Assembly: GCF_007860105.1 (NCBI RefSeq)
Contig: NZ_SJPU01000001.1
Span: 1,066,090 to 1,130,089, forward strand
Direction of reading: 5' to 3'
DNA: 64,000 bases
Origin: Allorhodopirellula heiligendammensis
Lineage (GTDB): Bacteria > Planctomycetota > Planctomycetia > Pirellulales > Pirellulaceae
The notes below the pieces were generated by a model that was given only the letters and a program-made list of their open reading frames with translations, was not told where the DNA came from and did not search any database. Both the position numbers and the translations under genes were made by a program. How positions within the stretch are numbered: position 1 is the first letter of the stretch; each line of letters begins with the position of its first letter. Below, piece after piece: positions 1-64,000 of the stretch.

Positions 1-1569
1 CTGCACGGGTACTTCGTCTTTCGCTGCCAATGCGGCCGCAACACCCGCTCCCTGGCCGATCACCATCCATGCGCCTTCGATCCGGAGCGACGAGATGCCC
101 ACGTGGGTGCATGACAGCGCGATGGGCACGAGCAGATTGTCGCATTGGTCCGGCTTCGGCAGTATCGCGCGGTAGGGTACGTGGTAGGCGTAGCCAACAT
201 GCTGACCCTTCACACGCACGGGGAAGATCGTGCCTTCGTTGATCACGCCGCCATCCTTCAGCGCGATGCGTTGGACGTCATGTGAGTCGATGGGGAAGGA
301 AGAGATTGCGATCGGGTCGTCCTTGTCCGGCTCGTCGATGATGTCCCTTTGGCTGATGACATACATTCCCTTCATGCGACGCGATTCGCGGACATAAAGG
401 GCGGGCGGGAAGTGATCGTGTTCGACGAACTCGTCCTTGCAAAGACCAAGCTTTGCATATTGATTGCGGATCTTCGCGGGGACTGCCGGGTCGGTAGTCA
501 GGAAGTGGATGAACTCGAGGGTGTATTGTTTGTGGGCTTCCCAGATCTTCTTTCTCCCTGCTTCGTCGGCCGAGTGCCATTCGTTAGCGCCGCCGACCAG
601 GCCGATTGAAAATTGTCGTCCGATCGAGTTGTTGCCATCGAACTTGTTGTTGGGAAGCTTCAACTGGCCGAGCCCAACATTTCTGACCGGCAGGGGATAC
701 CTGTCATAACCAACACTTCCACCGCCACTCTTCAAATAGCGGCGGATGATCTCAAACCGGGCCGGGTCGTAGTGGTCCGGTTTGGGCATGGGCACGCGGT
801 TGTCCGCGCTGGCGGTGAGGCACAGTCGGAAACTGTAGGTCATGATGTTGTTGTCGCCCGCCTTGTCATCGCCTGCGTCATCAGTGGTGAGCAGCGGCAA
901 CAACTTTCCGTTCTCATCGAAGCCGTTGATGTTCATCTTCTCCTTCGGGTATTGCTTCCCGGCCAGCGACTCGCCGTATTCGTCACGCCCCTCGCGACCG
1001 ATGGTCCAGTCGACACCAGCGACCGCCATCAGGTCACCTTCGTAACTGCCATCGATGAACGCTCTTGCCGTGAACGTGCCATTCTTCGTGACCAGCGATG
1101 TGATACGCGGGCCTTCTTTCGTGACCGACTTGAGATAGCGTTCGGTCAGCACCGTGACCCCGGCCTCGTTGAGCATCTTCCTGGTTACCCGCATCGCGAC
1201 ATGTGGCTCGAACGTCCACTTTGCAGTGTTCTTCTTCGAAGGCTGGTAAGGCGCTTCAAGACCGCGATCGGTGTAGTCTTTCACGATCCGAGTATGCCAT
1301 TCGTCGAACAGGCCGATCAGGGTACTGCGGACCATCTGGTTCGAGTCGCAATGACTAAGTCCACCGGTGCTCAATCCGCCAATGTGGTTCGTGGGTTCGA
1401 GAAGAATGACCGATGCGCCTTCGCGAGCGGCAGCAATCGCGGCGCAGAAGCCGCCTGGGGTAGAACCGTAGACGATGACGTCCGCTTTGCGGGGTTCGTT
1501 CACGTGAGTGTGCGAAGGAAACAAAAGGAAAGCGGCGAAAGCGACAGCAATGAGGTGACAAATCTTCAT
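1..1569 (-). CDS. FAD-dependent oxidoreductase, secreted (C-terminus outside window)
   Basis: I translated the minus strand from the ATG at 1567-1569; the frame stays open for 523 codons to the left edge, so the gene is partial at its 3' end. Residues 1-20 form a signal peptide. Residues 30-65 form a dinucleotide-binding fold of the variant type (VIVYGSTPGG, then acidic LLEP and HIGG), as in the FAD-dependent oxidoreductases of Pfam PF12831. These proteins often sit next to sulfatases and glycan enzymes in planctomycetes, but the substrate is unknown. The start lies 14 bp after the stop of the upstream sulfatase, so it is probably the distal gene of the sulfatase operon. Family assignment is good; function is open. 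Confidence 0.85.
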   Translation of the reverse strand, partial: MKICHLIAVAFAAFLLFPSHTHVNEPRKADVIVYGSTPGGFCAAIAAAREGASVILLEPTNHIGGLSTGGLSHCDSNQMVRSTLIGLFDEWHTRIVKDYTDRGLEAPYQPSKKNTAKWTFEPHVAMRVTRKMLNEAGVTVLTERYLKSVTKEGPRITSLVTKNGTFTARAFIDGSYEGDLMAVAGVDWTIGREGRDEYGESLAGKQYPKEKMNINGFDENGKLLPLLTTDDAGDDKAGDNNIMTYSFRLCLTASADNRVPMPKPDHYDPARFEIIRRYLKSGGGSVGYDRYPLPVRNVGLGQLKLPNNKFDGNNSIGRQFSIGLVGGANEWHSADEAGRKKIWEAHKQYTLEFIHFLTTDPAVPAKIRNQYAKLGLCKDEFVEHDHFPPALYVRESRRMKGMYVISQRDIIDEPDKDDPIAISSFPIDSHDVQRIALKDGGVINEGTIFPVRVKGQHVGYAYHVPYRAILPKPDQCDNLLVPIALSCTHVGISSLRIEGAWMVIGQGAGVAAALAAKDEVPVQ

Positions 1570-1583
1570 GGGAAATCCAGTAT

Positions 1584-3053
1584 TTATCTTTCTGTTTGAC
1601 CCCGTTGGGGCGAGTTTGTCTTTGGAAGGTGTTTCTTTAGTCGCCCGATCACCTTGGTGTGCAACCCCGAAGGTAGCGGCTTTGAAGCAATGTTGTTCCA
1701 CTCATTCGGGTCGGCTTGGTGATCGTAAAGTTCTCCGCTGCCATCGGCGTATCGGATATATCGCCAACGCTCGTCACGCATGGCGTGATTGTTCCGCCCC
1801 ATCGTTGAAATGGCGACATGCTTCCAGTCCGCGTTTGGGTTCTCGAGCAATAGCTGGAGACTGACGCCTTCGAGCTTTTGATTCGCGGGCAGGCCGCAGA
1901 GCTCGATCAGCGTTGGGTAGATGCTCAACAACTCGACCGGCTTGCCGCATTTGCCTTTAGAGCCACCGGGCAGGCTGATGATGAGTGGGACGTGCGTCGT
2001 GCGTTCCCAAAGTGAAAACTTCGACCAGCGTTGTTTCTCGCCGAGGTGGTAACCGTGGTCGGAGAACAGGACAACGATGGTGTTCATTGCGTGCGGGCCC
2101 GTGTCCAGCGCATCGAGAACGCGGCCGAGTTGTTCGTCGGTCCACCGAACGCTAGCGAGGTAACAGTGAACCGCCTGTTTCCAGCGACCTTCTTTCCGCA
2201 TCCAGTCATGTGTCGGAATCTTTGGATTGCTCATCGACACCTTGCGCGCAGCGTCGGGGATGTCATTCCAGTCATCCTCATCAACTCGCGGTAGTTGCAC
2301 GTTCTTGAAACTGTCGTAAACGCGACGTGGCGGAAAGAACGGTACATGCGGACGGTAGAAACCAAAGCCGAGGAAAAACGGTTTGTCGTGTTCTGCGCCA
2401 AGTTGCTCGGTCACCCAGGTGGCCACGACGTGATCGGCGAACTTCGATTCGTCGTAGTCCTGGGGGCCGAAGTCCCAGATGCCGTGCCATCCTTTCGGCT
2501 TGTCGTGAACTTTCTTGTCGAGCCCCTTGCGCCAATGTCCCGGACGCGGCCCCACGACTTGGAAATAGTCTTTCACGGGAGCACTGCTGTGAAACACTTT
2601 GCCTGCGGTCAGCGTCTTGTAACCATTGGCTGCAAAATGGGCAGGCAGACTGACATGCGAACTCAAGAACTCGGGCTCTTCGGCAACGGGATAACGATTG
2701 CTGTAGAAGCCAGTCGAAGAAGGTCGACGTCCCCACAGCAAGCTAATCCGTGAAGGATTGCACATCGTCCCCTGACAATGTGCGTTCGTGAAAAGCATCC
2801 CCCGCGCCGCGAGGCGATCGATGTTCGGCGTTTGCGCCTGCGAGTGCCCACCGAGGCAGCCGACCCAGTCGTTCAGGTCATCGACCGCGATCAGCAGGAC
2901 ATTCGGCGACTCAGCTTGAACGCCGACCGTTCCTGAGCTCGCGAATATCAACAGGCAGCACAAGACCAACTGCAACAGCTTCAAGGTCTTCTGTTTTTTA
3001 TGCCATCTGTTGGCAAAGTGAGGTCTTCGCAATTTGAAGTGGCCAATGCTCAT
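1584..3053 (-). CDS. Sulfatase, iduronate-2-sulfatase-like
   Basis: 489 aa. A hydrophobic signal segment lies at about residues 25-47, indicating export. The alkaline-phosphatase-fold sulfatase core follows: metal-binding Asp58-Asp59 (AVDDLND), the formylglycine motif Cys98-N-P-S-R, and a second metal pair Asp332-His333 ([10 protein letters not shown]). The DH form and the VDDLNDWVG start are typical of iduronate-2-sulfatase-like enzymes, which remove sulfate esters from polysaccharides. The cysteine must be converted to formylglycine by a maturation enzyme not encoded here. The ATG overlaps the TGA of the upstream sulfatase by 4 bp (ATGA), so the two are probably translationally coupled. The true sugar substrate cannot be read from sequence. 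Confidence 0.93.
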
Positions 3054-4513
3054 CGTTCGCTTGCAACTCCGGCAGGACGTAGATTCTTTCTGAGTTCCGT
3101 TTCGAAGGTCGCTAGTTTCCGCTTCAGACGCCGGGCGATCTCGGGATGTTCGTCGATTAGGTTGGTATTCTCGCCGATGTCATCACTCAGGTTATAGAGA
3201 GTTTCAACGCTGACCTTCTTCGGCTGGCTTTCCGCGGCGGGTTGTTTCTTCGACTTCTTCACCTTTGACGGCTTGTCGGTGGCCATTCGATACTTCCAAT
3301 GGCCGACGCGGATTGCATCAACGCTTCGGCCTCGCAGGTAATAGATCGCTTCGTGAGGTGACTTGGCGTCCGGCTTTTCGGCGAGCAAAGGCCAGATATC
3401 TTTGCCATCAATCACGCGGTCGTCAGCAACGTCACCGCCCGCAAGTCTTGTCAGCGTCGGCAGCAAATCCATGCCGGTGATTGCTTCGTCGGATTCTGTG
3501 CCCGCGGGAATTGTTCCCGGCCAGCAAGCGACGAAGGGGACTCGGACGCCGCCTTCGAGAGTCGAGCCTTTGCTGCCTTTCAACGCGCCGGCGCTGCCGC
3601 CTTTGCCAGTGTTGGGGCCCTTGTCCGACGTGAAAATGACCAGCGTGTTCTGATCGAGTCCAAGTTCCTTCAGGGACCGCAGAATCTCGCCGGTGCTCCA
3701 GTCGAGTTCCTGAATGGTGTCGCAATAGATGCCTCGTTTGCTGCTGCCCACGAACTTCTCGGACGCATGCAGCGGGATGTGCGGCATGTTGTACGTTAGG
3801 TACACAAAGAACGGTTTGTCTTTGTTTTCGGTGATGAAGCGAATGGTCTCACGCGTGTATCGCTGCGTGAATTGCGTCTGGTCCGCGGGAACTTCAATGA
3901 CAACGTTGTCGCGAACAAGCGGACAGGCCGCCGTCTCTCGCTTGAGGATTCCGTCGCGAGTGTAACCTTCGCGAAACACGCAGTCGGCTGCGTACTTCTT
4001 AATCGTCGGGTAATAGAACTGGCTGTTGGATGACGGCGTTCCGTACCAATAATCAAACCCATGATTCAGTGGCTGAAACATGTCCTGGTTGCCCAGATGC
4101 CACTTACCAATGATGGCCGTCGCAAAACCCTGACCTTTCAACAGTTCCGGTAACGTGATTTCGTCAGGGTTCAGCCCATGATTGTTTCGCGGAAACATCA
4201 CACCGCCAATACCTACCCGAGTCGAATGGCTGCCGGTCATCAGCGCCGCGCGAGTCGGAGAGCAAACAGCCGAAACATAAAAGCTGTTGAACTTCGCTCC
4301 CTCAGTCGCCATGCGGTCGATATTTGGTGTGGCAATATCCTTGGCCCTGAAGCACGACAGATCGCCGTATCCGAGATCATCGGCCAGGATGACGATGATA
4401 TTTGGGCTCGTTTGGTCTGCCCTCGCATCACCGGGAGAAACCGCCGCCACGCAAATCACTGAAAGGCAAGCGATGAGCGCTCCCTGGATGACTGACCGAA
4501 CGCGTTTATTCAT
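3050..4513 (-). CDS. Arylsulfatase A-like sulfatase with unusual metal-ligand residue
   Basis: 487 aa from the ATG at 4513, which starts directly before a clean signal peptide (MNKRVRS, hydrophobic core, ARAD); an ATG 21 bp upstream (4534) is also possible. The core shows ADDLGYGD metal ligands (Asp45-46) and the formylglycine motif Cys84-S-P-T-R, followed by AALMTG. The second metal pair, normally Asp-Asn in this subfamily (SDNG), reads Asp297-Lys298 (SDKGPN) here. The C-terminus is lysine-rich. It is the middle gene of three tandem sulfatases: 4-bp overlap with the next gene and a gap of about 20 bp after the previous one. Family is certain; full catalytic activity is less so because of the Asn-to-Lys change. 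Confidence 0.92.
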
Positions 4514-4535
4514 AGGAACTCTTTTGCTGTGCATG

Positions 4536-6062
4536 TTAGCGTCCCGTCTTCGATTGATTCTGCTTCAGTGCGGGGTCGGTGTAGGGCAGATACTTTGGAT
4601 GTGGAATGTAATTGCCTTTACCTTTCTCCCAGCGGAAGGTTTCGCCTTCGACGACCAGATCGCGACGCGAGTTGAGCTTAGGTTCTGGCTCGGCAAACTC
4701 GGTCGGTGCCGATTCCCGCCGCCTGGTGATAACGTCCGCGTACTGCGGATCAGAAGCGAGATTGTTCCACTCGTGCGGATCCTCCTTGACGTTGTACAGC
4801 TCCTGGTTCTTGTCATCGTAATGAATGAAACGCCAGTCGCGATTCATCAGCGTGTATTCGCCGGGGTTGATGTACGGAAGGTAGACGGTGCGGTCGTTTG
4901 CTTCGGCGGGCTCTTTCAGCGTCGATGCCAGCGAAACGCCTTCGAGTTTCTGTCGCGGTGCAGGAAGGTTGCATCGTTCAACCAGCGTTGGGTAGATGTC
5001 GATCAGGCTGACGGTCACGTCGGTGCGTTCACCTTGGGCGACGCCGGGGCCGGCCCAGACGAACGGCACGTTGGACGTTCGTTCCCACAACGTGTGCTTG
5101 CCCCACTGGCCTTTTTCGCCCAGGTGATAACCATGGTCACTCCAAAGCACGACGATGGTATTGTCGGCATAGGGGCTTGATTCGAGCGCGTCCAGAATCC
5201 GCCCGACCATCGCATCGGCGTAGCTCGTGCAGGCAAGGTATCCGTGCAGAGCGTCCTTCCAGGCTCCCATTGCGACGAGCTTGTCGTAGTGCACTTTCTT
5301 GCGATTCTGGCGTTGCTTACGAATCTTGTCAGGTAAATCTGCCAAGTCATCTTCTTTGAACGCCGGAGTCTCGATGGCGTCTCGATCATACAGATCAAAA
5401 TATTTTTGAGGACAGTAATTGGGGTAATGAGGAGCATAAAAGCCGCAGGCCAGAAAGAACGGTTTGTCGTGTTTTCGACCCAGTTGTTCGACCGCCCAGT
5501 TGGCTCGGATTGTGTCGGCCATCTCCTCTTCCCGTTCTTTCGGAACTGCCCCCCATTCCAGGAACAGTCCGCCGGTAATCTCTTTGCCTTTGTTGTAAAC
5601 GCTGGCCGGAAATGGCTGTGGCACGGGTGTGTCACTGCTCCACGATTCCAGCGCCCAACCGCCTTCACGCTGGAACTGATTTCTCAGGAAGAACTCTGTC
5701 CAACCACGCTGGTCGATTGCTCCGGCTGGATGATGGAACAGCTTGCCAGCGCCGAGCGTGGTGTAACCCGCTTTGGCGAAACTTGTTTGTAGCGACTCAA
5801 TCTCCGGATGATGCACAAAGTAGTTCGGAGTCTCGTAGCATCCGGTTGTTGAAGCGTACTGGCCGGAAAAGATCGCCGCGCGACTGGGCGCACAGAAGAC
5901 TCCGGCGGTATGAGCGTTGGTAAAGCACACGCCACGAGCAGCCAGCCGACTAATGTTGGGTGTGATCGCATTCGGTCGTGAATCGAGACAGCCAACAAAG
6001 TCGTTCATGTCGTCGACCGCCAGGAAGACGACATTCGGCTTGGTGTTGTCAGCACTGACCAT
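4536..6062 (-). CDS. Sulfatase lacking its signal peptide (5'-truncated)
   Basis: 508 aa. The sulfatase core is complete: Asp17-Asp18 (AVDDMNDF), formylglycine motif Cys57-A-P-S-R and [10 protein letters not shown], an iduronate-2-sulfatase/choline-sulfatase-like set. The only plausible start is the ATG at 6062, directly before ADNTKPNVV, so no signal peptide is encoded. The in-frame codons just upstream, back to a stop at 6081-6083, read LPTA and look like the last residues of a signal peptide whose front is gone. The same point is where a different sulfatase fragment ends. I infer that a deletion removed the original 5' end and promoter. The protein may be unexpressed, cytoplasmic, or a young pseudogene. 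Confidence 0.85.
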
Positions 6063-6074
6063 CGCGGTAGGTAA

Positions 6075-6409
6075 CCCTCGTCACCTGGATCACCTCGCAT
6101 GTGCCACTTGCCAACGTGACCGCTGAGGTAACCAAGCGGCTCCAAGGCTTCGGGGATCGTCATTGTCCCTGGATCAATCGTCTGGTCCGAGACACATGGA
6201 ATGACGGGAAAGTTCTTATACTGGCGGCCTTCGTCGTAATACTCTTGCCCGCGGGAATTCATGTAGACGGTGTATCCGTTCCTCGGCGACGACTGTCCCG
6301 TCTGAACACAAACTCGCGATGGAGAACACTGGGGCGAAGCGTACGCGTTGCGAAACTTCATGCCTTCCTTGGCCAATCGTTCGATGTTCGGCATCTCGAG
6401 GGCGGGCAG
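6075..6409 (-). pseudogene. Internal fragment of another sulfatase
   Basis: This frame reads [18 protein letters not shown], then the formylglycine motif C-S-P-S-R, and continues through [21 protein letters not shown] to GDPGDEGYL. That is the segment following the first metal motif of a sulfatase. The front (signal peptide and DD motif) and the C-terminal two thirds are missing. Its left end abuts the truncated sulfatase at 6062 and its right end abuts a GAF fragment on the other strand. It differs from all other sulfatases in the window, so it is a remnant rather than a local duplication. Confidence 0.8.
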
Positions 6410-6418
6410 ACGCGCGTG

Positions 6419-6757
6419 CTCAAGCGACTGGTCCAAGGTGCTTCGCTGGAAGAAGTTCTTCACACGCTGGTGAATGTGGCAGAAGAATCGCGACCCGACA
6501 TGATTGCGTCGGTGCTGTTGGTCGACCGGAAAACTGGCTGCCTCCGAAATGGCGCGTCTCGCAAAATTCCTGAACACTATTGCCGGATTATCGAAGGAAC
6601 GATGCCGGATCCAAATGCCGGCTCATGCGGCACGGCGGCATTCACTGGCAAACGCGTGATTGTGGAAGATATTAGCACCGATCCGCTTTGGGCCCGCGAT
6701 CGCGAAATTGCGATGGATGCCGGTTTTCACGCGTGCTGGTCGGAGCCAATCATTAGC
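6419..6757 (+). pseudogene. GAF-domain fragment of a sensor protein
   Basis: The plus strand encodes a convincing GAF-domain stretch, [18 protein letters not shown]... SVLLVD ... [11 protein letters not shown] ... [13 protein letters not shown], ending at HACWSEPI. This is characteristic of GAF domains in histidine kinases and phytochrome-like sensors. It is inside a longer open frame (6101-6850), but the residues before and after it have no GAF, PAS or kinase character, and no kinase domain follows. I read it as a stranded internal fragment of a two-component sensor gene, fused by deletion to the sulfatase fragment on the opposite strand. Confidence 0.7.
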
Positions 6758-6875
6758 TGCCTGTCCGTCGCCGGCACTGCGCACGTATGGGCAGTCCAGA
6801 ATCGAGATTGTCCGCCGCTGGGCAGTTGTTCGTCGCCGCGCTCGTGTTGATGCTGAACTCTCGGTGAGCTATGCC

Positions 6876-6915
6876 AATGGCATGCACCTTGCGATAATGG
6901 CATGCAGCCTGCGAT
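6876..6915. repeat. Tandem 20-bp direct repeat
   Basis: Two adjacent 20-bp copies, AATGGCATGCACCTTGCGAT and AATGGCATGCAGCCTGCGAT, differ at two positions. They lie in the non-coding stretch between the GAF fragment and the old yellow enzyme gene, about 110 bp before its start. Confidence 0.8.
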
Positions 6916-7025
6916 ACATGAAGCCCAGTTGAAACAGAAATCAGACGGCCAGCCCGCTTGTGTGGGATTGACTGCAAACACGCAGCCTGGACCACGCGGC
7001 ACTCAACACATATAGGAATATCGAA

Positions 7026-8141
7026 ATGCTCACCGCGACCACATCTTCCTCTCCAACTCAACTGATGAGTCCCCTCCAAATCGGCGAACTCACGTTGCGC
7101 AACCGAATCGTCATGGCTCCGCTCACGCGAGCCCGCGCGGGTGAGAGTCGAATCGCCAACGACTTGATGGCCGAGTACTACTCACAACGTGCGTCGGCGG
7201 GACTAATCATCAGCGAAGCAACCGTGATTTCCGAACAGGGAATCGGTTGGCCAGACACGCCGGGTATCTATAGTGACGAGATGGCAGATAGCTGGACGCG
7301 GGTCGTTGATGCAGTCCATGATCGGGGAGGCCGAATATTCCTTCAATTGTGGCACACTGGACGTGCGTCGCACAGCGAATTTCACGATGGCGAGTTGCCG
7401 GTCGCGCCGTCGGCGATTGCCATTGAAGGTGGCGAAGTTCACACGCCGACAGGCAAGAAGCCGTACGAGATTCCGCGAGCACTGGAAACCGACGAAATAC
7501 CCGGAATCGTCGAAGACTATCGGCAAGCCGCAAGGCGCGCGATGTCAGCTGGATTCGATGGTGTCGAGATTCATTCAGCCAATGGCTACTTACTTGACGA
7601 GTTCTTGCAGGCGAAATCCAACCATCGCACAGACCGGTACGGCGGTAGTATCGAAAACCGATATCGCTTGCTGGGTGAAGTCGTCGATGTCGTGACAACG
7701 GTCTGGCCCGCCGATCGTGTTGGCGTGCGTCTCTCACCAAACGGTTCCTACAACGGCATGGGCTCGTCAAACTATCGAGAGCAGTTCACTCACGCAGCCC
7801 AGAAACTCGATGCGTACGACTTGGCTTATCTGCACATCATGGATGGAACGGGTTTTGGTTTTCACGAACTCGGACCAGCAATGACGCTGAACGATTTCCG
7901 CGAAGTGTATTCAGGGCGACTGATGGGCAACGTGGGTTATGACAAGGAAGCGGCCAACGCCGCCCTTGCCAGTGGGGCCGCCGATCTGATTGCATTTGGT
8001 CGCCCCTACATCAGCAACCCTGACTTAGTTGAACGGTTTGCCAACGACTGGCCGCTTGCGGAGACTGCAGACATGTCGTTGTGGTACACGCCGGGCGCAC
8101 ACGGCTACACAGATTTTCCGACGTACACCCCGGCCAAGTAA
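7026..8141 (+). CDS. Alkene reductase, old yellow enzyme family (NemA-like)
   Basis: 371 aa, full length for the family. FMN-dependent TIM-barrel reductase that uses NAD(P)H to reduce activated C=C bonds or nitro compounds. Visible signatures: the N-terminal phosphate-barrel opening LTLRNRIVMAPLTRARA, the catalytic His-Asn pair in HSANGYLLDEFLQ, RTDRYGGSIENR, and the C-terminal FMN-phosphate segment LIAFGRPYISNPDL. It is cytoplasmic with no signal peptide. An AGGAA ribosome site lies about 8 bp before the ATG. It is the only intact gene in a stretch of gene fragments and is not co-oriented with its neighbours, so it may be a later arrival. Physiological substrate unknown. Confidence 0.93.
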   Translation: MLTATTSSSPTQLMSPLQIGELTLRNRIVMAPLTRARAGESRIANDLMAEYYSQRASAGLIISEATVISEQGIGWPDTPGIYSDEMADSWTRVVDAVHDRGGRIFLQLWHTGRASHSEFHDGELPVAPSAIAIEGGEVHTPTGKKPYEIPRALETDEIPGIVEDYRQAARRAMSAGFDGVEIHSANGYLLDEFLQAKSNHRTDRYGGSIENRYRLLGEVVDVVTTVWPADRVGVRLSPNGSYNGMGSSNYREQFTHAAQKLDAYDLAYLHIMDGTGFGFHELGPAMTLNDFREVYSGRLMGNVGYDKEAANAALASGAADLIAFGRPYISNPDLVERFANDWPLAETADMSLWYTPGAHGYTDFPTYTPAK

Positions 8142-8156
8142 AACAGGCAGTCTGCA

Positions 8157-8528
8157 CTACGTTGTTCTCAAGAAAGTGAAATGACCCAAAATTCCTCCGA
8201 TCCCGCCGAGACGCTGATAGCGAGTCCCGGTTAACAGCGCTGCCCGAGACCCGGAGCACACTGCGCAGTCGACATAGAAGTCATCAAACACCATCCCCTC
8301 GGCCGCCATGTGGTCGATGTTAGGCGTCGTAACGTCTTTCGTCGCTGCTTCGTCTTGCGCACCAACGTCCGCCCAACCAAGATCGTCGGCCATGATGATG
8401 ACGACATTGGGCAGAGTTTCGGCAAACGTTATACTGGGCGACGTTAATACAGCCAGAATTGCTAACGCGATCTGTGTCAAAACAGTTGAGGTAAATCTCA
8501 GCTGCGCAACAGTTGTCTTGATCATCAT
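8157..8528 (-). pseudogene. C-terminally truncated sulfatase
   Basis: 123 aa. An intact signal peptide (residues 1-36) is followed by MADDLGWADVG (metal ligands) and a formylglycine-site region written Cys91-S-G-S-R-AALLTG; the proline usual in the C-x-P-S-R signature is glycine here. The frame then ends after GGIGGILG plus a few unrelated residues, where a normal sulfatase continues for about 350 more. The missing part is not found nearby; the old yellow enzyme stop codon is only 15 bp away. Its ATG overlaps the stop of the FecR-like gene upstream (ATGA), so the original operon link is preserved. No catalytic function is expected. Confidence 0.85.
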
Positions 8529-9517
8529 GGTTGTTCCTTTGCCTTGACTGCCACGCCGTACATCGTTGAGTGCATGCCGGCGGGTTTGCGATCAGGTGGG
8601 GGACCGAGTTTGAGTTCGCCCTTGCCGACCGACTTTTTCCAGACCTCAAATGTCATGTAGATGCCATCAGGTCCTGATTCAGCGTCTGGATGATTGGAGA
8701 TTTCGCGATGCCATGGACCGGTGTGCAACCGGGTGCCAGTAGGCTCAAACTGAGACTGCAACCAATCAGGCACCTCGTTGGGAGCCACAAGCAAATAGAC
8801 GTCGGCCGGTCCGTTCAAAACCAGCGACAGTTCGAAACGCTTGAAATAGCTGACGCGATAGTAGGTGCGAATCAGATCGGCTCCTTCCAACCAACTCGGA
8901 AACGGCTCACCCGGCATGGATGTCCAGACCGGGTTTTCCTTGTCTGTAAACGCCAAGGCGCCTGGTTTCATGCCTCCTCGCACCACACCGTAGAACCGCC
9001 TCAGTTCACCATCATGAAGATTGTCGTCAACTTCACGTACCACACCCGAGCTTGGTATTCCGGTCAATCCCGTGCGGTCTGCTGCGAGCGAAATCTGTTG
9101 CCAACGCTCGTGGCCGCCGCGGGCGGAAAATCGCAATGCTTCGCCTTCGGTCAGCGTGACGAATTCGCCCGAATTCGATCGCATGGCTGGATGGAATTCA
9201 ACCGAACCGGAGAACACGGCAACCCGAGATTCACCGCTTCGGCCGGCTTCGATGCCAATCTCCGTACCCAGGTCGACGACTTCTCCAGCATCGGTAACGA
9301 CAGTGAAACCTTTACCGTTCTCGCCGAGGTTAGCGCTCAGGCAGCCTGCGACGAGTCGAAGACGCATGTTGCTTTCAAACGTTGCCTCGACGGGCGTTAC
9401 CAGTTCCAAACGCACACCAGACGCAAGCATCATCGTCAATGTTCCGGACTGAAGCTGGATATCCGTCAGTTTCAATTCGTCCCCGACACGCAGCGGAGAT
9501 TCATATCCCGAGCGCAA
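8525..9517 (-). CDS. FecR-domain protein, N-terminally damaged
   Basis: 330 aa from a TTG codon, the only initiator in the frame, which closes upstream at a stop at 9560-9562. Residues 10-110 match the FecR beta-rich domain: LRVGDELKLTDIQLQSG, LEL-TPVEATFES, GEVVDLGTEIGIE, VAVFSGSVEF. The C-terminal half is the unassigned region seen in planctomycete FecR proteins. Such proteins normally start with a cytoplasmic anti-sigma segment and one membrane helix; both are missing. A neighbouring frame (9472-9660) carries CVLIDKADSPV, which could be the residue stretch just before the break, suggesting a frameshift. It is translationally coupled to the truncated sulfatase. Most likely a pseudogene of a sigma-factor regulator for a lost sulfatase unit. 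Confidence 0.65.
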   Translation of the reverse strand: MRSGYESPLRVGDELKLTDIQLQSGTLTMMLASGVRLELVTPVEATFESNMRLRLVAGCLSANLGENGKGFTVVTDAGEVVDLGTEIGIEAGRSGESRVAVFSGSVEFHPAMRSNSGEFVTLTEGEALRFSARGGHERWQQISLAADRTGLTGIPSSGVVREVDDNLHDGELRRFYGVVRGGMKPGALAFTDKENPVWTSMPGEPFPSWLEGADLIRTYYRVSYFKRFELSLVLNGPADVYLLVAPNEVPDWLQSQFEPTGTRLHTGPWHREISNHPDAESGPDGIYMTFEVWKKSVGKGELKLGPPPDRKPAGMHSTMYGVAVKAKEQP

Positions 9518-9562
9518 TCGAGAGACGAGATAGACTGCCTCACTGGCGAGTCGGCCTTGTCA

Positions 9563-9885
9563 ATCAACACGCAGCTGCGGATCGGACTTCCAGACAAGGC
9601 TGTGCGTGGACCGCCTGAACTCGCTCGTAAAACGGAGCAAAAAGGCTGGATGCCCGGCATTCAGTTCTTCGCCACCTTAGGATGCCGTGAATATGCGTTT
9701 CATGTCAGGGAGACTTGCTGTTTGGAGATGGATACCCTGCCTAAGATCTCGGGTCCCGCCCACGCTGCGCCTCCTGCGTCACTAACAAAGGTTCCGCTCG
9801 GCAGTTCCGACGGAAATGGTTTGCAGCGATGTGTGACGCTGACGAGCCCAGGATTTTCGTTCTCAATGCACATGGAACTATCCTC
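9563..9885. other. Intergenic stretch, divergent promoter region
   Basis: About 320 bp between the damaged FecR gene (minus) and the DUF1593 gene (plus). Open frames cross it on both strands, but none resembles a known family. It should hold the promoter of the four-gene polysaccharide cluster and possibly decayed FecR N-terminal sequence. I see no clear promoter motif or hairpin. Confidence 0.4.
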
Positions 9886-11427
9886 ATGATTGCCAATGAC
9901 CACCAGCACGCTGCGACCGCGAGTACGGGCGCACAGGACTGCGTCCCGACCCCATCGACTCATCGCGACCGCGTTAGAAGCTTCCCAACGCACCTCAGCG
10001 GCGCCGTTGGTTTTCTAGCTCTATGCCTGGCTACGTCGGGGCTCGCCTACGATCGTTCGCTATGGGCCGCGGATAAGCCACGCGTGATCGTGACTAGTGA
10101 CGGCGAAATCGATGACGAGTGCTCCATGGTTCGTTTCCTGCTGTATGCAAATGAGTTTGACATCGAGGGGATTATCACCTCCAGTTCGCAGTATCACGCA
10201 CACGGTCACAATTGGGCTGGAGACGATTGGGCAGAGCCTTATCTGGCAGCGTATGCTGAAGTGTATCCGAACCTCGTTAAGCACGACCCCCGCTATCCGG
10301 CGCCTGAGTACCTGCAAGCCCGCACTCTGCTGGGTAACGTGAAGTCAGAAGGTGAAATGGATGAGGTCACTGCGGGCTCCCAGCGGATCGTGGAAGTATT
10401 GCTGAATGAATCGGACGCGCGTCCAATCTGGATCCAGGCCTGGGGCGGGACCAACACCATCGCTCGAGCATTGAAAACGATCGAGCAGCAGCATCCCGAG
10501 CGAATGGCCGAGGTGGCCGAAAAGATCCGCTTCTATTTGATCTGGGAACAGGACGAGACTTACCAAAACTACATTCGCCCGCACTGGGGAAAGTTTGGGA
10601 TCGAGACCATCATCTCTGATCAGTTCATCGCCTGGTTTTACCATTGGACGAAGTACGTGCCCGCGGAAGAACAGAAATATCTGGACAGTTCCTGGATGCA
10701 GGCGAATGTTCTCAACGACCACGGACCGCTGTGTTGCCTGTATAAGGCACATGTGAAGGGCGACCGAGGGTTCAGCGCAGGCGATTTCCGATCTGAAGGA
10801 GATTCGCCCGCATTCTTCTATAACATCCCCAACGGTATGCGCAGTGATGAATCTCCAGGCTGGGGCGGTTGGGGCGGCCGCTTCGTCAAAGTTCGTGAGA
10901 ACACGTGGCTCGATCCTGTGCTGGAACCGGGCTACCAATATCCTGAGGGTCGCTGGTACACAAATTCTGCGTGGGGTCGCCAGCGTTTGAAGCAAGAAAT
11001 CCCTAGCGATGCCGAGTTGATTGCCTATCTCAAACCTCAATGGCGTTGGGTCGCCGCGCTGCAGAACGACTTTGCTGCGCGAGCGGATTGGTGCGTCAAG
11101 GAATTCAACGGAGCCAATCATGCTCCCATCGTCAGCGTAGACGGAGAATTGACGCGGCAGGTGAAGTCTGGCGAGATTGTGAACCTCGCTGCCACAGCAA
11201 TGGACCCCGATGGAGACGAACTGAACGTCCGCTGGTGGCGTTATGACGAAGCGGATTCGGCGAAGGCAGCCGTCACCATCAACAAGAGTGACAGCCTGAC
11301 CGAGGCCAGCTTCGTTGCGCCGAACGAACCTGGCAAACAAGTTCATATCATTCTCGAGGTCACCGATGGTGGCACGCCACCGCTGGTTCGTTATCAGCGT
11401 GTTGTTTGCAATATCCAGGGCGATTGA
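9886..11427 (+). CDS. DUF1593 nucleoside-hydrolase-like secreted protein
   Basis: 513 aa from the ATG at 9886; an ATG in the same frame at 9829 would add 19 non-signal residues. A hydrophobic signal segment ends near YDRSLWAADK. The N-terminal two thirds has the nucleoside-hydrolase-like acidic motif VTSDGEIDDECSMVRFL and WGGTNTIARAL, the DUF1593 fold. The last 100 residues form an Ig/cadherin-like domain (LAATAMDPDGDELNVRWW). Related proteins are annotated as cellulose-binding Sde182-like, yet the fold suggests glycoside or nucleoside hydrolysis; activity is not established. It is first in an operon-like run with GH127, PL1 and a second DUF1593 gene (51, 37 and 38 bp gaps), implying a role in pectin or arabinan breakdown. 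Confidence 0.85.
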   Translation: MIANDHQHAATASTGAQDCVPTPSTHRDRVRSFPTHLSGAVGFLALCLATSGLAYDRSLWAADKPRVIVTSDGEIDDECSMVRFLLYANEFDIEGIITSSSQYHAHGHNWAGDDWAEPYLAAYAEVYPNLVKHDPRYPAPEYLQARTLLGNVKSEGEMDEVTAGSQRIVEVLLNESDARPIWIQAWGGTNTIARALKTIEQQHPERMAEVAEKIRFYLIWEQDETYQNYIRPHWGKFGIETIISDQFIAWFYHWTKYVPAEEQKYLDSSWMQANVLNDHGPLCCLYKAHVKGDRGFSAGDFRSEGDSPAFFYNIPNGMRSDESPGWGGWGGRFVKVRENTWLDPVLEPGYQYPEGRWYTNSAWGRQRLKQEIPSDAELIAYLKPQWRWVAALQNDFAARADWCVKEFNGANHAPIVSVDGELTRQVKSGEIVNLAATAMDPDGDELNVRWWRYDEADSAKAAVTINKSDSLTEASFVAPNEPGKQVHIILEVTDGGTPPLVRYQRVVCNIQGD

Positions 11428-11478
11428 GTTGATTCCTTTCGTAGACCGCTGACGCACCGATTTTCACAAGCGATTCTC

Positions 11479-13488
11479 ATGAGACAGTTCCATCACATCC
11501 TCTTCATAGTTTTGTCTTTGTTCGCCGTACAAGCCGCGGCGCAGCCAATTCACGTCAGTCCGTGTCGCAAGGTTGAACCCCTGCGCCTGGCTGACGTGCA
11601 GTGGACGGACGGTTTTTGGAAACAACATTTCGACACGTGCCGCGACAAAACGGTCCCGGCTCTGTGGGATATCATGCGAGGAACAAAGTACAAACCGTAC
11701 CTGGAGCATTTCCGCATCGCCGCTGGTTTGTCAGAAGGTGGATATCACGGTGCGCCTTTCAACGATGGCGACTTTTACAAGTGGATCGAAGCAGTTTGTG
11801 CGATCCAAGCGACCGGGCCCGTCCCGCCATGGGATTCGCGCCTTGAGGAAATCATCGAGATCATCGGAAAGGCACAACGAGCGGACGGTTACATCCATAC
11901 CCCGGTATTGATCGCCAATCTCAACGGCGATGAAACAGTCAAGCCATTCGGCGATCGATTCAACTTTGAGATGTACAACATGGGGCATCTGATGACAGCG
12001 GCTTGTGTGCATCATGATGTGACTGGCAAGGACAGTCTTATGATCATCGCCCGCAAGGCGGCCGACTTCCTTGACGAAACCTATCGCAATCCGACAGCCG
12101 AGCAAGCGGGACACGCGATTTGTCCGTCGCACTACATGGGCCTTCTCGATCTCTATCGCGCCACCGGCGAACCACGCTATTTGAATCTCGCCCGAAGGCT
12201 GATTCAAATGCGAGACGAAATCGTCAGTGGCGGCGATGACAATCAAGATCGACTGCCATTTGCTCGCCAGACCGAAGCGGTCGGTCACGCTGTCCGTGCC
12301 ACGTACCTGTACGCTGGAATTGCTGACATGTATTGCGAAACCGGTGACGAAAAATTGTGGGAACCGTTGACAGCGATCTGGAATAATCTCGTCGAGAAGA
12401 AACTCTATATCACTGGCGGTTGCGGTGCTCTGTACGATGGTGCTTCGCCAGATGGATCAAAAAACCAGGCTGCGATCACACGAGTTCATCAGGCTTTCGG
12501 GCGTAACTATCAGCTCCCCAACACTACTGCCCACAACGAAACATGTGCGAATATTGGCAATGCGCTTTGGAACTGGAGAATGTTTCTCGCCAGCGGTGAA
12601 GCAAAGTACATCGATGTGATCGAGCGGGCGTTGTATAACTCAGTGCTCTCCGGCGTGAGCTTGGACGGAACGGACTTCTTTTATACCAATCCGCTGCGAG
12701 TATCTGAATCTGCTCCGGTGGACCTACGTTGGCCCCCGGAGCGGGTTCCGTTTGTAACGTCTTTTTGCTGTCCGCCAAATATCGCGCGGACGATCGCTCA
12801 GGTCAGCGGCTTTGCGTACGGAAAGTCTGACGACACGATTTGGGTGAATCTGTACGGTAGTAACGCACTTGACACTTACCTGGCAGACGGACGTCACATT
12901 GCCATCACGCAGCGTACTGCATATCCATTCGATGGCAACGTGCAGATCACCGTCACCGAATGTGACCGACAGCCGATGAAAATCAAGCTGCGGATTCCAG
13001 GTTGGGCAACTTCGGCGACGCTCAGCGTCGACGGTGAACCGACGGCACAGGAACTGATACCAGGCACATACGTTTCACTTGAAAGAGTCTGGCAGCGAGG
13101 CACCGAAATTGCACTGTGTCTGGCGATGCCCCCTCGGCTGATCGAGTCGCACCCTCTCGTGGAAGAAACCCGGAATCACCTTGCTGTCCAACGTGGCCCA
13201 ATCGTGTATTGCCTGGAATCGATTGATCTTCCGACTGGGACATCGTTGGAGGAAGTGCGAATTCCTTCTGATATCACGCTGCGGTCGCGGCACGACACGA
13301 GCCTACTCGGCGGAGTCAGTGTTCTCGAGGGCACCGCCATCTCGAAACCCACCGGCGCCTGGCAGAACCAACTCTACCGAGAGTTCGACGCTTCTAACGC
13401 GACCCCAGTCCCGATCAGACTGATCCCCTACTACGCATGGTCGAATCGAGCCAAGTCCGAAATGTCCGTCTGGCTGCCGCAAGAGTAG
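11479..13488 (+). CDS. GH127 beta-L-arabinofuranosidase-like enzyme (DUF1680)
   Basis: 669 aa with a signal peptide (residues 1-21). GH127 enzymes have an (alpha/alpha)6 barrel and a zinc-bound cysteine nucleophile. The expected ligands are present: Glu354 and Cys356 in AHNETCANIGN, and Cys430-Cys431 in SFCCPPN, matching the Glu-Cys-Cys-Cys zinc site of the characterised bifidobacterial enzyme. Other family marks are GGYHGAPFNDGDFYKW near residue 88 and TGGCGALYDG near 312. The predicted reaction is removal of terminal beta-L-arabinofuranose from arabinan-decorated glycans in the periplasm or outside the cell. Position between DUF1593 and pectate lyase genes supports a pectin/arabinan role. 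The exact linkage remains uncertain. Confidence 0.92.
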   Translation: MRQFHHILFIVLSLFAVQAAAQPIHVSPCRKVEPLRLADVQWTDGFWKQHFDTCRDKTVPALWDIMRGTKYKPYLEHFRIAAGLSEGGYHGAPFNDGDFYKWIEAVCAIQATGPVPPWDSRLEEIIEIIGKAQRADGYIHTPVLIANLNGDETVKPFGDRFNFEMYNMGHLMTAACVHHDVTGKDSLMIIARKAADFLDETYRNPTAEQAGHAICPSHYMGLLDLYRATGEPRYLNLARRLIQMRDEIVSGGDDNQDRLPFARQTEAVGHAVRATYLYAGIADMYCETGDEKLWEPLTAIWNNLVEKKLYITGGCGALYDGASPDGSKNQAAITRVHQAFGRNYQLPNTTAHNETCANIGNALWNWRMFLASGEAKYIDVIERALYNSVLSGVSLDGTDFFYTNPLRVSESAPVDLRWPPERVPFVTSFCCPPNIARTIAQVSGFAYGKSDDTIWVNLYGSNALDTYLADGRHIAITQRTAYPFDGNVQITVTECDRQPMKIKLRIPGWATSATLSVDGEPTAQELIPGTYVSLERVWQRGTEIALCLAMPPRLIESHPLVEETRNHLAVQRGPIVYCLESIDLPTGTSLEEVRIPSDITLRSRHDTSLLGGVSVLEGTAISKPTGAWQNQLYREFDASNATPVPIRLIPYYAWSNRAKSEMSVWLPQE

Positions 13489-13525
13489 CCCAGCAGCCCT
13501 ACGCGCTTCCCCAATGAGGTACCCC

Positions 13526-14536
13526 ATGAAGATTTCACGACGCCCGCGCATCTCCGCCCTACTCCATGTTGGGCTCGCAGTCGCAACTTTACTCAGTGCC
13601 AATCGTATGCTTCAGGCAGACTGCAACGCGGCCAGCAATCAGCTGGTGGGATGGGCTGCGGTTGCCGGAAACGGCTTGAAGACAACAACCGGCGGCGGCG
13701 ATGGAGACGTTGTCACCGTTCGCTCGATTGACGCCCTGCGAAGCGCCGCGTCGAGTGACAAGCCGCTTGTCATTCGGATTGAAGGAACTCTAACCGGTGG
13801 TGGCAAGCTAAGCATTGCTTCTAACAAGACGCTGATTGGAATCGGCTCCGATGCGACGCTGAAAAAGACAGAACTCAATATGAGCGACGTATCAAATATC
13901 ATCATTCGCAATCTCACGATCATGGATGCCCGAGATGCAATCGCAATGCGCCGAACACACCACGTTTGGGTTGATCACTGCGATTTGTCGGCGTGTGAGG
14001 ATGGTTTACTCGACATCACCAATCAATCCGACTTCGTGACCGTTTCGTGGACGCGATTTTCAAAGCATCACAAAACGATGCTGATCAACAGCGGGACCTC
14101 GCACCCTGAAGATGAAGGAACGCTGAACACCACCGTTCATCACTGCTGGTTCGATGGATCTGATACCCGCAATCCGCGCGTCGGGTATGGGAAGGTTCAT
14201 GTGTTTAATTGTCTTTACAATTCCAATGACTACGGGATTGGCTTGCATTCTCGCTGTCTTGTCAGGGCCGAACGAAACTACTTTGACCATACTCGCAACC
14301 CAATCAAGCAAATGTATCGTGAGAATCCTGCGGATATCCATCACGGCTTCTGTGAGTCAGTTGAAAACATTTTTACAAACTGCAGCGGCACGCAGGATAA
14401 CGAGTCTCAAAGCTTCTCTCCCACAGATTTCTACCGGTACGACTTTGCGATGGATGCTGCCGCCGACGTACCGGGGATTGTGAGAGCCGGCGCGGGTCCA
14501 GCGACACAGTTTGAAACAATCCCACCGCCCCAATAA
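13526..14536 (+). CDS. Pectate lyase, polysaccharide lyase family 1
   Basis: 336 aa from the ATG at 13526, chosen because GAGG sits 6 bp before it; an ATG at 13514 has no such site. Signal peptide up to MLQADC. The right-handed beta-helix signatures of PL1 are clear: TLIGIGSDATL, RNLTIMDARDAI, VWVDHCDLSACEDGLLDI (calcium-site acidic residues), VTVSWTRFSKHHKTMLI, then RNPRVGYGKVHVFNC with the catalytic arginine region. These enzymes cleave polygalacturonate by calcium-dependent beta-elimination. Size is normal for a single-domain lyase. Export and the GH127/DUF1593 neighbours place it in extracellular or periplasmic pectin degradation. Confidence 0.93.
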   Translation: MKISRRPRISALLHVGLAVATLLSANRMLQADCNAASNQLVGWAAVAGNGLKTTTGGGDGDVVTVRSIDALRSAASSDKPLVIRIEGTLTGGGKLSIASNKTLIGIGSDATLKKTELNMSDVSNIIIRNLTIMDARDAIAMRRTHHVWVDHCDLSACEDGLLDITNQSDFVTVSWTRFSKHHKTMLINSGTSHPEDEGTLNTTVHHCWFDGSDTRNPRVGYGKVHVFNCLYNSNDYGIGLHSRCLVRAERNYFDHTRNPIKQMYRENPADIHHGFCESVENIFTNCSGTQDNESQSFSPTDFYRYDFAMDAAADVPGIVRAGAGPATQFETIPPPQ

Positions 14537-14574
14537 GCGTATTTTTGCTCCAACGAATACATAGAGGTGATCCA

Positions 14575-15885
14575 GTGTCAAGATTCCTAACAGGATGTGC
14601 AAAGAAACTGGGGATTTTTGTCCCGGCGATCCTACTTGCGATGCTTTCCCATCCGGCGTGTGGCGAAGAGCGACATCGCGTTGTCGTGTCGACCGATATC
14701 GGCGGCACGGACCCGGACGATTTTCAGTCCATGGTGCATTTGCTTGTGTACGCGGACGTCTTGGATATCGAGGGACTGATCTCATCGCCTTATGGTCCGG
14801 GCCGCAGACAGCATATTGAGGAGGTAATCGATTGCTATGACAATGATTTTGCCAATTTGAAAACTCATTCGGACGCTTACCCAATGCCGAGTGCCTTGCG
14901 AGCGATCACCAAGCAGGGAGAGACTGAAATTGCTCCTTACGGTGGAGTGCGTGAATCAACGGAAGGTTCGCAGTGGCTCGTGGAATGCGCACGGCGCGAT
15001 GATCCCCGACCGCTGCACGTCTTGATCTGGGGTGGAATCGAAGACCTCGCCCAGGCACTGCACGATGCGCCGGACATCCTGCCGAAGCTGCGGGTCTACT
15101 ACATCGGTGGACCGAACAAGAAATGGGGACCGCATGCGTATCAGTATATCGCCGATCACCATCCCAATCTCTTCATCATCGAAGCAAATTCGACATATCG
15201 CGGCTGGTTCACAGGTGGCAATCAGGCGGACGCGTGGGGCAACAAAGGGTTCGTGCAGCAGCATGTCGCTGGCCATGGAGCACTGGGCGACCTCTTCGAT
15301 CAGAAACTCGACTCCATCAAGATGGGTGATACGCCGTCAGTCGGCTGGCTGCTTAACGGAACACCCAGTGATCCCTCCCGGCCCAGCTGGGGTGGCCAGT
15401 TCGTCCGCGCATGGGCACGACCCTACTTGCGACTCGACCGCGTTGCGACGACCGCTGACCAAATCGAGGTGTTTGGAATTCTCGAAATGGTGCTGAACAT
15501 CAACGATGATTCGCTGGCAAATCCAGAAGCAGAGTTGATCGTTGAGAACCAAGAGATTCCCGGGTACGTGCCAGGCGACGGGACGATCAGGTTCCGCTTC
15601 TGCCCAAAGGCCATCAAAACTTACTCGTTTCGAATCCGCAGCAATATTGCCGCTCTTGACGAACAGACTGGCGGAATCCAGTCCAACGCTCCGCCTGTTA
15701 CTCTGGCCCAGGCCCCCTCACCGAATCTTCCAAAGTGGTGGACCGATGATCCTGATACTCAGAACGCCGAGGGCGAGCACCATGGCGCGAAAACGGTTAG
15801 TCGCTGGCGCGGTGACTACCTCGCCGACTTCGCCGCACGCATGTTGAGATGTCAAACTCCGTCTGTGACGAAACCAGCTCATTAG
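14575..15885 (+). CDS. Second DUF1593 nucleoside-hydrolase-like secreted protein
   Basis: 436 aa from a GTG at 14575, preferred because GAGGTGA lies 6 bp upstream and the signal peptide begins right after it (ends near HPACGEER); a TTG at 14545 would add ten residues. The acidic motif VSTDIGGTDPDDFQSMVHLLVYA and WGGIEDLAQALHDA match the DUF1593 core. It lacks the Ig-like C-terminal domain of the first copy; instead a beta-rich tail (about residues 310-390) follows. It is only distantly similar to the copy at 9886, so this is not a recent duplication. Last gene of the polysaccharide cluster, convergent with purA. Biochemical activity unknown. Confidence 0.85.
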   Translation: MSRFLTGCAKKLGIFVPAILLAMLSHPACGEERHRVVVSTDIGGTDPDDFQSMVHLLVYADVLDIEGLISSPYGPGRRQHIEEVIDCYDNDFANLKTHSDAYPMPSALRAITKQGETEIAPYGGVRESTEGSQWLVECARRDDPRPLHVLIWGGIEDLAQALHDAPDILPKLRVYYIGGPNKKWGPHAYQYIADHHPNLFIIEANSTYRGWFTGGNQADAWGNKGFVQQHVAGHGALGDLFDQKLDSIKMGDTPSVGWLLNGTPSDPSRPSWGGQFVRAWARPYLRLDRVATTADQIEVFGILEMVLNINDDSLANPEAELIVENQEIPGYVPGDGTIRFRFCPKAIKTYSFRIRSNIAALDEQTGGIQSNAPPVTLAQAPSPNLPKWWTDDPDTQNAEGEHHGAKTVSRWRGDYLADFAARMLRCQTPSVTKPAH

Positions 15886-15969
15886 CCGAAGTTCCATTTC
15901 GATGCCGCTAACATCGATGCCGCTATCCTGGATGACAACGGCATCGATCGCGGTACCTGCGAGGGACCG

Positions 15970-17286
15970 CTAGGCCAAGCCCATCGCGGCGGCTTCGTCG
16001 GTGAAGATCGTCTGGGCTCGATCTGGACCCACCGAGAGGATGCCGACGGGTACACCGACGAGCTCTTCGATCCGCTTGACGTAGGCGAGCGCGCCGGCGG
16101 GAAAGTCACCGACCGATCGCACATCGTCGACGGGTGAATTCCAGCCGGAGATCGTTTCCAGAATGGGTTTGCAGCGGCGCAGTTCATCCGCGTGGCTGGG
16201 GACATGGTGGATTTCTTTGCCGTCAAGTTCGTAGGCCACGCAAACCTGCAGTTCCTCGAAATGAGCGAGCACGTCCATCATCATCAGGGCCAGCCGTGTG
16301 ACACCGGACAGGCGTGCGGTGTAGCGGACTGCGACGGCATCGAACCATCCGCAGCGACGTGGCCGCCCGGTGGTCGTGCCAAACTCATTGCCGAGTTTGC
16401 GAATCTTGTCACCGGTCTCGTCACTGAGTTCCGTGGGGAAGGGACCGCCTCCGACTCGAGTGCTGTAGGCTTTACAAACACCGAGCACATGATCGATCCA
16501 CTTCGGCGGTACGCCCGCACCAGCGCAGACACCCACTCCGCTGCTGTTGCTGCTGGTGACGAACGGGTAGGTGCCGTGATCGATATCGAGTAATGCACCC
16601 TGGGCACCCTCGAATAGCAGTTTTTGATTGGCTTCGGCAGCGTCCAGGATCAGGTCAGTGGTGTCAGCGATCATCGGTGCCAGACGCTCCGCCCACGAAG
16701 CCGCCAAGGGAACCATCTTTTCCGGTGAGATAGTGGCCAGTTCTTCATCGGAGGCCCCGAGTTGTCGCAGCAACACGGTTTTTTGCTCTGCGACAGTGGC
16801 GATGCGTTCGTCGCGGGACGGTTGAATGAGATCCGTCATCCGGATCCCATAGGTACGCCCAACCTTGTCTCGGTAACATGGCCCGATCCCGCGATTGGTC
16901 GTGCCAATCGATTCCCCTTTGACACTGACTGCGTTGATCGTGGCATCTTCGATCATGTGCCATGGCATGACGAGGTGCGCCCGATCGCTAACCTTCAAGT
17001 TCCCTAGGACGTCGATGCCACGGGCGGTCAGCCCATCGATTTCCTCAAGCATCGTCGTGGGATTGATGACGACCCCAGGAGTGATGAAGTTCTGCACGTC
17101 ACCATGCAAAATTCCAGAAGGGATATGGTGCAGTTTATAGACCTCGTCTCCAGCGACGACGGTGTGGCCGGCGTTGGCACCACCTTGGTAGCGGATGACA
17201 CAATCAAAACGAGGTGCCAGCAAATCGACGAGTTTGCCTTTAGCCTCGTCACCCCACTGCAAACCAATCACGCATGTACCGGACAA
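15970..17286 (-). CDS. purA: Adenylosuccinate synthase
   Basis: 438 aa, normal length. Catalyses GTP-dependent joining of IMP and aspartate in AMP biosynthesis, cytoplasmic. The start [17 protein letters not shown] carries the GTP-binding loop with its catalytic aspartate, followed by [49 protein letters not shown] and [16 protein letters not shown] are all diagnostic. Housekeeping gene, not linked in function to the polysaccharide genes that converge on it. Confidence 0.98.
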
Positions 17287-17508
17287 AACGAAAAACCTTC
17301 AAAGAGAGAAAAGTAAGGGTGCAGGTAATAGTGAGGATTCAGAAATATTGGACTGGCGGGCGAGGGTAACGATTGTATCGCACCGAGCACGCTGTTCATT
17401 GACAAACCCTTCGCGGCTTCGACGTGGTCGCAAAGATCGAATGATCCGTCGGGCCCTTCGCCAGCCGGCGAAATGCGCAGGCTAACGAAGATGGCTACGG
17501 CTGTTGCT

Positions 17509-17528
17509 CTGCGTTCTGACGAACGCAG
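17509..17528 (-). terminator. Hairpin just after the transketolase stop
   Basis: A perfect 8-bp stem with a 4-nt loop (CTGCGTTC-TGAC-GAACGCAG) lies 17 bp past the transketolase stop. There is no T-run on the downstream side, so intrinsic termination is not assured; it may act as an mRNA-end stabiliser. Confidence 0.35.
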
Positions 17529-17544
17529 TTGCGTTACATTGTTT

Positions 17545-19587
17545 CTACTTTGCAGCTTCGACGACAGCGGCGGCATTGATGTGGAAGTGCTCGTAAACGG
17601 CATCGTAGGGGCCGCTGGCGCCGAAACTCTCCATCCCGACAAACTTTCCGGCCGATCCGATCCAGCGATCCCATGACATCCGGATGCCCGCTTCGATGGC
17701 AACGCGATTGGTGACGGTCGGTGGCAGAACTTCGTCGATGTACGACTGGTCTTGCTGGGCAAACAGGTCCATGCATGGCATGCTCACGACGCGTACTTTC
17801 TTACCAGCAGCGGTGAGGGTTTCTGCGGCGTCACGGGCCATGAACAATTCGCTGCCGCTGCTCATGAGGATCACATCTGGAGTGCCTTCGGAGTCGCTCA
17901 GGATGTACCCACCACGACGGCAGCCCGTGGCGGACGCATACTTGGTGCGGTCGAGCGTCGGCATGTTTTGCCGGGACAAAACCATTGCAGCGGGATGATG
18001 AGTGTCGAGCATTGCAGCTCGATAGCATTCAGCGACTTCGTTGGCATCACCGGGGCGATAGACGTTCAACCCTGGAATCGCGCGGCAGGCGGAAAGATGT
18101 TCCACGGGCTGGTGTGTGGGGCCGTCCTCGCCCACCCCGATTGAGTCGTGCGTGAGGATGTACAGCGTCGGCAAATGCATGATGCTGCTCAGACGCATCC
18201 CGCCTCGCATGTAATCGGTAAACACGAAAAAGGTCGCCGCGTAACCGCGTAGCCCGGACAGGCACAGACCGTTGACGATACCAGCCATCGCGTGTTCGCG
18301 GATCCCAAAGTGCAGGTTGCGGCCAGCGAATTGGCCGGGCAGGAACTCGCCGGCACCGTCGAAGGTCAGGTCTGACTTGTTACTCGGCGAGAGGTCAGCG
18401 GATCCGCCGATCATGAATGGCACATTGGCGGCAATTGCATTGAGTACCTTGCCGGAACTGTTGCGGGTGGCATCACCTTTTTCGCTCGGCTCAAAGACGG
18501 GAATGTCCTTGTCCCACTCAGCAGGCAGTTTGCCGTCAAACATTAATTGCAGTTCGGCCGCCTTCTCCGGTTCGGCGGATTGGTATTTTTCCCAAACCGT
18601 GTCCCAGGTCGCTGAGGCATCGGCGCCGCGGGCGCCAATTCCTTGAGCGAAGTGCTCCATTACACCGTCGGGAATGAAGAATTTCTCGTCTTCAGGCAGT
18701 CCATACGCTTTTTTCGCCAGGGCAACTTCATCCCATCCTAAAGGCGCGCCGTGGGCCCCGTGGGTGTTCTGTTTATGCGGGGCGCCGTAACCGATGATGC
18801 TCTTGACGATGATCAAAGTCGGTTTGCCCGCACATGCTTGAAATTCAGCCACGGCTTTTGCGAGCGCTTCGACGTCGTTGGCATCCGCAACCTTGATCAC
18901 GTTCCAGCCGAGTCCCTCAAACCGTTTACCAACATCTTCGCTGAACGCCAACGAGGTCTCGCCTTCGATGGTGATGTGGTTGTCGTCGTAGATCCAACAA
19001 AGATTGTCGAGCTGGAGGTGTCCCGCCACGGAGGCAGCTTCATTTGCGATGCCCTCCATCATGTCACCGTCACTGCAGAGTGAGTAGACGTTGTAGTTGA
19101 AGAGGGTCAAATCGTCAGTGTTGTAGTTTGCGGCGAGCCATTTTTCGGCCATTGCCATCCCAACACTATTGCTAACGCCTGCTCCGAGCGGACCCGTCGT
19201 GGTCTCGATTCCCGCAGCATATCCGTACTCCGGATGCCCCGCACAGACCGAGTCAATTTGACGAAACTTCTTAATATCCTCGAGCGTCACCGCCTCTTTG
19301 TTGGTCGGCTTGCCGTGTTCGTCTGTCGCTTTGGTTCCGATCAGATGCAGGGTGCTGTAGAGCAGCATGGATGCGTGACCGCACGAGAGCACGAACCGAT
19401 CCCGGCCAGGCCAATTGGGCCGAGCTGGGTCGTAATTCATCGTATTTTGGTACAGCTGATACGCGATCGGTGCCAACGCCATCGGAGTGCCAGGATGGCC
19501 ACTATTGGCCGTCTGGACGGCATCCATGCTGAGCGTGCGAATGGTGTCGATTGCCAAAGTCTGAAGATCAGTCGAAGTGGCTGTCAT
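17545..19587 (-). CDS. tkt: Transketolase
   Basis: 680 aa, full length. Thiamine-diphosphate enzyme of the pentose phosphate pathway that transfers two-carbon units between sugar phosphates. Visible: RTLSMDAVQTANSGHPGTPMAL at the N-terminus, the ThDP motif GDG in LCSDGDMMEGIANE with WIYDDNHITIEG, the pyrimidine domain GIREHAMAGIVNG, and DSIGVGEDGPTHQPVEHL with the substrate-binding histidine. It starts with ATG before a 600-bp upstream spacer, so it has its own promoter. Confidence 0.98.
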   Translation of the reverse strand: MTATSTDLQTLAIDTIRTLSMDAVQTANSGHPGTPMALAPIAYQLYQNTMNYDPARPNWPGRDRFVLSCGHASMLLYSTLHLIGTKATDEHGKPTNKEAVTLEDIKKFRQIDSVCAGHPEYGYAAGIETTTGPLGAGVSNSVGMAMAEKWLAANYNTDDLTLFNYNVYSLCSDGDMMEGIANEAASVAGHLQLDNLCWIYDDNHITIEGETSLAFSEDVGKRFEGLGWNVIKVADANDVEALAKAVAEFQACAGKPTLIIVKSIIGYGAPHKQNTHGAHGAPLGWDEVALAKKAYGLPEDEKFFIPDGVMEHFAQGIGARGADASATWDTVWEKYQSAEPEKAAELQLMFDGKLPAEWDKDIPVFEPSEKGDATRNSSGKVLNAIAANVPFMIGGSADLSPSNKSDLTFDGAGEFLPGQFAGRNLHFGIREHAMAGIVNGLCLSGLRGYAATFFVFTDYMRGGMRLSSIMHLPTLYILTHDSIGVGEDGPTHQPVEHLSACRAIPGLNVYRPGDANEVAECYRAAMLDTHHPAAMVLSRQNMPTLDRTKYASATGCRRGGYILSDSEGTPDVILMSSGSELFMARDAAETLTAAGKKVRVVSMPCMDLFAQQDQSYIDEVLPPTVTNRVAIEAGIRMSWDRWIGSAGKFVGMESFGASGPYDAVYEHFHINAAAVVEAAK

Positions 19588-20201
19588 GAACCGTGCCGAG
19601 GGGTCAGTGGAGAGTAGTCGAAATTTTGAAATCCTGGGAAAAAACGCGTCAATGGAATCATTTGCGTGATTTTCAGGCCCGCCAAAGCCTACTCACCCGG
19701 GCCCGCTCGGAAAAGGGGACAAAGGCGGCCACGCTACTGCAAGTCGTCCGCTACTGGCTGAATGCCAACATGGCCAACAAGTCAATTTCAGAACGAACGA
19801 GTTCTTCCCCAATCCGGCGGACCACCGCTGTTAAACGCACCGTAAGTATCGCAAGAATAAAGAGTTGCGGGGTTTTGGCAGGTGCACGCGAGAATGTGCC
19901 GCCAACAACGGTGAGGGGGTGAAGAGGCCAGTCAGAGGAGCCACTGATCAAGGTTCGTGTCGGCGCAGCGGCGCGGTCGGGAGGGGAGGATTCCAGCTTC
20001 CATGAGCCCGCCGAGCGGTGCGGCGCACATTCCACGGGTGGGCGGACGAGTACAGGCGGCTAGGGGCGAAAGCCAGCGCGCGAGTAGGAGCGAGGGTCAA
20101 TAGTCGATCCGGCGGCAATGGCTTAGGATTGGGGGCGCCTGCTTTCCGCGAAGATTTCAGTCGACCCATCCATCATTCACCAATTCACCCCAATTCACTT
20201 G
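19588..20201. other. Long divergent intergenic region
   Basis: About 610 bp between transketolase (minus) and the ZIP transporter (plus). Short open frames cross it, but none has recognisable protein character. It must contain both promoters. I see no tRNA cloverleaf, riboswitch-like conserved core or long inverted repeat. Confidence 0.5.
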
Positions 20202-21233
20202 ATGATTCTCGCGCCAGAACCGCTTTTATTCGTTTACTGCGTGTTCATCGTCATGGCTTCGATGATGGGCGGCCGGCTCTCGAAACTGTTTCATATGACC
20301 CACCTACGCACCCAGGTCCTGATGAGCGGAGTCGGGGGTCTGATGCTGGGAATCGCACTTTTACACCTGCTCCCCGACGCGACCGAAGTGCTCGGTTCGT
20401 CGTCCAAGGCGGGCGCAGCCGCGCTGGCAGGTTTGATCGCAATGTTTCTCTTGATCCGGTTATTCCACACGCATGACCACGGCGCCAAAGAGCATACCGA
20501 CGAGGTGAGTCATCCGGGTGTATCTGATCATGATCATTCGCACGATCATGAACACTCCCATGAACACTCCCATGAACACTCCCATGAACACTCCCATGAA
20601 CACTCCCATGGGCACGACCATGGGCATTCGCACGGTCACGGACACGCCCACGGACATCCGCACGCGCACAAGGGCCTGAGTTGGGCGGGAATGTTTTTTG
20701 GTCTGGCGCTTCACACGGTAATTGATGGAGTGGCATTGGCGAGCAGCGTGATCGCCGATGCGCACCACGGCGCTTGGTTGGGGTTGGCCGGATTGGGGAC
20801 ATTCCTCGCGGTGGCATTGCATAAACCGCTCGATGCGTTTGCAATTACCTCGGTGATGGCCAAACAGGGCTGGTCGTCGCGTGCTCAGACCATTGCTAAC
20901 GCATGTTTTTCTCTGTCCTGCCCGACTGGGGCGTTCCTGATGTACGTCGGTGCTACCCACTGGACTGACAGCACGGCAATTCTCGGTTGGGGGTTAGCGG
21001 TGTCAGCGGGCTTCTTCATCTGCATTGCGCTCGCGGATCTATTGCCGGAGGTGGCCTTTCACGACCATGACCGCGGTAAGCTGACGGCTGCTTTGTTGCT
21101 TGGAATTGGAATCGCCGTAGCCCTTGAGAATCTTCCCGGCCACCAGCACAGCGCCGACGATGGCCATGATCACGCCTTTCCAGGCCTGCTCGATGAGGCA
21201 CCCCCGGTAGACGAATCGACTGAGCAATCCTGA
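20202..21233 (+). CDS. ZIP-family metal transporter with histidine-rich loop
   Basis: 343 aa from the ATG at 20202; a TTG directly before it also opens the frame. Eight hydrophobic segments are interrupted after the third (about residue 88) by a loop of some 65 residues made almost only of His, Asp, Glu, Ser and Gly. Conserved ZIP metal-path motifs follow: HTVIDGVALASSV and HKPLDAFAIT, as in zinc/iron permeases. The loop likely binds Zn2+ or other divalent cations. The expanded HEHS units in it come from a perfect 12-bp DNA repeat. Single gene, probably with its own promoter and a terminator 5 bp after the stop. Direction and metal specificity cannot be told from sequence. Confidence 0.92.
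   Translation: MILAPEPLLFVYCVFIVMASMMGGRLSKLFHMTHLRTQVLMSGVGGLMLGIALLHLLPDATEVLGSSSKAGAAALAGLIAMFLLIRLFHTHDHGAKEHTDEVSHPGVSDHDHSHDHEHSHEHSHEHSHEHSHEHSHGHDHGHSHGHGHAHGHPHAHKGLSWAGMFFGLALHTVIDGVALASSVIADAHHGAWLGLAGLGTFLAVALHKPLDAFAITSVMAKQGWSSRAQTIANACFSLSCPTGAFLMYVGATHWTDSTAILGWGLAVSAGFFICIALADLLPEVAFHDHDRGKLTAALLLGIGIAVALENLPGHQHSADDGHDHAFPGLLDEAPPVDESTEQS
20547..20606 (+). repeat. Five perfect 12-bp tandem repeats coding HEHS
   Basis: The unit CATGAACACTCC occurs five times without a mismatch, coding for His-Glu-His-Ser in the metal-binding loop. Perfect identity at the DNA level, including silent positions, points to recent slippage expansion; copy number may vary between strains. Confidence 0.95.
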
Positions 21234-21237
21234 ATCC

Positions 21238-21262
21238 GGGTCACGGTAGACTTGACCCTTTT
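21238..21262 (+). terminator. Candidate intrinsic terminator of the ZIP gene
   Basis: Stem GGGTCA/TGACCC with a 9-nt loop followed immediately by TTTT, starting 5 bp after the stop codon. The stem is short, so efficiency may be modest. Confidence 0.5.
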
Positions 21263-21484
21263 ACTCGTTGCGGTTGACTGCTGAGGCTTGAAGCTGTTTT
21301 CCAGCATGTGACAGCGAGGGCGGTTGTACACGGCGCGACTAGCGGGCGCTTTACTACTTTGGGATCAGTATCCGATGCGCCGGTCCACGGCATGTCACGC
21401 GGCTGATACGATCAATCCGTGACTCGCTCAGCGGGTATACTGTGGGCCCGCCTCACCTCCCGCCCTTTCACTACAAGTCTCCGA

Positions 21485-23413
21485 ATGCTTCGCATTTCCT
21501 GTTGGTCGCGTATTTTCATTGCCTCGAGTCTCTGGTTGGCGAGCGGCGTCGCTGCGGTTTCGCGAGTCCACGCTGATCCGCCGAGTGATCGACCAGTCAC
21601 CAACGTGAGCGAGACGGTCCCGGCTGTCCCTGTGGACTCAGACAGGTTTCATTTATTCATTTTGGCGGGCCAGTCCAACATGGCTGGGCGCGGTCAGGTC
21701 ACCGATGCTGATCGGCAACCCCACCCACGCGTGTTATCGTTGGGAAAAGATGGTAATTGGGGGCTGGCGGTTGATCCGTTGCATTTTGATAAGCCCGCTG
21801 TGGTTGGGGTGGGAGTTGGCCGGTCGTTTGCACTTGCCTATGCCGAGCGACACCCTGGCGTCACGGTCGGTCTGATTCCCTGTGCGGTCGGAGGCTCCTC
21901 CATCGATACCTGGCAACCGGGTGGGTATCACGCGCAGACCCAATCGCACCCCTGGGATGACATGCAGTCGCGTGTACAGCATGTCGTCGGGCAGGGCGTG
22001 CTGAAAGGAGTGCTTTGGCACCAAGGTGAATCTGATTCCAACGATTCTGCTGCGGCAGTCTACGAAGCTCGCCTGAAAGAGCTGATTGAACGATTTCGAT
22101 CGACTTTCGAGGAGCCACAGCTGCCTTTCCTGATCGGCCAGCTCGGCCAGTTTGCCGAACGTCCGTGGAACGATGCCAGGCGGGCGGTCGATGCAGCACA
22201 GCAGCGGACGGCTCAGCATGTTGCCAGGACAGCATTCGTCTCATCGGACGGTTTGACTGACAAAGGAGATTTAACCCATTTCGATGCCTCCTCACTGCGG
22301 ACATTCGGTGTCCGGTATGCTGCCGCAATGCAGTGGATCGAGTCACGTGTGCCCGTGAAGAGTTTTCCCCCGGGCGACGGCAACCCACGCAACAGTGAGG
22401 GCGACTTTGTTCGCCTCGCCAGTGGCCGCATGCTTTACGTTTATACGAGATTCGAATCCGGTACGAGTGATCATGCATCGGCGACTCTGGTGAGTCGATG
22501 CAGCGACGATATGGCTGCGACCTGGAGTGACGACGACGTAACCGTGATTGAAAATGAGGGTGACATGAATGTCATGTCCGTGTCCCTGTTACGAATGGCG
22601 GACGGTCGTATCGCTCTGTTTTACTTGCAAAAAAACTCACTGACGGATTGCCGGCCGGTGGTTCGATTCTCAACGGACGAAGCCAAAACCTGGAGTGAAC
22701 CTACCAAGATCATTCCGGACGCACAGCAGGGGTACTATGTCCTCAATAACGACCGCGTCATCCAGATGAGCAGCGGCCGATTGATCGTGCCGGTGGCATT
22801 GCACCGCTCGCCTGATCAAGCGGATCCAGATTGGCACGGGAAGGTAGGATGCTACTATTCGGATGATGACGGTATCGGTTGGAAACGCTCAGAATCACTG
22901 TTGATCGGGCGCTCTTCCGACGGGGTGCGGGTGAAGGCCCAAGAGCCGGGAGTCGTGGAACGACAGGATGGAAGTCTGCTGATGTGGGTGCGATCCGATC
23001 AAGGGACGCAGTACCAAAGCTCCTCATCAGATGGCGGGTGTACTTGGTCGTCTTTGCAGCCCCTGGCACTTTCATCGCCACTCTCTCCGGCCTCGATCGA
23101 ACGGATTCCCGCTACGGGCGATCTCGTCGCGGTCTGGAATGATCACTCGCATCGGGACGTTCCTTCATCCGTGCGGACGCCCCTGTCGCTGGCGATCTCG
23201 AAAGATGATGGTGAGACGTGGTCACGCTCTATCCCAATCGCTGCCGATCCTACCGGCTGGTACTGCTACACGGCGATCGACTGGGCGGACGATTCATTGC
23301 TACTGGCGTATGTTGCCGGTCGTCAGGGACAGGGGCGCGAGCTGACCGCTTCGGTGATCACCCAACTGCCGCTGGCGGAAATTTATTCGCGACTATCGAT
23401 CGCCGGCAACTGA
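21485..23413 (+). CDS. SGNH acetylesterase - BNR sialidase-like fusion
   Basis: 642 aa from the ATG at 21485, which begins a good signal peptide (to about residue 30); a GTG at 21419 opens the frame earlier. Residues 55-310 are a sialate-O-acetylesterase-type SGNH domain: nucleophile serine in ILAGQSNMAG (Ser64) and the second block WHQGESDS. Residues 325-640 are a six-bladed sialidase/BNR propeller with Asp-box-like turns (STDEAKTWSE, SKDDGETWSR). The FRIP arginine motif of classical sialidases is not seen, so the propeller may act on another glycan. The domain order is opposite to the sialidase-esterase fusion at 57646-61224. It stands alone, about 26 kb from the sialic-acid locus. Confidence 0.85.
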   Translation: MLRISCWSRIFIASSLWLASGVAAVSRVHADPPSDRPVTNVSETVPAVPVDSDRFHLFILAGQSNMAGRGQVTDADRQPHPRVLSLGKDGNWGLAVDPLHFDKPAVVGVGVGRSFALAYAERHPGVTVGLIPCAVGGSSIDTWQPGGYHAQTQSHPWDDMQSRVQHVVGQGVLKGVLWHQGESDSNDSAAAVYEARLKELIERFRSTFEEPQLPFLIGQLGQFAERPWNDARRAVDAAQQRTAQHVARTAFVSSDGLTDKGDLTHFDASSLRTFGVRYAAAMQWIESRVPVKSFPPGDGNPRNSEGDFVRLASGRMLYVYTRFESGTSDHASATLVSRCSDDMAATWSDDDVTVIENEGDMNVMSVSLLRMADGRIALFYLQKNSLTDCRPVVRFSTDEAKTWSEPTKIIPDAQQGYYVLNNDRVIQMSSGRLIVPVALHRSPDQADPDWHGKVGCYYSDDDGIGWKRSESLLIGRSSDGVRVKAQEPGVVERQDGSLLMWVRSDQGTQYQSSSSDGGCTWSSLQPLALSSPLSPASIERIPATGDLVAVWNDHSHRDVPSSVRTPLSLAISKDDGETWSRSIPIAADPTGWYCYTAIDWADDSLLLAYVAGRQGQGRELTASVITQLPLAEIYSRLSIAGN

Positions 23414-23555
23414 GGGGTTCAGTGATTGGCAGGTGGGATTCGCAGATCACAGTTCGCTGGGCACGGGTCCTTGCACGCTCCTGCGACAACCGAGCCATCG
23501 CGTCAGAGCGTGCAGATCTGCACAGTGCCCTATTTCGGCGAGGTACGCCGCCATT

Positions 23556-24524
23556 CTACCGGCCGCGGGGGATATCGTTCGTAGCGGTGCTCACTCGTGG
23601 TGACTCGATCAAGCTCGGGCGTTGCACGATGGGCGTAGGCACATATTGGACTTGGCGCAGATCGCTACCCGGCGGGGCCCCATCGAGTAAGCTCTGCAGT
23701 TTCATCGGTGCAGTGGGTTCGCCTTGGGCCTCCGATCCTGGCGGACTGCCCCAAAACCAGCGCCGATTTTCCACACCAGCGATCTCCAGCTGCACGACGG
23801 GGTTTTGCCGGAGGTCACCATGGACGCCAATGCTGGTGATTTCCAGCTTTTCGCGAAGCGGGTTCAGCAAGTAAGCGAGCATCGCGGCAGCTTGGACGCG
23901 CGAATCTCCAAACTCCGCTCCCACGCCTCCGGTGGGGTAGGCACCGGGCACAATAATATGTAGGTAGTTGACCGTTTCCGATCTCGAAAAATCGCTTGGG
24001 GGCAGCAATACTCCTTCACCATCGATCGCAAAGAAGCCCGCACCGTCGTGCTCGGGGTGGCGACTGATAACATGCACCATGGCCACAGGCTGACGATACT
24101 CTAATCGGACGTTGAGGCGTCCGCCAGCCATCTTGCGCACGCCGACAACACGGCGAACCCAGGCATTGGATGCGAAAGCCGAAGCGACTTTTGCGCACGC
24201 TTGCTCGTCGAGCAGCGAGAGTTGATCCATGGCTGCATCACGGTAGACGGTCTTGATGATGTCGGACCGAACATAATTCGGCGGCGTCGTGACCTGGATC
24301 GCACTGGCCTGGACGCCGTAGTACTTGTGCGCAACATATTCGCTGCCCCAGTGCTGCCAAGCAGCATATCCCGAGATCAGTAAAATGGCCGGCCACAGGA
24401 TCGAGAGCACGGCAGGCGCAGCAACCAGCGTCGCGATCCAGCGGATCTTCGACGGTGTGGCTTCCGTCTCGGTACCCCGGCGTGGTTTTGACGAGGCGCG
24501 TTTGGATGGTGTCGATTCGCTCAC
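23556..24524 (-). CDS. ftsQ: FtsQ-type cell division protein
   Basis: 322 aa. A basic cytoplasmic N-terminus (30 residues) is followed by one membrane helix (about 30-55) and then a POTRA/FtsQ-like periplasmic region with the pattern NAWVRRVVGVRKMAGGRLNVRLEYRQPVAMV and a final IDGEGVLLP segment. FtsQ bridges cytoplasmic and periplasmic divisome parts in other bacteria. It lies 58 bp after murB in the usual dcw order, but no ftsA, ftsZ or murC is adjacent. Planctomycetes are known to lack FtsZ, so the role of this protein must differ from the textbook one. Identification rests on topology and the POTRA-like pattern. Confidence 0.75.
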   Translation of the reverse strand: MSESTPSKRASSKPRRGTETEATPSKIRWIATLVAAPAVLSILWPAILLISGYAAWQHWGSEYVAHKYYGVQASAIQVTTPPNYVRSDIIKTVYRDAAMDQLSLLDEQACAKVASAFASNAWVRRVVGVRKMAGGRLNVRLEYRQPVAMVHVISRHPEHDGAGFFAIDGEGVLLPPSDFSRSETVNYLHIIVPGAYPTGGVGAEFGDSRVQAAAMLAYLLNPLREKLEITSIGVHGDLRQNPVVQLEIAGVENRRWFWGSPPGSEAQGEPTAPMKLQSLLDGAPPGSDLRQVQYVPTPIVQRPSLIESPRVSTATNDIPRGR

Positions 24525-24582
24525 GTCGCGGCTCTACATCCTTGCAGGAAAAGCGACTCAGGTTGGACTTCAGAGTCTCTGA

Positions 24583-25491
24583 CTACCAAATTTGCAAGTT
24601 CAACCGCAAGTCGATCCCGGTCTGCAAGAGCACCTGCTCGCGCACGCGGTCGATCAAGCGTAAACACTGGTCGCTGGTGGCATTTTCATGAGCGACGAGG
24701 TACTGCGGAGCTGATAGATCGAGCGAAACATCCCCCTCGCGCAAGCCTGACAGGCCCGTGCTGACGATCAGATCACGAGTCGACATGGAGTCTGGGTCAA
24801 TGAAGGGCATCACAATTCGCGCGGTGTCGGACGGGCGACGCTGTCCCCGATGGATCCAAAGTTTCTGCATCCGCTTGGTCAGCGCTGCCACCTCCTTGCG
24901 TTCCAGTTCGAATTCCAAACTGAGGACGACGAGCCCATCGAGCGTTGACTTGCGATGTGAGAAACCGGCTTCCTCGGCGGACAGGGTTTTCGCGACGCCA
25001 TTTTCATCGAGCACGTCAATCGAACGTACGACCGAGCCGATGTCGCGGCCCTCGGCAGAGGCGTTCCCCACCACGGCGCCGCCCACGCTGCCGGGAATAC
25101 CGACCAGGTGTTCGAGACCTCCCAGCCCCTCACCTACTGTTTTAATTGCCGCGTGGGTCAGTTTGGCTCCCGCTCCCGCGCGGAGACAATTGCCGTTTAT
25201 TTCTAAGCCGCTCGTCGCTGGACCGCTGAGGGAGATTACCAGGCCATCGAAGCCTGCTTCGCGGATGAGGACATTGCTGCCGTGGCCGAGAATACGGATC
25301 GCTAGGTCGTGTTGACGGGCGGCTTGGATCAGTTGCGAGATTTGACCGACCTCGACAGGTTCAGCCAAGAAACGAGCAGGGCCGCCAATCCCTAGCCAGA
25401 GGTGTTCGTTGAGCGGTTGGTTTTCGCCGACGAGATGCTGTAGTTCCGAGGGAAAGACGTCGGCGAGCGTGAGAGTGGATGAGGCAGACAC
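24583..25491 (-). CDS. murB: UDP-N-acetylmuramate dehydrogenase
   Basis: 302 aa from a GTG at 25491. The longer open frame to 25599 would add 36 residues without family likeness. FAD-dependent reduction of UDP-GlcNAc-enolpyruvate to UDP-MurNAc in peptidoglycan synthesis, cytoplasmic. Diagnostic stretches: WLGIGGPARFLAEP, RILGHGSNVLIREAGFDGLVI, LEHLVGIPGSVGGAVVGNA, SHRKSTLDGLVVLS. Presence of murB agrees with planctomycetes having peptidoglycan. It is probably cotranscribed with ftsQ. Confidence 0.95.
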   Translation of the reverse strand: MSASSTLTLADVFPSELQHLVGENQPLNEHLWLGIGGPARFLAEPVEVGQISQLIQAARQHDLAIRILGHGSNVLIREAGFDGLVISLSGPATSGLEINGNCLRAGAGAKLTHAAIKTVGEGLGGLEHLVGIPGSVGGAVVGNASAEGRDIGSVVRSIDVLDENGVAKTLSAEEAGFSHRKSTLDGLVVLSLEFELERKEVAALTKRMQKLWIHRGQRRPSDTARIVMPFIDPDSMSTRDLIVSTGLSGLREGDVSLDLSAPQYLVAHENATSDQCLRLIDRVREQVLLQTGIDLRLNLQIW

Positions 25492-25620
25492 GTGGCAGCA
25501 AACTCTTAGGGGAAAGGGGACAGACGGGCAGCCAGCGGCTCCGGTCGCGAAACATGCTCTCTGCTCACCTAGTTTGGCAGGCAGTGGCAAAATCCGCAAT
25601 CGAGCCTAGAAATTCGCCAT

Positions 25621-27246
25621 TCATTTGTCTTTGTGTTTTAAAAACTCGTACATATTAAAACGCTCGGGGAACGCGACCCCTGTCTCAGTTGCCCAGGCCT
25701 CCCATTTTGCAATCAATTCCTGTCGCAGTTGGGGTTCCTCACCAGATAAATCGTGCAGCTCGGTGCGGTCGTGGGCCAGGTCGTAGAGTTCCCATGGCTG
25801 CTCATATTCACGCACCAATTTCCAATCATTCCATCGCACGGCAGCATTCCCTTCATGCTCCCAGAAGAGCGGTTCGGTATGGATTGGGGAGTCTTCGCCG
25901 GCTATCAACGGCAGCATCGATTTCCCCTGGCACGCGGGGATTCCGGTGGGGTAGGTCGCACCTGCGACATCGATCACCGTCGCCATGATATCTTGGAGGT
26001 AAGCGGTCTGGCGAACCATCGTGCCTCGACTGGACGCCGGAATTCCGGCGGGCCATTGGACGAGCATGGGGGTGCAAGCTCCTCCCTCATGTACGAAGTG
26101 CTTGTACTTGCGGAACGGCGTGTTGCATGCCTCAGCCCATTGCAAGCCGAGCCGTACACCATCGGTCGTGGCCAGTGGTGGATTGCGAACCATCGCCTCG
26201 CCTCCGGAACCGAATTTCCCGCCTTCCTGGCAGGCGCCGTTGTCAGACATGAACATGATCACCGTGTTCTCATCCTGGCCGGTCGACTCCAAGAACTCGA
26301 CGAGTTTCCCAATGTTCTGATCAATGGAGTCGATGCAGCCAGCATATGCCGCCATTGTGGCGTCGAGTCGATCGCGCTGTTTGTCGTTCAGTGATTCCCA
26401 TTTCGGACCGTGGTGTGGGGCTGGCTCAGTGGCATCGGCAAGTAACCCGGATGCCCGTTGGCGTTCCTGACGCGCTTTCATCAAGGCCCGCCAACCAGCG
26501 GAGTATTTGCCCCGGTACTTCTCGAAATCTTTTACTTTGGCATTCAGGGGCCAGTGCGGCGCATTGTACGCCAAATAAAGAAAGAAGGGACTGTCACCAG
26601 CTTCGTTGGATTGCGAGATGTATTCAATCGCCTTATCGGTGAAGGCGTCGGTGGCGTACCAGCCCGCGGGCGTATCGACTGGCTCGTTGCCTTCGACGAT
26701 GCCGCGGTTGCCACCCGGTTTGAAATAGTTGATCGCGCCGCTGATGCATCCATAGTATTGCTCAAAACCACGCTGCAAGGGCCAGCACTCCTGCCGGTCA
26801 GCGCCGAGATGCCATTTGCCAGTCATGAGCGTGCGGTACCCTGCGGACTTCAGCACCGCTGCCAGAGTCGTGCAGTTATCGTTTAAGTAGCCTTGGTATG
26901 GGCCGTCGATGCCGAGCGGCTGTCCGGGCGGCGCCGTCATGTGCCCGATGCCCACTTGGTGGGGTTGCAGTCCTGTCATCAATGCGGCGCGAGTGGGGCA
27001 ACAACGCCCCTGATTGTAGAACTGAGTGAACTGCAGTCCCTGGCGTGCCAGTTTGTCAATGTGAGGCGTTTCGATTTCACTTCCGTAGCAGCCGAGGTCG
27101 GAGTATCCCATGTCATCGACCAGCACAACAATGATATTGGGACGGCTATCGGACAACTTGCTATCAGCCGCGGAAACGTGACGCGGTAGTGACGCCAGAC
27201 CCTGGAAACAAGCTAGCAAGATAGAAAGCAAAAAATTCAGTCGCAT
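25621..27246 (-). CDS. Arylsulfatase
   Basis: 541 aa with a signal peptide (1-26). Sulfatase core: VLVDDMGYSDLGCYG (metal ligands Asp44-45), formylglycine motif Cys82[10 protein letters not shown], MTGKWHLG, and MSDNGACQEGG with the canonical Asp-Asn pair. Length and the KHFVHEGG segment are typical of the large arylsulfatase group of planctomycetes that act on sulfated algal polysaccharides. It is a single gene between murB and a small membrane protein, not in a sulfatase run. Cys-type, so it needs a formylglycine-generating enzyme encoded elsewhere. Substrate unknown. Confidence 0.95.
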   Translation of the reverse strand: MRLNFLLSILLACFQGLASLPRHVSAADSKLSDSRPNIIVVLVDDMGYSDLGCYGSEIETPHIDKLARQGLQFTQFYNQGRCCPTRAALMTGLQPHQVGIGHMTAPPGQPLGIDGPYQGYLNDNCTTLAAVLKSAGYRTLMTGKWHLGADRQECWPLQRGFEQYYGCISGAINYFKPGGNRGIVEGNEPVDTPAGWYATDAFTDKAIEYISQSNEAGDSPFFLYLAYNAPHWPLNAKVKDFEKYRGKYSAGWRALMKARQERQRASGLLADATEPAPHHGPKWESLNDKQRDRLDATMAAYAGCIDSIDQNIGKLVEFLESTGQDENTVIMFMSDNGACQEGGKFGSGGEAMVRNPPLATTDGVRLGLQWAEACNTPFRKYKHFVHEGGACTPMLVQWPAGIPASSRGTMVRQTAYLQDIMATVIDVAGATYPTGIPACQGKSMLPLIAGEDSPIHTEPLFWEHEGNAAVRWNDWKLVREYEQPWELYDLAHDRTELHDLSGEEPQLRQELIAKWEAWATETGVAFPERFNMYEFLKHKDK

Positions 27247-27340
27247 GAAAAAACCAATATCAAGGGAAGTAAAGTTCGACGCGTCGAGCTGCCCGCAATT
27301 ATAGGCAGAAATCCGATCACGAGGTTGAGTGGACCAGCCT

Positions 27341-27712
27341 CTATTTCACCGACGGTTTGAAGCTGAAGCTGCGTAGGCGGTCGATGGCCAGTAGCCGAGT
27401 CATGTCGTTGTTATCTGTCATCATTAAATAGCCAGCGTAAAATTCGATCGATTTGATTTCAAGTGAGTTGTTGCCCGACGCCGAACCGGGTGAGGTTTCG
27501 TACATATAGCTAACGGTAACATTGCGAAGGACCTTGGGGTCTCGCACGCGTACGACCGTCCAGGCCGCTCCGATAACGATAGCGCCCAATAGAAATCCGA
27601 TGCAAAATGGTCTCGCCGCCGAGGAACGCGGAGGCCGTTGAGATGCAGTGTCCAATTGAGCGAACTCTTGAAAGGGGGCTGTTGGTTGGCAACGTTTTGC
27701 CACAGCGGACAT
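27341..27712 (-). CDS. Small single-pass membrane protein, unknown function
   Basis: 123 aa from the ATG at 27712; the frame is open to 27856 but the extra residues have no pattern. About 35 polar residues, one membrane helix (FCIGFLLGAIVIGAAW), then about 70 residues on the far side containing SLEIKSIEFYAGYLMMT and LLAIDRLRSFSFKP. I recognise no family. It lies downstream of no clear partner and 94 bp before the sulfatase start on the same strand, so it could be cotranscribed with the sulfatase. Confidence 0.55.
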   Translation of the reverse strand: MSAVAKRCQPTAPFQEFAQLDTASQRPPRSSAARPFCIGFLLGAIVIGAAWTVVRVRDPKVLRNVTVSYMYETSPGSASGNNSLEIKSIEFYAGYLMMTDNNDMTRLLAIDRLRSFSFKPSVK

Positions 27713-28185
27713 GACCCTGCGAGTGGATTTCGATTCAGCAGCGACTGGGATTTGCAGGGAAATGACGCTACCGCGTCGCAGTGGTGACACACGTTGACAT
27801 GCGTGGCGAGTTTGCCATGCCAGCATACCGAGTATACAAGATGGTTGCGTTTGCAACGCCCTGCAATCATTCTTAGGTGAGCGGCAGATCGCGTCGCTGC
27901 CTGTTGATTTACAAATCCGACTCGCCAGCGAGGTAGTCCAACTCCTCCATTGCTTTCGTCTTGTCTCGTCTCGGGCTTGCGCTTCGGTGTTGTATTTGTG
28001 CTTTTAGACAGCTGAAAGCAACTGACTCAGCAGGCTGGCAGGTGACTCGCACCGATGAGAACTTCGGCGCCGATGGGGGACACGCCACGAGAATCTGGGA
28101 GAACCCCTGCCGCTCTGACACGGTATATTGCTATTTGATGTTCGTTAAACACCCTTCATTTCCTCTAAAAGCCTGGATCCCCACC
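27713..28185. other. Divergent intergenic region
   Basis: Separates the small membrane protein (minus) from the Tat-exported oxidoreductase (plus). Frames extending either gene into it show no protein-family likeness. Presumed promoters for both; no distinct operator or hairpin seen. Confidence 0.45.
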
Positions 28186-29556
<1,371 letters not shown>

Positions 29557-29579
29557 AGCGGCGCTAATCTCGCGCGAGG

Positions 29580-29617
29580 CAGCCCGATTAGGGAACAAGC
29601 GTTCCGTTGTTGGGCTG
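29580..29617 (+). terminator. Two-step hairpin after the oxidoreductase gene
   Basis: Outer stem CAGCCC/GGGCTG and inner stem GGAAC-AAGC-GTTCC, separated by a 6-nt symmetric internal loop. It lies 24 bp after the stop codon. No T-run follows, so it may be a Rho-dependent end or mRNA stabiliser. Confidence 0.4.
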
Positions 29618-29818
29618 TCATCGCGAACTGTTTCGACACCGTCGCCAGGCGGTGGAGCGTGGCAATGACGCGAGTTGCTGCGTGCTGAGCGACGCCGCTG
29701 CCAGGGGCTTCGCAGCTACCTGGTACCTATTCGATCAGACCCTCCGCGTCGCAAGTTGCACGCTGCGATGCACGGAATGAATCATACTGATCGCAGTACC
29801 AGATCGCTGGGGTTGACC

Positions 29819-31309
29819 TTATGCCAGTGGCCGCACGACCGAAGTACTGCGGTAATAGTCCATCAGTGTTTCAGGCGAGAGCACTCCGCCGCCCAAGCCG
29901 CTCTTGTTGACGCCACCGTACGGAACACCCTGCGCGAACACGTTGTGTGCATTGATCCAGCTGTTGCCGGCTACCATCGCCTCTGCGACGCGGGCGGCGC
30001 GCTCATCGTCCTTCGTCCAGACGCTGTTGGCGAGACCGTAGTCAGTATCGTTGGCCATCTCGATGGCTTGTTCTTCGCTATCGAATTTCGCCAGATACGC
30101 TACGGGGCCGAAGATCTCTTCCTGAGCGGCAACATTGTCGAGCGATCCCGCCAAGAGCGATGGCTTGATGTAGTTTCCCGTGTAGCCTTCGACCTTCGCC
30201 TCACTGCCTCCACAGAGGCACTCGGCGCCACCGGCCTGCCCCTTATCGAGATATCCCAACACGCGGCTGCATTGCTTTGAATTAACAACCGGACCCATGT
30301 CGCTCGTCGGATCGAGTGGATGGCCGACCCGGATCTTGCTCATTCGATTGGTGCACTCAGTGACGAACTCGTCGTAGATGTTGCTATGCACGAACCAACG
30401 TGTGGCGTCACAGCAGACTTGACCGGAGTGAAATGTGATTGCGCCGACTAGTTTTTCAGCGGTCTCGGCAACGTCGACATCATCAAACACGACCGCTGCC
30501 CCCTTGCCGCCGAGTTCAAGTTTAACAGGCACCAGGTTACGTCCGCACGCCTCACCTACCATCCGTCCTACTTCCGGGGAGCCGGTGAACGACATGCGTT
30601 TGATCTGCGAGTTGTTCGACAGCGCCGCCCCGGCCCCGGCACCACTGCCGGTGACCACATTGATCACCCCATCGGGCACGCCTACCTCCTTGGCGAGTCT
30701 GGCCAGATAAATTGCAGACAATGAGGTGTCTTCAGCGGGTTTAATCACCACGGTGTTGCCAGCAGCGAGTGCGGGCGTGATACCCCAACCGATGAGCAGG
30801 AACGGAAAGTTCCATGGGAAAATAAAGGCGCAGGCACCCCAAGGTTGCCGATATTTCCACGCATCGTATCCCGGCGAGTCAATCTTTTCACGCAATTCAA
30901 CCTTGCTCGCCAGGTCGATAAAATATCGCAGGGTGTCGACGAAGTTCTGCACATCTCCGTTCGCCTGGGCCTCAATCTTGCCGGCATCGAGGGCCTCAAT
31001 CTGAGCGATGACCGGTTTATGTTTTTCAACGGCATCGGCTAGTTTTTTGAGAATGTCGCTCCGGTCGACTTGCGACAGGGCTGCCCATGCAGGAAATGCT
31101 GCTTCCGCGACTTCGACAGCCCGGTCGACTTCGACGGCGCTGAGATCGTGAATTTCGGCGATCTTCTCGCCAGAGCCTGGGTCGATCGTCACGATCGTAT
31201 CACCGGACGAGGCGGGGAAATCCCGGCCACCGACGAAACTGGGAAAGGGACTCTGGCTCAGAAACGCTTCGACTTCAGGCAGCAGTTTCGTGCGGGTGGC
31301 GACAGTCAT
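29819..31309 (-). CDS. NAD(P)-dependent aldehyde dehydrogenase
   Basis: 496 aa, normal for the ALDH superfamily. Oxidises an aldehyde to the carboxylic acid. Seen: FIFPWNFPFLL (substrate/coenzyme tunnel), GNTVVIKPAEDTSLSA, FTGSPEVGRMV, general base Glu265 in LELGGKGA, catalytic Cys299 in FHSGQVCC, and EEIFGPVAYL. It most resembles the betaine-aldehyde/retinal-type class 1-2 ALDHs, but substrate cannot be assigned. Cytoplasmic. Single gene with about 380 bp upstream. Confidence 0.95.
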   Translation of the reverse strand: MTVATRTKLLPEVEAFLSQSPFPSFVGGRDFPASSGDTIVTIDPGSGEKIAEIHDLSAVEVDRAVEVAEAAFPAWAALSQVDRSDILKKLADAVEKHKPVIAQIEALDAGKIEAQANGDVQNFVDTLRYFIDLASKVELREKIDSPGYDAWKYRQPWGACAFIFPWNFPFLLIGWGITPALAAGNTVVIKPAEDTSLSAIYLARLAKEVGVPDGVINVVTGSGAGAGAALSNNSQIKRMSFTGSPEVGRMVGEACGRNLVPVKLELGGKGAAVVFDDVDVAETAEKLVGAITFHSGQVCCDATRWFVHSNIYDEFVTECTNRMSKIRVGHPLDPTSDMGPVVNSKQCSRVLGYLDKGQAGGAECLCGGSEAKVEGYTGNYIKPSLLAGSLDNVAAQEEIFGPVAYLAKFDSEEQAIEMANDTDYGLANSVWTKDDERAARVAEAMVAGNSWINAHNVFAQGVPYGGVNKSGLGGGVLSPETLMDYYRSTSVVRPLA

Positions 31310-31693
31310 TTACGTTCTCTCACGAGGTAGGGGGATCAGGTGCGATAACATGCAGTGTAACGCTTTTCGTGGCCCAGATGAAGATTCCCATCTCACGGTT
31401 CGAAACCATCAGGCGGACATTCAATCGAGAGGGATGGCTGCGAAGATTTCTGATTTTGCGCGCGTCAGTGATGAACACACGTTCTAAATAAATCGTCGGC
31501 TAGTCAGTAGTCTACTGACTTTCTGACACCAATTACGCTTCGAAAAGCCGACATTTTCAGGACAATTGGAGCCCGTAGCCGTGCGTATCTTCCCTCTGGC
31601 GATGCCGCCCCGAATGATAACCGCTACTGGTCTTCTGCCAGCGGTTTTGAGATTGCCATCGAAATCCAGAATCTACCAGTTCGTCTTAGAATG
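31310..31693. other. Intergenic region
   Basis: About 380 bp between the ALDH start and the end of the flavoprotein gene. It should hold the ALDH promoter. No gene, hairpin or repeat recognised. Confidence 0.5.
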
Positions 31694-32986
31694 CTAATCC
31701 GGGGGCCCATCCGTCGCGGCGATGCCGGCGGCTCTGCCAGTGCTGAATGCAGCCTGAAAGTTGTAACCGCCGATCCAGCCATCAACATCCAGCACCTCGC
31801 CAGCGATGAATAGTCCCGGGCAACGACGCGACCGCATCGTCCGTGGATCGACGTCTGCTAGCGAAACGCCACCGGCGGTCACTTCGGCCTTGGCGAATCC
31901 TCGCGTGTCATGTACCGGCAGTTGCCATCTTTTTAGATGATCGACGACTTGGTTCACGGACGTCGCTGAGAATTCCGCCAGCGTTTTATCTGCGTTGGCG
32001 GCTTTGGCACCGCATGATCGGGCCAGTTCCGCTGCCAACCGCGTCGGCAGCCAGCGAGCGAGCAGGCTCGAGACGGTTTGCTTTCCATGTGGCCCGCTGC
32101 GCTGAGCAAATAATTCCCGCAGGTCCGCTTCGCTTATCTCGGGGATGAGGTCGAGGTGCAGCCGTGTGTCACGGAACGAGGACGCGGCAGTGATCGTGCC
32201 GCTGACATCCATGGCCGCGGGACCCGAAAAGCCAAAGTGAGTGAATAACCACGATGCCCGACGGCGTGCCAGCGGCCTTTTCGACGTTGGTTTTGACGCG
32301 TCGTGCACTTCCGCGACCACGTCATCGAGAGTTAGCCCCGATAATGCCCGCGTCGCCTCGGTGCCGCCAACCAGAGGTACCAACGCTGGTCGTGTGCGAA
32401 CGATCGTGTGGCCGAGTTCGGAAAGCCACCCATAGGCATCCCCTGTCGTCCCGCAGCCTGGCCAACTCTGCCCGCCCGCCGTCACGATCACATGATCGGC
32501 AGCACACTCGTGTTGACCATGGGGAGATTGCGCTGAGATCGTCCAGCCACCGCTGTGACCGGGCCGAACCGACTGCACGGCAGAACGCAGTTCGAGAACT
32601 GCGCCAGCGTCAATCATGTCGCGATGAAGGGCATCGCGAACGTCGATCGCACGGTTGCTCATGGGAAATATTTTCCCGGTCGACTCTCGTTTGGTCGCCA
32701 CACCAAGTTGTTGGAAGTGGTCGATCGTGTCGCTCGGCGACCACTTGCCTACGCTCGGCTGTAGCCATCGGGCGGCGTGACCGAACGCTGTTGTGATTCC
32801 GCGAGCGTTCGTATCGTGGGTTAAATTGCAGCGTGTCCCACCGGACATCAATATCTTGACCCCGGTTTTACTCGACTTTTCCAACACGATGACTTCACCG
32901 CCACGTCGGGCAGCGACGGCAGCCGCCATCATACCCGCAGCACCAGCACCGATCACCACGATTCGAGGTCGCGTCGTAAACGCCAT
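31694..32986 (-). CDS. BaiN/HI0933-family flavoprotein
   Basis: 430 aa. The N-terminal dinucleotide fold IVVIGAGAAGMMAAAVAARRG binds FAD. MSGGTRCNLTHD, VTAGGQSWPGCGTTGDAYGWLSELGHT and the C-terminal GLFIAGEVLDVDGWIGGYNFQAAFSTG are hallmarks of the HI0933-like (YhiN/BaiN) family. Members are cytoplasmic flavoproteins of mostly unknown role; some reduce bile-acid intermediates. It starts 32 bp after the stop of the transglutaminase gene on the same strand, so it may be the last gene of the ATP-grasp/alpha-E/transglutaminase operon. Confidence 0.92.
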   Translation of the reverse strand: MAFTTRPRIVVIGAGAAGMMAAAVAARRGGEVIVLEKSSKTGVKILMSGGTRCNLTHDTNARGITTAFGHAARWLQPSVGKWSPSDTIDHFQQLGVATKRESTGKIFPMSNRAIDVRDALHRDMIDAGAVLELRSAVQSVRPGHSGGWTISAQSPHGQHECAADHVIVTAGGQSWPGCGTTGDAYGWLSELGHTIVRTRPALVPLVGGTEATRALSGLTLDDVVAEVHDASKPTSKRPLARRRASWLFTHFGFSGPAAMDVSGTITAASSFRDTRLHLDLIPEISEADLRELFAQRSGPHGKQTVSSLLARWLPTRLAAELARSCGAKAANADKTLAEFSATSVNQVVDHLKRWQLPVHDTRGFAKAEVTAGGVSLADVDPRTMRSRRCPGLFIAGEVLDVDGWIGGYNFQAAFSTGRAAGIAATDGPPD

Positions 32987-33018
32987 GTCAACTATTCATC
33001 CAGACGATGGGATGTTTG

Positions 33019-33909
33019 CTATTGAATCGGCAAGACATCGACGCTGACCTTTAGCAGTGGTTTTCCGCCACCCATCACGATACCACGCATGGGGCTGATA
33101 TCGTCGTAATCGCGGCCGAGGCACATCGGGATATGATCCGTACCGGCACGGACTGCATTGGTAGGATCAAAGTCCACCCAACCAATCTCAGCCCCCGCAT
33201 AGACGCCGATCCAGGCATGTGACTCGTCACAGCCGACCAAGCGAGGTTTGCCCGCCGGGGGATTCGTTCGCAGGTACCCGCTGACGTAACGCGCAGCCAA
33301 CCCAAGGCTCCGCAAGCATGCGATCTGAACGTGCGCAAAATCTTGACACACCCCCGCCTTCTGCATGAACGCGGATTCGGTGGATGTATTCACATCGGTG
33401 GCTCGCGTGTCGTAGCGAAAGTCACGGTGAATATGTTTTGTGAGTGCGTCGACAGCGTCGATAATGCTGATGTGAGGTAGCATGATCTCGCGTGCATAGT
33501 CCGCAAACATCGCATTCAATTCGATTCTGCGAGATGCGAAGGTGTACTCACTCGCGTTCCAATTCGCCGGGTTTGTGCCGCGGCGAAGCATTCCCGCAAG
33601 CTCTCCCCACGGGGGAGCCGACGATAGATTGTTTGCATCGGGAATCGAAACCGTGACGTGACTGGCAACCCGCACACGTAGGGATTGATGCAGCGACTCG
33701 ATCGAAAACGAATCCACCACATTCCCAAAATAGTCAGTGTGCTGGTGTCGTGCGGTTGGCTCGGGGACAATCTCTAAGTCGCACGAATGGCAGACGAGAT
33801 GCGAGTGGTCTCTCGGCCGCATTCGCAATTGGTTTTGACAGAGTGCGACCGGTTCGCTGTAACGATAGGCTGTCTCGTGAACGATCTGATAATTCGCCGA
33901 ATGCGTCAT
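33019..33909 (-). CDS. Transglutaminase-like protein with bacterial N-terminal domain
   Basis: 296 aa without signal peptide. The N-terminal 100 residues form the bacterial transglutaminase-like beta domain (CQNQLRMRPRD). The papain-fold core follows with the catalytic triad visible: Cys in AGVCQDFAHVQIACLR, His in DESHAWIGVYAG and Asp in WVDFDPTNA. Such proteins are predicted cysteine peptidases or amidases rather than true crosslinkers. The ATG overlaps the stop of the upstream ATP-grasp/alpha-E fusion by 4 bp, indicating translational coupling and a shared function, presumably cleaving or editing an amide-linked product made by the ATP-grasp partner. Confidence 0.93.
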   Translation of the reverse strand: MTHSANYQIVHETAYRYSEPVALCQNQLRMRPRDHSHLVCHSCDLEIVPEPTARHQHTDYFGNVVDSFSIESLHQSLRVRVASHVTVSIPDANNLSSAPPWGELAGMLRRGTNPANWNASEYTFASRRIELNAMFADYAREIMLPHISIIDAVDALTKHIHRDFRYDTRATDVNTSTESAFMQKAGVCQDFAHVQIACLRSLGLAARYVSGYLRTNPPAGKPRLVGCDESHAWIGVYAGAEIGWVDFDPTNAVRAGTDHIPMCLGRDYDDISPMRGIVMGGGKPLLKVSVDVLPIQ

Positions 33910-36515
33910 GGCGCGAAACCAATCGGCGCGTTGGTCATCGGAACTTGTTTAGCCGGCTCACCGGTGAGTGACTGTGAAACGGAAGTGTGGATAAGGTAGC
34001 GTGCCTCGATGGCATTAGCGAGTGTCGGCATCGCGGTACAAATTTTATCCAGTAGGTCAGCGAGTGCGTCGCGTTTCATCTCCGGTCCACAATGAGAGAG
34101 GTCGGTAACGTTAGCGACGAGGAGCCGCCGCATCAAGTCTGCAGCAATCCGCTCGTCTTCTCCGAGCCCCACATGAGCTGCTGAAGTGGGAAGTTCGAGA
34201 AGCACCTGTTCGATGTCTTGCATTTGAAATCGCAACGAACGCGGGTTTGATTCATCGGTCACCAGCAGATCGATTGTAGGCGCGGGCTGCATGAGAGAAA
34301 GATAACGTGAGCGATAGGTCATCAAACTGTCCGTGGCATCCAAGATCGCCTCACACAAGTTGCTTTCACTTCCCATCGGTTCGGTCATCGTCGCCAGCAG
34401 GAGTTCGGCGGTCTGATGGGCCCGCTCAATTCGCCTACCCAGCAGGACGAATCGCCAACCATGTGTCCGCGTAAGGCTCTCCGCGGCCAAACCGCTAAAG
34501 GCGAGAAGTAAGGTGATGCAGTGATTGAGTCTTTCAATTGCCGCGATCACATTCCCCCCTCGTGGACGACTTTGCACAACGACTTGGTTGTGCAGGGCTC
34601 GGAGGATGCGATAGGCATCGAGCGAAATACGATCTCTCACTGCCGATGCGTTGCGAAGGGCTCCCACGGCGGCGGACTGCAATCCACGCGATGTGCTGCA
34701 ATCGAATACGCTATCTGGCAACATCACGTCGAGTCGTGGCATCGCTCCATTGAGACCTTCGATGGCGTAGTCGGGTTCCAACTGACCCATCGCCGCCAGG
34801 GCGGCGGTCAGACGCGGCATCTCTGAGAGTTCGTCGAGCTCGTCTTCGCCCGCGAGTCGAGTTAACGTCGTCCTTAAAAGTCGTGCGATCGACTCGCAAC
34901 GCTCGGTATAGCGGCCCAACCAGAACAAATGTTCGCCGACCCGACTAGGTAGTTCTGCACCGCTGCGGCGCAAACGGATAGGTTCCGACTCCAGGGGGAG
35001 AAGCGTCGCCTCATGATCGACTGGATCGTCGGTGACAATCCAGCAGTCTTGCGTCATCTGGCCGCTCACCGCCGAGCCCCCGAGCAGCTCCGGACGTGGG
35101 CTCACGCGAGCCAGTCCGCCCGGCAGCACTTCGATGCCGTCGGCGGTTTGCAGCTGAAACGACCTCAACGTCAAATGCCAAGGACGAAGCTTGCCGTCGC
35201 TCCATACAGGTGTGAGGCTGTGTGATAGCCGCTCTTGACCAACGTATCGATGCGGTTGTGCTTTGATGCTCCGCACCAGCTCGCCTTTCTGCTCGGCCGT
35301 CATCTGTTCGGGAATCAGGGGCTCAAATTCCTTCACCGCGTAGGCGCCACGCACGATAAGCTTATCAAGATTGTTTAATACGTATCGGCATGGTCCTTCG
35401 TCACCGCACCAATAGGTCGCCACGCTGGGAAGCGTCAACTCTTCGCCGAGTAGCTTCCGCGCAGCGGCACCCAAAAAAGGCAGCAGCGCTGGCATCTCTG
35501 CAATCGTCGCGCCGATCGAATTGACGACTGCCACATTGCCATCGCGAATCGTCTGCAGCAAGCCCGTGCAACCTTCTAACGCGTTAGGATCCAGTTCAAG
35601 CGGATCGCAATTTTGATCGGAGACATGGCGCCACAGTACATCGATCGGCAGCAAGCCACCAAGCGTCTTCAAATTGAGTCGCTCGCCACGGACAGCAAGA
35701 TCACGACCTTGAACTAGCGTGTAACCAAGATAACGCGCCAAATACGCATCTTCAAATTCTCGATAGCTACCTGAACCCGGCGCCAGCAGCGCCACGCGAG
35801 GGTTCTCGGCAGCATGCGGTGAGAGGGCGCGAAGATGTGATCGCAGAGACTCGAAGAAGGGGGCCAAACGGAGAACGTTGGCGCGGCGGTGAAGGTGAGG
35901 AAGTGCTCGGCTGAGCACAATTCGATTCTCCAATAAATGCCCCAGTCCACTGGGGGCACGCGTGCGATCCCCTGTCACCCACCATCGTCCGTTGTCGCCG
36001 CGTACGATATCGAATGCGGTGACGTGCAGTCGCTTCGCTCTGGCCGCCGCGGGGGCCCCGTTCGGAGTGGGAATTCCACCCGTCTGTTCGAGCCGATGGT
36101 AGGCACGGTAAAAGTGTGGGTTGCCCCACACGATCTCTCGCGGTACGACTCGATCACGCACCAGAATTTGGGAACCAAGCAGATCGTCGAGTACGGCTTC
36201 GAGTACGCGGACGCGTTGTGCTAGACCGCTCGAAAGCGCTCTCCAGTCATGATCTTCCAACGCTACGGGAACGGTCCCGAGTTGCCACGGTTTCTTATCG
36301 TTATCAAATTGAAATGTGAGGCCATGCTCGCGAACGAGCTGCTCAATCTGGACCGATCGATCACTCAGACCGCTGGCGCCGATCTGATTAAACAGATGCT
36401 CAATCGCCGCCCATTGGGGGCGGATGTGTCCTTCCTCTCCACGGCATTCATCAAATCGGCCGATCAGCTTGTCATAACTAGCCAGCGAAAAGGGCGTTGT
36501 CATCGAAGTCGACAA
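33906..36515 (-). CDS. Circularly permuted ATP-grasp (type 2) - alpha-E fusion
   Basis: 869 aa. Residues 1-500 correspond to the circularly permuted ATP-grasp (DUF404/DUF407) module: PSGLGHLLENR, LAPGSGSYREFEDAYLARYLGYTLVQGRDL, ATYWCGDEGPCRYVL, EVLPGGLARVS. Residues 530-850 are an alpha-E (DUF403) helical domain beginning LPSRVGEHLFWLGRYTERCE. Compared with the stand-alone copy at 41077-42609, the glycine-rich ESGGYG loop is replaced by YAVKEFEP, and the SSQGGGSKDTW block by SAVSGQMTQDCW, so nucleotide binding may be altered or lost. The family is predicted to form amide bonds on peptides or small molecules. Cytoplasmic; coupled to the downstream transglutaminase gene. Confidence 0.9.
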   Translation of the reverse strand: MSTSMTTPFSLASYDKLIGRFDECRGEEGHIRPQWAAIEHLFNQIGASGLSDRSVQIEQLVREHGLTFQFDNDKKPWQLGTVPVALEDHDWRALSSGLAQRVRVLEAVLDDLLGSQILVRDRVVPREIVWGNPHFYRAYHRLEQTGGIPTPNGAPAAARAKRLHVTAFDIVRGDNGRWWVTGDRTRAPSGLGHLLENRIVLSRALPHLHRRANVLRLAPFFESLRSHLRALSPHAAENPRVALLAPGSGSYREFEDAYLARYLGYTLVQGRDLAVRGERLNLKTLGGLLPIDVLWRHVSDQNCDPLELDPNALEGCTGLLQTIRDGNVAVVNSIGATIAEMPALLPFLGAAARKLLGEELTLPSVATYWCGDEGPCRYVLNNLDKLIVRGAYAVKEFEPLIPEQMTAEQKGELVRSIKAQPHRYVGQERLSHSLTPVWSDGKLRPWHLTLRSFQLQTADGIEVLPGGLARVSPRPELLGGSAVSGQMTQDCWIVTDDPVDHEATLLPLESEPIRLRRSGAELPSRVGEHLFWLGRYTERCESIARLLRTTLTRLAGEDELDELSEMPRLTAALAAMGQLEPDYAIEGLNGAMPRLDVMLPDSVFDCSTSRGLQSAAVGALRNASAVRDRISLDAYRILRALHNQVVVQSRPRGGNVIAAIERLNHCITLLLAFSGLAAESLTRTHGWRFVLLGRRIERAHQTAELLLATMTEPMGSESNLCEAILDATDSLMTYRSRYLSLMQPAPTIDLLVTDESNPRSLRFQMQDIEQVLLELPTSAAHVGLGEDERIAADLMRRLLVANVTDLSHCGPEMKRDALADLLDKICTAMPTLANAIEARYLIHTSVSQSLTGEPAKQVPMTNAPIGFAP

Positions 36516-36560
36516 AGTTTTCTGGCCTGGGGAATGAATGTCGATAGGTGATCAGACATT

Positions 36561-39500
36561 CTAAGGCCGCCGCAAATCCATTGTAAGCGGGTAAGGCTCA
36601 GAACCGTGGAAGGTCGGCAGCTGCGGCACTTGCATTTCGCCACCCGTCATCGTGAAGGCATCAAATCTCGCGGTGCGTCGAGATTCGGCTTCCTTTGCAT
36701 TGATGGGGAAATTGTCGCTGCAAATACCACCAGGATGGACGGCGTGGTAGGTACAACCCCCAACGCTCCGGCGAGCCTTCAAGTCGATCAAATCGAATCT
36801 GAGCGGCGTCTGAATTCCGATGGTGGGATGCAAGCATCTCGGCGGCTGCCAAGCACGATACTTGATACCGGCTACCGCTTGCCCAGTCACTCCGGTTTGA
36901 TGCAGGGGCACGCGGCGTCCCGCACAGGTCACCGCATAACGCTGCGGGTCCATGCCTTCCACGAGAATTTGCAGACGCTCGAGAGACGAATCGACAAAGC
37001 GAGCGGTACCGGCCGACCCCGCCTCTTCGCCCATCACGTACCAGGGCTCGATAGCACTGCGAACTTCCATCCGTACGCCGTCAACAACCAGCTCGCCCAT
37101 CACCGGGAATCGGAATTCATGGTGGGGGGCAAACCAATCGCCTCGCACCGGCGAACCGGCCCGCTGCAGTTCATTGGTCAACTTCTGCAGGTCCTGCCAA
37201 ACGAAGTAGGGCAGTAGATACCTGTCGTACAACATCGGGCCCCAGTGCACCAAGGGATCGGTGTAAGGGGATTCCCAATACGCAGCGACGATCCCACGAA
37301 TCAAAAGCTGCTGGGCCAAGCTCATCTGGGCATGGGGGGGCATCTCGAAGCCGCGAAGTTCCACCAAGCCCAGTCGCCCAGTGGAGCTGTCAGGGGAATA
37401 CATCTTGTCGATACAGATTTCAGCTCGGTGAGTGTTCCCGGTCGTATCAACGAGAAGGTCGCGGAACAAGCGATCGACCAGCCACGGCGGTACAGCCGTC
37501 CCCACAGGAGGTAACTGAGCGAGTGCGATCTCCATCTCGTAGACAGAATCGCTACGGGCCTCGTCCATCCGCGGTGCTTGGCTGGTCGGCCCGATGAATT
37601 TCCCGCTGAACATGTACGACAGCGAGGGGTGGTTGTGCCAACATCGGATCAGACTGCCCAGCAGATCGGGGCGACGAAGAAACGGGCTGTCGGCCGGCTT
37701 GGCACCGCCCATGACAATATGATTGCCACCCCCCGTGCCCGTATGGTGACCATCGAGGTCGAACTTTTCAGTCCCGAGCCGCGATAATCTTGCCTCCTCG
37801 TAGAGCGTCTGAGTCAAATTCACAAGCGATCGCCAGGTCGGTGATGGTTGTGTGTTGACTTCAATCACGCCAGGGTCAGGAGTGATTTTGAAATAATCGA
37901 TGCGATCATCTGCTGGGGGCAGGTAGCCCTCGACCACAACGGGCAGTTCTGTCATCGCGCAGGTCTGCTCGATCGCGGAGATCAAATCGAGGTAGTCCTC
38001 CAGACGCTGAGCTGGCGGCATGAATACGTGTAGTCGACCGAACCGAGCTTCCACACAGAGTGCTGTATGGACGACATCATCATGGGTCGGCAAGTCATCT
38101 TCGTCGACGTCATCAATCGTCTGTTCGTTGACCGTTGCGGAGGCTACGTCATCTCGGCTGCTAGCTCCGCCGGTGCCGCCCTGCCGAGCGGCGACGTAAC
38201 TATCCATTCCGCGGATACTGCGCGCGTCGTCACCAATCGTGCGAGCAGATGTCGGCAGCGGTCCATGCTGCATCGTCGGATCAAAGGGCGTCGAGTAGAA
38301 CGGCGCATCGCTGTATGAATCGGTCGGTAGCTTATCTAAAGGTAATCGCAGGCCAATCGGCGACTCTCCAGGAATGAGATAAATCTTTCCACTGCGAATC
38401 GGCCACTTACCACCCATCCAACCTGGCTGGGCTTGCCACCAAGCTCGACGCAATGGCAGCACGTAGCCAACGGGCGTGCCGAGACCATTGCCGAAGGTCC
38501 TCATTAACATCGCCCGCTCATTGGGATCCTTCAACCGCGGATCGGCGGGGTCGATATCGACCGGCAGCCGGTCCTCTTTCCACAAATAGTGGAAGATGTC
38601 TTCGTGGACGGGGAAGGTCATCTTGGCGCTGATGCCGAGCTCACGAGACAGGATGCGGATGAAACGCTGGGCCTCCTCATGAGTGTGCTTATAATCGCGA
38701 CCTTCATCGGCGAGCCATTTCTCGTCGTGCCAAATCGGTTGTCCGTCGCGCCTCCACACACAGGTCAGGGCCCACCGCGGCAACTGCTCGCCGGGGTACC
38801 ACTTGCCTTGACCGTAGTGCAGAAGACTGCCTCCGCCAATCTGATCCGAGGAGGCGAGCTTATCGCGAAATCGTTTTAGGAGAACGTTGCTCAGCACCCG
38901 CTTGTCTTCACCCACCGCGTCGGTGTTCCACTGCGGATGATCCATGTCATCGATCGAAACAAACGTGGGCTCACCGCCCATGGTCAGCCGTACATCGCCC
39001 GCCTCGAGTTGCTCGTCGATCTTGTCGCCAGCGGCGAGGATCTCACTCCAAGTTGTATCGGTGTACGGCTTGGTTACCCGCGGGTCTTCGTGAACCCGAG
39101 TGACCGTCATCTCGTGCTCAAAGGAGACCTCGCACGGCTCGTGCCCACCCGCAATAGGAGCGGCCCCTGAGTACGTCGGCGTGCATGCCAGCGGAATATG
39201 CCCCTCGCCAGCGAGCAGACCGCTCGTTGGGTCAAGCCCGACCCAGCCTGCACCAGGCAGGAACACTTCGGTCCAAGCGTGCAAGTCACAAAAATCTTCG
39301 GTGGGACCTGAGGGGCCGTCGAGCGATTCCTGATCGGTGGCAAGTTGAATCAAATACCCCGATACGAAGCGAGCCGCCAATCCCATCTGACGGAAGGTTT
39401 CGACCAACATCCATGCCGAATCGCGGCACGACCCGCTGCAGAGCGTCAATGTCTGCTCGGGTGTCTGCATCCCGGGTTCGAGGCGGATTTTGTAATCAAT

Positions 39501-39965
39501 CTTTTCCTGGGCCGCGCGATTGATATCAACAATGAAGTCGATCGTCCGTTCGTTGGACTGCGGTAAAGACTCAATCCACTTTTTCAGCGCGGGTGTCAAC
39601 TCGCCTGGTTCTAAATAGCTCGCCAACTGCTGACGAGTTTCCGCGTCATATTCAAACGGAAATTCTCCAGCGGCATCATCCACAAAGAAGTTGAACGGAT
39701 TGATCACGGTCATGTCAGCGATCAAGTCAACTGTCACGCAAAAGTGATCGGTGGGTTTCTCGAAGATCAGTCTGGCGACCGGATTGGCGAACGGATCCTG
39801 CTGCCAGTTGACAAAATGCTGATCCGGCGAGACTGTCAAGCTATATGCTGGAATCGGCGTCCGGCCATGGTATGCCGGACGCAGTCGCACCAATTGCGGG
39901 CCCAGCATGATCTGTCGGTCGTAGTGATAAGATGTCTTGTGATGCAGCGCAACGCGAATCGTCAT
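36561..39965 (-). CDS. Transglutaminase - DUF2126 protein
   Basis: 1134 aa. Residues 1-280 are a transglutaminase-like module: N-terminal beta domain (GPQLVRLRPAYHGR), then Cys in TLCSGSCRDSAWMLVETFR, His in DLHAWTEVFLPG and Asp in WVGLDPTSGLLAGEGH. The remaining 850 residues are DUF2126 with LTMGGEPTFVSIDDMDHPQW, the GGGSLLHYGQGKWYPGE block, and VEVNTQPSPTW. DUF2126 has a glutamine-synthetase/ATP-grasp-related appearance and is always found with this gene set. It sits 45 bp before the fusion gene and 50 bp after the alpha-E gene. It could hydrolyse or transfer amide-linked groups. No signal peptide; biochemical role not established. Confidence 0.92.
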   Translation of the reverse strand: MTIRVALHHKTSYHYDRQIMLGPQLVRLRPAYHGRTPIPAYSLTVSPDQHFVNWQQDPFANPVARLIFEKPTDHFCVTVDLIADMTVINPFNFFVDDAAGEFPFEYDAETRQQLASYLEPGELTPALKKWIESLPQSNERTIDFIVDINRAAQEKIDYKIRLEPGMQTPEQTLTLCSGSCRDSAWMLVETFRQMGLAARFVSGYLIQLATDQESLDGPSGPTEDFCDLHAWTEVFLPGAGWVGLDPTSGLLAGEGHIPLACTPTYSGAAPIAGGHEPCEVSFEHEMTVTRVHEDPRVTKPYTDTTWSEILAAGDKIDEQLEAGDVRLTMGGEPTFVSIDDMDHPQWNTDAVGEDKRVLSNVLLKRFRDKLASSDQIGGGSLLHYGQGKWYPGEQLPRWALTCVWRRDGQPIWHDEKWLADEGRDYKHTHEEAQRFIRILSRELGISAKMTFPVHEDIFHYLWKEDRLPVDIDPADPRLKDPNERAMLMRTFGNGLGTPVGYVLPLRRAWWQAQPGWMGGKWPIRSGKIYLIPGESPIGLRLPLDKLPTDSYSDAPFYSTPFDPTMQHGPLPTSARTIGDDARSIRGMDSYVAARQGGTGGASSRDDVASATVNEQTIDDVDEDDLPTHDDVVHTALCVEARFGRLHVFMPPAQRLEDYLDLISAIEQTCAMTELPVVVEGYLPPADDRIDYFKITPDPGVIEVNTQPSPTWRSLVNLTQTLYEEARLSRLGTEKFDLDGHHTGTGGGNHIVMGGAKPADSPFLRRPDLLGSLIRCWHNHPSLSYMFSGKFIGPTSQAPRMDEARSDSVYEMEIALAQLPPVGTAVPPWLVDRLFRDLLVDTTGNTHRAEICIDKMYSPDSSTGRLGLVELRGFEMPPHAQMSLAQQLLIRGIVAAYWESPYTDPLVHWGPMLYDRYLLPYFVWQDLQKLTNELQRAGSPVRGDWFAPHHEFRFPVMGELVVDGVRMEVRSAIEPWYVMGEEAGSAGTARFVDSSLERLQILVEGMDPQRYAVTCAGRRVPLHQTGVTGQAVAGIKYRAWQPPRCLHPTIGIQTPLRFDLIDLKARRSVGGCTYHAVHPGGICSDNFPINAKEAESRRTARFDAFTMTGGEMQVPQLPTFHGSEPYPLTMDLRRP

Positions 39966-40015
39966 GAGAAAACCAAAAAGACTAGAGGAAGATGGACGCG
40001 GTTCGCGTGGTCGGA

Positions 40016-40963
40016 CTACTTATGTGACGATTGGAAATAGTCTTCGGCAAGTGAATTGCCGATGTCGTTGAGTTCCCGTTGCAGATCGTCCACAAATTCA
40101 TGCATCCCGCTGGCGAGTACATCGTCGACTTTCGCAGTGGCGAGGCGATGTTGGAGTGCGTCCATTTTCTCACTCGCGGGGCTGGCTTGGCGTGTTCGTG
40201 AGCACTGGTCAATCTCGCTGAGGGACCATCCCGCCGAGGCAATGCAGTGATGAACACTACGCGGGAAGGTGCGATTGAACAGAAAGAAATCGACAACGTT
40301 CTCGACGTCAATATCGTGGTGGTCGCGTCGATAGGCTTCGAATCCACTAATCGCTAGTAGCAGTGCAGACCACTGCAACTCATCGATCGCCGTTCCGACG
40401 TGATCGACACTTAACAGCAGGTTGAAGTACTTGACGTCGAGTATCCGCGATGTCTTGTCGGATCGTTCCAGCATCCGGCCAACGTTGGCAAAGTGCCATG
40501 TCGTGTCTTGGGCCATCGTACTCCCCAAAACACCGCTCCAAAGTAGCGCATGCTGGCGAATGTCATCAAAGAACTTGCTGTTGCGATCGAGCGATTCGTT
40601 TCGGGAGGCGTCGCGAACGAAATGATAAAACTCATTAATTTGCTCGAACGCTTCAGACGATAGCTTCTCGCGAACACCGCGAGCGTTTTCACGTGCAGCG
40701 CGCAGGCAAGTCAGCATTGAGTGTGGGTACTCGTCGTCAAAGGCGAGGAAGTGAACCACGTTCTCTTGATTGGGCGCACCGTATTTTTCTTTGAACCACT
40801 GTTCGTCCCCGGTCACGCGGACTAATGGATCCCAAGGATCGACGAGGTTTTCAGGTTGGTCCAGGATCAAGTGCAAGGTGACTTCGAGAAACCGAGCGAT
40901 ATTCTCGGCACGCTCGATTTGGCGACTCATCCAATAAACCGATTCGGCAACGCGGGAAAGCAT
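40016..40963 (-). CDS. Stand-alone alpha-E (DUF403) protein
   Basis: 315 aa, all-helical. It begins with the family hallmark MLSRVAESVYWMSRQIERAE and has LVDPWDPLVRVTGD and FNRTFPRSVHHCIASA. Alpha-E domains are named for conserved acidic helices and always accompany circularly permuted ATP-grasp proteins; they are thought to assist or present the substrate. It is immediately downstream of the stand-alone ATP-grasp gene and upstream of the transglutaminase-DUF2126 gene, giving the canonical ATP-grasp / alpha-E / transglutaminase order. Confidence 0.93.
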   Translation of the reverse strand: MLSRVAESVYWMSRQIERAENIARFLEVTLHLILDQPENLVDPWDPLVRVTGDEQWFKEKYGAPNQENVVHFLAFDDEYPHSMLTCLRAARENARGVREKLSSEAFEQINEFYHFVRDASRNESLDRNSKFFDDIRQHALLWSGVLGSTMAQDTTWHFANVGRMLERSDKTSRILDVKYFNLLLSVDHVGTAIDELQWSALLLAISGFEAYRRDHHDIDVENVVDFFLFNRTFPRSVHHCIASAGWSLSEIDQCSRTRQASPASEKMDALQHRLATAKVDDVLASGMHEFVDDLQRELNDIGNSLAEDYFQSSHK

Positions 40964-41076
40964 GACGGTAGGTTGGTAATTAGTAGTGAAGCGGAGGGGC
41001 GACTCAGTGGCTTTGCCGTGACTTCAGCTGAAAGCTCTCGACGTGAGGACTTCAACAAAATTCACTTCAAGCCCTG

Positions 41077-42609
41077 CTACGGTTGAGCGACAGTCTGCCC
41101 GGGACTGGCGACGACCCAAGTGTCCTTGCTACCACCGCCCTGGGAGGAATTAACGACGAGTGACCCTTTCTTCAAAGCCACCCGCGTCAAACCGCCCGGC
41201 AAAACCCACACGTCTTCAGGGCTACGGCAGAGGATGTACGGACGCAGGTCGACATGGCGGCCCTCGAGAGTATCGCTCACCATCGTGGGCACACGCGACA
41301 ACTGCAGTGTCGGCTGGGCGACGTAATTACGCGGGTTCTCGCGAATTTTCTCCGCGAACTCTGCACGTTCCTCGGGTTTCGCATGCGGTCCGATCAGAAT
41401 TCCATAGCCGCCCGACTCACCGGCAGCTTTCACGACCAACTCATCGAGGTGAGCGAGCACATACTCGCGGTCCTCTGTGCGCTCGCACAAGTAGGTGGGA
41501 ACGTTGTTAAGAATGGGTTCTTCGTTGAGATAAAACCGAATCATCTCCGGTACAAATGCGTAGACAACTTTGTCATCGGCAACGCCGGTGCCCGGTGCAT
41601 TCGCGAGGGCGAGGTTGCCGGCGCGATAGGCTCGCATCAATCCGGGAACGCCCAGGACTGAGTCCTTGTTAAACACCTCGGGATCTAAGAACGTATCGTC
41701 AACCCGGCGGTAAATAACATCGACAGCCTGAAGTCCATCGGTCGTCCGCATGTAAACGCGATCGTTCTCAACCAAGAGGTCGCGACCTTCGACAAGTTCG
41801 ACGCCCATCTGATGGGCTAAGAAAGAGTGTTCGTAGTAAGCGCTGTTGTAAACACCCGGCGTGAGCACCACCACCTTGGGATTGAGCATCCCACCGGGGC
41901 CGATTTGTCGCAGTGTGTGATACAGCCTCGATGGATAATCGTTGACTGGGCGGACACCCGAGTCCGCGAACGCGCGGGGGAAGTTCTTCTTCATCATTGC
42001 GCGATTTTGCAGTACATACGAGACGCCCGAAGGGCATCGCAAGTTGTCCTCGAGCACGAACACTGCGCCCTCGTTATCTCGCACCAGATCTGTGCCGGTG
42101 ATGTGACACCAAACACCCGCCGGCGGTTTCAGACCCATGCACTGCGGGAGATAATGTGGGCAAGAGTCAACAATCCGCGCCGGAATCAATCCTTCGTTGA
42201 TGATCCGTCGTTCGCTGTACACATCTGCGAGAAATTGGTTTAGGGCTCGAATTCGCTGTTTCAAACCCGCCTCGATTTCAGCCCACACGGCGGCGGAAAG
42301 AATTCGCGGCACAATATCAAAGGGCATGATTTTCTCGGTGCCCTCATTGTCGCTATACACAGTGAACGTGATGCCCATCTGGTAGAGAGATCGCTCGATC
42401 GCTCGTTGCCGACGCTGCAGTTCGCCTACCGGAAGTCGGTTGATCAGATCGACCAACGCGACCGAATCGGGACGGGCGACACCATCGTCCATGACCACTT
42501 CGTCATAGAATCCATCGCTCTGATAACCACTCAAGCTTGGTAAATCACCACCTTGAGATTGAGACTGGCCGCCGGGGAACTGTGACTGCGATTGCATAGA
42601 TCGATCCAT
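41077..42609 (-). CDS. Circularly permuted type 2 ATP-grasp protein
   Basis: 510 aa; an ATG at 42597 is an alternative start and the first 30 residues are Gln/Ser/Gly-rich and probably disordered. The circularly permuted ATP-grasp motifs are intact: GAVFVLEDNLRCPSGVSY, LTPGVYNSAYYEHSFLA, glycine-rich KAAGESGGYGILIG, VLPGGLTRVAL, and SSQGGGSKDTWVV. The family is predicted to use ATP to form an amide or peptide-like bond, possibly adding a tag to a peptide. First gene of a five-gene minus-strand run (gaps 112, 50, 45 and -4 bp). It likely supplies the catalytic ligase for the set, since the second copy has degenerate loops. Confidence 0.93.
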   Translation of the reverse strand: MDRSMQSQSQFPGGQSQSQGGDLPSLSGYQSDGFYDEVVMDDGVARPDSVALVDLINRLPVGELQRRQRAIERSLYQMGITFTVYSDNEGTEKIMPFDIVPRILSAAVWAEIEAGLKQRIRALNQFLADVYSERRIINEGLIPARIVDSCPHYLPQCMGLKPPAGVWCHITGTDLVRDNEGAVFVLEDNLRCPSGVSYVLQNRAMMKKNFPRAFADSGVRPVNDYPSRLYHTLRQIGPGGMLNPKVVVLTPGVYNSAYYEHSFLAHQMGVELVEGRDLLVENDRVYMRTTDGLQAVDVIYRRVDDTFLDPEVFNKDSVLGVPGLMRAYRAGNLALANAPGTGVADDKVVYAFVPEMIRFYLNEEPILNNVPTYLCERTEDREYVLAHLDELVVKAAGESGGYGILIGPHAKPEERAEFAEKIRENPRNYVAQPTLQLSRVPTMVSDTLEGRHVDLRPYILCRSPEDVWVLPGGLTRVALKKGSLVVNSSQGGGSKDTWVVASPGQTVAQP

Positions 42610-42975
42610 CTCTCGCGTCGATCAGCCGCCTCTGATAACGTGGAAGTTTTCGGTATTTGAAGGAGTGTAAGTGTACATCAAAGCTGCCCCCACGACAGGA
42701 TGGTAAACAAAATGATTGCTAAGGTCTGATCGATCCACGCAAAGACGAGACCTGCGGTCGGATGCTGACCATGCCGGAGGTATCGATCGAGGGATCGCTA
42801 GGTCGCTGGCAGGCCTCCCGCTCGGGGCCGGTTCTCCCGTTCTGGGCCGGTTCTCCCGTTATGGGCCGGGGCGAGCGTTTCGCGTTGCAGAGAGGCGGTG
42901 GGCTAATGAGCGGCGCCATATGCTGCCGGGATTGCCGCACGTACGACCAGACTCAGCCAACGCGGGTGTACCAGA
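42610..42975. other. Intergenic region upstream of the ATP-grasp operon
   Basis: 366 bp between the rnpA stop and the first ATP-grasp gene, both on minus. It should carry the promoter of the operon. The only structure I see is the 19-bp tandem repeat described separately. Confidence 0.5.
42825..42869. repeat. 19-bp non-coding tandem repeat
   Basis: Units GGGCCGGTTCTCCCGTTCT and GGGCCGGTTCTCCCGTTAT sit end to end and are followed by a partial third copy (GGGCCGG). About 215-260 bp upstream of the ATP-grasp operon start. Could be slippage only, or binding sites spaced by nearly two helical turns. Confidence 0.7.
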
Positions 42976-43341
42976 TCAAGGCGACTTGATCCGCTTAATC
43001 GCCTTAACCACCAAACGTGGCAAGCCACGTTGGATCTCTTTCCACTGGAGCACAGCATCTTTCTTGGGGCGGACGATGATGTCGTATCCTGCTGGGATAC
43101 GGATTTGCTGCGTGCGGAAGGATTCGCGAATCAGTCGCTTCCACTTGTTCCGTACAACAGCGTTCCCCGTTTTTTTGGGGATCGTGACTCCGAGTCGAGT
43201 CGTCGGCTCATCGCCCTGGGATCGTGCCAATGCAAACACCACGAGCGTACCATCGGCGGCGCATCCCCCACGTCGCATGGCTTGCGTGAAGTGGTCGCCT
43301 TTGACGACACGGTGTGACTTTGAGAAGCGGAGGTCCGGCAT
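42976..43341 (-). CDS. rnpA: Ribonuclease P protein component
   Basis: 121 aa from the ATG at 43341, giving the usual RnpA start MPDLRFSKSHRV; the frame is open to 43425. RnpA binds the RNA subunit of RNase P, which matures tRNA 5' ends. The conserved RNKWKRLIRESFR basic helix, GVTIPKKTGNAVVRN and the final IIVRPKK are visible. In most bacteria rpmH (L34) lies directly upstream; no rpmH is found within 260 bp here. Confidence 0.93.
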   Translation of the reverse strand: MPDLRFSKSHRVVKGDHFTQAMRRGGCAADGTLVVFALARSQGDEPTTRLGVTIPKKTGNAVVRNKWKRLIRESFRTQQIRIPAGYDIIVRPKKDAVLQWKEIQRGLPRLVVKAIKRIKSP

Positions 43342-43604
43342 CGACGCGATACAAGGAGACAGGGACTGATTAAAAACGGCTGTCGCCGCAATATCGTACA
43401 GTTTGCTGAGCTGAGCGACATTCAACGCGTGAGCACAACGTGTCAGTCGTCACCTCGCGTAAACAGGACGGTGACAGCGGCGTACAAGCCACGAAGGACA
43501 ATGATGACACACACGGCAGTGTAACGTAGAATGAGTTCGGTGCGGAATGGCGACTTTGCTCCCAACAATCGCACCCCCACTTCACCTGCTTTCGAGCCGC
43601 CGAC

Positions 43605-44372
43605 TTGCCCATCACTCTGCACACCATTGCTGAATCCAATAGCGGGCCAATCCATCTGGTTATCGGCGGCTACCGTTCCCGTCCGACCGCCAACTTGCTT
43701 CGCTCCGCCGGCCTTGCCGGCTCCACCTATGCTGTGCACTGGGCTTCGGGGCGGTGGAGCGAGGCGGGAGCATCAGTCGGTGTCGCTGCGCGAGGAATTC
43801 GATTCGGGATCCCGGCATTGAAAGCCGGACGTACTTTGCTGGGGATCGGTTCTCTCGCTGGCGGAGCAGGCGGCGCGCTCGTGATGGGTGCTGGACAGTT
43901 TCGCCACCGTCACTTTTGCGCTCGCCGCGACGGCGGCTTGCTACCGGCGATGCTGCGTGAAATTCCAGGAATCACGAAGCGGCCATTGATTCTGTACGGC
44001 CACTCCCTGGGCACCGTCGTGATCCGCTCTGCATTGGAATCGCTGGACGAGCACCATTACCGGATCGAGGACGTGGTGCTGATGGGCGGGATGGCCTCGC
44101 GACGTGGTTGGGAACCGCTAGCGGAACGCTTTGCTGGACGCTTGATCAATCTGTATTCACCTCGCGATAGCATTTTGTCGATCGCGCCAGTATGGGATCG
44201 GGTCGTGGGCACGGGCGAGGTTCATCGGGCGTGCGAGAAGCTACTAACCGGTGATCGTGTAATCAACCACAATATCAGCGGCCTGCTACCTCATCCGCTC
44301 AACGCCGTTGCCCATCATAGTGGGTACTGGCGTCATTTCGGTCGCTATGTCAACCGTGACGAACAGTCATGA
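43605..44372 (+). CDS. Alpha/beta-hydrolase (lipase-like)
   Basis: 255 aa from a TTG at 43605; an in-frame stop at 43527-43529 closes the frame upstream and no ATG or GTG is nearby. The nucleophile elbow GHSLG lies in LILYGHSLGTVVIRSAL, followed by VVLMGGMAS and YSPRDSILSIAPVWD, which could hold the acid residue; HHSG near the end could hold the histidine. A glycine-rich hydrophobic helix (LLGIGSLAGGAGGALVMGAG) could associate with membrane. Resembles DUF726/lipase-type hydrolases. Its stop overlaps the start of the MlaFE-like ABC gene (ATGA), suggesting joint action on lipids. Confidence 0.75.
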   Translation: MPITLHTIAESNSGPIHLVIGGYRSRPTANLLRSAGLAGSTYAVHWASGRWSEAGASVGVAARGIRFGIPALKAGRTLLGIGSLAGGAGGALVMGAGQFRHRHFCARRDGGLLPAMLREIPGITKRPLILYGHSLGTVVIRSALESLDEHHYRIEDVVLMGGMASRRGWEPLAERFAGRLINLYSPRDSILSIAPVWDRVVGTGEVHRACEKLLTGDRVINHNISGLLPHPLNAVAHHSGYWRHFGRYVNRDEQS

Positions 44373-46015
44373 GTGAAGCCGTGTCCACTGCTCTCACCAT
44401 CGCGCACCTGAATGTTCGCGCGGCGGGCACTGAGCTGTTACGCGATGTTTCGCTCCACGTGCCTGGCGGCAAGATCACCGTGTTGGTCGGCGGCAGTGGT
44501 GCGGGGAAATCAGTACTGCTGCGGCTGCTCGCTGGCATTTTGCCGCGTGGACAATCACCGGTGTATTGGGAGGGCGATCTGCGTTTCGGTGGCGCCGCGC
44601 TCGAGTCGGGCTCGCACGGACGGACGGGGATCGTCTTTCAGCAGTTTGCCTTGTTCGATGAGCTCACACCGACTGCGAACGTGCAGTTTGCGATCGATCA
44701 TCGCGCCGACCGTTCGCAGCCGCCACGGTACTCCTCCTCTGAGTGGTTGGAATTGCTCGGCGTGCCGTCCGCTCCGCCGGTCGCAGCACTGAGCGGTGGC
44801 CAAAAACAGCGTCTGGCGATTGCACGCACGCTTGCTGCCGATCCGGACATTATTCTCTACGACGAGCCGACCTCGGGATTGGACGCGGCGACGGGACATC
44901 GTGTGGCAGAATTAATCCAGGAAACGCAGCGGCGTTTTGAACGGACGAGCCTGGTGGTCACCCACGATTACGCAACATTGTTACCGATCGCCGACGAGGT
45001 CCTGTTGCTCGATTCACACAATACGACCATTGTTTCGGTGCCACGCGACCAATGGAGTGAGATCCCGGAGAGATTGAAAGCTGCGGCGATGCATTCAGCC
45101 TCACCAGCCTCTGACCGGACAACCGCTTCGACTCGGTCGTGGTGGGGTGTCACTGGAGATGCAACCGCCAACGCCTTTGGAAATTTTCTGGGCGCGACCG
45201 GAGCTGCCCTACAGGCGATCGCGAGGCTGCCGATTGACGCGTTTCCCACCGTCCCGCGTCTGCGCTGGGCGGGTCGGTTTCTATGGCATTTCTTGGGATT
45301 GATCGGCGGTCCGACAGCATGCATCTATCTCGTTGTCGCGGGCGTGATTGCGGGGTTCACAACGACATATTTTACACTGCGGTTTTTGCCCTTTCGATTA
45401 TATACCCAGCCCTTGCTGATTGATGAGTTGTTGGCGGCGATCGGATTCGCCCTCTATCGAATATTGGTGCCGATCTTAGCTACGGTGTTGATCGCCGCTC
45501 GCTGTGGAGCTGCAGTCGCTGCTGATGTGGGGGTCAAGCAGTACGGCGGGCAGATCGACGCGTTGAAGACGTTCGGTATTCGCACTCCAGCCTACCTGCT
45601 CGTGCCGATTTTAGGGGCGTTTTTAATCGCGACCCCGATCCTCGAGTGGCTCGCGTTCACCGCCTCGCATTGGATTAGCCGACTGACCTTTGTGCTGTCG
45701 TACCCAGAAATTGGGATTCATTTTTGGTACCAGCACTTCTTTCGGGCAGTCGTGCTACCGGCGGACACGTTGGGGCAGACACCGTGGGGTTCCCAGCTAC
45801 CGGTGCTCGGCCTGTTTTTGTTGGGCAAGGGGTGGGGATGGGTGCTGTTGAAAAATCTGCTCTGTGGATTTGGCACCGCCGCCATTGCTTATCACTGTGG
45901 AATCACGGCCAAACAGTCGGCAAGTGATGTCAGCCATAGCATCACATCGACCGTGTTATGGGCAACACTGTATGTCTTGGTGATCCATTTTGTGGTAGCT
46001 TTGCTAGAGTTTTGA
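44369..46015 (+). CDS. MlaF-MlaE fusion: ABC ATPase joined to lipid-transport permease
   Basis: 548 aa. Residues 1-230 are an ABC ATPase: Walker A GGSGAGKS (41-48), Q-loop VFQQFALFDELT, signature LSGGQKQRLAIAR, Walker B IILYDEPTSGLD, and the switch histidine in VVTHDY. After a linker, residues 300-548 are an MlaE/Ttg2B-type permease with five or so helices, including the cytoplasmic segment ARCGAAVAADVGVKQYGGQIDALKTFGI typical of MlaE. In other bacteria these are two proteins that move phospholipids between membranes. No MlaD, MlaC or MlaA partner is adjacent. Coupled to the upstream hydrolase. Confidence 0.92.
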   Translation: MSEAVSTALTIAHLNVRAAGTELLRDVSLHVPGGKITVLVGGSGAGKSVLLRLLAGILPRGQSPVYWEGDLRFGGAALESGSHGRTGIVFQQFALFDELTPTANVQFAIDHRADRSQPPRYSSSEWLELLGVPSAPPVAALSGGQKQRLAIARTLAADPDIILYDEPTSGLDAATGHRVAELIQETQRRFERTSLVVTHDYATLLPIADEVLLLDSHNTTIVSVPRDQWSEIPERLKAAAMHSASPASDRTTASTRSWWGVTGDATANAFGNFLGATGAALQAIARLPIDAFPTVPRLRWAGRFLWHFLGLIGGPTACIYLVVAGVIAGFTTTYFTLRFLPFRLYTQPLLIDELLAAIGFALYRILVPILATVLIAARCGAAVAADVGVKQYGGQIDALKTFGIRTPAYLLVPILGAFLIATPILEWLAFTASHWISRLTFVLSYPEIGIHFWYQHFFRAVVLPADTLGQTPWGSQLPVLGLFLLGKGWGWVLLKNLLCGFGTAAIAYHCGITAKQSASDVSHSITSTVLWATLYVLVIHFVVALLEF

Positions 46016-46044
46016 ACACCCCCCCTTCCTTCACCACAGCTGGT

Positions 46045-46215
46045 ATGGACAAAAAAGCCAAGAAGCGACTCGATATCATCAATAAGAAGCTGCAAACGCT
46101 CCGGCCCCGCTTAGCCGGCTCGAAAGAACAGGCTGACGATCCCAGCGAGTTGGCGGAGCTGGAAAACGAGATCGCCAAACTCGAAGCCGAAGCGACCGAA
46201 CTCCGCAAGTCATAG
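46045..46215 (+). CDS. Small coiled-coil protein, unknown function
   Basis: 56 aa starting at the ATG at 46045: a basic start MDKKAKKRLDIINKK, then a heptad-like helix ending AELENEIAKLEAEATELRKS. Highly charged, no membrane segment. It follows the MlaFE fusion by 29 bp on the same strand, so is probably cotranscribed. I know no function; composition suggests a dimeric coiled coil. Confidence 0.6.
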   Translation: MDKKAKKRLDIINKKLQTLRPRLAGSKEQADDPSELAELENEIAKLEAEATELRKS

Positions 46216-46326
46216 CGCGGGACCGCAGCCCGTCCGAACGCCGGTTCGCTGTCGTTGATAGGCTGATCGCAATCGGCCGTCGTTACTTCGGGCCATAGAT
46301 ATTGGGCCTTACCGATCGAATTGGCG

Positions 46327-46638
46327 TCAAAAAATCGACAGCACCGCCATGATCACCGCGACGTTGATCAGTACTGCGATCCAGAACCGCACTCGGAATG
46401 AACGCTTTTGCGTTTTGTGCCGGAATTTTTGCGACGCCCACCATGCCCCCGGCCAGCCCCCGATCAAGGAGACGACGAGCAGGGTTCGTTCAGGGATGCG
46501 TTGGTAGCGGTCGGAGCTCGGGCCTGCATTTTTTCGTGCCAGCCGCTTGTCCCACCAGTACAAAACAATGGCTAGAGCACTGGCGAGAATCATTTCAATG
46601 GCGATGATAGGGAGATAGCGCATGGGCACCGAGTCCAT
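46327..46638 (-). CDS. DUF1294 membrane protein
   Basis: 103 aa from the ATG at 46638; ATGs at 46668 and 46623 are possible alternatives. Membrane helix 1 (LPIIAIEMILASALAIVLY) leads to the family core YWWDKRLARKNA ... RIPERTLLVVSLIGGWPGAWWASQKFRHKTQKRSF and a last helix (FWIAVLINVAVIMAVLS). DUF1294 proteins are small inner-membrane proteins of unknown function, sometimes fused to cold-shock domains; no such domain here. Divergent from the helicase gene, with starts as little as 34 bp apart. Confidence 0.85.
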   Translation of the reverse strand: MDSVPMRYLPIIAIEMILASALAIVLYWWDKRLARKNAGPSSDRYQRIPERTLLVVSLIGGWPGAWWASQKFRHKTQKRSFRVRFWIAVLINVAVIMAVLSIF

Positions 46639-46671
46639 TAATAGTTTCAGTTTTCCGCCCGGACTCATCGC

Positions 46672-48912
46672 ATGTCGGCACGTACTCGTAAAGGTCGATC
46701 CGCTACAGCGGACACCTCCCAACCGAAAAAACGTACTCAGGATCGCACCTCCAGCGGACATGAGGTACGGCTAGGGCAAGCTGCTGACTCGTTTGGCGAC
46801 GGTATCACCGCTGGCAGTGGAAAATCGGCGAAAAGAAAAAAGGCTTCAAAACACGCCAAACTCGCCGACGCGTCTGATTCACCGCCGCGGGTTGTGCCCT
46901 ATCCCCACGGTTTGCCCACCGACCGCCCGCTCGACGTCAATGATTATTTTGATCAGCTTGCGTTGTGGTTGGATCTCGAAGCGGACGCTGAGCGGGCACG
47001 GCTTGCTCGGCTGCGGCAAATTCGTAGCGAACGCGACGTCGAGAGTACGGGTCAAGCGATCGTGGGGCTCGACCTGATCGACTATCACACGGGCCTAGCC
47101 GGGCGGTATCTGTTGGACTTGGCCAAGCCTGCGGGCCAGCAACTGCCGATGAACCGGCTCAAAGTTGGCTCGCCCGTCGTTCTTTCCAACGATGCCGATC
47201 CGTCGGACGAGGGCATTGCTGGAGTCGTCAGCCTCCGCAAAAACGATCAAATTCAAATTGCGACGGAGGTGTTCCCAGATCCAGATGCCCACCACGTCAA
47301 GACCGGCAAAGCTAGTAAGCACCGAAATTCGTCGATCGGCGACATTCGTTATCGATTGGATCTGTCCCCCGATGAAACGACTCGCAAACGTCAGCTCGTG
47401 GCGATGGCCAAGGCCCGGACCGAACGCGGTCGTGGAGGTCGACTTCGTGATGTGCTATTGGGAATCGATTCGCCACGGTTCGATGGTCGAAAACTCAGTG
47501 TCGGACCGGTCAGCGAAGACGCGATCGCTGAAGAGCGAGCCGAAATTCGGTTTCGAACGGAGCTCAATGGTCCGCAACAGGATGCGGTCGCATTTGCGTT
47601 GCTGGCTGATGACGTGGCCATCATCCACGGCCCACCCGGAACTGGCAAAACCACCACGCTCGCCGAAGTGATCGCGCAAGCCGTCGAGCGAGGCGAACGT
47701 GTTCTCGCGTGCGCAGCTAGCAACACAGCGGTTGACAATCTTCTCGAGCGGTTACAGCGACTCGTTCCCTACGTGGTCCGTGTCGGCCACCCCGCGCGCG
47801 TGTTCGAACATCTCCGCGATTACACACTCGACGGCCAAGTCGAAAAGGATCCCTCGAGCCAGGTGATCAAAGATCTGCGTCAGGAACTCGAGCAATGCTT
47901 GCGGATGGCACAGCGCTCCAATGGCGGACGTCGGGAGCGTGGCGAGTGGTTCGCCCAGGCGGGACGGTTGCGTGGCCAGATTCGTTCGTTGGAGAAATCG
48001 ATCGTGCGGGGTGTTCTCGATCGTGCTGACGTGATCTGTACGACCACCACCATTGACGAAGAGTTACTGGGGGATGAACGTTTTGATCTCATTGTCATTG
48101 ACGAGGCTTGCCAGAGCACCGAGGGCGGCATGTGGCAAGCGATTCTTCGCGCCGATCGGTTGATTATCGCGGGGGACCATTGCCAACTGCCACCTACCGT
48201 ACTCAGCGATGAGGCCGCCAAAATCGGCATGCGTGATTCGTTGATGCAGCGTCTTGTACAACGCTTTGGCGAGCCAGTGTACAGGCGTCTGACGGTGCAA
48301 TACCGCATGCATGAATCAATCATGAGATTCAGCAGCGATCATTTCTACGAGGGGTCATTGGTTGCCGACGCATCGGTCCGGGGGCATCTATTGTCTGATA
48401 TCCCCGATGTGGACAGGACACCCCTGACCGATACACCGCTGCTGTTCATTGACACCGCCGGAGCTGGCCACGAAGAGCAGCTGGAGCCGGATGGGCAGAG
48501 CAAGATGAATCTGGGCGAGGCAAACGTGATCGTAGACCTCGTCCGCCAGCTGGTGGATGCTGGGATCGAGGGCGACGAGATTGCGATCATCGCTCCCTAC
48601 GCCGCGCAGGTGCGGCTGCTTCGTTCACGCCTTGATCTCGACGGACTGCAGATTGACACCGTCGACGGTTTTCAGGGACGTGAGAAAGAAGTGGTGCTGC
48701 TGACGATGGTGCGAAGTAATCCCGAGGGCATCATTGGATTCCTCGCTGATCGACGGCGTAGCAACGTCGCGATGACGCGGGCGAAACGCAAACTCGTGAT
48801 GGTCGGCGATAGCGCGACATTGTGCATCCACGATTTCTACGCAGATGTGCTGAAGTACTTTGAAGAAAATAATGCCTACCAGAGCGTGTTCGAGCACGAC
48901 GCCTGCGTGTAG
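46672..48912 (+). CDS. Superfamily 1 helicase, IGHMBP2/Upf1-like
   Basis: 746 aa. The first 75 residues are Lys/Arg/Ser-rich and probably disordered. A beta-barrel-like region with GLDLIDYHTGLAGRY and LKVGSPVVLS precedes the helicase core: Q-motif LNGPQQDAVAFAL, Walker A GPPGTGKTT (about 320-328), CAASNTAVDNLL, DEAC box IVIDEACQS (about 475), AGDHCQLPPTV, QYRMHESIM, TVDGFQGREKEVVLLTMVRSN and VAMTRAKRKLVMVGD. This is the IGHMBP2/SMUBP-2 group of 5'-3' RNA/DNA helicases. Cytoplasmic. Substrate in bacteria unknown. Confidence 0.95.
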   Translation: MSARTRKGRSATADTSQPKKRTQDRTSSGHEVRLGQAADSFGDGITAGSGKSAKRKKASKHAKLADASDSPPRVVPYPHGLPTDRPLDVNDYFDQLALWLDLEADAERARLARLRQIRSERDVESTGQAIVGLDLIDYHTGLAGRYLLDLAKPAGQQLPMNRLKVGSPVVLSNDADPSDEGIAGVVSLRKNDQIQIATEVFPDPDAHHVKTGKASKHRNSSIGDIRYRLDLSPDETTRKRQLVAMAKARTERGRGGRLRDVLLGIDSPRFDGRKLSVGPVSEDAIAEERAEIRFRTELNGPQQDAVAFALLADDVAIIHGPPGTGKTTTLAEVIAQAVERGERVLACAASNTAVDNLLERLQRLVPYVVRVGHPARVFEHLRDYTLDGQVEKDPSSQVIKDLRQELEQCLRMAQRSNGGRRERGEWFAQAGRLRGQIRSLEKSIVRGVLDRADVICTTTTIDEELLGDERFDLIVIDEACQSTEGGMWQAILRADRLIIAGDHCQLPPTVLSDEAAKIGMRDSLMQRLVQRFGEPVYRRLTVQYRMHESIMRFSSDHFYEGSLVADASVRGHLLSDIPDVDRTPLTDTPLLFIDTAGAGHEEQLEPDGQSKMNLGEANVIVDLVRQLVDAGIEGDEIAIIAPYAAQVRLLRSRLDLDGLQIDTVDGFQGREKEVVLLTMVRSNPEGIIGFLADRRRSNVAMTRAKRKLVMVGDSATLCIHDFYADVLKYFEENNAYQSVFEHDACV

Positions 48913-49138
48913 GCTGCCGTTCAGCTTGTCCAGTTCTTGAGGCGGTGGACTGTTGGCTGGCGACCCAACCGATCTGCTGGTCGACTTGGATGCGGGCACT
49001 CGCTGTGTTCTGAGTTCCCAAGCATCCACGAAGATCTACGACAACCCTCGAGCATTACCGTGTAGTCAGAAGATGCATGTGCGTATCGCCTGCGACTCCA
49101 TTTTCACATTGGCTCCGGAACCCATCAGCTGATTCGAA

Positions 49139-50425
49139 TCACGCTGTCAATGCAGCGGCTTCAGACGGGGGACGCAACATGAACGATAGCCCGATCGCGA
49201 GCAACCCAAAACAAACGGCGACAACTCCTACCAGCCAATACTGCGTCAATGGTCCTCCCGGATATACCTCGCCGATGATCGAACCGGAGATGAGTGGACC
49301 GATACCGGTTGCGAAATGTGACATTGCCGTATTGAGACTCGTGAACGCTCCCCGAGACTTTGGGTCGGCTGAACGCAGCATCATCGCTTGTGCCGGCACC
49401 ATCCTGCTCGATGCAACGCACATGAAGAGTGTCGTGACGAGGACCGCAATGACTAAGCTAACCGGTGGTAGGTTGGTGATCACTAAGGTCATCACGATCG
49501 CCGCGCCTGCCGCACCAGCAAAGACTCGGCGGGGCCCGAAATGATCAGTCAACCAGCCACTGAAGTTCATCACAAAGAGTGAAAAGATTCCGGCGACGGC
49601 GTAGACAAGTGGCAGATTACCTCGAGATAATCCGCAGTTCGCCTGCAGGTACGGCGCAATGTAGGGAACGATCATGAAGGTTCCGAATATCATCGTGATC
49701 ATGAAGGCGAATGACCAAAGGTGGTTCGCTTGGCGAGCGACATGTACCAACGTCTTCATGGGATGGACATGTAAATCGCGATGGGTCCCGGGGAGCGACG
49801 GTAGCAGCAGCATCGTTGCGGCGAGTACCAACGTCCCGAATATTGCGATCGCAATGAAGGGAGTGCCGAAGTGATGCGAGGCATTGGCGAGCGCTAAACC
49901 GATCGGAAGCCCGATGGTGGACGCAAACGCGAATGATGAAGTCACGGCGCCGATCGCACGGCCGCGACGTTGCTCTGGAATCAATTCGACGATAAATGCC
50001 ATTACCGTCGAAGCCACGATGCCACCGCATAATCCCGACAAGCCCCGAGCGATCAGCAAATGTGTGTAACTTGGCGCGAGACCGCAGTACCAGGTCGCTG
50101 CTAGAAAACCGACGAACGACCACAGCATCGTTTTTCTTCGATCAAATCGGTCAATCACGGTCGACGCGATGATCCCTGTGATCGTCGCACAGATGCCGTA
50201 CGCCGAGACGATATAACCGAACTGCCGAGGCGTGATGGAGAGTTCGTGACGCAACTGGTCCCCCAGCGGCATCACAATCACGAAATCCAAGATGTGCGTG
50301 AAGTTAATTGCAGCAAGCAACAGCACGAGCTTCCACTCCGCAGAGGTCAGAGGACTGGGCTTCGATTTCGGCTCCACAGAGGGCTCCAGCAGGCGACATG
50401 TGATAACAGGCGAGCGGTAGATCAA
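49139..50425 (-). CDS. Major facilitator superfamily transporter
   Basis: 428 aa with 12 predicted membrane helices and a cytoplasmic N-terminus of about 30 residues. The MFS loop 2-3 signature appears as STVIDRFDRRKTML and the loop 8-9 version as GWLTDHFGPRR. FIVELIPEQRRGRAIGAV is typical of the drug/sugar efflux DHA1 group. It lies downstream of the AGE-type epimerase, separated by 324 bp, so membership in the sialic-acid locus is possible but not shown. Substrate cannot be assigned. Confidence 0.92.
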   Translation of the reverse strand: MIYRSPVITCRLLEPSVEPKSKPSPLTSAEWKLVLLLAAINFTHILDFVIVMPLGDQLRHELSITPRQFGYIVSAYGICATITGIIASTVIDRFDRRKTMLWSFVGFLAATWYCGLAPSYTHLLIARGLSGLCGGIVASTVMAFIVELIPEQRRGRAIGAVTSSFAFASTIGLPIGLALANASHHFGTPFIAIAIFGTLVLAATMLLLPSLPGTHRDLHVHPMKTLVHVARQANHLWSFAFMITMIFGTFMIVPYIAPYLQANCGLSRGNLPLVYAVAGIFSLFVMNFSGWLTDHFGPRRVFAGAAGAAIVMTLVITNLPPVSLVIAVLVTTLFMCVASSRMVPAQAMMLRSADPKSRGAFTSLNTAMSHFATGIGPLISGSIIGEVYPGGPLTQYWLVGVVAVCFGLLAIGLSFMLRPPSEAAALTA

Positions 50426-50749
50426 TCCGGCGAGGGGTTAGACGTAACTGCTCTGCGAAAGACATGACATTGTGTCGAAGTCCAAGAGCATCGAGAACCT
50501 CAAATGGTTCACGGGGTGGTCGTGTAACCAACAGTGCGGATCCGTGGGAGAAATACCGCCCCGTAACCAGGCCATCGCCCACGGCAAGCCCGCCTGCCAT
50601 ACGTGGCAGCAAAGATGGCTGATGTTCGACTCGGCCGGCGTGTGGTTTCAACCTCGTTAAACGAACAATCAAGTCGGCGGACAGTTGCATCGCCCGAGTT
50701 TGGGACTAGTTCACTCCTAGCGAACCGACGCGACATAATCGGGGGCGAG
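50426..50749. other. Intergenic region upstream of the MFS gene
   Basis: 324 bp between the epimerase stop and the MFS start. An open frame crosses it on minus (to 50690) but has no recognisable domain. Expected to hold the MFS promoter. Confidence 0.45.
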
Positions 50750-51940
50750 TTAGTGCGTTACCCTTTGTTTCGGCGAGTCTGCGAGCATTTTCCAGCACAT
50801 CAGCTGCATGCGCGGCATGTGGAAGGGGCCCTTCCAGAGGTTGCCTTTGAGCATCGAGCTGATGCTGCCGTCTCGGTGCAGATAACCGAACCACTCGCCG
50901 TGCACTGGATCAGGGAAATGGTCATACGCCCAGTCGTGGATCATTTGGTGCCAGGTGGCATATTTCGATTCACCGGTGAGTTGATGGGCGAGCAATGTGG
51001 CGATGATCGTTTCATTCTGCGGCCACCAGAATTTCATGTCGTGCCAGTATTCCTGGATGGGCCGACCCTTCACGTCGACAAAGTATAGGATTCCCCCATG
51101 CTCCTGGTCCCAACCCCGTTGCCACATCCAGTCAAGCATCTGGCAGCCAGTTCGAATGAGTGAGGCATCCCCGCGAAGCTGTCCTTCCTGCATGATGAAC
51201 CAAGCACCCTCGATCGCATGACCGGGATTGAGCAACCGTCCGTCGAAATGGTCGACCAAATCACCCGTCGGGCTCACCGTCTCCATGACGCATTGGATAT
51301 CTTCCTTGAAATGATAGTGCTTGATGTCGTCAATACTTCGATTAATCCACGCGTCGGCATCGGGCAGCCCGATGGACTCGCGGAGCTCCTGGGCGGTCAC
51401 AAGGGCAATCATTGGAAATCCAATGCCCCGGGTCGGTCGCGTCGAGGTGAATTTTGGCTCGACGCCCTGGGGATTCAGGTTGTGGTTTATAAATCGTTGA
51501 AATGTGCGGCTCGCTTTTTCGGCGTATTGGTCCTCGCCGGTCGCCTTGAAAAGTTCACCGTAGGCAATCGCTGCAAAGCTCTCCGAGAATGCATAGCGGC
51601 GTTTGCGGATTGGCTTTCCGTCACGGGTTACATGGAACCACATCCGACCATCTGATGAATCGAAACAATGATCGTCGAGAAATCGAGCGCCGTGCTTCGC
51701 CAGTTCCAGCCATTCTTCACGGGGTTCGACGTTGTTGTATAGCTCACCCAGTAGCCAGGTGAATCGGCCCTGCTGCCAGACGCCCTTGTCGGTATCGATC
51801 ACGGCACCGTCGCGATCGAGCGACATCATGAAACCTCCGTGCTCGCGATCGACGCAGTGATTGATCCAAAACGGCAAAGTGTCGTTCAGCAATCCATCGC
51901 GATAGGTGGCAAGCAGTTCATTCCGCCGAGTTTCATCCAT
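50750..51940 (-). CDS. N-acylglucosamine 2-epimerase (AGE/RnBP type)
   Basis: 396 aa from the ATG at 51940 (MDETRRNELL); an earlier ATG at 52024 would overlap the symporter stop and adds 28 unlikely residues. The (alpha/alpha)6 barrel family is recognised by LPFWINHCVDREHGGFMMSLDRDG, WQQGRFTWLLGELYN, LNPGHAIEGAWFIMQEG (conserved His and Glu) and WHQMIHDWAYDHFPDPVHGEWFGYLHRDG. In this context the reaction is ManNAc to GlcNAc, directly after N-acetylneuraminate lyase. It replaces the phosphorylating NanK/NanE route. Cytoplasmic, last of the compact nanA-symporter-epimerase unit. Confidence 0.93.
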   Translation of the reverse strand: MDETRRNELLATYRDGLLNDTLPFWINHCVDREHGGFMMSLDRDGAVIDTDKGVWQQGRFTWLLGELYNNVEPREEWLELAKHGARFLDDHCFDSSDGRMWFHVTRDGKPIRKRRYAFSESFAAIAYGELFKATGEDQYAEKASRTFQRFINHNLNPQGVEPKFTSTRPTRGIGFPMIALVTAQELRESIGLPDADAWINRSIDDIKHYHFKEDIQCVMETVSPTGDLVDHFDGRLLNPGHAIEGAWFIMQEGQLRGDASLIRTGCQMLDWMWQRGWDQEHGGILYFVDVKGRPIQEYWHDMKFWWPQNETIIATLLAHQLTGESKYATWHQMIHDWAYDHFPDPVHGEWFGYLHRDGSISSMLKGNLWKGPFHMPRMQLMCWKMLADSPKQRVTH

Positions 51941-52020
51941 TTCGGTCTGCTGTAGTCTAAGTTTTGTCGTAGTCCACGTTGCTGGTCTGCAGATGTTTGT
52001 CTTCCAACTGGCAGACTGCG

Positions 52021-54597
52021 TCACGCTTTCGGTAATGTATGAATGGTCAGCCCACTGAGGTCACCAGTGGGCTGCTGTGAGATGAGACTCGTGAAGTAAC
52101 CGACGACCAAGCATGTTGTGATTCCGCATGTCGTATACAGGTAGCCGTTAACTGCAGTGAATTTCCACAGGCTAAACATCACCGCGGCCCCGACCAACGC
52201 TCCCGTCATTGCTCCGGTGGAATTGGCTCGGATTGTTGTACCACCTAGCACGAACAGCCCACCGAGCACACCCATGAACAAGCCGATCACGACCAGAAAG
52301 GTGTCGAATAACGATTTGATGTCCGGGTTGACAAACACGAGTCCCAGTAGCGTCCCAATCACTCCCATCACGAAGGTCAGTCCGCGAGCGGCATTGAGGT
52401 AGCCATGCTTGGACTTACAAATATGGAATGGTCGCAGGAAGTCAGTCACCAAAGCCGTCGCGGTGGAGTTCATGCTGGTCGAAACAGTCGACTGGGCTGC
52501 TGCAAACACACCCGCGACGACCAGCCCGGCCAAACCTATGGGCATTTCGCGAGCGATGAAATAGGGAAATACTTGATCCGTCGAAATCGTCGGGTCCAAC
52601 CGGCCGGGATTGGATTGATAGTACGCGAATAGTGCCGTGCCGATGCCGAAAAACAGCAGTGTCGCCGGAATCGTCAGCGCGGCATTCGTCCAGATCGAGC
52701 GGGCTGCCAGATTCTGATCGGCGGTTGTCATGTAACGCTGCACGACAGCTTGGTCGGCAGTGTACGAAGACAGGTTCTGTCCGATCGCTCCAACAATAAT
52801 CACCCACAGTGCGATCTGGGCGTTTGTCGGGCTGAGGTGCAAGTTGGCGATTCGAAATTTATTGGCATCCTCTGCTGCAGTCAGAAAACCGCTTACACCA
52901 CCCTCTGTTCCCGTCACCAAAAGAAAGATCGCCAGCATCGCCCCACCGAACAGTACGACCGTCTGGATGGTATCCGTCCAGATCACTGCTTCGACGCCAC
53001 CCATCGTACAGTAAAGGATGCTGAGCACGCCCATCAGCAACACGGACTGCGCAGGACTCAAGGGGGTTGCGACCGCCATCGCTAATCCAGTCAGCGACAT
53101 GACAACCGCCATGCGAAAGAGGTGAAAGAGCGTGAAGCTGGCACTTCCGAATAGTCGTACTGGACGACTGAATCGCTTCTCCAGATATTCATACGCACTC
53201 GTGGCATCGATCCGGCGGAAGAACGGCATAGCGACGTACACCGCAACAATGGCGACTACTGGAATCGTGAAGTTGCCAATCGAATACACCCAGTCCTGCG
53301 CGTAAGACTTCGATGGAATACCGGTGAAGGTTAGCGAGCTCAGCATCGTGGCAAAGATGCTGCAACCAGCAGCCCACCATGGAATATTGCTACCGCCGCG
53401 AAAAAAGTCGTCGGTGTTCTTGCTCTTTCTAGCAAAGTATACGCCGACGCCAACCATCGACGTTAGGTACACGAAGAGGACAACGTAATTGACGACGCCA
53501 AAGTCGTGGCTGGCGCGATTGACGGCAACGCGATAGACGTTCGGCGTTCGCGTTCGGGGGCGAATCTCGCCAGTCGGCACGATGATATCATGGCCCCATT
53601 GAACCGCAGTTGTCGTCACCTGGGTGACGGGATTCACTCCCGCGGAAACCCAGGTATCGGTGATGGTGTGGTAGGCTGCTGAATCATGGCCGAAGCCTGG
53701 ATGGTCATCCTGCAGTTCGTTGCTTTGGAAGAATAGATCCCCCGTCGATCCGCCGAGCACGAGCACATGACTCTGGCCGTATTTGATGCTGGTGCCGGCC
53801 ATCCAACATCGAGGTGCGTCGCTTCGTTGCCGCCACACACCGGTGCTTGGATTGAACTCCCACACATCGCGGAGAAATTCAAAGCTGGTTTGATCTTCCG
53901 CTGGCCCATTCTGTCGCCGCCCGCTGATGACGTACACGCAATCGTCATATCCATTGTGCTGACTGACGGTCAGGTTCAATGCTCGCGGAGGTCCGGGCCA
54001 AGCTGGCAACTCTTTCCAAACGAATTCCTCAGTCGCTGTCTGCGCGGACAGATCCAGCGACCAGAAGTTTGTCATGGCGGTGTCTAGCGACTGGCCACTT
54101 TGCCCTCCAGCAAGATAGATTACCTCGCCGATGATTGTTGCGGCAGTGAATGCGCACGGTTTGGGAAGCGACGGATATTCTCTCCTCGTGATCTGTTCGG
54201 ATGCCGGATCCCAGCTCAGCAAGAACACGTCGTCAAATGTCTCTTCGGCATTGTTTCCACCGATGCATACCACGCCTTCGCTGGTAGAGACTGACGCCCC
54301 ATATGCGATTGTACGATGGAGAGTTCCGCCGTCTTTCCAGGCATAGTCGTCACCGTCTTTAGTCATCACGTAAATGCGGTCATGCCAGACCTTTTCGCTC
54401 TCCCAGATAGGCTTGGGAAAGTTCGCACCTCCAGCGACGATCATGGTATCGTTGTGAATTCCTACATACGGCCCCGCCAAGCCCAGCTTGTCGGGCATGG
54501 GGGGCAATTCACTCCATGACAACAAGTCCTCTGCCGTTGCGAGTGCGGATGTCGTGAAGGCTGCCACGATGAGCAGGATCGGTAGAAATCGTTTCAT
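52021..54597 (-). CDS. Kelch mutarotase - sodium:solute symporter fusion
   Basis: 858 aa from the ATG at 54597. A signal peptide (1-21) leads to a Kelch propeller (about 30-360) of the NanM/cyclically-permuted mutarotase type: [60 protein letters not shown]. From about residue 372 comes a sodium:solute symporter with roughly 13 helices: [63 protein letters not shown], and [26 protein letters not shown]. NanM converts sialic-acid anomers, so the fusion couples anomer conversion outside to import of sialic acid. Between nanA and the epimerase gene. Confidence 0.92.
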
Positions 54598-54647
54598 ATT
54601 CTCTATCGTCTTGAGGGCCACACATTTCCGTGCGTCGTCGGCTGCGA

Positions 54648-55571
54648 TTAAGGGTTCAGCGACAGGCTGGCGGCGTGTCCGAAGTCCATTCCAATGGCGC
54701 TCAACTCAGAACGCAGGGAGTCGGACTGGGATGGGGAAAGCCGGCCCTGCGGCAATCGACAACCACCGACATGGAACCCCTGCATTTCAAGGATGGCTTT
54801 CATGGCGGGGTGAAACGGGTAGCGCCCAATCGTCCGAATCATCTCGATTGAAAGAGACTGCCCTTTTCGAGCCTGGGCAAAATCCCCAGCTTCGAACGCG
54901 GCCATGATTTGGAGATACAACGGAGCCGCGATGTTGTAGGTGCTGCCGATACCGGCACGGGCACCGGTTGCCAATGCGCCCAACAGCATTTCGTCGCATC
55001 CCCAGACGACATCGAAGCGGCCTCCCTCCAATTCCATGCAATGCTGAAATTCGAAGAGTTTGGTGTCGGTGTATTTCAGACCGACTAAGTTGGGAATCTG
55101 GTCACCGCCTCTCTGCAAGAAATCGGCCATCTCAATCGTCGAACCGGTCAATGCAGGAATGTGGTAGTAATAGAATGGCAGGTCGGGAGCGCCGCTGGCC
55201 AACTCCGCCATGCAGTCCACCAATGCCGCCACGCTGGACACTTTGAAGTAGGACGGGCACGTAGCCGAGATCACGTCTGCACCGACTGCCTGTGCATGGC
55301 TGGCGAGTTGCCGCGCTTCGTGCACACTGTTGTGACCAACTTGCACAATAACGGGGACTCGACCGGCGGTCGCCTCTACGTATGCTTCGGCAACCTTCCG
55401 CCGTTCCTCACTCGTCAATGACATGCCCTCGCCAGTGCTGCCGCAGACGTATAATCCGGTGATGCCATTGCGCAACAGGTCTTCAACCATCGGACCGATC
55501 GCGCTGAGGTTCAAGTCTCCGTGCGGATCCAGCGGTGTGTAGGTTGCCGCAATCAGACCATTCAGCTTCAT
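54648..55571 (-). CDS. nanA: N-acetylneuraminate lyase
   Basis: 307 aa, DHDPS/NAL TIM-barrel family. Cleaves Neu5Ac to ManNAc and pyruvate through a Schiff base. Seen: carboxylate-binding GSTGEG (44-49), Tyr136 in [11 protein letters not shown] and Schiff-base Lys166 in VGLKYTDT. The YYHIPALTG form and context (sialidases, Kelch-symporter, AGE epimerase) favour NAL over dihydrodipicolinate synthase. Cytoplasmic. It starts 50 bp before the symporter gene and follows a 190-bp spacer with a REP-like palindrome. Confidence 0.94.
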
Positions 55572-55595
55572 AGGATTCTCAATTCGTTGGTAATA

Positions 55596-55641
55596 CAGGT
55601 TGCCAGCCTGTGGTTTATGAATGTTGCAGGCTGGCAGCCTG
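55596..55641. repeat. REP-like paired palindrome
   Basis: Two 15-bp arms, CAGGTTGCCAGCCTG and CAGGCTGGCAGCCTG, are separated by 16 bp and pair with one mismatch; the second arm is also itself a palindrome around its centre. It lies 25 bp upstream of the nanA start. This is the shape of extragenic palindromes that recur in planctomycete genomes; here it could affect RNA stability or termination. Confidence 0.75.
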
Positions 55642-55763
55642 CTCTTGGTGATTTCAGTTTCATGCCTGCATTGCGTTCATGCCGTAAACTTCCGGTTGCC
55701 ATTTTGCGGTACGGATACTGCGTGGTACGTGATAGCGTTTGCGTAGGAAGAAACATCATCGAC

Positions 55764-56051
55764 TTAAAACGGCTTCCTATGCCGGGTCACTTCATGAAGA
55801 TCGGCCTTGGAACCATGACCCGAACGTGTACCAAAAAAGTTGTCGAACTGCGAGTATTTCAGGCCATGATCTGCCAGAGCATTCAGCGATGGAGTGCGGG
55901 CTTCGCCTCCAAGGCAACCGAGGTCCGAAAAGCCGAGATGGTGGGCGACGATCAGTAGGATTGCGGGCCGGTCGTCACCCTGCGTCTGCACACCCGCCAG
56001 CGTCGCGAAGAGGAAGCAAATTGGGGCGATCAAGAGCGAGTGCCGCTTCAT
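55764..56051 (-). pseudogene. Truncated sulfatase with mutated metal site
   Basis: 95 aa. A good signal peptide (1-25) is followed by a sulfatase start, RPAILLIVAHHLGFSDLGCLGGEARTP: the universal metal-binding Asp-Asp is His-His (AHHLG). The frame continues to LKYSQFDNFFG and then runs into unrelated residues and a stop, before the formylglycine site. No sulfatase function is possible. Its ATG still overlaps the sialidase stop (ATGA), so it was once a coupled operon member, consistent with an original role in desulfating sialylated or mucin-like glycans. Confidence 0.85.
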
Positions 56052-57274
56052 GGCTGCTGTGCGTCGTGAGCGCGTTCGTTTGTCATCAGCTGTGACTGTG
56101 TCACGACCACAAAGACGATCGATTCGTACGGACTGCGTTGTCCCGCTTCAAACAGCACCCCGTATCGAATTGCATCGAGTCGAACCATGTCGCTATAGGC
56201 GGCAGGCCCAGCATATATCAGCGGACCATCCTGCCATGTGCTGGTCTCATCGGTTGAGAATCGAACCCGTAAATCACTCCGTCCCTTACCGCTGGGACCG
56301 TTCTCGTCAGGACCTGAGAACAGAATTAAATCGTGTGCGTCACCGTTGAGCGTTGACGCGGCGCGCAACAATGAACATTGGACGACAGGCGGATCGAGAA
56401 TCTCCGGTGAAGGCTGGAAAAACTGGTACGCCGAGACCGACGAGGGGTCGAACGACGCGCCTGCGTCGCTGCTGAACGCTTCGCCACGTGAGCCCCGAGC
56501 TGCTCCGTTTTGGTCTCGGGTGTTGAAGTACAGTCGACCGTCGTTCAGTTCCACAACTGCCGTCTCGTTCGCATGCAGATCATCTTCGTAGGTGTCATCA
56601 ACTGCTCCGATTCGCCAGGACTTGCCGTGGTCGTCGCTCAGAATCGCATGCGCACCGTTGGCACCTTTGTCCGCCCCATCGTCACCGAGGCGATGGTCGC
56701 AGGGAACGACCAAACGGCCTTTGTTCAACCCGCGTTGCAATTGGATCGCGTGAACCGGCCCCGGTGCGTACCATCCCCATTCCGGCTTTTTGACAGTGTC
56801 GGTCACCTCAACTCGTTCCGCCCAAGTATTGCCATGATCATCGCTGTAGGTTACGAACACGCGATCGTTCTCGACTGTGAACGGCAGCCAGATACGACCC
56901 GCATGCTCAGGATCGAGATGGTCAACCACGGGCGTCGGATTGCCCACACTGATCTCGCGTGACGGATCCTTGTAGAAGCTACGAAAGGCATCGCTCGGCT
57001 GCACTATTTCAATCCCGCCCCATGTCTTGCCCTGATCACTCGATCGTTTCAGTACAAGATCAATCTCGCTTGCATCACCTCCTTGCCGAGCTTCGCAGAA
57101 TGCCAACAGATCGCCATTAGCGGCGGTAACGATGGCCGGAATACGGAATACTTTATACCCGTCGCTACCGCTACGAAAAACCGTGACAGGATCGAGCGGT
57201 ACACTCGTCTCCTGTCCGCATGCTATGCCACAGCAAAGTGCCAGGCACACGGCTAAAGTTTTCTGGGTGATCAT
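56048..57274 (-). CDS. Exo-alpha-sialidase
   Basis: 408 aa from the ATG at 57274, preceded by GGAG at 6 bp; the frame is open 60 bp further. Signal peptide to about residue 21. Six-bladed GH33-type propeller: FRIP motif in YKVFRIPAIVT with the arginine that holds the sialic-acid carboxylate, FCEARQGGDASEIDLVLKRS, and Asp boxes SSDQGKTWGG, YSDDHGNTWAE and LSDDHGKSWRIG. A second arginine block STRDQ-like appears as YFNTRDQNG. Releases terminal sialic acid outside the cytoplasm. Coupled to the sulfatase remnant downstream. Confidence 0.93.
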   Translation of the reverse strand: MITQKTLAVCLALCCGIACGQETSVPLDPVTVFRSGSDGYKVFRIPAIVTAANGDLLAFCEARQGGDASEIDLVLKRSSDQGKTWGGIEIVQPSDAFRSFYKDPSREISVGNPTPVVDHLDPEHAGRIWLPFTVENDRVFVTYSDDHGNTWAERVEVTDTVKKPEWGWYAPGPVHAIQLQRGLNKGRLVVPCDHRLGDDGADKGANGAHAILSDDHGKSWRIGAVDDTYEDDLHANETAVVELNDGRLYFNTRDQNGAARGSRGEAFSSDAGASFDPSSVSAYQFFQPSPEILDPPVVQCSLLRAASTLNGDAHDLILFSGPDENGPSGKGRSDLRVRFSTDETSTWQDGPLIYAGPAAYSDMVRLDAIRYGVLFEAGQRSPYESIVFVVVTQSQLMTNERAHDAQQP

Positions 57275-57645
57275 TGTGGTCTCCAAGGGGATGTCGAAGG
57301 GACGCTCGAATTTCAGGAAGGTCTCGCGTCTCAATATACAGTCTGCGTCTTGCTTGTCGGTGAGATCAGGGACCCTCGTTGCTGAGAGGTGCAGGTGCTA
57401 TTCCTGCGTTCTGGAACATGTCGAGGTGCTGCAATTAAAAAGCCAAGCCGCGTGCAGGATTTGGTTCGGTATTCCTGCAGTTCAGCGACGACGGTTGTGC
57501 TGTGGGCTCTTCCGATAGTCGGGTCGCAAATCTCTGGCTGGAAACGCTATCGCTGACCAACGCCACGTCATTGGAATGGATTCTTGCAATATCCATGCGG
57601 AAACCGCCAGCGAACGATTCCGCTTGGGAGCCCCTACGACGCCGA
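57275..57645. other. Intergenic region between the two sialidase genes
   Basis: About 370 bp on the leading side of the second sialidase. Likely contains a promoter for the sialidase-nanA half of the locus. No palindrome related to the candidate GntR operator was seen here. Confidence 0.45.
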
Positions 57646-60600
57646 TCAATTGTCCTGGGTGGAGAATGGCGATGCAGGCAATCCTTCGCTGTTGACGAGA
57701 TTGACGGGGGGATCAAGATACGGTAGCCATGCATATCGAACATGGATCGGCCGAGTGACCTTGGGGCTGGAGACGGAAATTGTAGCGTAGCTGCAGGGCG
57801 TGGCGACTGCAGGATGGAAGATACCGTCCTGGCCGCACACTTCGAAGTAGCGGAGAGCATCGCCATCCGATGAAGTCAGATCCTTTCCGGATTGCTTGAA
57901 TGAGACGATCATCGTGTTTCCTCTGCGCTCTGCACGCTCAAAGAGCGGCCCCGAATAGGTCTCATGTATATTTGATAAGTAAGTCGTGCCCAGTGCCAGC
58001 CTTGCGAGCCGTTCGCCTACCGGCTTTTTCAGCTTCGGATGAACATCGGTCGGGTGCCCGGTGTCAATCGTAACCGCCATGCCGATGTTGTTGATTCGGT
58101 CCAGAGATCGACGTTGTCCATCGCGAAAGAGTGGCCAGTCAGGTCGGTCGATTGCCGGCAGTTGGACGAACAGGAACGGGAAGTCACCTTGATTCCAGTG
58201 CTGGCGCCACTCGCGGATTAAAACAGGGAATAGTTTCTCGTGTTGACGTACCCGCTCCGGTGTTTCGGCGTTTGATTCACCCTGATACCAAATTGCCCCT
58301 CGAATCGCGTAAGGGATCAGTGGTTCAATTCCCGCAGACCATAGAAAACCAGGCTTGAAGGGGTGGTTGGGGCCGAGCTGATCCCCGGGAACACGCGCAC
58401 CTGATTGGATTGCTGCCAACAGGTTCTGTTTGCCTCGCAGGGGGCAGAACTCGCCGAGCACTTCGCTATGAAGCCAATTTCCAGCGACAAGGTTATTCAA
58501 TTCAACATCCCGCTCCATCGCTTCCAGAGGTATCCATGATTCTGCCGGAGAGCCGCCGACCGCAGGGCAGATCAAACCAACCGGCACCTTGAGTTGACGT
58601 TGTAGATACCTACCAAAGTACCAGGCAACAGCAGAGAACTTGCGGGCTGCGTTGACCGACGCGACCGCCCACTGCCCGTCAATGAATGTATTGGGTGCCA
58701 GTCGCGAGAGATCGGCAGGCAAATAGTTCTGGGGTAGGCCGCGCGGTCCGTCGGTCAGGTCGAGCAGACGTAGGCTATCGTTAGCTTGACCGGCGAGCAT
58801 ATCCAGTTCGCTTTGGCCACTGTTCGACTGATCCAACCGCCACTCCATATTCGACTGTCCGGCGCACACCCAGACTTCCCCAATGAGTACATCCTGAAAG
58901 GAAACCTGCTCATCGCCCGATTGAACGGCAAGTGTGGTAGGAACATGCGACGCCTTCTGAGACGCAAAACGGACCTGCCATTGACCATCGTCGCCTGCCG
59001 TCGTGGTGAGGGCGTCATCGCCAAGGGTCACGGTGACGTTGCTGTTCGCCAAGGCCTTACCCCATACCGGCAACGGTGCCTCCGCCTGCAGCACCATGTG
59101 ACTGCCAAACACTTGAGGAAGTTCCAGGTTTGTCGAACTGGCGGCCGTCGGCTCGCTGGCATCCACGTGCTCCAAGTCGCTGTTGTGCGAACCATCGAGG
59201 ATTTCAATGAGTGGAATCCGTTGGAACGTCAGGTGAGCCTGACTGCCTTCGTACAGGATTCCGACGGTGTGGTCATCGATCATGGACATGCACGAGTACC
59301 CGGCCCCATTATCTTCGTCGAGGAGAAGTCGATGTTGCTTCGGCCACGTCCTACCGCCATCGGAGGAGGCCTTGATCGTCATATGGTTGCGACCGTGCAG
59401 ACTATCGGGATTGGAGAACAGCACCCATCCTCCAAGATCGCTGCCAGCTTCTTGGTCGGCACCAATGAGGCTGGCCATGCACGCACCAGGTTCGATTAAT
59501 GAGATTTCGGACGAGGGGTGCTGTTGCCAGGTTTTTCCCATGTCGCGGGTCGTCATCACAACACGCGACGACGCACGGTTATACCGACAGTTCAGCATCA
59601 ACACGCCTGGTTCCGTCTCGATGACCTGAGCCTCCGTAGTGTCATCGAAGGCGCCCGTGCCTGTTTGCCAAGTTGACCCGTGGTCCTTGGAGTAAATGAT
59701 CGTTGAACGCGGAAGTCGCTGCTGACGAGGATGGTCCTGGTACTGGGCGGCGAATACGATCGTACCATCTTGCATCGTGATGCCTTTGCCAGGTCCTTGC
59801 AGGAGGAGGCTCCAGTCTGGATGTTTCACCTGATCGGTGATGTTGATTGGCTCTGACCAAGTGACACCTTCGTCGTCACTGCGGACCAATATCAATTGCC
59901 CTGTCTCCTCGGGAGTGAGCCCTGGTCCAGAGCCATGCCATCCTCGATCGCCATGACTCCATAACCCCGCCACCCAAATGCTATTCGTGCTGCGATCTAC
60001 TAGCACCGCTGGGTCGCCAATGCCGTCGTATTTCCAGTCGGGGTTGTCGCCCATGTCCATAATGGCTTTCATGGGCTCCCATGTACGACCTCCATCGACT
60101 GAACGCGACATGCCAACATCAATGTCTCCCGGGAGATCACTGCCGCGCCGTCTGCGAATATCATAAACTGCGATTAATGTGCCTCTGTTCGTGGTGGCAA
60201 GTCCTGGGATGCGATAAGTGTGGGCGCCGTCATCTCCGCGTTGTCGCAATGCGATCCCCATCCGCTGGCTCGAAACTGGCGCTTCTAGCTCAATCGTTTG
60301 CCCGTTTGAAAAGGTGACTTGTTCAATGGCTGCGCCGACTCGCAGATCGATGTTAGCGTCCGGTTTGAGCTGGCAACGAAGCCAGACAATGTTTTCGCCT
60401 GCCTTCAGTTCCTGTGACACTTGGAGTGCTTTGATGGCAGGCTTGACGTGCTCTGCCGTGGAAACGGGGGCGCCGTCGGCAACCTGCAGTGTTTGGATTT
60501 GTTCGATGCCTTCGAGCCGAGCTCGTATTTCCGTCAGAGAGATTGGATCCACGACTCCGGTTGCCATTATCTTCAGCTTTGCCAGTGGACAGGTTTCGGC

Positions 60601-61224
60601 ACCGACGAGTGCTGGCAGCGAACAGGGCACCACCTCGACACTGGCAATCTGTTGTCGTTCGGCGGGTCCGATGAGAATATCATCGATCAAGATCCCAGCA
60701 TTTGGAGGACTTTTGCAAGTAATGCGGAGCCGCTCAATCTTATCGTCATTGAGCGGCACGGTGACTTGGCTGAGAAACGCTCGGCCTACGCGAACGCTGG
60801 CGTCACCCTCGTAGATTTCCTGCCAACCATCCCCGGAGTTCTGCTCGATGCGAAACGAGAAGGGCGGGCGACTCGTCCAGCGCTCTGCCCTGAACGAAAG
60901 CACTCCGGAGGTGTCCACCGCATCGTCGAGATGCAGCGTGACAACAGACGTTTCATCGCCGGTCAGGTGCAGGCATTGCTGACCGGTGCTGGCATGCTTG
61001 GCATCAACGATGGCGACTCCGGCCTGCGATGTCCACTTGCCGACCTCGGTGTTGAGCTGCTCGAATCGGCCCGGTTTCGCATCTTCAAAGCTGGTGGATG
61101 CGGTCGAGGACGAACGCTCCTCGGCAATTCCGGACTCCCTAGCAAAGGAGACGTCATGGAGCGTACTGAGGACGCAGAGAGAGATCCCGATCACGCGGGG
61201 CAGAAAAGCATGGTAGAACGTCAT
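57646..61224 (-). CDS. Sialidase - sialate O-acetylesterase fusion
   Basis: 1192 aa from the ATG at 61224 (a GTG at 61236 also opens the frame). Signal peptide, then a beta-sandwich of about 130 residues (FEDAKPGRFEQL... LRITCKSPPNAGILIDDI), a second small beta domain, and a sialidase propeller at about 325-680 with YRIPGLATTNRGTLIAVYDIR and five Asp boxes (SVDGGRTWEP, SDDEGVTWSE, SKDHGSTWQT, TRDMGKTWQQ, SSDGGRTWPK). Residues 700-1190 are an SGNH sialate-O-acetylesterase: nucleophile in VCAGQSNMEW, AVGGSPAESW, and WYQGESNAE, with D-x-H in HPTDVHPK. One secreted polypeptide could remove O-acetyl groups and cleave sialic acid. First large enzyme of the locus. Confidence 0.93.
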   Translation of the reverse strand: MTFYHAFLPRVIGISLCVLSTLHDVSFARESGIAEERSSSTASTSFEDAKPGRFEQLNTEVGKWTSQAGVAIVDAKHASTGQQCLHLTGDETSVVTLHLDDAVDTSGVLSFRAERWTSRPPFSFRIEQNSGDGWQEIYEGDASVRVGRAFLSQVTVPLNDDKIERLRITCKSPPNAGILIDDILIGPAERQQIASVEVVPCSLPALVGAETCPLAKLKIMATGVVDPISLTEIRARLEGIEQIQTLQVADGAPVSTAEHVKPAIKALQVSQELKAGENIVWLRCQLKPDANIDLRVGAAIEQVTFSNGQTIELEAPVSSQRMGIALRQRGDDGAHTYRIPGLATTNRGTLIAVYDIRRRRGSDLPGDIDVGMSRSVDGGRTWEPMKAIMDMGDNPDWKYDGIGDPAVLVDRSTNSIWVAGLWSHGDRGWHGSGPGLTPEETGQLILVRSDDEGVTWSEPINITDQVKHPDWSLLLQGPGKGITMQDGTIVFAAQYQDHPRQQRLPRSTIIYSKDHGSTWQTGTGAFDDTTEAQVIETEPGVLMLNCRYNRASSRVVMTTRDMGKTWQQHPSSEISLIEPGACMASLIGADQEAGSDLGGWVLFSNPDSLHGRNHMTIKASSDGGRTWPKQHRLLLDEDNGAGYSCMSMIDDHTVGILYEGSQAHLTFQRIPLIEILDGSHNSDLEHVDASEPTAASSTNLELPQVFGSHMVLQAEAPLPVWGKALANSNVTVTLGDDALTTTAGDDGQWQVRFASQKASHVPTTLAVQSGDEQVSFQDVLIGEVWVCAGQSNMEWRLDQSNSGQSELDMLAGQANDSLRLLDLTDGPRGLPQNYLPADLSRLAPNTFIDGQWAVASVNAARKFSAVAWYFGRYLQRQLKVPVGLICPAVGGSPAESWIPLEAMERDVELNNLVAGNWLHSEVLGEFCPLRGKQNLLAAIQSGARVPGDQLGPNHPFKPGFLWSAGIEPLIPYAIRGAIWYQGESNAETPERVRQHEKLFPVLIREWRQHWNQGDFPFLFVQLPAIDRPDWPLFRDGQRRSLDRINNIGMAVTIDTGHPTDVHPKLKKPVGERLARLALGTTYLSNIHETYSGPLFERAERRGNTMIVSFKQSGKDLTSSDGDALRYFEVCGQDGIFHPAVATPCSYATISVSSPKVTRPIHVRYAWLPYLDPPVNLVNSEGLPASPFSTQDN

Positions 61225-61353
61225 GTCTTGGCTCACAGGATCGAGTGCAAGTATCTAGGATTGGGGCGTATTCTACAGCAGGCCTATCTTCAGTTGGCGC
61301 GAGCTTGCGTGCTCTCGGCCGACCGAAGACTTGGCTGAGCAAAATCTGTGGAC

Positions 61354-62559
61354 CTAGAAATCCAGGCTAACAATTTCGCGACCAGCCTTCGTTCCCAACG
61401 CCCCCCAAACTCCGTACGGACTCGCCGATCCAGGCGGCAGCGTACCGGCGGTACCATTGTGCGACACCATACCTCCTCCACCAGACTCGATAGAGTCGGT
61501 GATGAACTTGATCGCACCGTCGCCCATCAGGACGTGGCAACCACCTTGATGTCGGCTGCTAGGCGAAAAGATACCCCATCGGAAGATGTCAGTGAGCGAC
61601 GTGTCATAGACAATCGGAGCGTTGGGGGGCAGGATCGTCGTCATGCCGGAGAAGACGGCGAGCCCATAAGACCATTTAAAGCCTCGCATCTCTTCTTCGC
61701 TTCCATTGACCCGAGCAGCAGGATCCCAAAACTGAGGCCGCAAAGGATCGGTTTGCTCGTAGGCTTTTTTAGGGTCTAGATGATGCCCCGTAACACCAGC
61801 TCTTGGTTGAGTGGTCACATGGCGATCACCTAAGTCCGTGTTGAACTCGCCAGCCATGATTGTATTGGAAAGCCCGTCTAGAACATCACGGAACTTTGGA
61901 TTGAGCAGGCCATGTGCGAACATACCGCGCTGCGTACTCATGGCGCTGGCAGCGGAGGATGCACGCTGTCCATATTGATCGGTGATCCCATTGTACTGGT
62001 AGTACAGCGAGTCGCCGAGACAGACGCCGTAGTTCGTCCGACCCTGTGCTGGCAGCCCCTCACCGGGGTCGCTGGGACATCGGTACGAGGGAATGCTGGT
62101 TAACCAGGGTGTGTACTCACCTTGGACGGTGTGGTCCGCCAGCAGCATCCAGGGACTCGGCCCCAAGGGTGCATAAAGACTTCCGGACGCAATTCGATAG
62201 GGCGTGCTGATCTGTTGCCAAAGTGCCTGTTGCTCGATAAAGGGTGTGATGCCAACCAACGCACTGAGCTGATTCAGATTGGATCCTCCACCACTGGCGG
62301 TCGGTGTGTAAGTCGAGTCCCAACTGGCCCCAGGGTTTCGTTTGGTTCCACCGGCCTGCGCGGGGAGTTGGTCAAAGGCGGAATGGTAGTTTTGGAACGC
62401 AAGTCCGATCTGCTTGAAGTTATTGCTGCAACTCATTCGTCGGGCCGCTTCACGGGCAGCTTGTACTGCGGGAAGCAGTAAGCCCACCAGCACACCAATG
62501 ATGGCGATCACCACTAGCAACTCGACCAGAGTAAAACCGCGATTTCGTCGGACGTTCAT
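61354..62559 (-). CDS. DUF1559 prepilin-like protein
   Basis: 401 aa from the ATG at 62559 (AGGTG 5 bp upstream). Type IV prepilin/pseudopilin leader RNRGFTLVELLVVIAIIGVLVGLLLPAVQAAREAARR, cleaved between Gly and Phe, then the DUF1559 body and the C-terminal H-x9-DG motif (HQGGCHVLMGDG, AIKF). This family is massively expanded in planctomycetes and often accompanies sulfatase and glycan loci; its role is unproven, perhaps in surface assemblies for polysaccharide capture. It is followed by the sialidase fusion 130 bp away. Confidence 0.95.
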   Translation of the reverse strand: MNVRRNRGFTLVELLVVIAIIGVLVGLLLPAVQAAREAARRMSCSNNFKQIGLAFQNYHSAFDQLPAQAGGTKRNPGASWDSTYTPTASGGGSNLNQLSALVGITPFIEQQALWQQISTPYRIASGSLYAPLGPSPWMLLADHTVQGEYTPWLTSIPSYRCPSDPGEGLPAQGRTNYGVCLGDSLYYQYNGITDQYGQRASSAASAMSTQRGMFAHGLLNPKFRDVLDGLSNTIMAGEFNTDLGDRHVTTQPRAGVTGHHLDPKKAYEQTDPLRPQFWDPAARVNGSEEEMRGFKWSYGLAVFSGMTTILPPNAPIVYDTSLTDIFRWGIFSPSSRHQGGCHVLMGDGAIKFITDSIESGGGGMVSHNGTAGTLPPGSASPYGVWGALGTKAGREIVSLDF

Positions 62560-62610
62560 AGGACACCTTTGCAAATCAGTAAATACGTTACGAGTGACTT
62601 CTTTTACGTG

Positions 62611-62814
62611 TTATCGGCTGCCCGTTCCGGGGAGCTCTGCTGGTCCACTGAGGCCCTCCGGCTCTTTCTGGCCACCCCGTGCTGCCGCCTCCGGATTCTC
62701 CTGGAGATATCTCTCCAATTCACCCGCCTGCGGGGACTGCACCTCGCGACCGCCACACCCCACGGTGAACAGGCACAGGGAAAAAATGACCAACGTTTGT
62801 GTGCTCGATCGCAT
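62611..62814 (-). CDS. Small lipoprotein next to DUF1559
   Basis: 67 aa from the ATG at 62814, with AGGAG 7 bp upstream deciding the start. A lipoprotein signal ends in the lipobox LFTVGC (Cys20), followed by a Gly/Glu/Pro-rich tail of 47 residues. Small lipoproteins of this kind are regularly found beside DUF1559 genes in planctomycetes. Its promoter region contains the candidate GntR operator. Confidence 0.8.
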   Translation of the reverse strand: MRSSTQTLVIFSLCLFTVGCGGREVQSPQAGELERYLQENPEAAARGGQKEPEGLSGPAELPGTGSR

Positions 62815-62849
62815 TGCGAATCTCCTGAGAGTAGGCATGAGCTAGGCTG

Positions 62850-62869
62850 TGTTATCACATGATATAACA
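62850..62869. promoter_or_regulatory. Palindromic operator candidate for the GntR regulator
   Basis: TGTTAT-NN-CATG-NN-ATAACA, 16 of 20 positions symmetric. It lies 36-55 bp upstream of the lipoprotein ATG, overlapping where the -10/-35 region would be. Spacing and symmetry suit a dimeric GntR/FCD protein, which is encoded 190 bp away. Confidence 0.6.
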
Positions 62870-63061
62870 TCGGTGAGGATGTGCAAATAGAAAAGTCTGA
62901 GGAATTTCGATTTCACCTCTGTCCGGCCCAAAGCAACGCACGAACGCGTAATAATACGCCCGTCCGCATAGTTATCGTGACGTACAAGCCAGGCTTCCGT
63001 CGCTTGGGAGAGTGGGGCGGACACCGGATGGCGTCAAATGCTCGATGCCGAGCCCACCAGG

Positions 63062-63775
63062 TCAAATCCGGTCTCGGCCCTGCTGGCTAAGAAAACCAAT
63101 GACGGTTTTGCGGCCGCGTTGAATTTGGTCACTCATCAGTTGTTGTGCCCGTTTGGGGTCGCCGTCTCGCAGTGCTTGCAGCAACTGTGCCTTCGACTCG
63201 CACGTCTGCTGCGCAACCTCAGCGGTCAACAATCGTGGATCGTTTCGTTGAGCTTCGAACACCGTGCCAATCGCCCGATTGTCGTTCACCACTTTGGCCA
63301 GCAGCGGATTGCGTGACGCCTCGATCAACAGTTCATGGAACTGCTGCTCGTCATCCATCCAGCGATCCAACTGGCGTTTGCTGCTGTGACCTTTGGATTG
63401 CCGCGTAATCTGATCAGAGGTCTGTCTGGCCCGATCAAGAATCGACTCGAGTTCTTCGAGCTGATCGGCGGTAATGTACTGTGCAGCCTCAGCCGCGGCG
63501 CAGCTTTCGAGCGCATCTCGCAAAACATAGAGATTGTTTAGGTCCTGACGATTCGCTCTGCGAACGTAAGCACCGGCGCCAGGAACGTGATCCACCAAAC
63601 CCTCGCTCGACAGCCGATTGATCGCCTCACGCACGGGAATCACGCTCACCCCGATTGCTTGTGCGAGAGTTCGATTGACCAACTGCTTGCCCGGCGGAAA
63701 CTCTCCGCTGGCGAGCTTCTCTCGAATGTATTCGTATGCCCGTTCCGCAAGACTTTGATCCACAGGTTTGCTCAA
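63062..63775 (-). CDS. GntR-family regulator, FCD (FadR) subfamily
   Basis: 237 aa from a TTG codon at 63775, the only fitting initiator. Residues 5-72 are a GntR winged helix: AERAYEYIREKLASGEFPPGKQL, LAQAIGVSVIPVREAINRLSSEGLV, and wing PGAGAYVRR. Residues 80-225 are an all-helical FCD effector domain with LRDALESCAAAEAAQ and FHELLIEASRN containing the metal-binding His, and further His-poor helices. FCD regulators sense small carboxylates; a sialic acid or pyruvate-type effector would fit this locus (compare NanR). Transcribed in the same direction as the sialic-acid genes and upstream of them. Confidence 0.93.
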   Translation of the reverse strand: MSKPVDQSLAERAYEYIREKLASGEFPPGKQLVNRTLAQAIGVSVIPVREAINRLSSEGLVDHVPGAGAYVRRANRQDLNNLYVLRDALESCAAAEAAQYITADQLEELESILDRARQTSDQITRQSKGHSSKRQLDRWMDDEQQFHELLIEASRNPLLAKVVNDNRAIGTVFEAQRNDPRLLTAEVAQQTCESKAQLLQALRDGDPKRAQQLMSDQIQRGRKTVIGFLSQQGRDRI

Positions 63776-63951
63776 TGTTGATTCTGGGTGGGGAGGAGCC
63801 AGCGACGTGGTTCGACGATAATCTGGTAGCTGAACGCGTCAAGAGTGTCCGCACTTCCAAGGTTAGATCACTCGGGAATTCTCGAAACTGCCATCGCCCA
63901 ACTGCGGTCGACGCATTCAATCCAGCATCGCGGACAATCCTTACGCACCAA

Positions 63952-64000
63952 TGTTATAACGTCATGTTTGGCGGCGTCCATGAAGCATGGAGAAACAATG
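63952..64000 (+). promoter_or_regulatory. Second operator-like site and possible gene start at window edge
   Basis: TGTTATAAC at 63952-63960 contains the perfect 8-bp palindrome GTTATAAC and matches the half-site TGTTAT of the 62850 palindrome. The last bases hold GGAG at 63989-63992, five bases before an ATG at 63998-64000, so a plus-strand gene divergent from the GntR regulator may begin exactly at the edge. Only its first codon is visible. Confidence 0.4.

Follow-up and report, generated by a model that had tools for sequence, protein, structure and literature searches.

Can a single protein both convert sialic acid from one anomer to the other and import it into the cell? The question is raised by an open reading frame in the window (the whole stretch of 64,000 nucleotides from Allorhodopirellula heiligendammensis that was analysed), in which the original prediction had placed a mutarotase-type propeller and a full SSS permease in a single polypeptide. 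The two do share one ORF, as Pfam matches both PF24996 (NANM; 117.6 bits, cut-off 45) and PF00474 (SSF; 124.5 bits, cut-off 22.8) within it, and the NCBIfam model TIGR00813 (sss) scores 189.1 bits, above its cut-off of 184. The limits first given, 52021-54597, are exact, and the strand to be added to them is the minus strand: the ORF runs from an ATG at 54597 to a stop at 52021, while the plus strand of the same interval contains many stops. An alternative GTG start at 54621 is possible. The gene and the parts of its product are as follows.

52021..54597, minus strand: whole propeller-SSS fusion gene, one ORF of 858 amino acids from ATG
54532..54597, minus strand: signal-peptide-like N-terminus, residues 1-22 (sequence reading and model helix 4-17)
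53521..54531, minus strand: residues 23-359, NanM-type Kelch propeller with cyclically permuted blades (PF24996, TIGR03548, permuted NanM alignment, fold matches)
53566..53568, minus strand: Glu344, corresponding to Glu228 of the E. coli NanM precursor (permuted alignment)
53548..53550, minus strand: Arg350, corresponding to Arg234 of the E. coli NanM precursor (permuted alignment)
52024..53496, minus strand: SSS symporter domain, first helix at 368 (PF00474; 5nv9; 5nva)
53338..53340, minus strand: Ser420, corresponding to SiaT Ser60, carboxylate (alignment)
53113..53115, minus strand: Arg495, corresponding to SiaT Arg135, carboxylate salt bridge (alignment)
52972..52974, minus strand: Asp542, corresponding to SiaT Asp182 (alignment)

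A join produced by chance, by a frameshift or by assembly is ruled out by the uninterrupted ORF and by the many full-length fused homologues in independent genomes, single-contig chromosomes among them (L082 on CP036432.1, L096 on CP043547.1). Nor is the fusion unique to the window's genome, given fused homologues across Planctomycetota and other phyla. In particular, among the best 80 of at least 572 propeller relatives on GTDB contigs, 71 are fused to an SSS domain, counting one with a broken frame (L086) and some that end at a contig edge within the SSS part; the other nine comprise two that end at a contig edge (L127 and L136), one remnant (L102) and six that stand alone. The fused relatives within these best 80 of at least 572 come mostly from MAGs and, by record title, belong to Planctomycetota, Verrucomicrobiota, Kiritimatiellae, Hydrogenedentota and Omnitrophota. 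The view that the mutarotase is normally a separate protein holds for E. coli NanM and fails for the permuted family of Planctomycetota, which occupies 30 places in 27 of 294 genomes, with 24 fused, 4 alone and 2 apparently cut by a contig end. Surveys starting from the pump scored at most eight candidates per genome. With Proteus mirabilis SiaT as the query, 20 of the 21 places scoring at least 333 bits in 199 Planctomycetota genomes are fused (the next score being 274), and all 15 places of at least 283 bits in a set of 194 genomes gathered around a verrucomicrobial handle lie in frames of 726-1151 amino acids. Propeller similarity at E 1e-3 was found in 13 of the 14 verrucomicrobial-survey loci fetched, L247 being the one without it. 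Residue conservation was read from an alignment of 62 rows, that is, the window's protein and 61 of the 71 fused loci; L086, L095, L098, L106, L110, L114, L126, L143 and L148 were omitted as broken, cut or near-duplicate, and L090 without particular reason.

The propeller half is well supported, by family and by residues, as a putative NanM-type mutarotase. With the permutation undone, 86 of 319 residues are identical to E. coli NanM (YjhT, 2uvk), a member of the same Kelch-propeller mutarotase family, and Kelch fold matches span model residues ~29-361. The catalytic pair of NanM, which we take to be Glu and Arg (E209/R215 in mature NanM numbering), aligns with Glu344 and Arg350. A lack of active-site residues had been set beforehand as a possible refutation; Glu344 and Arg350 are present, and both catalytic residues are found in 62/62 aligned fused proteins. 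Among 20 fused proteins of the window's own order, its own included, the Arg occurs in every one and the Glu in 19, the last having Gln. The two proteins differ in that NanM is unpermuted and separate, whereas the blades of the window's propeller are cyclically permuted and joined to an SSS domain, so that Glu344 and Arg350, unlike their counterparts in NanM, come close to the end of the propeller. Specifically, in the AlphaFold2 model they lie on short strands 24 and 18 residues ahead of the first SSS helix (368), with one further strand (354-359) between Arg350 and that helix. NanM (2uvk) is not among the best 50 rows from Foldseek or VIA-align, where the permuted blades may break a linear alignment. 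The cyclically-permuted mutarotase family TIGR03548 has the same blade order as the window's propeller and is matched over almost its entire model (E 5e-46); this model describes a propeller only, whereas the window's protein carries the SSS domain too and scores 157.3 bits, below the curated cut-off of 243.2. At E 1e-20 no second permuted-mutarotase match was found in the window's genome, the fusion being the only one.

The other half resembles the Na+/sialic acid symporter SiaT of Proteus mirabilis, which is its nearest solved relative both by sequence (5nv9, E 2.8e-104) and, among SSS structures, by fold (Foldseek and VIA-align on the model); on 5nva the model of the fusion gives Z 49.4 and rmsd 1.9 over 470 aligned residues with 40% identity. 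The likeness covers the fold of the whole SSS domain, the carboxylate-binding residues and Asp182, which we take to be the Na3 site. Leu59, Ser60, Thr63, Arg135, Asp182 and Ser342 of SiaT are present in 62/62 fused proteins, so that the carboxylate-binding Ser60, Thr63 and Arg135 are all conserved, and Ala56 is present in 59/62. SiaT, however, is a stand-alone symporter with a chain of 496 residues, whereas the window's pump is fused and has five SiaT contacts replaced: Thr58 by Met418, Phe78 by Tyr438, Gln82 by Asn442, Phe243 by Ala604 and Gln250 by Ser611. Across the 62 fused proteins, Met takes the place of Thr58 in 55, Asn that of Gln82 in 55, Tyr that of Phe78 in 46 and Ser that of Gln250 in 43, and Thr is found at position 58 in 4/4 stand-alone SiaT-type proteins compared. 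In the portion of PMC5931594 available, SiaT binds beta-Neu5Ac, its Thr58 contacts the anomeric hydroxyl and a Thr58Ala exchange doubles uptake. The replaced contacts may mean that the window's pump differs in affinity or anomer preference. Ser60 and Arg135 alone are insufficient to establish a sialic-acid substrate, since both are present too in many unfused SSS proteins from other clades. In two quick trees, the SSS half of the window's protein shares a clade with SiaT (SH-aLRT 97 in the first, 98 in the second), inside which fall 3 unfused relatives, while 12 of 15 unfused proteins in the first tree and 11 of 14 in the second stay outside, together with all the paralogues used from the window's own genome.

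The neighbourhood points to the same substrate. The gene was predicted to sit between nanA and an epimerase gene, and profile matches place both next to it on the minus strand. They are listed here with further genes.

49139-50425: MFS gene, downstream of the fusion
50750..52024, minus strand: N-acylglucosamine 2-epimerase (AGE, NanE-II type), directly downstream of the fusion (Pfam/NCBIfam)
54648..55571, minus strand: N-acetylneuraminate lyase-like gene (NanA; DHDPS family), upstream of the fusion with a 50 bp gap (Pfam/NCBIfam)
56048..57334, minus strand: gene for a sialidase-like protein with an FRIP motif and four Asp boxes, upstream of the fusion
57646..61236, minus strand: 1196-aa protein that unites a sialidase-like domain (YRIP, four Asp boxes) with a SASA sialate O-acetylesterase domain, upstream of the fusion

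The best equivalog models match the lyase-like and epimerase genes strongly, yet without reaching the curated cut-offs (172.5 of 281 for NanA and 382.3 of 600 for AGE). An onward path to central metabolism in the window's genome appears plausible from two NagB-family places above their curated cut-off, the NagA-family places all lying below theirs. The arrangement recalls the Bacteroides fragilis type of nan pathway, in which the transporter is presumably a separate protein, unlike the window's fusion. Both combine a lyase with an AGE-type 2-epimerase, the B. fragilis enzymes being NanL and NanE-II (PMC10017367, in the part available). Across relatives, at least one NanA-, AGE- or sialidase-like ORF lies near the fusion in 23/35 fused loci, compared with 2/22 loci of other SSS proteins in genomes from the same search (flanks up to 8 kb; thresholds 100 bits for NanA, 100 bits for AGE and 60 bits for sialidase; the fused L069 and L070 are outside the 35). 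Specifically, NanA-, AGE- and sialidase-like ORFs occur at 19, 14 and 14 of the fused loci and at 0, 1 and 1 of the controls. The remaining 12 of the 35 have no such neighbours; in 10 of these 12 genomes a NanA-like gene is encoded elsewhere (E <=1e-30), scoring above 300 bits in seven. Residues and neighbourhood together make sialic acid a well-supported candidate substrate of the fusion.

On these grounds we consider it likely that the protein is a single-polypeptide sialic-acid uptake module, in which a periplasmic mutarotase propeller is anchored on a SiaT-type Na+/sialic acid symporter. The N-terminus appears signal-like, as far as sequence reading and a model helix (4-17) of low confidence (block pLDDT 54-60) can indicate, and would export the propeller to the periplasm, where it would be anchored at the outer face of the symporter. 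Retaining sialidases would free alpha-Neu5Ac, the propeller would accelerate its conversion to the beta form beside the pump, and the SSS domain would take up the beta anomer with Na+; NanA and the 2-epimerase would then carry the imported sialic acid via ManNAc to GlcNAc. The direction of this conversion, alpha to beta, is the one described for sialic-acid mutarotases in the available part of PMC10017367, which also presents E. coli NanM as a separate soluble periplasmic protein. The AlphaFold2 model of the fusion, built on the 62-sequence alignment, has a mean pLDDT of 89.1 and a pTM of 0.87, and so high a pTM for two domains suggests a fixed mutual arrangement of propeller and pump. Mutarotation tethered next to the pump is the best-supported reading, and a direct hand-over of the anomer from one to the other may be envisaged from it.

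It is also conceivable that the propeller chiefly captures substrate, docks or stabilises the pump, with catalysis secondary or absent. A natural experiment that bears on this is found on a plasmid of Pseudoalteromonas sp. HL-AS2, where a degenerate fused propeller lies beside a separate intact mutarotase.

L267:8053-10491: fused SSS protein without the catalytic pair in its propeller
L267:552-1712: separate intact permuted mutarotase of the nan cluster

The fused gene is flanked on one side by a regulator named NanR and on the other by genes named NanE, ROK and NagB; its product appears in the record only as 'sodium:solute symporter', so that the fusion matters for annotation as well. Its SSS part is 57.5% identical to that of the window and groups inside the fused clade in the SSS tree, beside a verrucomicrobial protein. 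The N-terminal ~310 residues form a degenerate propeller, with a partial TIGR03548 match of 22.5 bits; the Glu/Arg catalytic pair was not found there, and this propeller seems catalytically dead, judging from its residues. The separate mutarotase ~6 kb off scores 229 bits and has both residues with E. coli-like Glu...Arg spacing. In other words, a propeller domain can persist after catalysis moves out, as a capture or docking role would have it. Another 20 SSS proteins that carry N-terminal extensions, that of Pseudoalteromonas included, divide evenly: 10 keep the pair and in 10 it was not seen. Eight of the latter come from the verrucomicrobial survey, and L226 likewise has an extension in which the pair was not seen. 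In those eight, however, Ser stands in place of Thr63 and Leu59 is replaced too, and they may be pumps for another substrate. They form one clade together with L226, whereas the four of the ten distant pair-keeping proteins that were placed in the tree retain Leu59 and Thr63, which suggests that in the clade of the eight and L226 a change of substrate went along with the loss of mutarotase function, perhaps in one event. The presence of Glu and Arg throughout the 62 aligned fused proteins is hard to account for without catalysis, and a mainly non-catalytic propeller is, in our judgement, improbable for the window's protein.

Still more doubtful is the same architecture with a different substrate, such as another nonulosonic acid (Kdn, legionaminic or pseudaminic acid). 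Environmental bacteria encounter many acidic sugars, and the window's pump does depart from SiaT at the Thr58, Phe78, Gln82, Phe243 and Gln250 positions. Against this stand the sialidase- and sialate esterase-like genes that adjoin the fusion, the nan cluster around the Pseudoalteromonas relative, and the adjoining N-acylglucosamine 2-epimerase, which implies an N-acylmannosamine product that Kdn does not give; we regard another substrate as very unlikely.

The preferred reading, an uptake module for sialic acid, leaves room for more than one origin. Stand-alone SiaT is nested among fused proteins in both quick trees of the SSS half, the second of which omitted two rows with long branches and 11 fused ones intended as near-duplicates, and took in four of the ten distant pair-keeping proteins. 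In the propeller tree, built without L226, a lone mutarotase (L099) falls amid fused ones with SH-aLRT 98. A constraint that held 72 fused-type rows together, with the four stand-alone SiaT and 15 other SSS proteins outside and 11 rows free, cost 6.46 log units and was not rejected (AU p 0.417); the nesting of SiaT therefore does not fix the direction of change. The fusion may have come first and been split later, or it may have originated alongside SiaT. Taken jointly, these observations allow a more ambitious and rather tentative reading, which we think possible while leaning against it: propeller and pump would be one machine, in which the permutation sets the catalytic residues right by the first SSS helix and the anomer is delivered into the outward-facing pump; the fused lineage would have altered anomer recognition at the Thr58 position, and the SiaT that stands alone in gut and pathogenic bacteria would be a reduced descendant of this environmental fusion.

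The role of sialate mutarotases in uptake has so far been difficult to demonstrate. An E. coli nanM mutant reportedly loses at most 20% of its growth rate, even with the alpha form abundant (PMC3658417, in the part available). A one-to-one fusion retained across several phyla is an evolutionary argument that conversion of the anomer goes hand in hand with its import. Moreover, the joined form permits testing whether the mutarotase feeds the pump directly, the fusion being a construct whose two activities are separable by single mutations. No paper describing a propeller-SSS fusion was found among open-licence PMC articles, as far as their available text goes. The parts being known, the fusion may represent a new, widespread variant relative to the searchable open-licence papers, and domain databases may already list the architecture.

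Some minor observations concern the relatives. L247, L249, L255, L256, L257 and L259 are verrucomicrobial-survey SSS proteins with N-terminal extensions of ~180-275 residues, which have no Pfam match in five of the six and a weak NANM match in L257. Among the matches listed, relatives of the window's genome include two propellers without a symporter by AGE and sialidase-like genes (L059:8073-9167 and L079:7965-8852) and a C-terminal symporter piece on its own (L068:7935-8816), all likely remnants. A Magnetovibrio MAG encodes a stand-alone permuted mutarotase (L158:3561-4814) with a very near tree neighbour, L067, whose genome belongs to the same family as the window's; this closeness would reflect transfer or MAG contamination. 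L185:452-3661 is a row of three genes, for a NanA-like protein, an unfused permuted mutarotase and an MFS transporter; here the mutarotase is alone where the adjoining transporter belongs to a different family. Other domain combinations also occur. L061:7947-11738 (1264 aa) joins a 3-keto-disaccharide hydrolase domain to the NanM propeller and the SSS domain, and L077:7998-10487 (830 aa) combines a NanM propeller with a BNR sialidase-like domain, that is, a mutarotase fused to a releasing-type enzyme and not to a pump. Finally, the planctomycete SSS symporters L222:2858-5524, L223:3959-6400 and L224:3845-6301 have N-terminal HEAT-repeat matches; N-terminal fusions to SSS proteins are therefore not confined to mutarotases.
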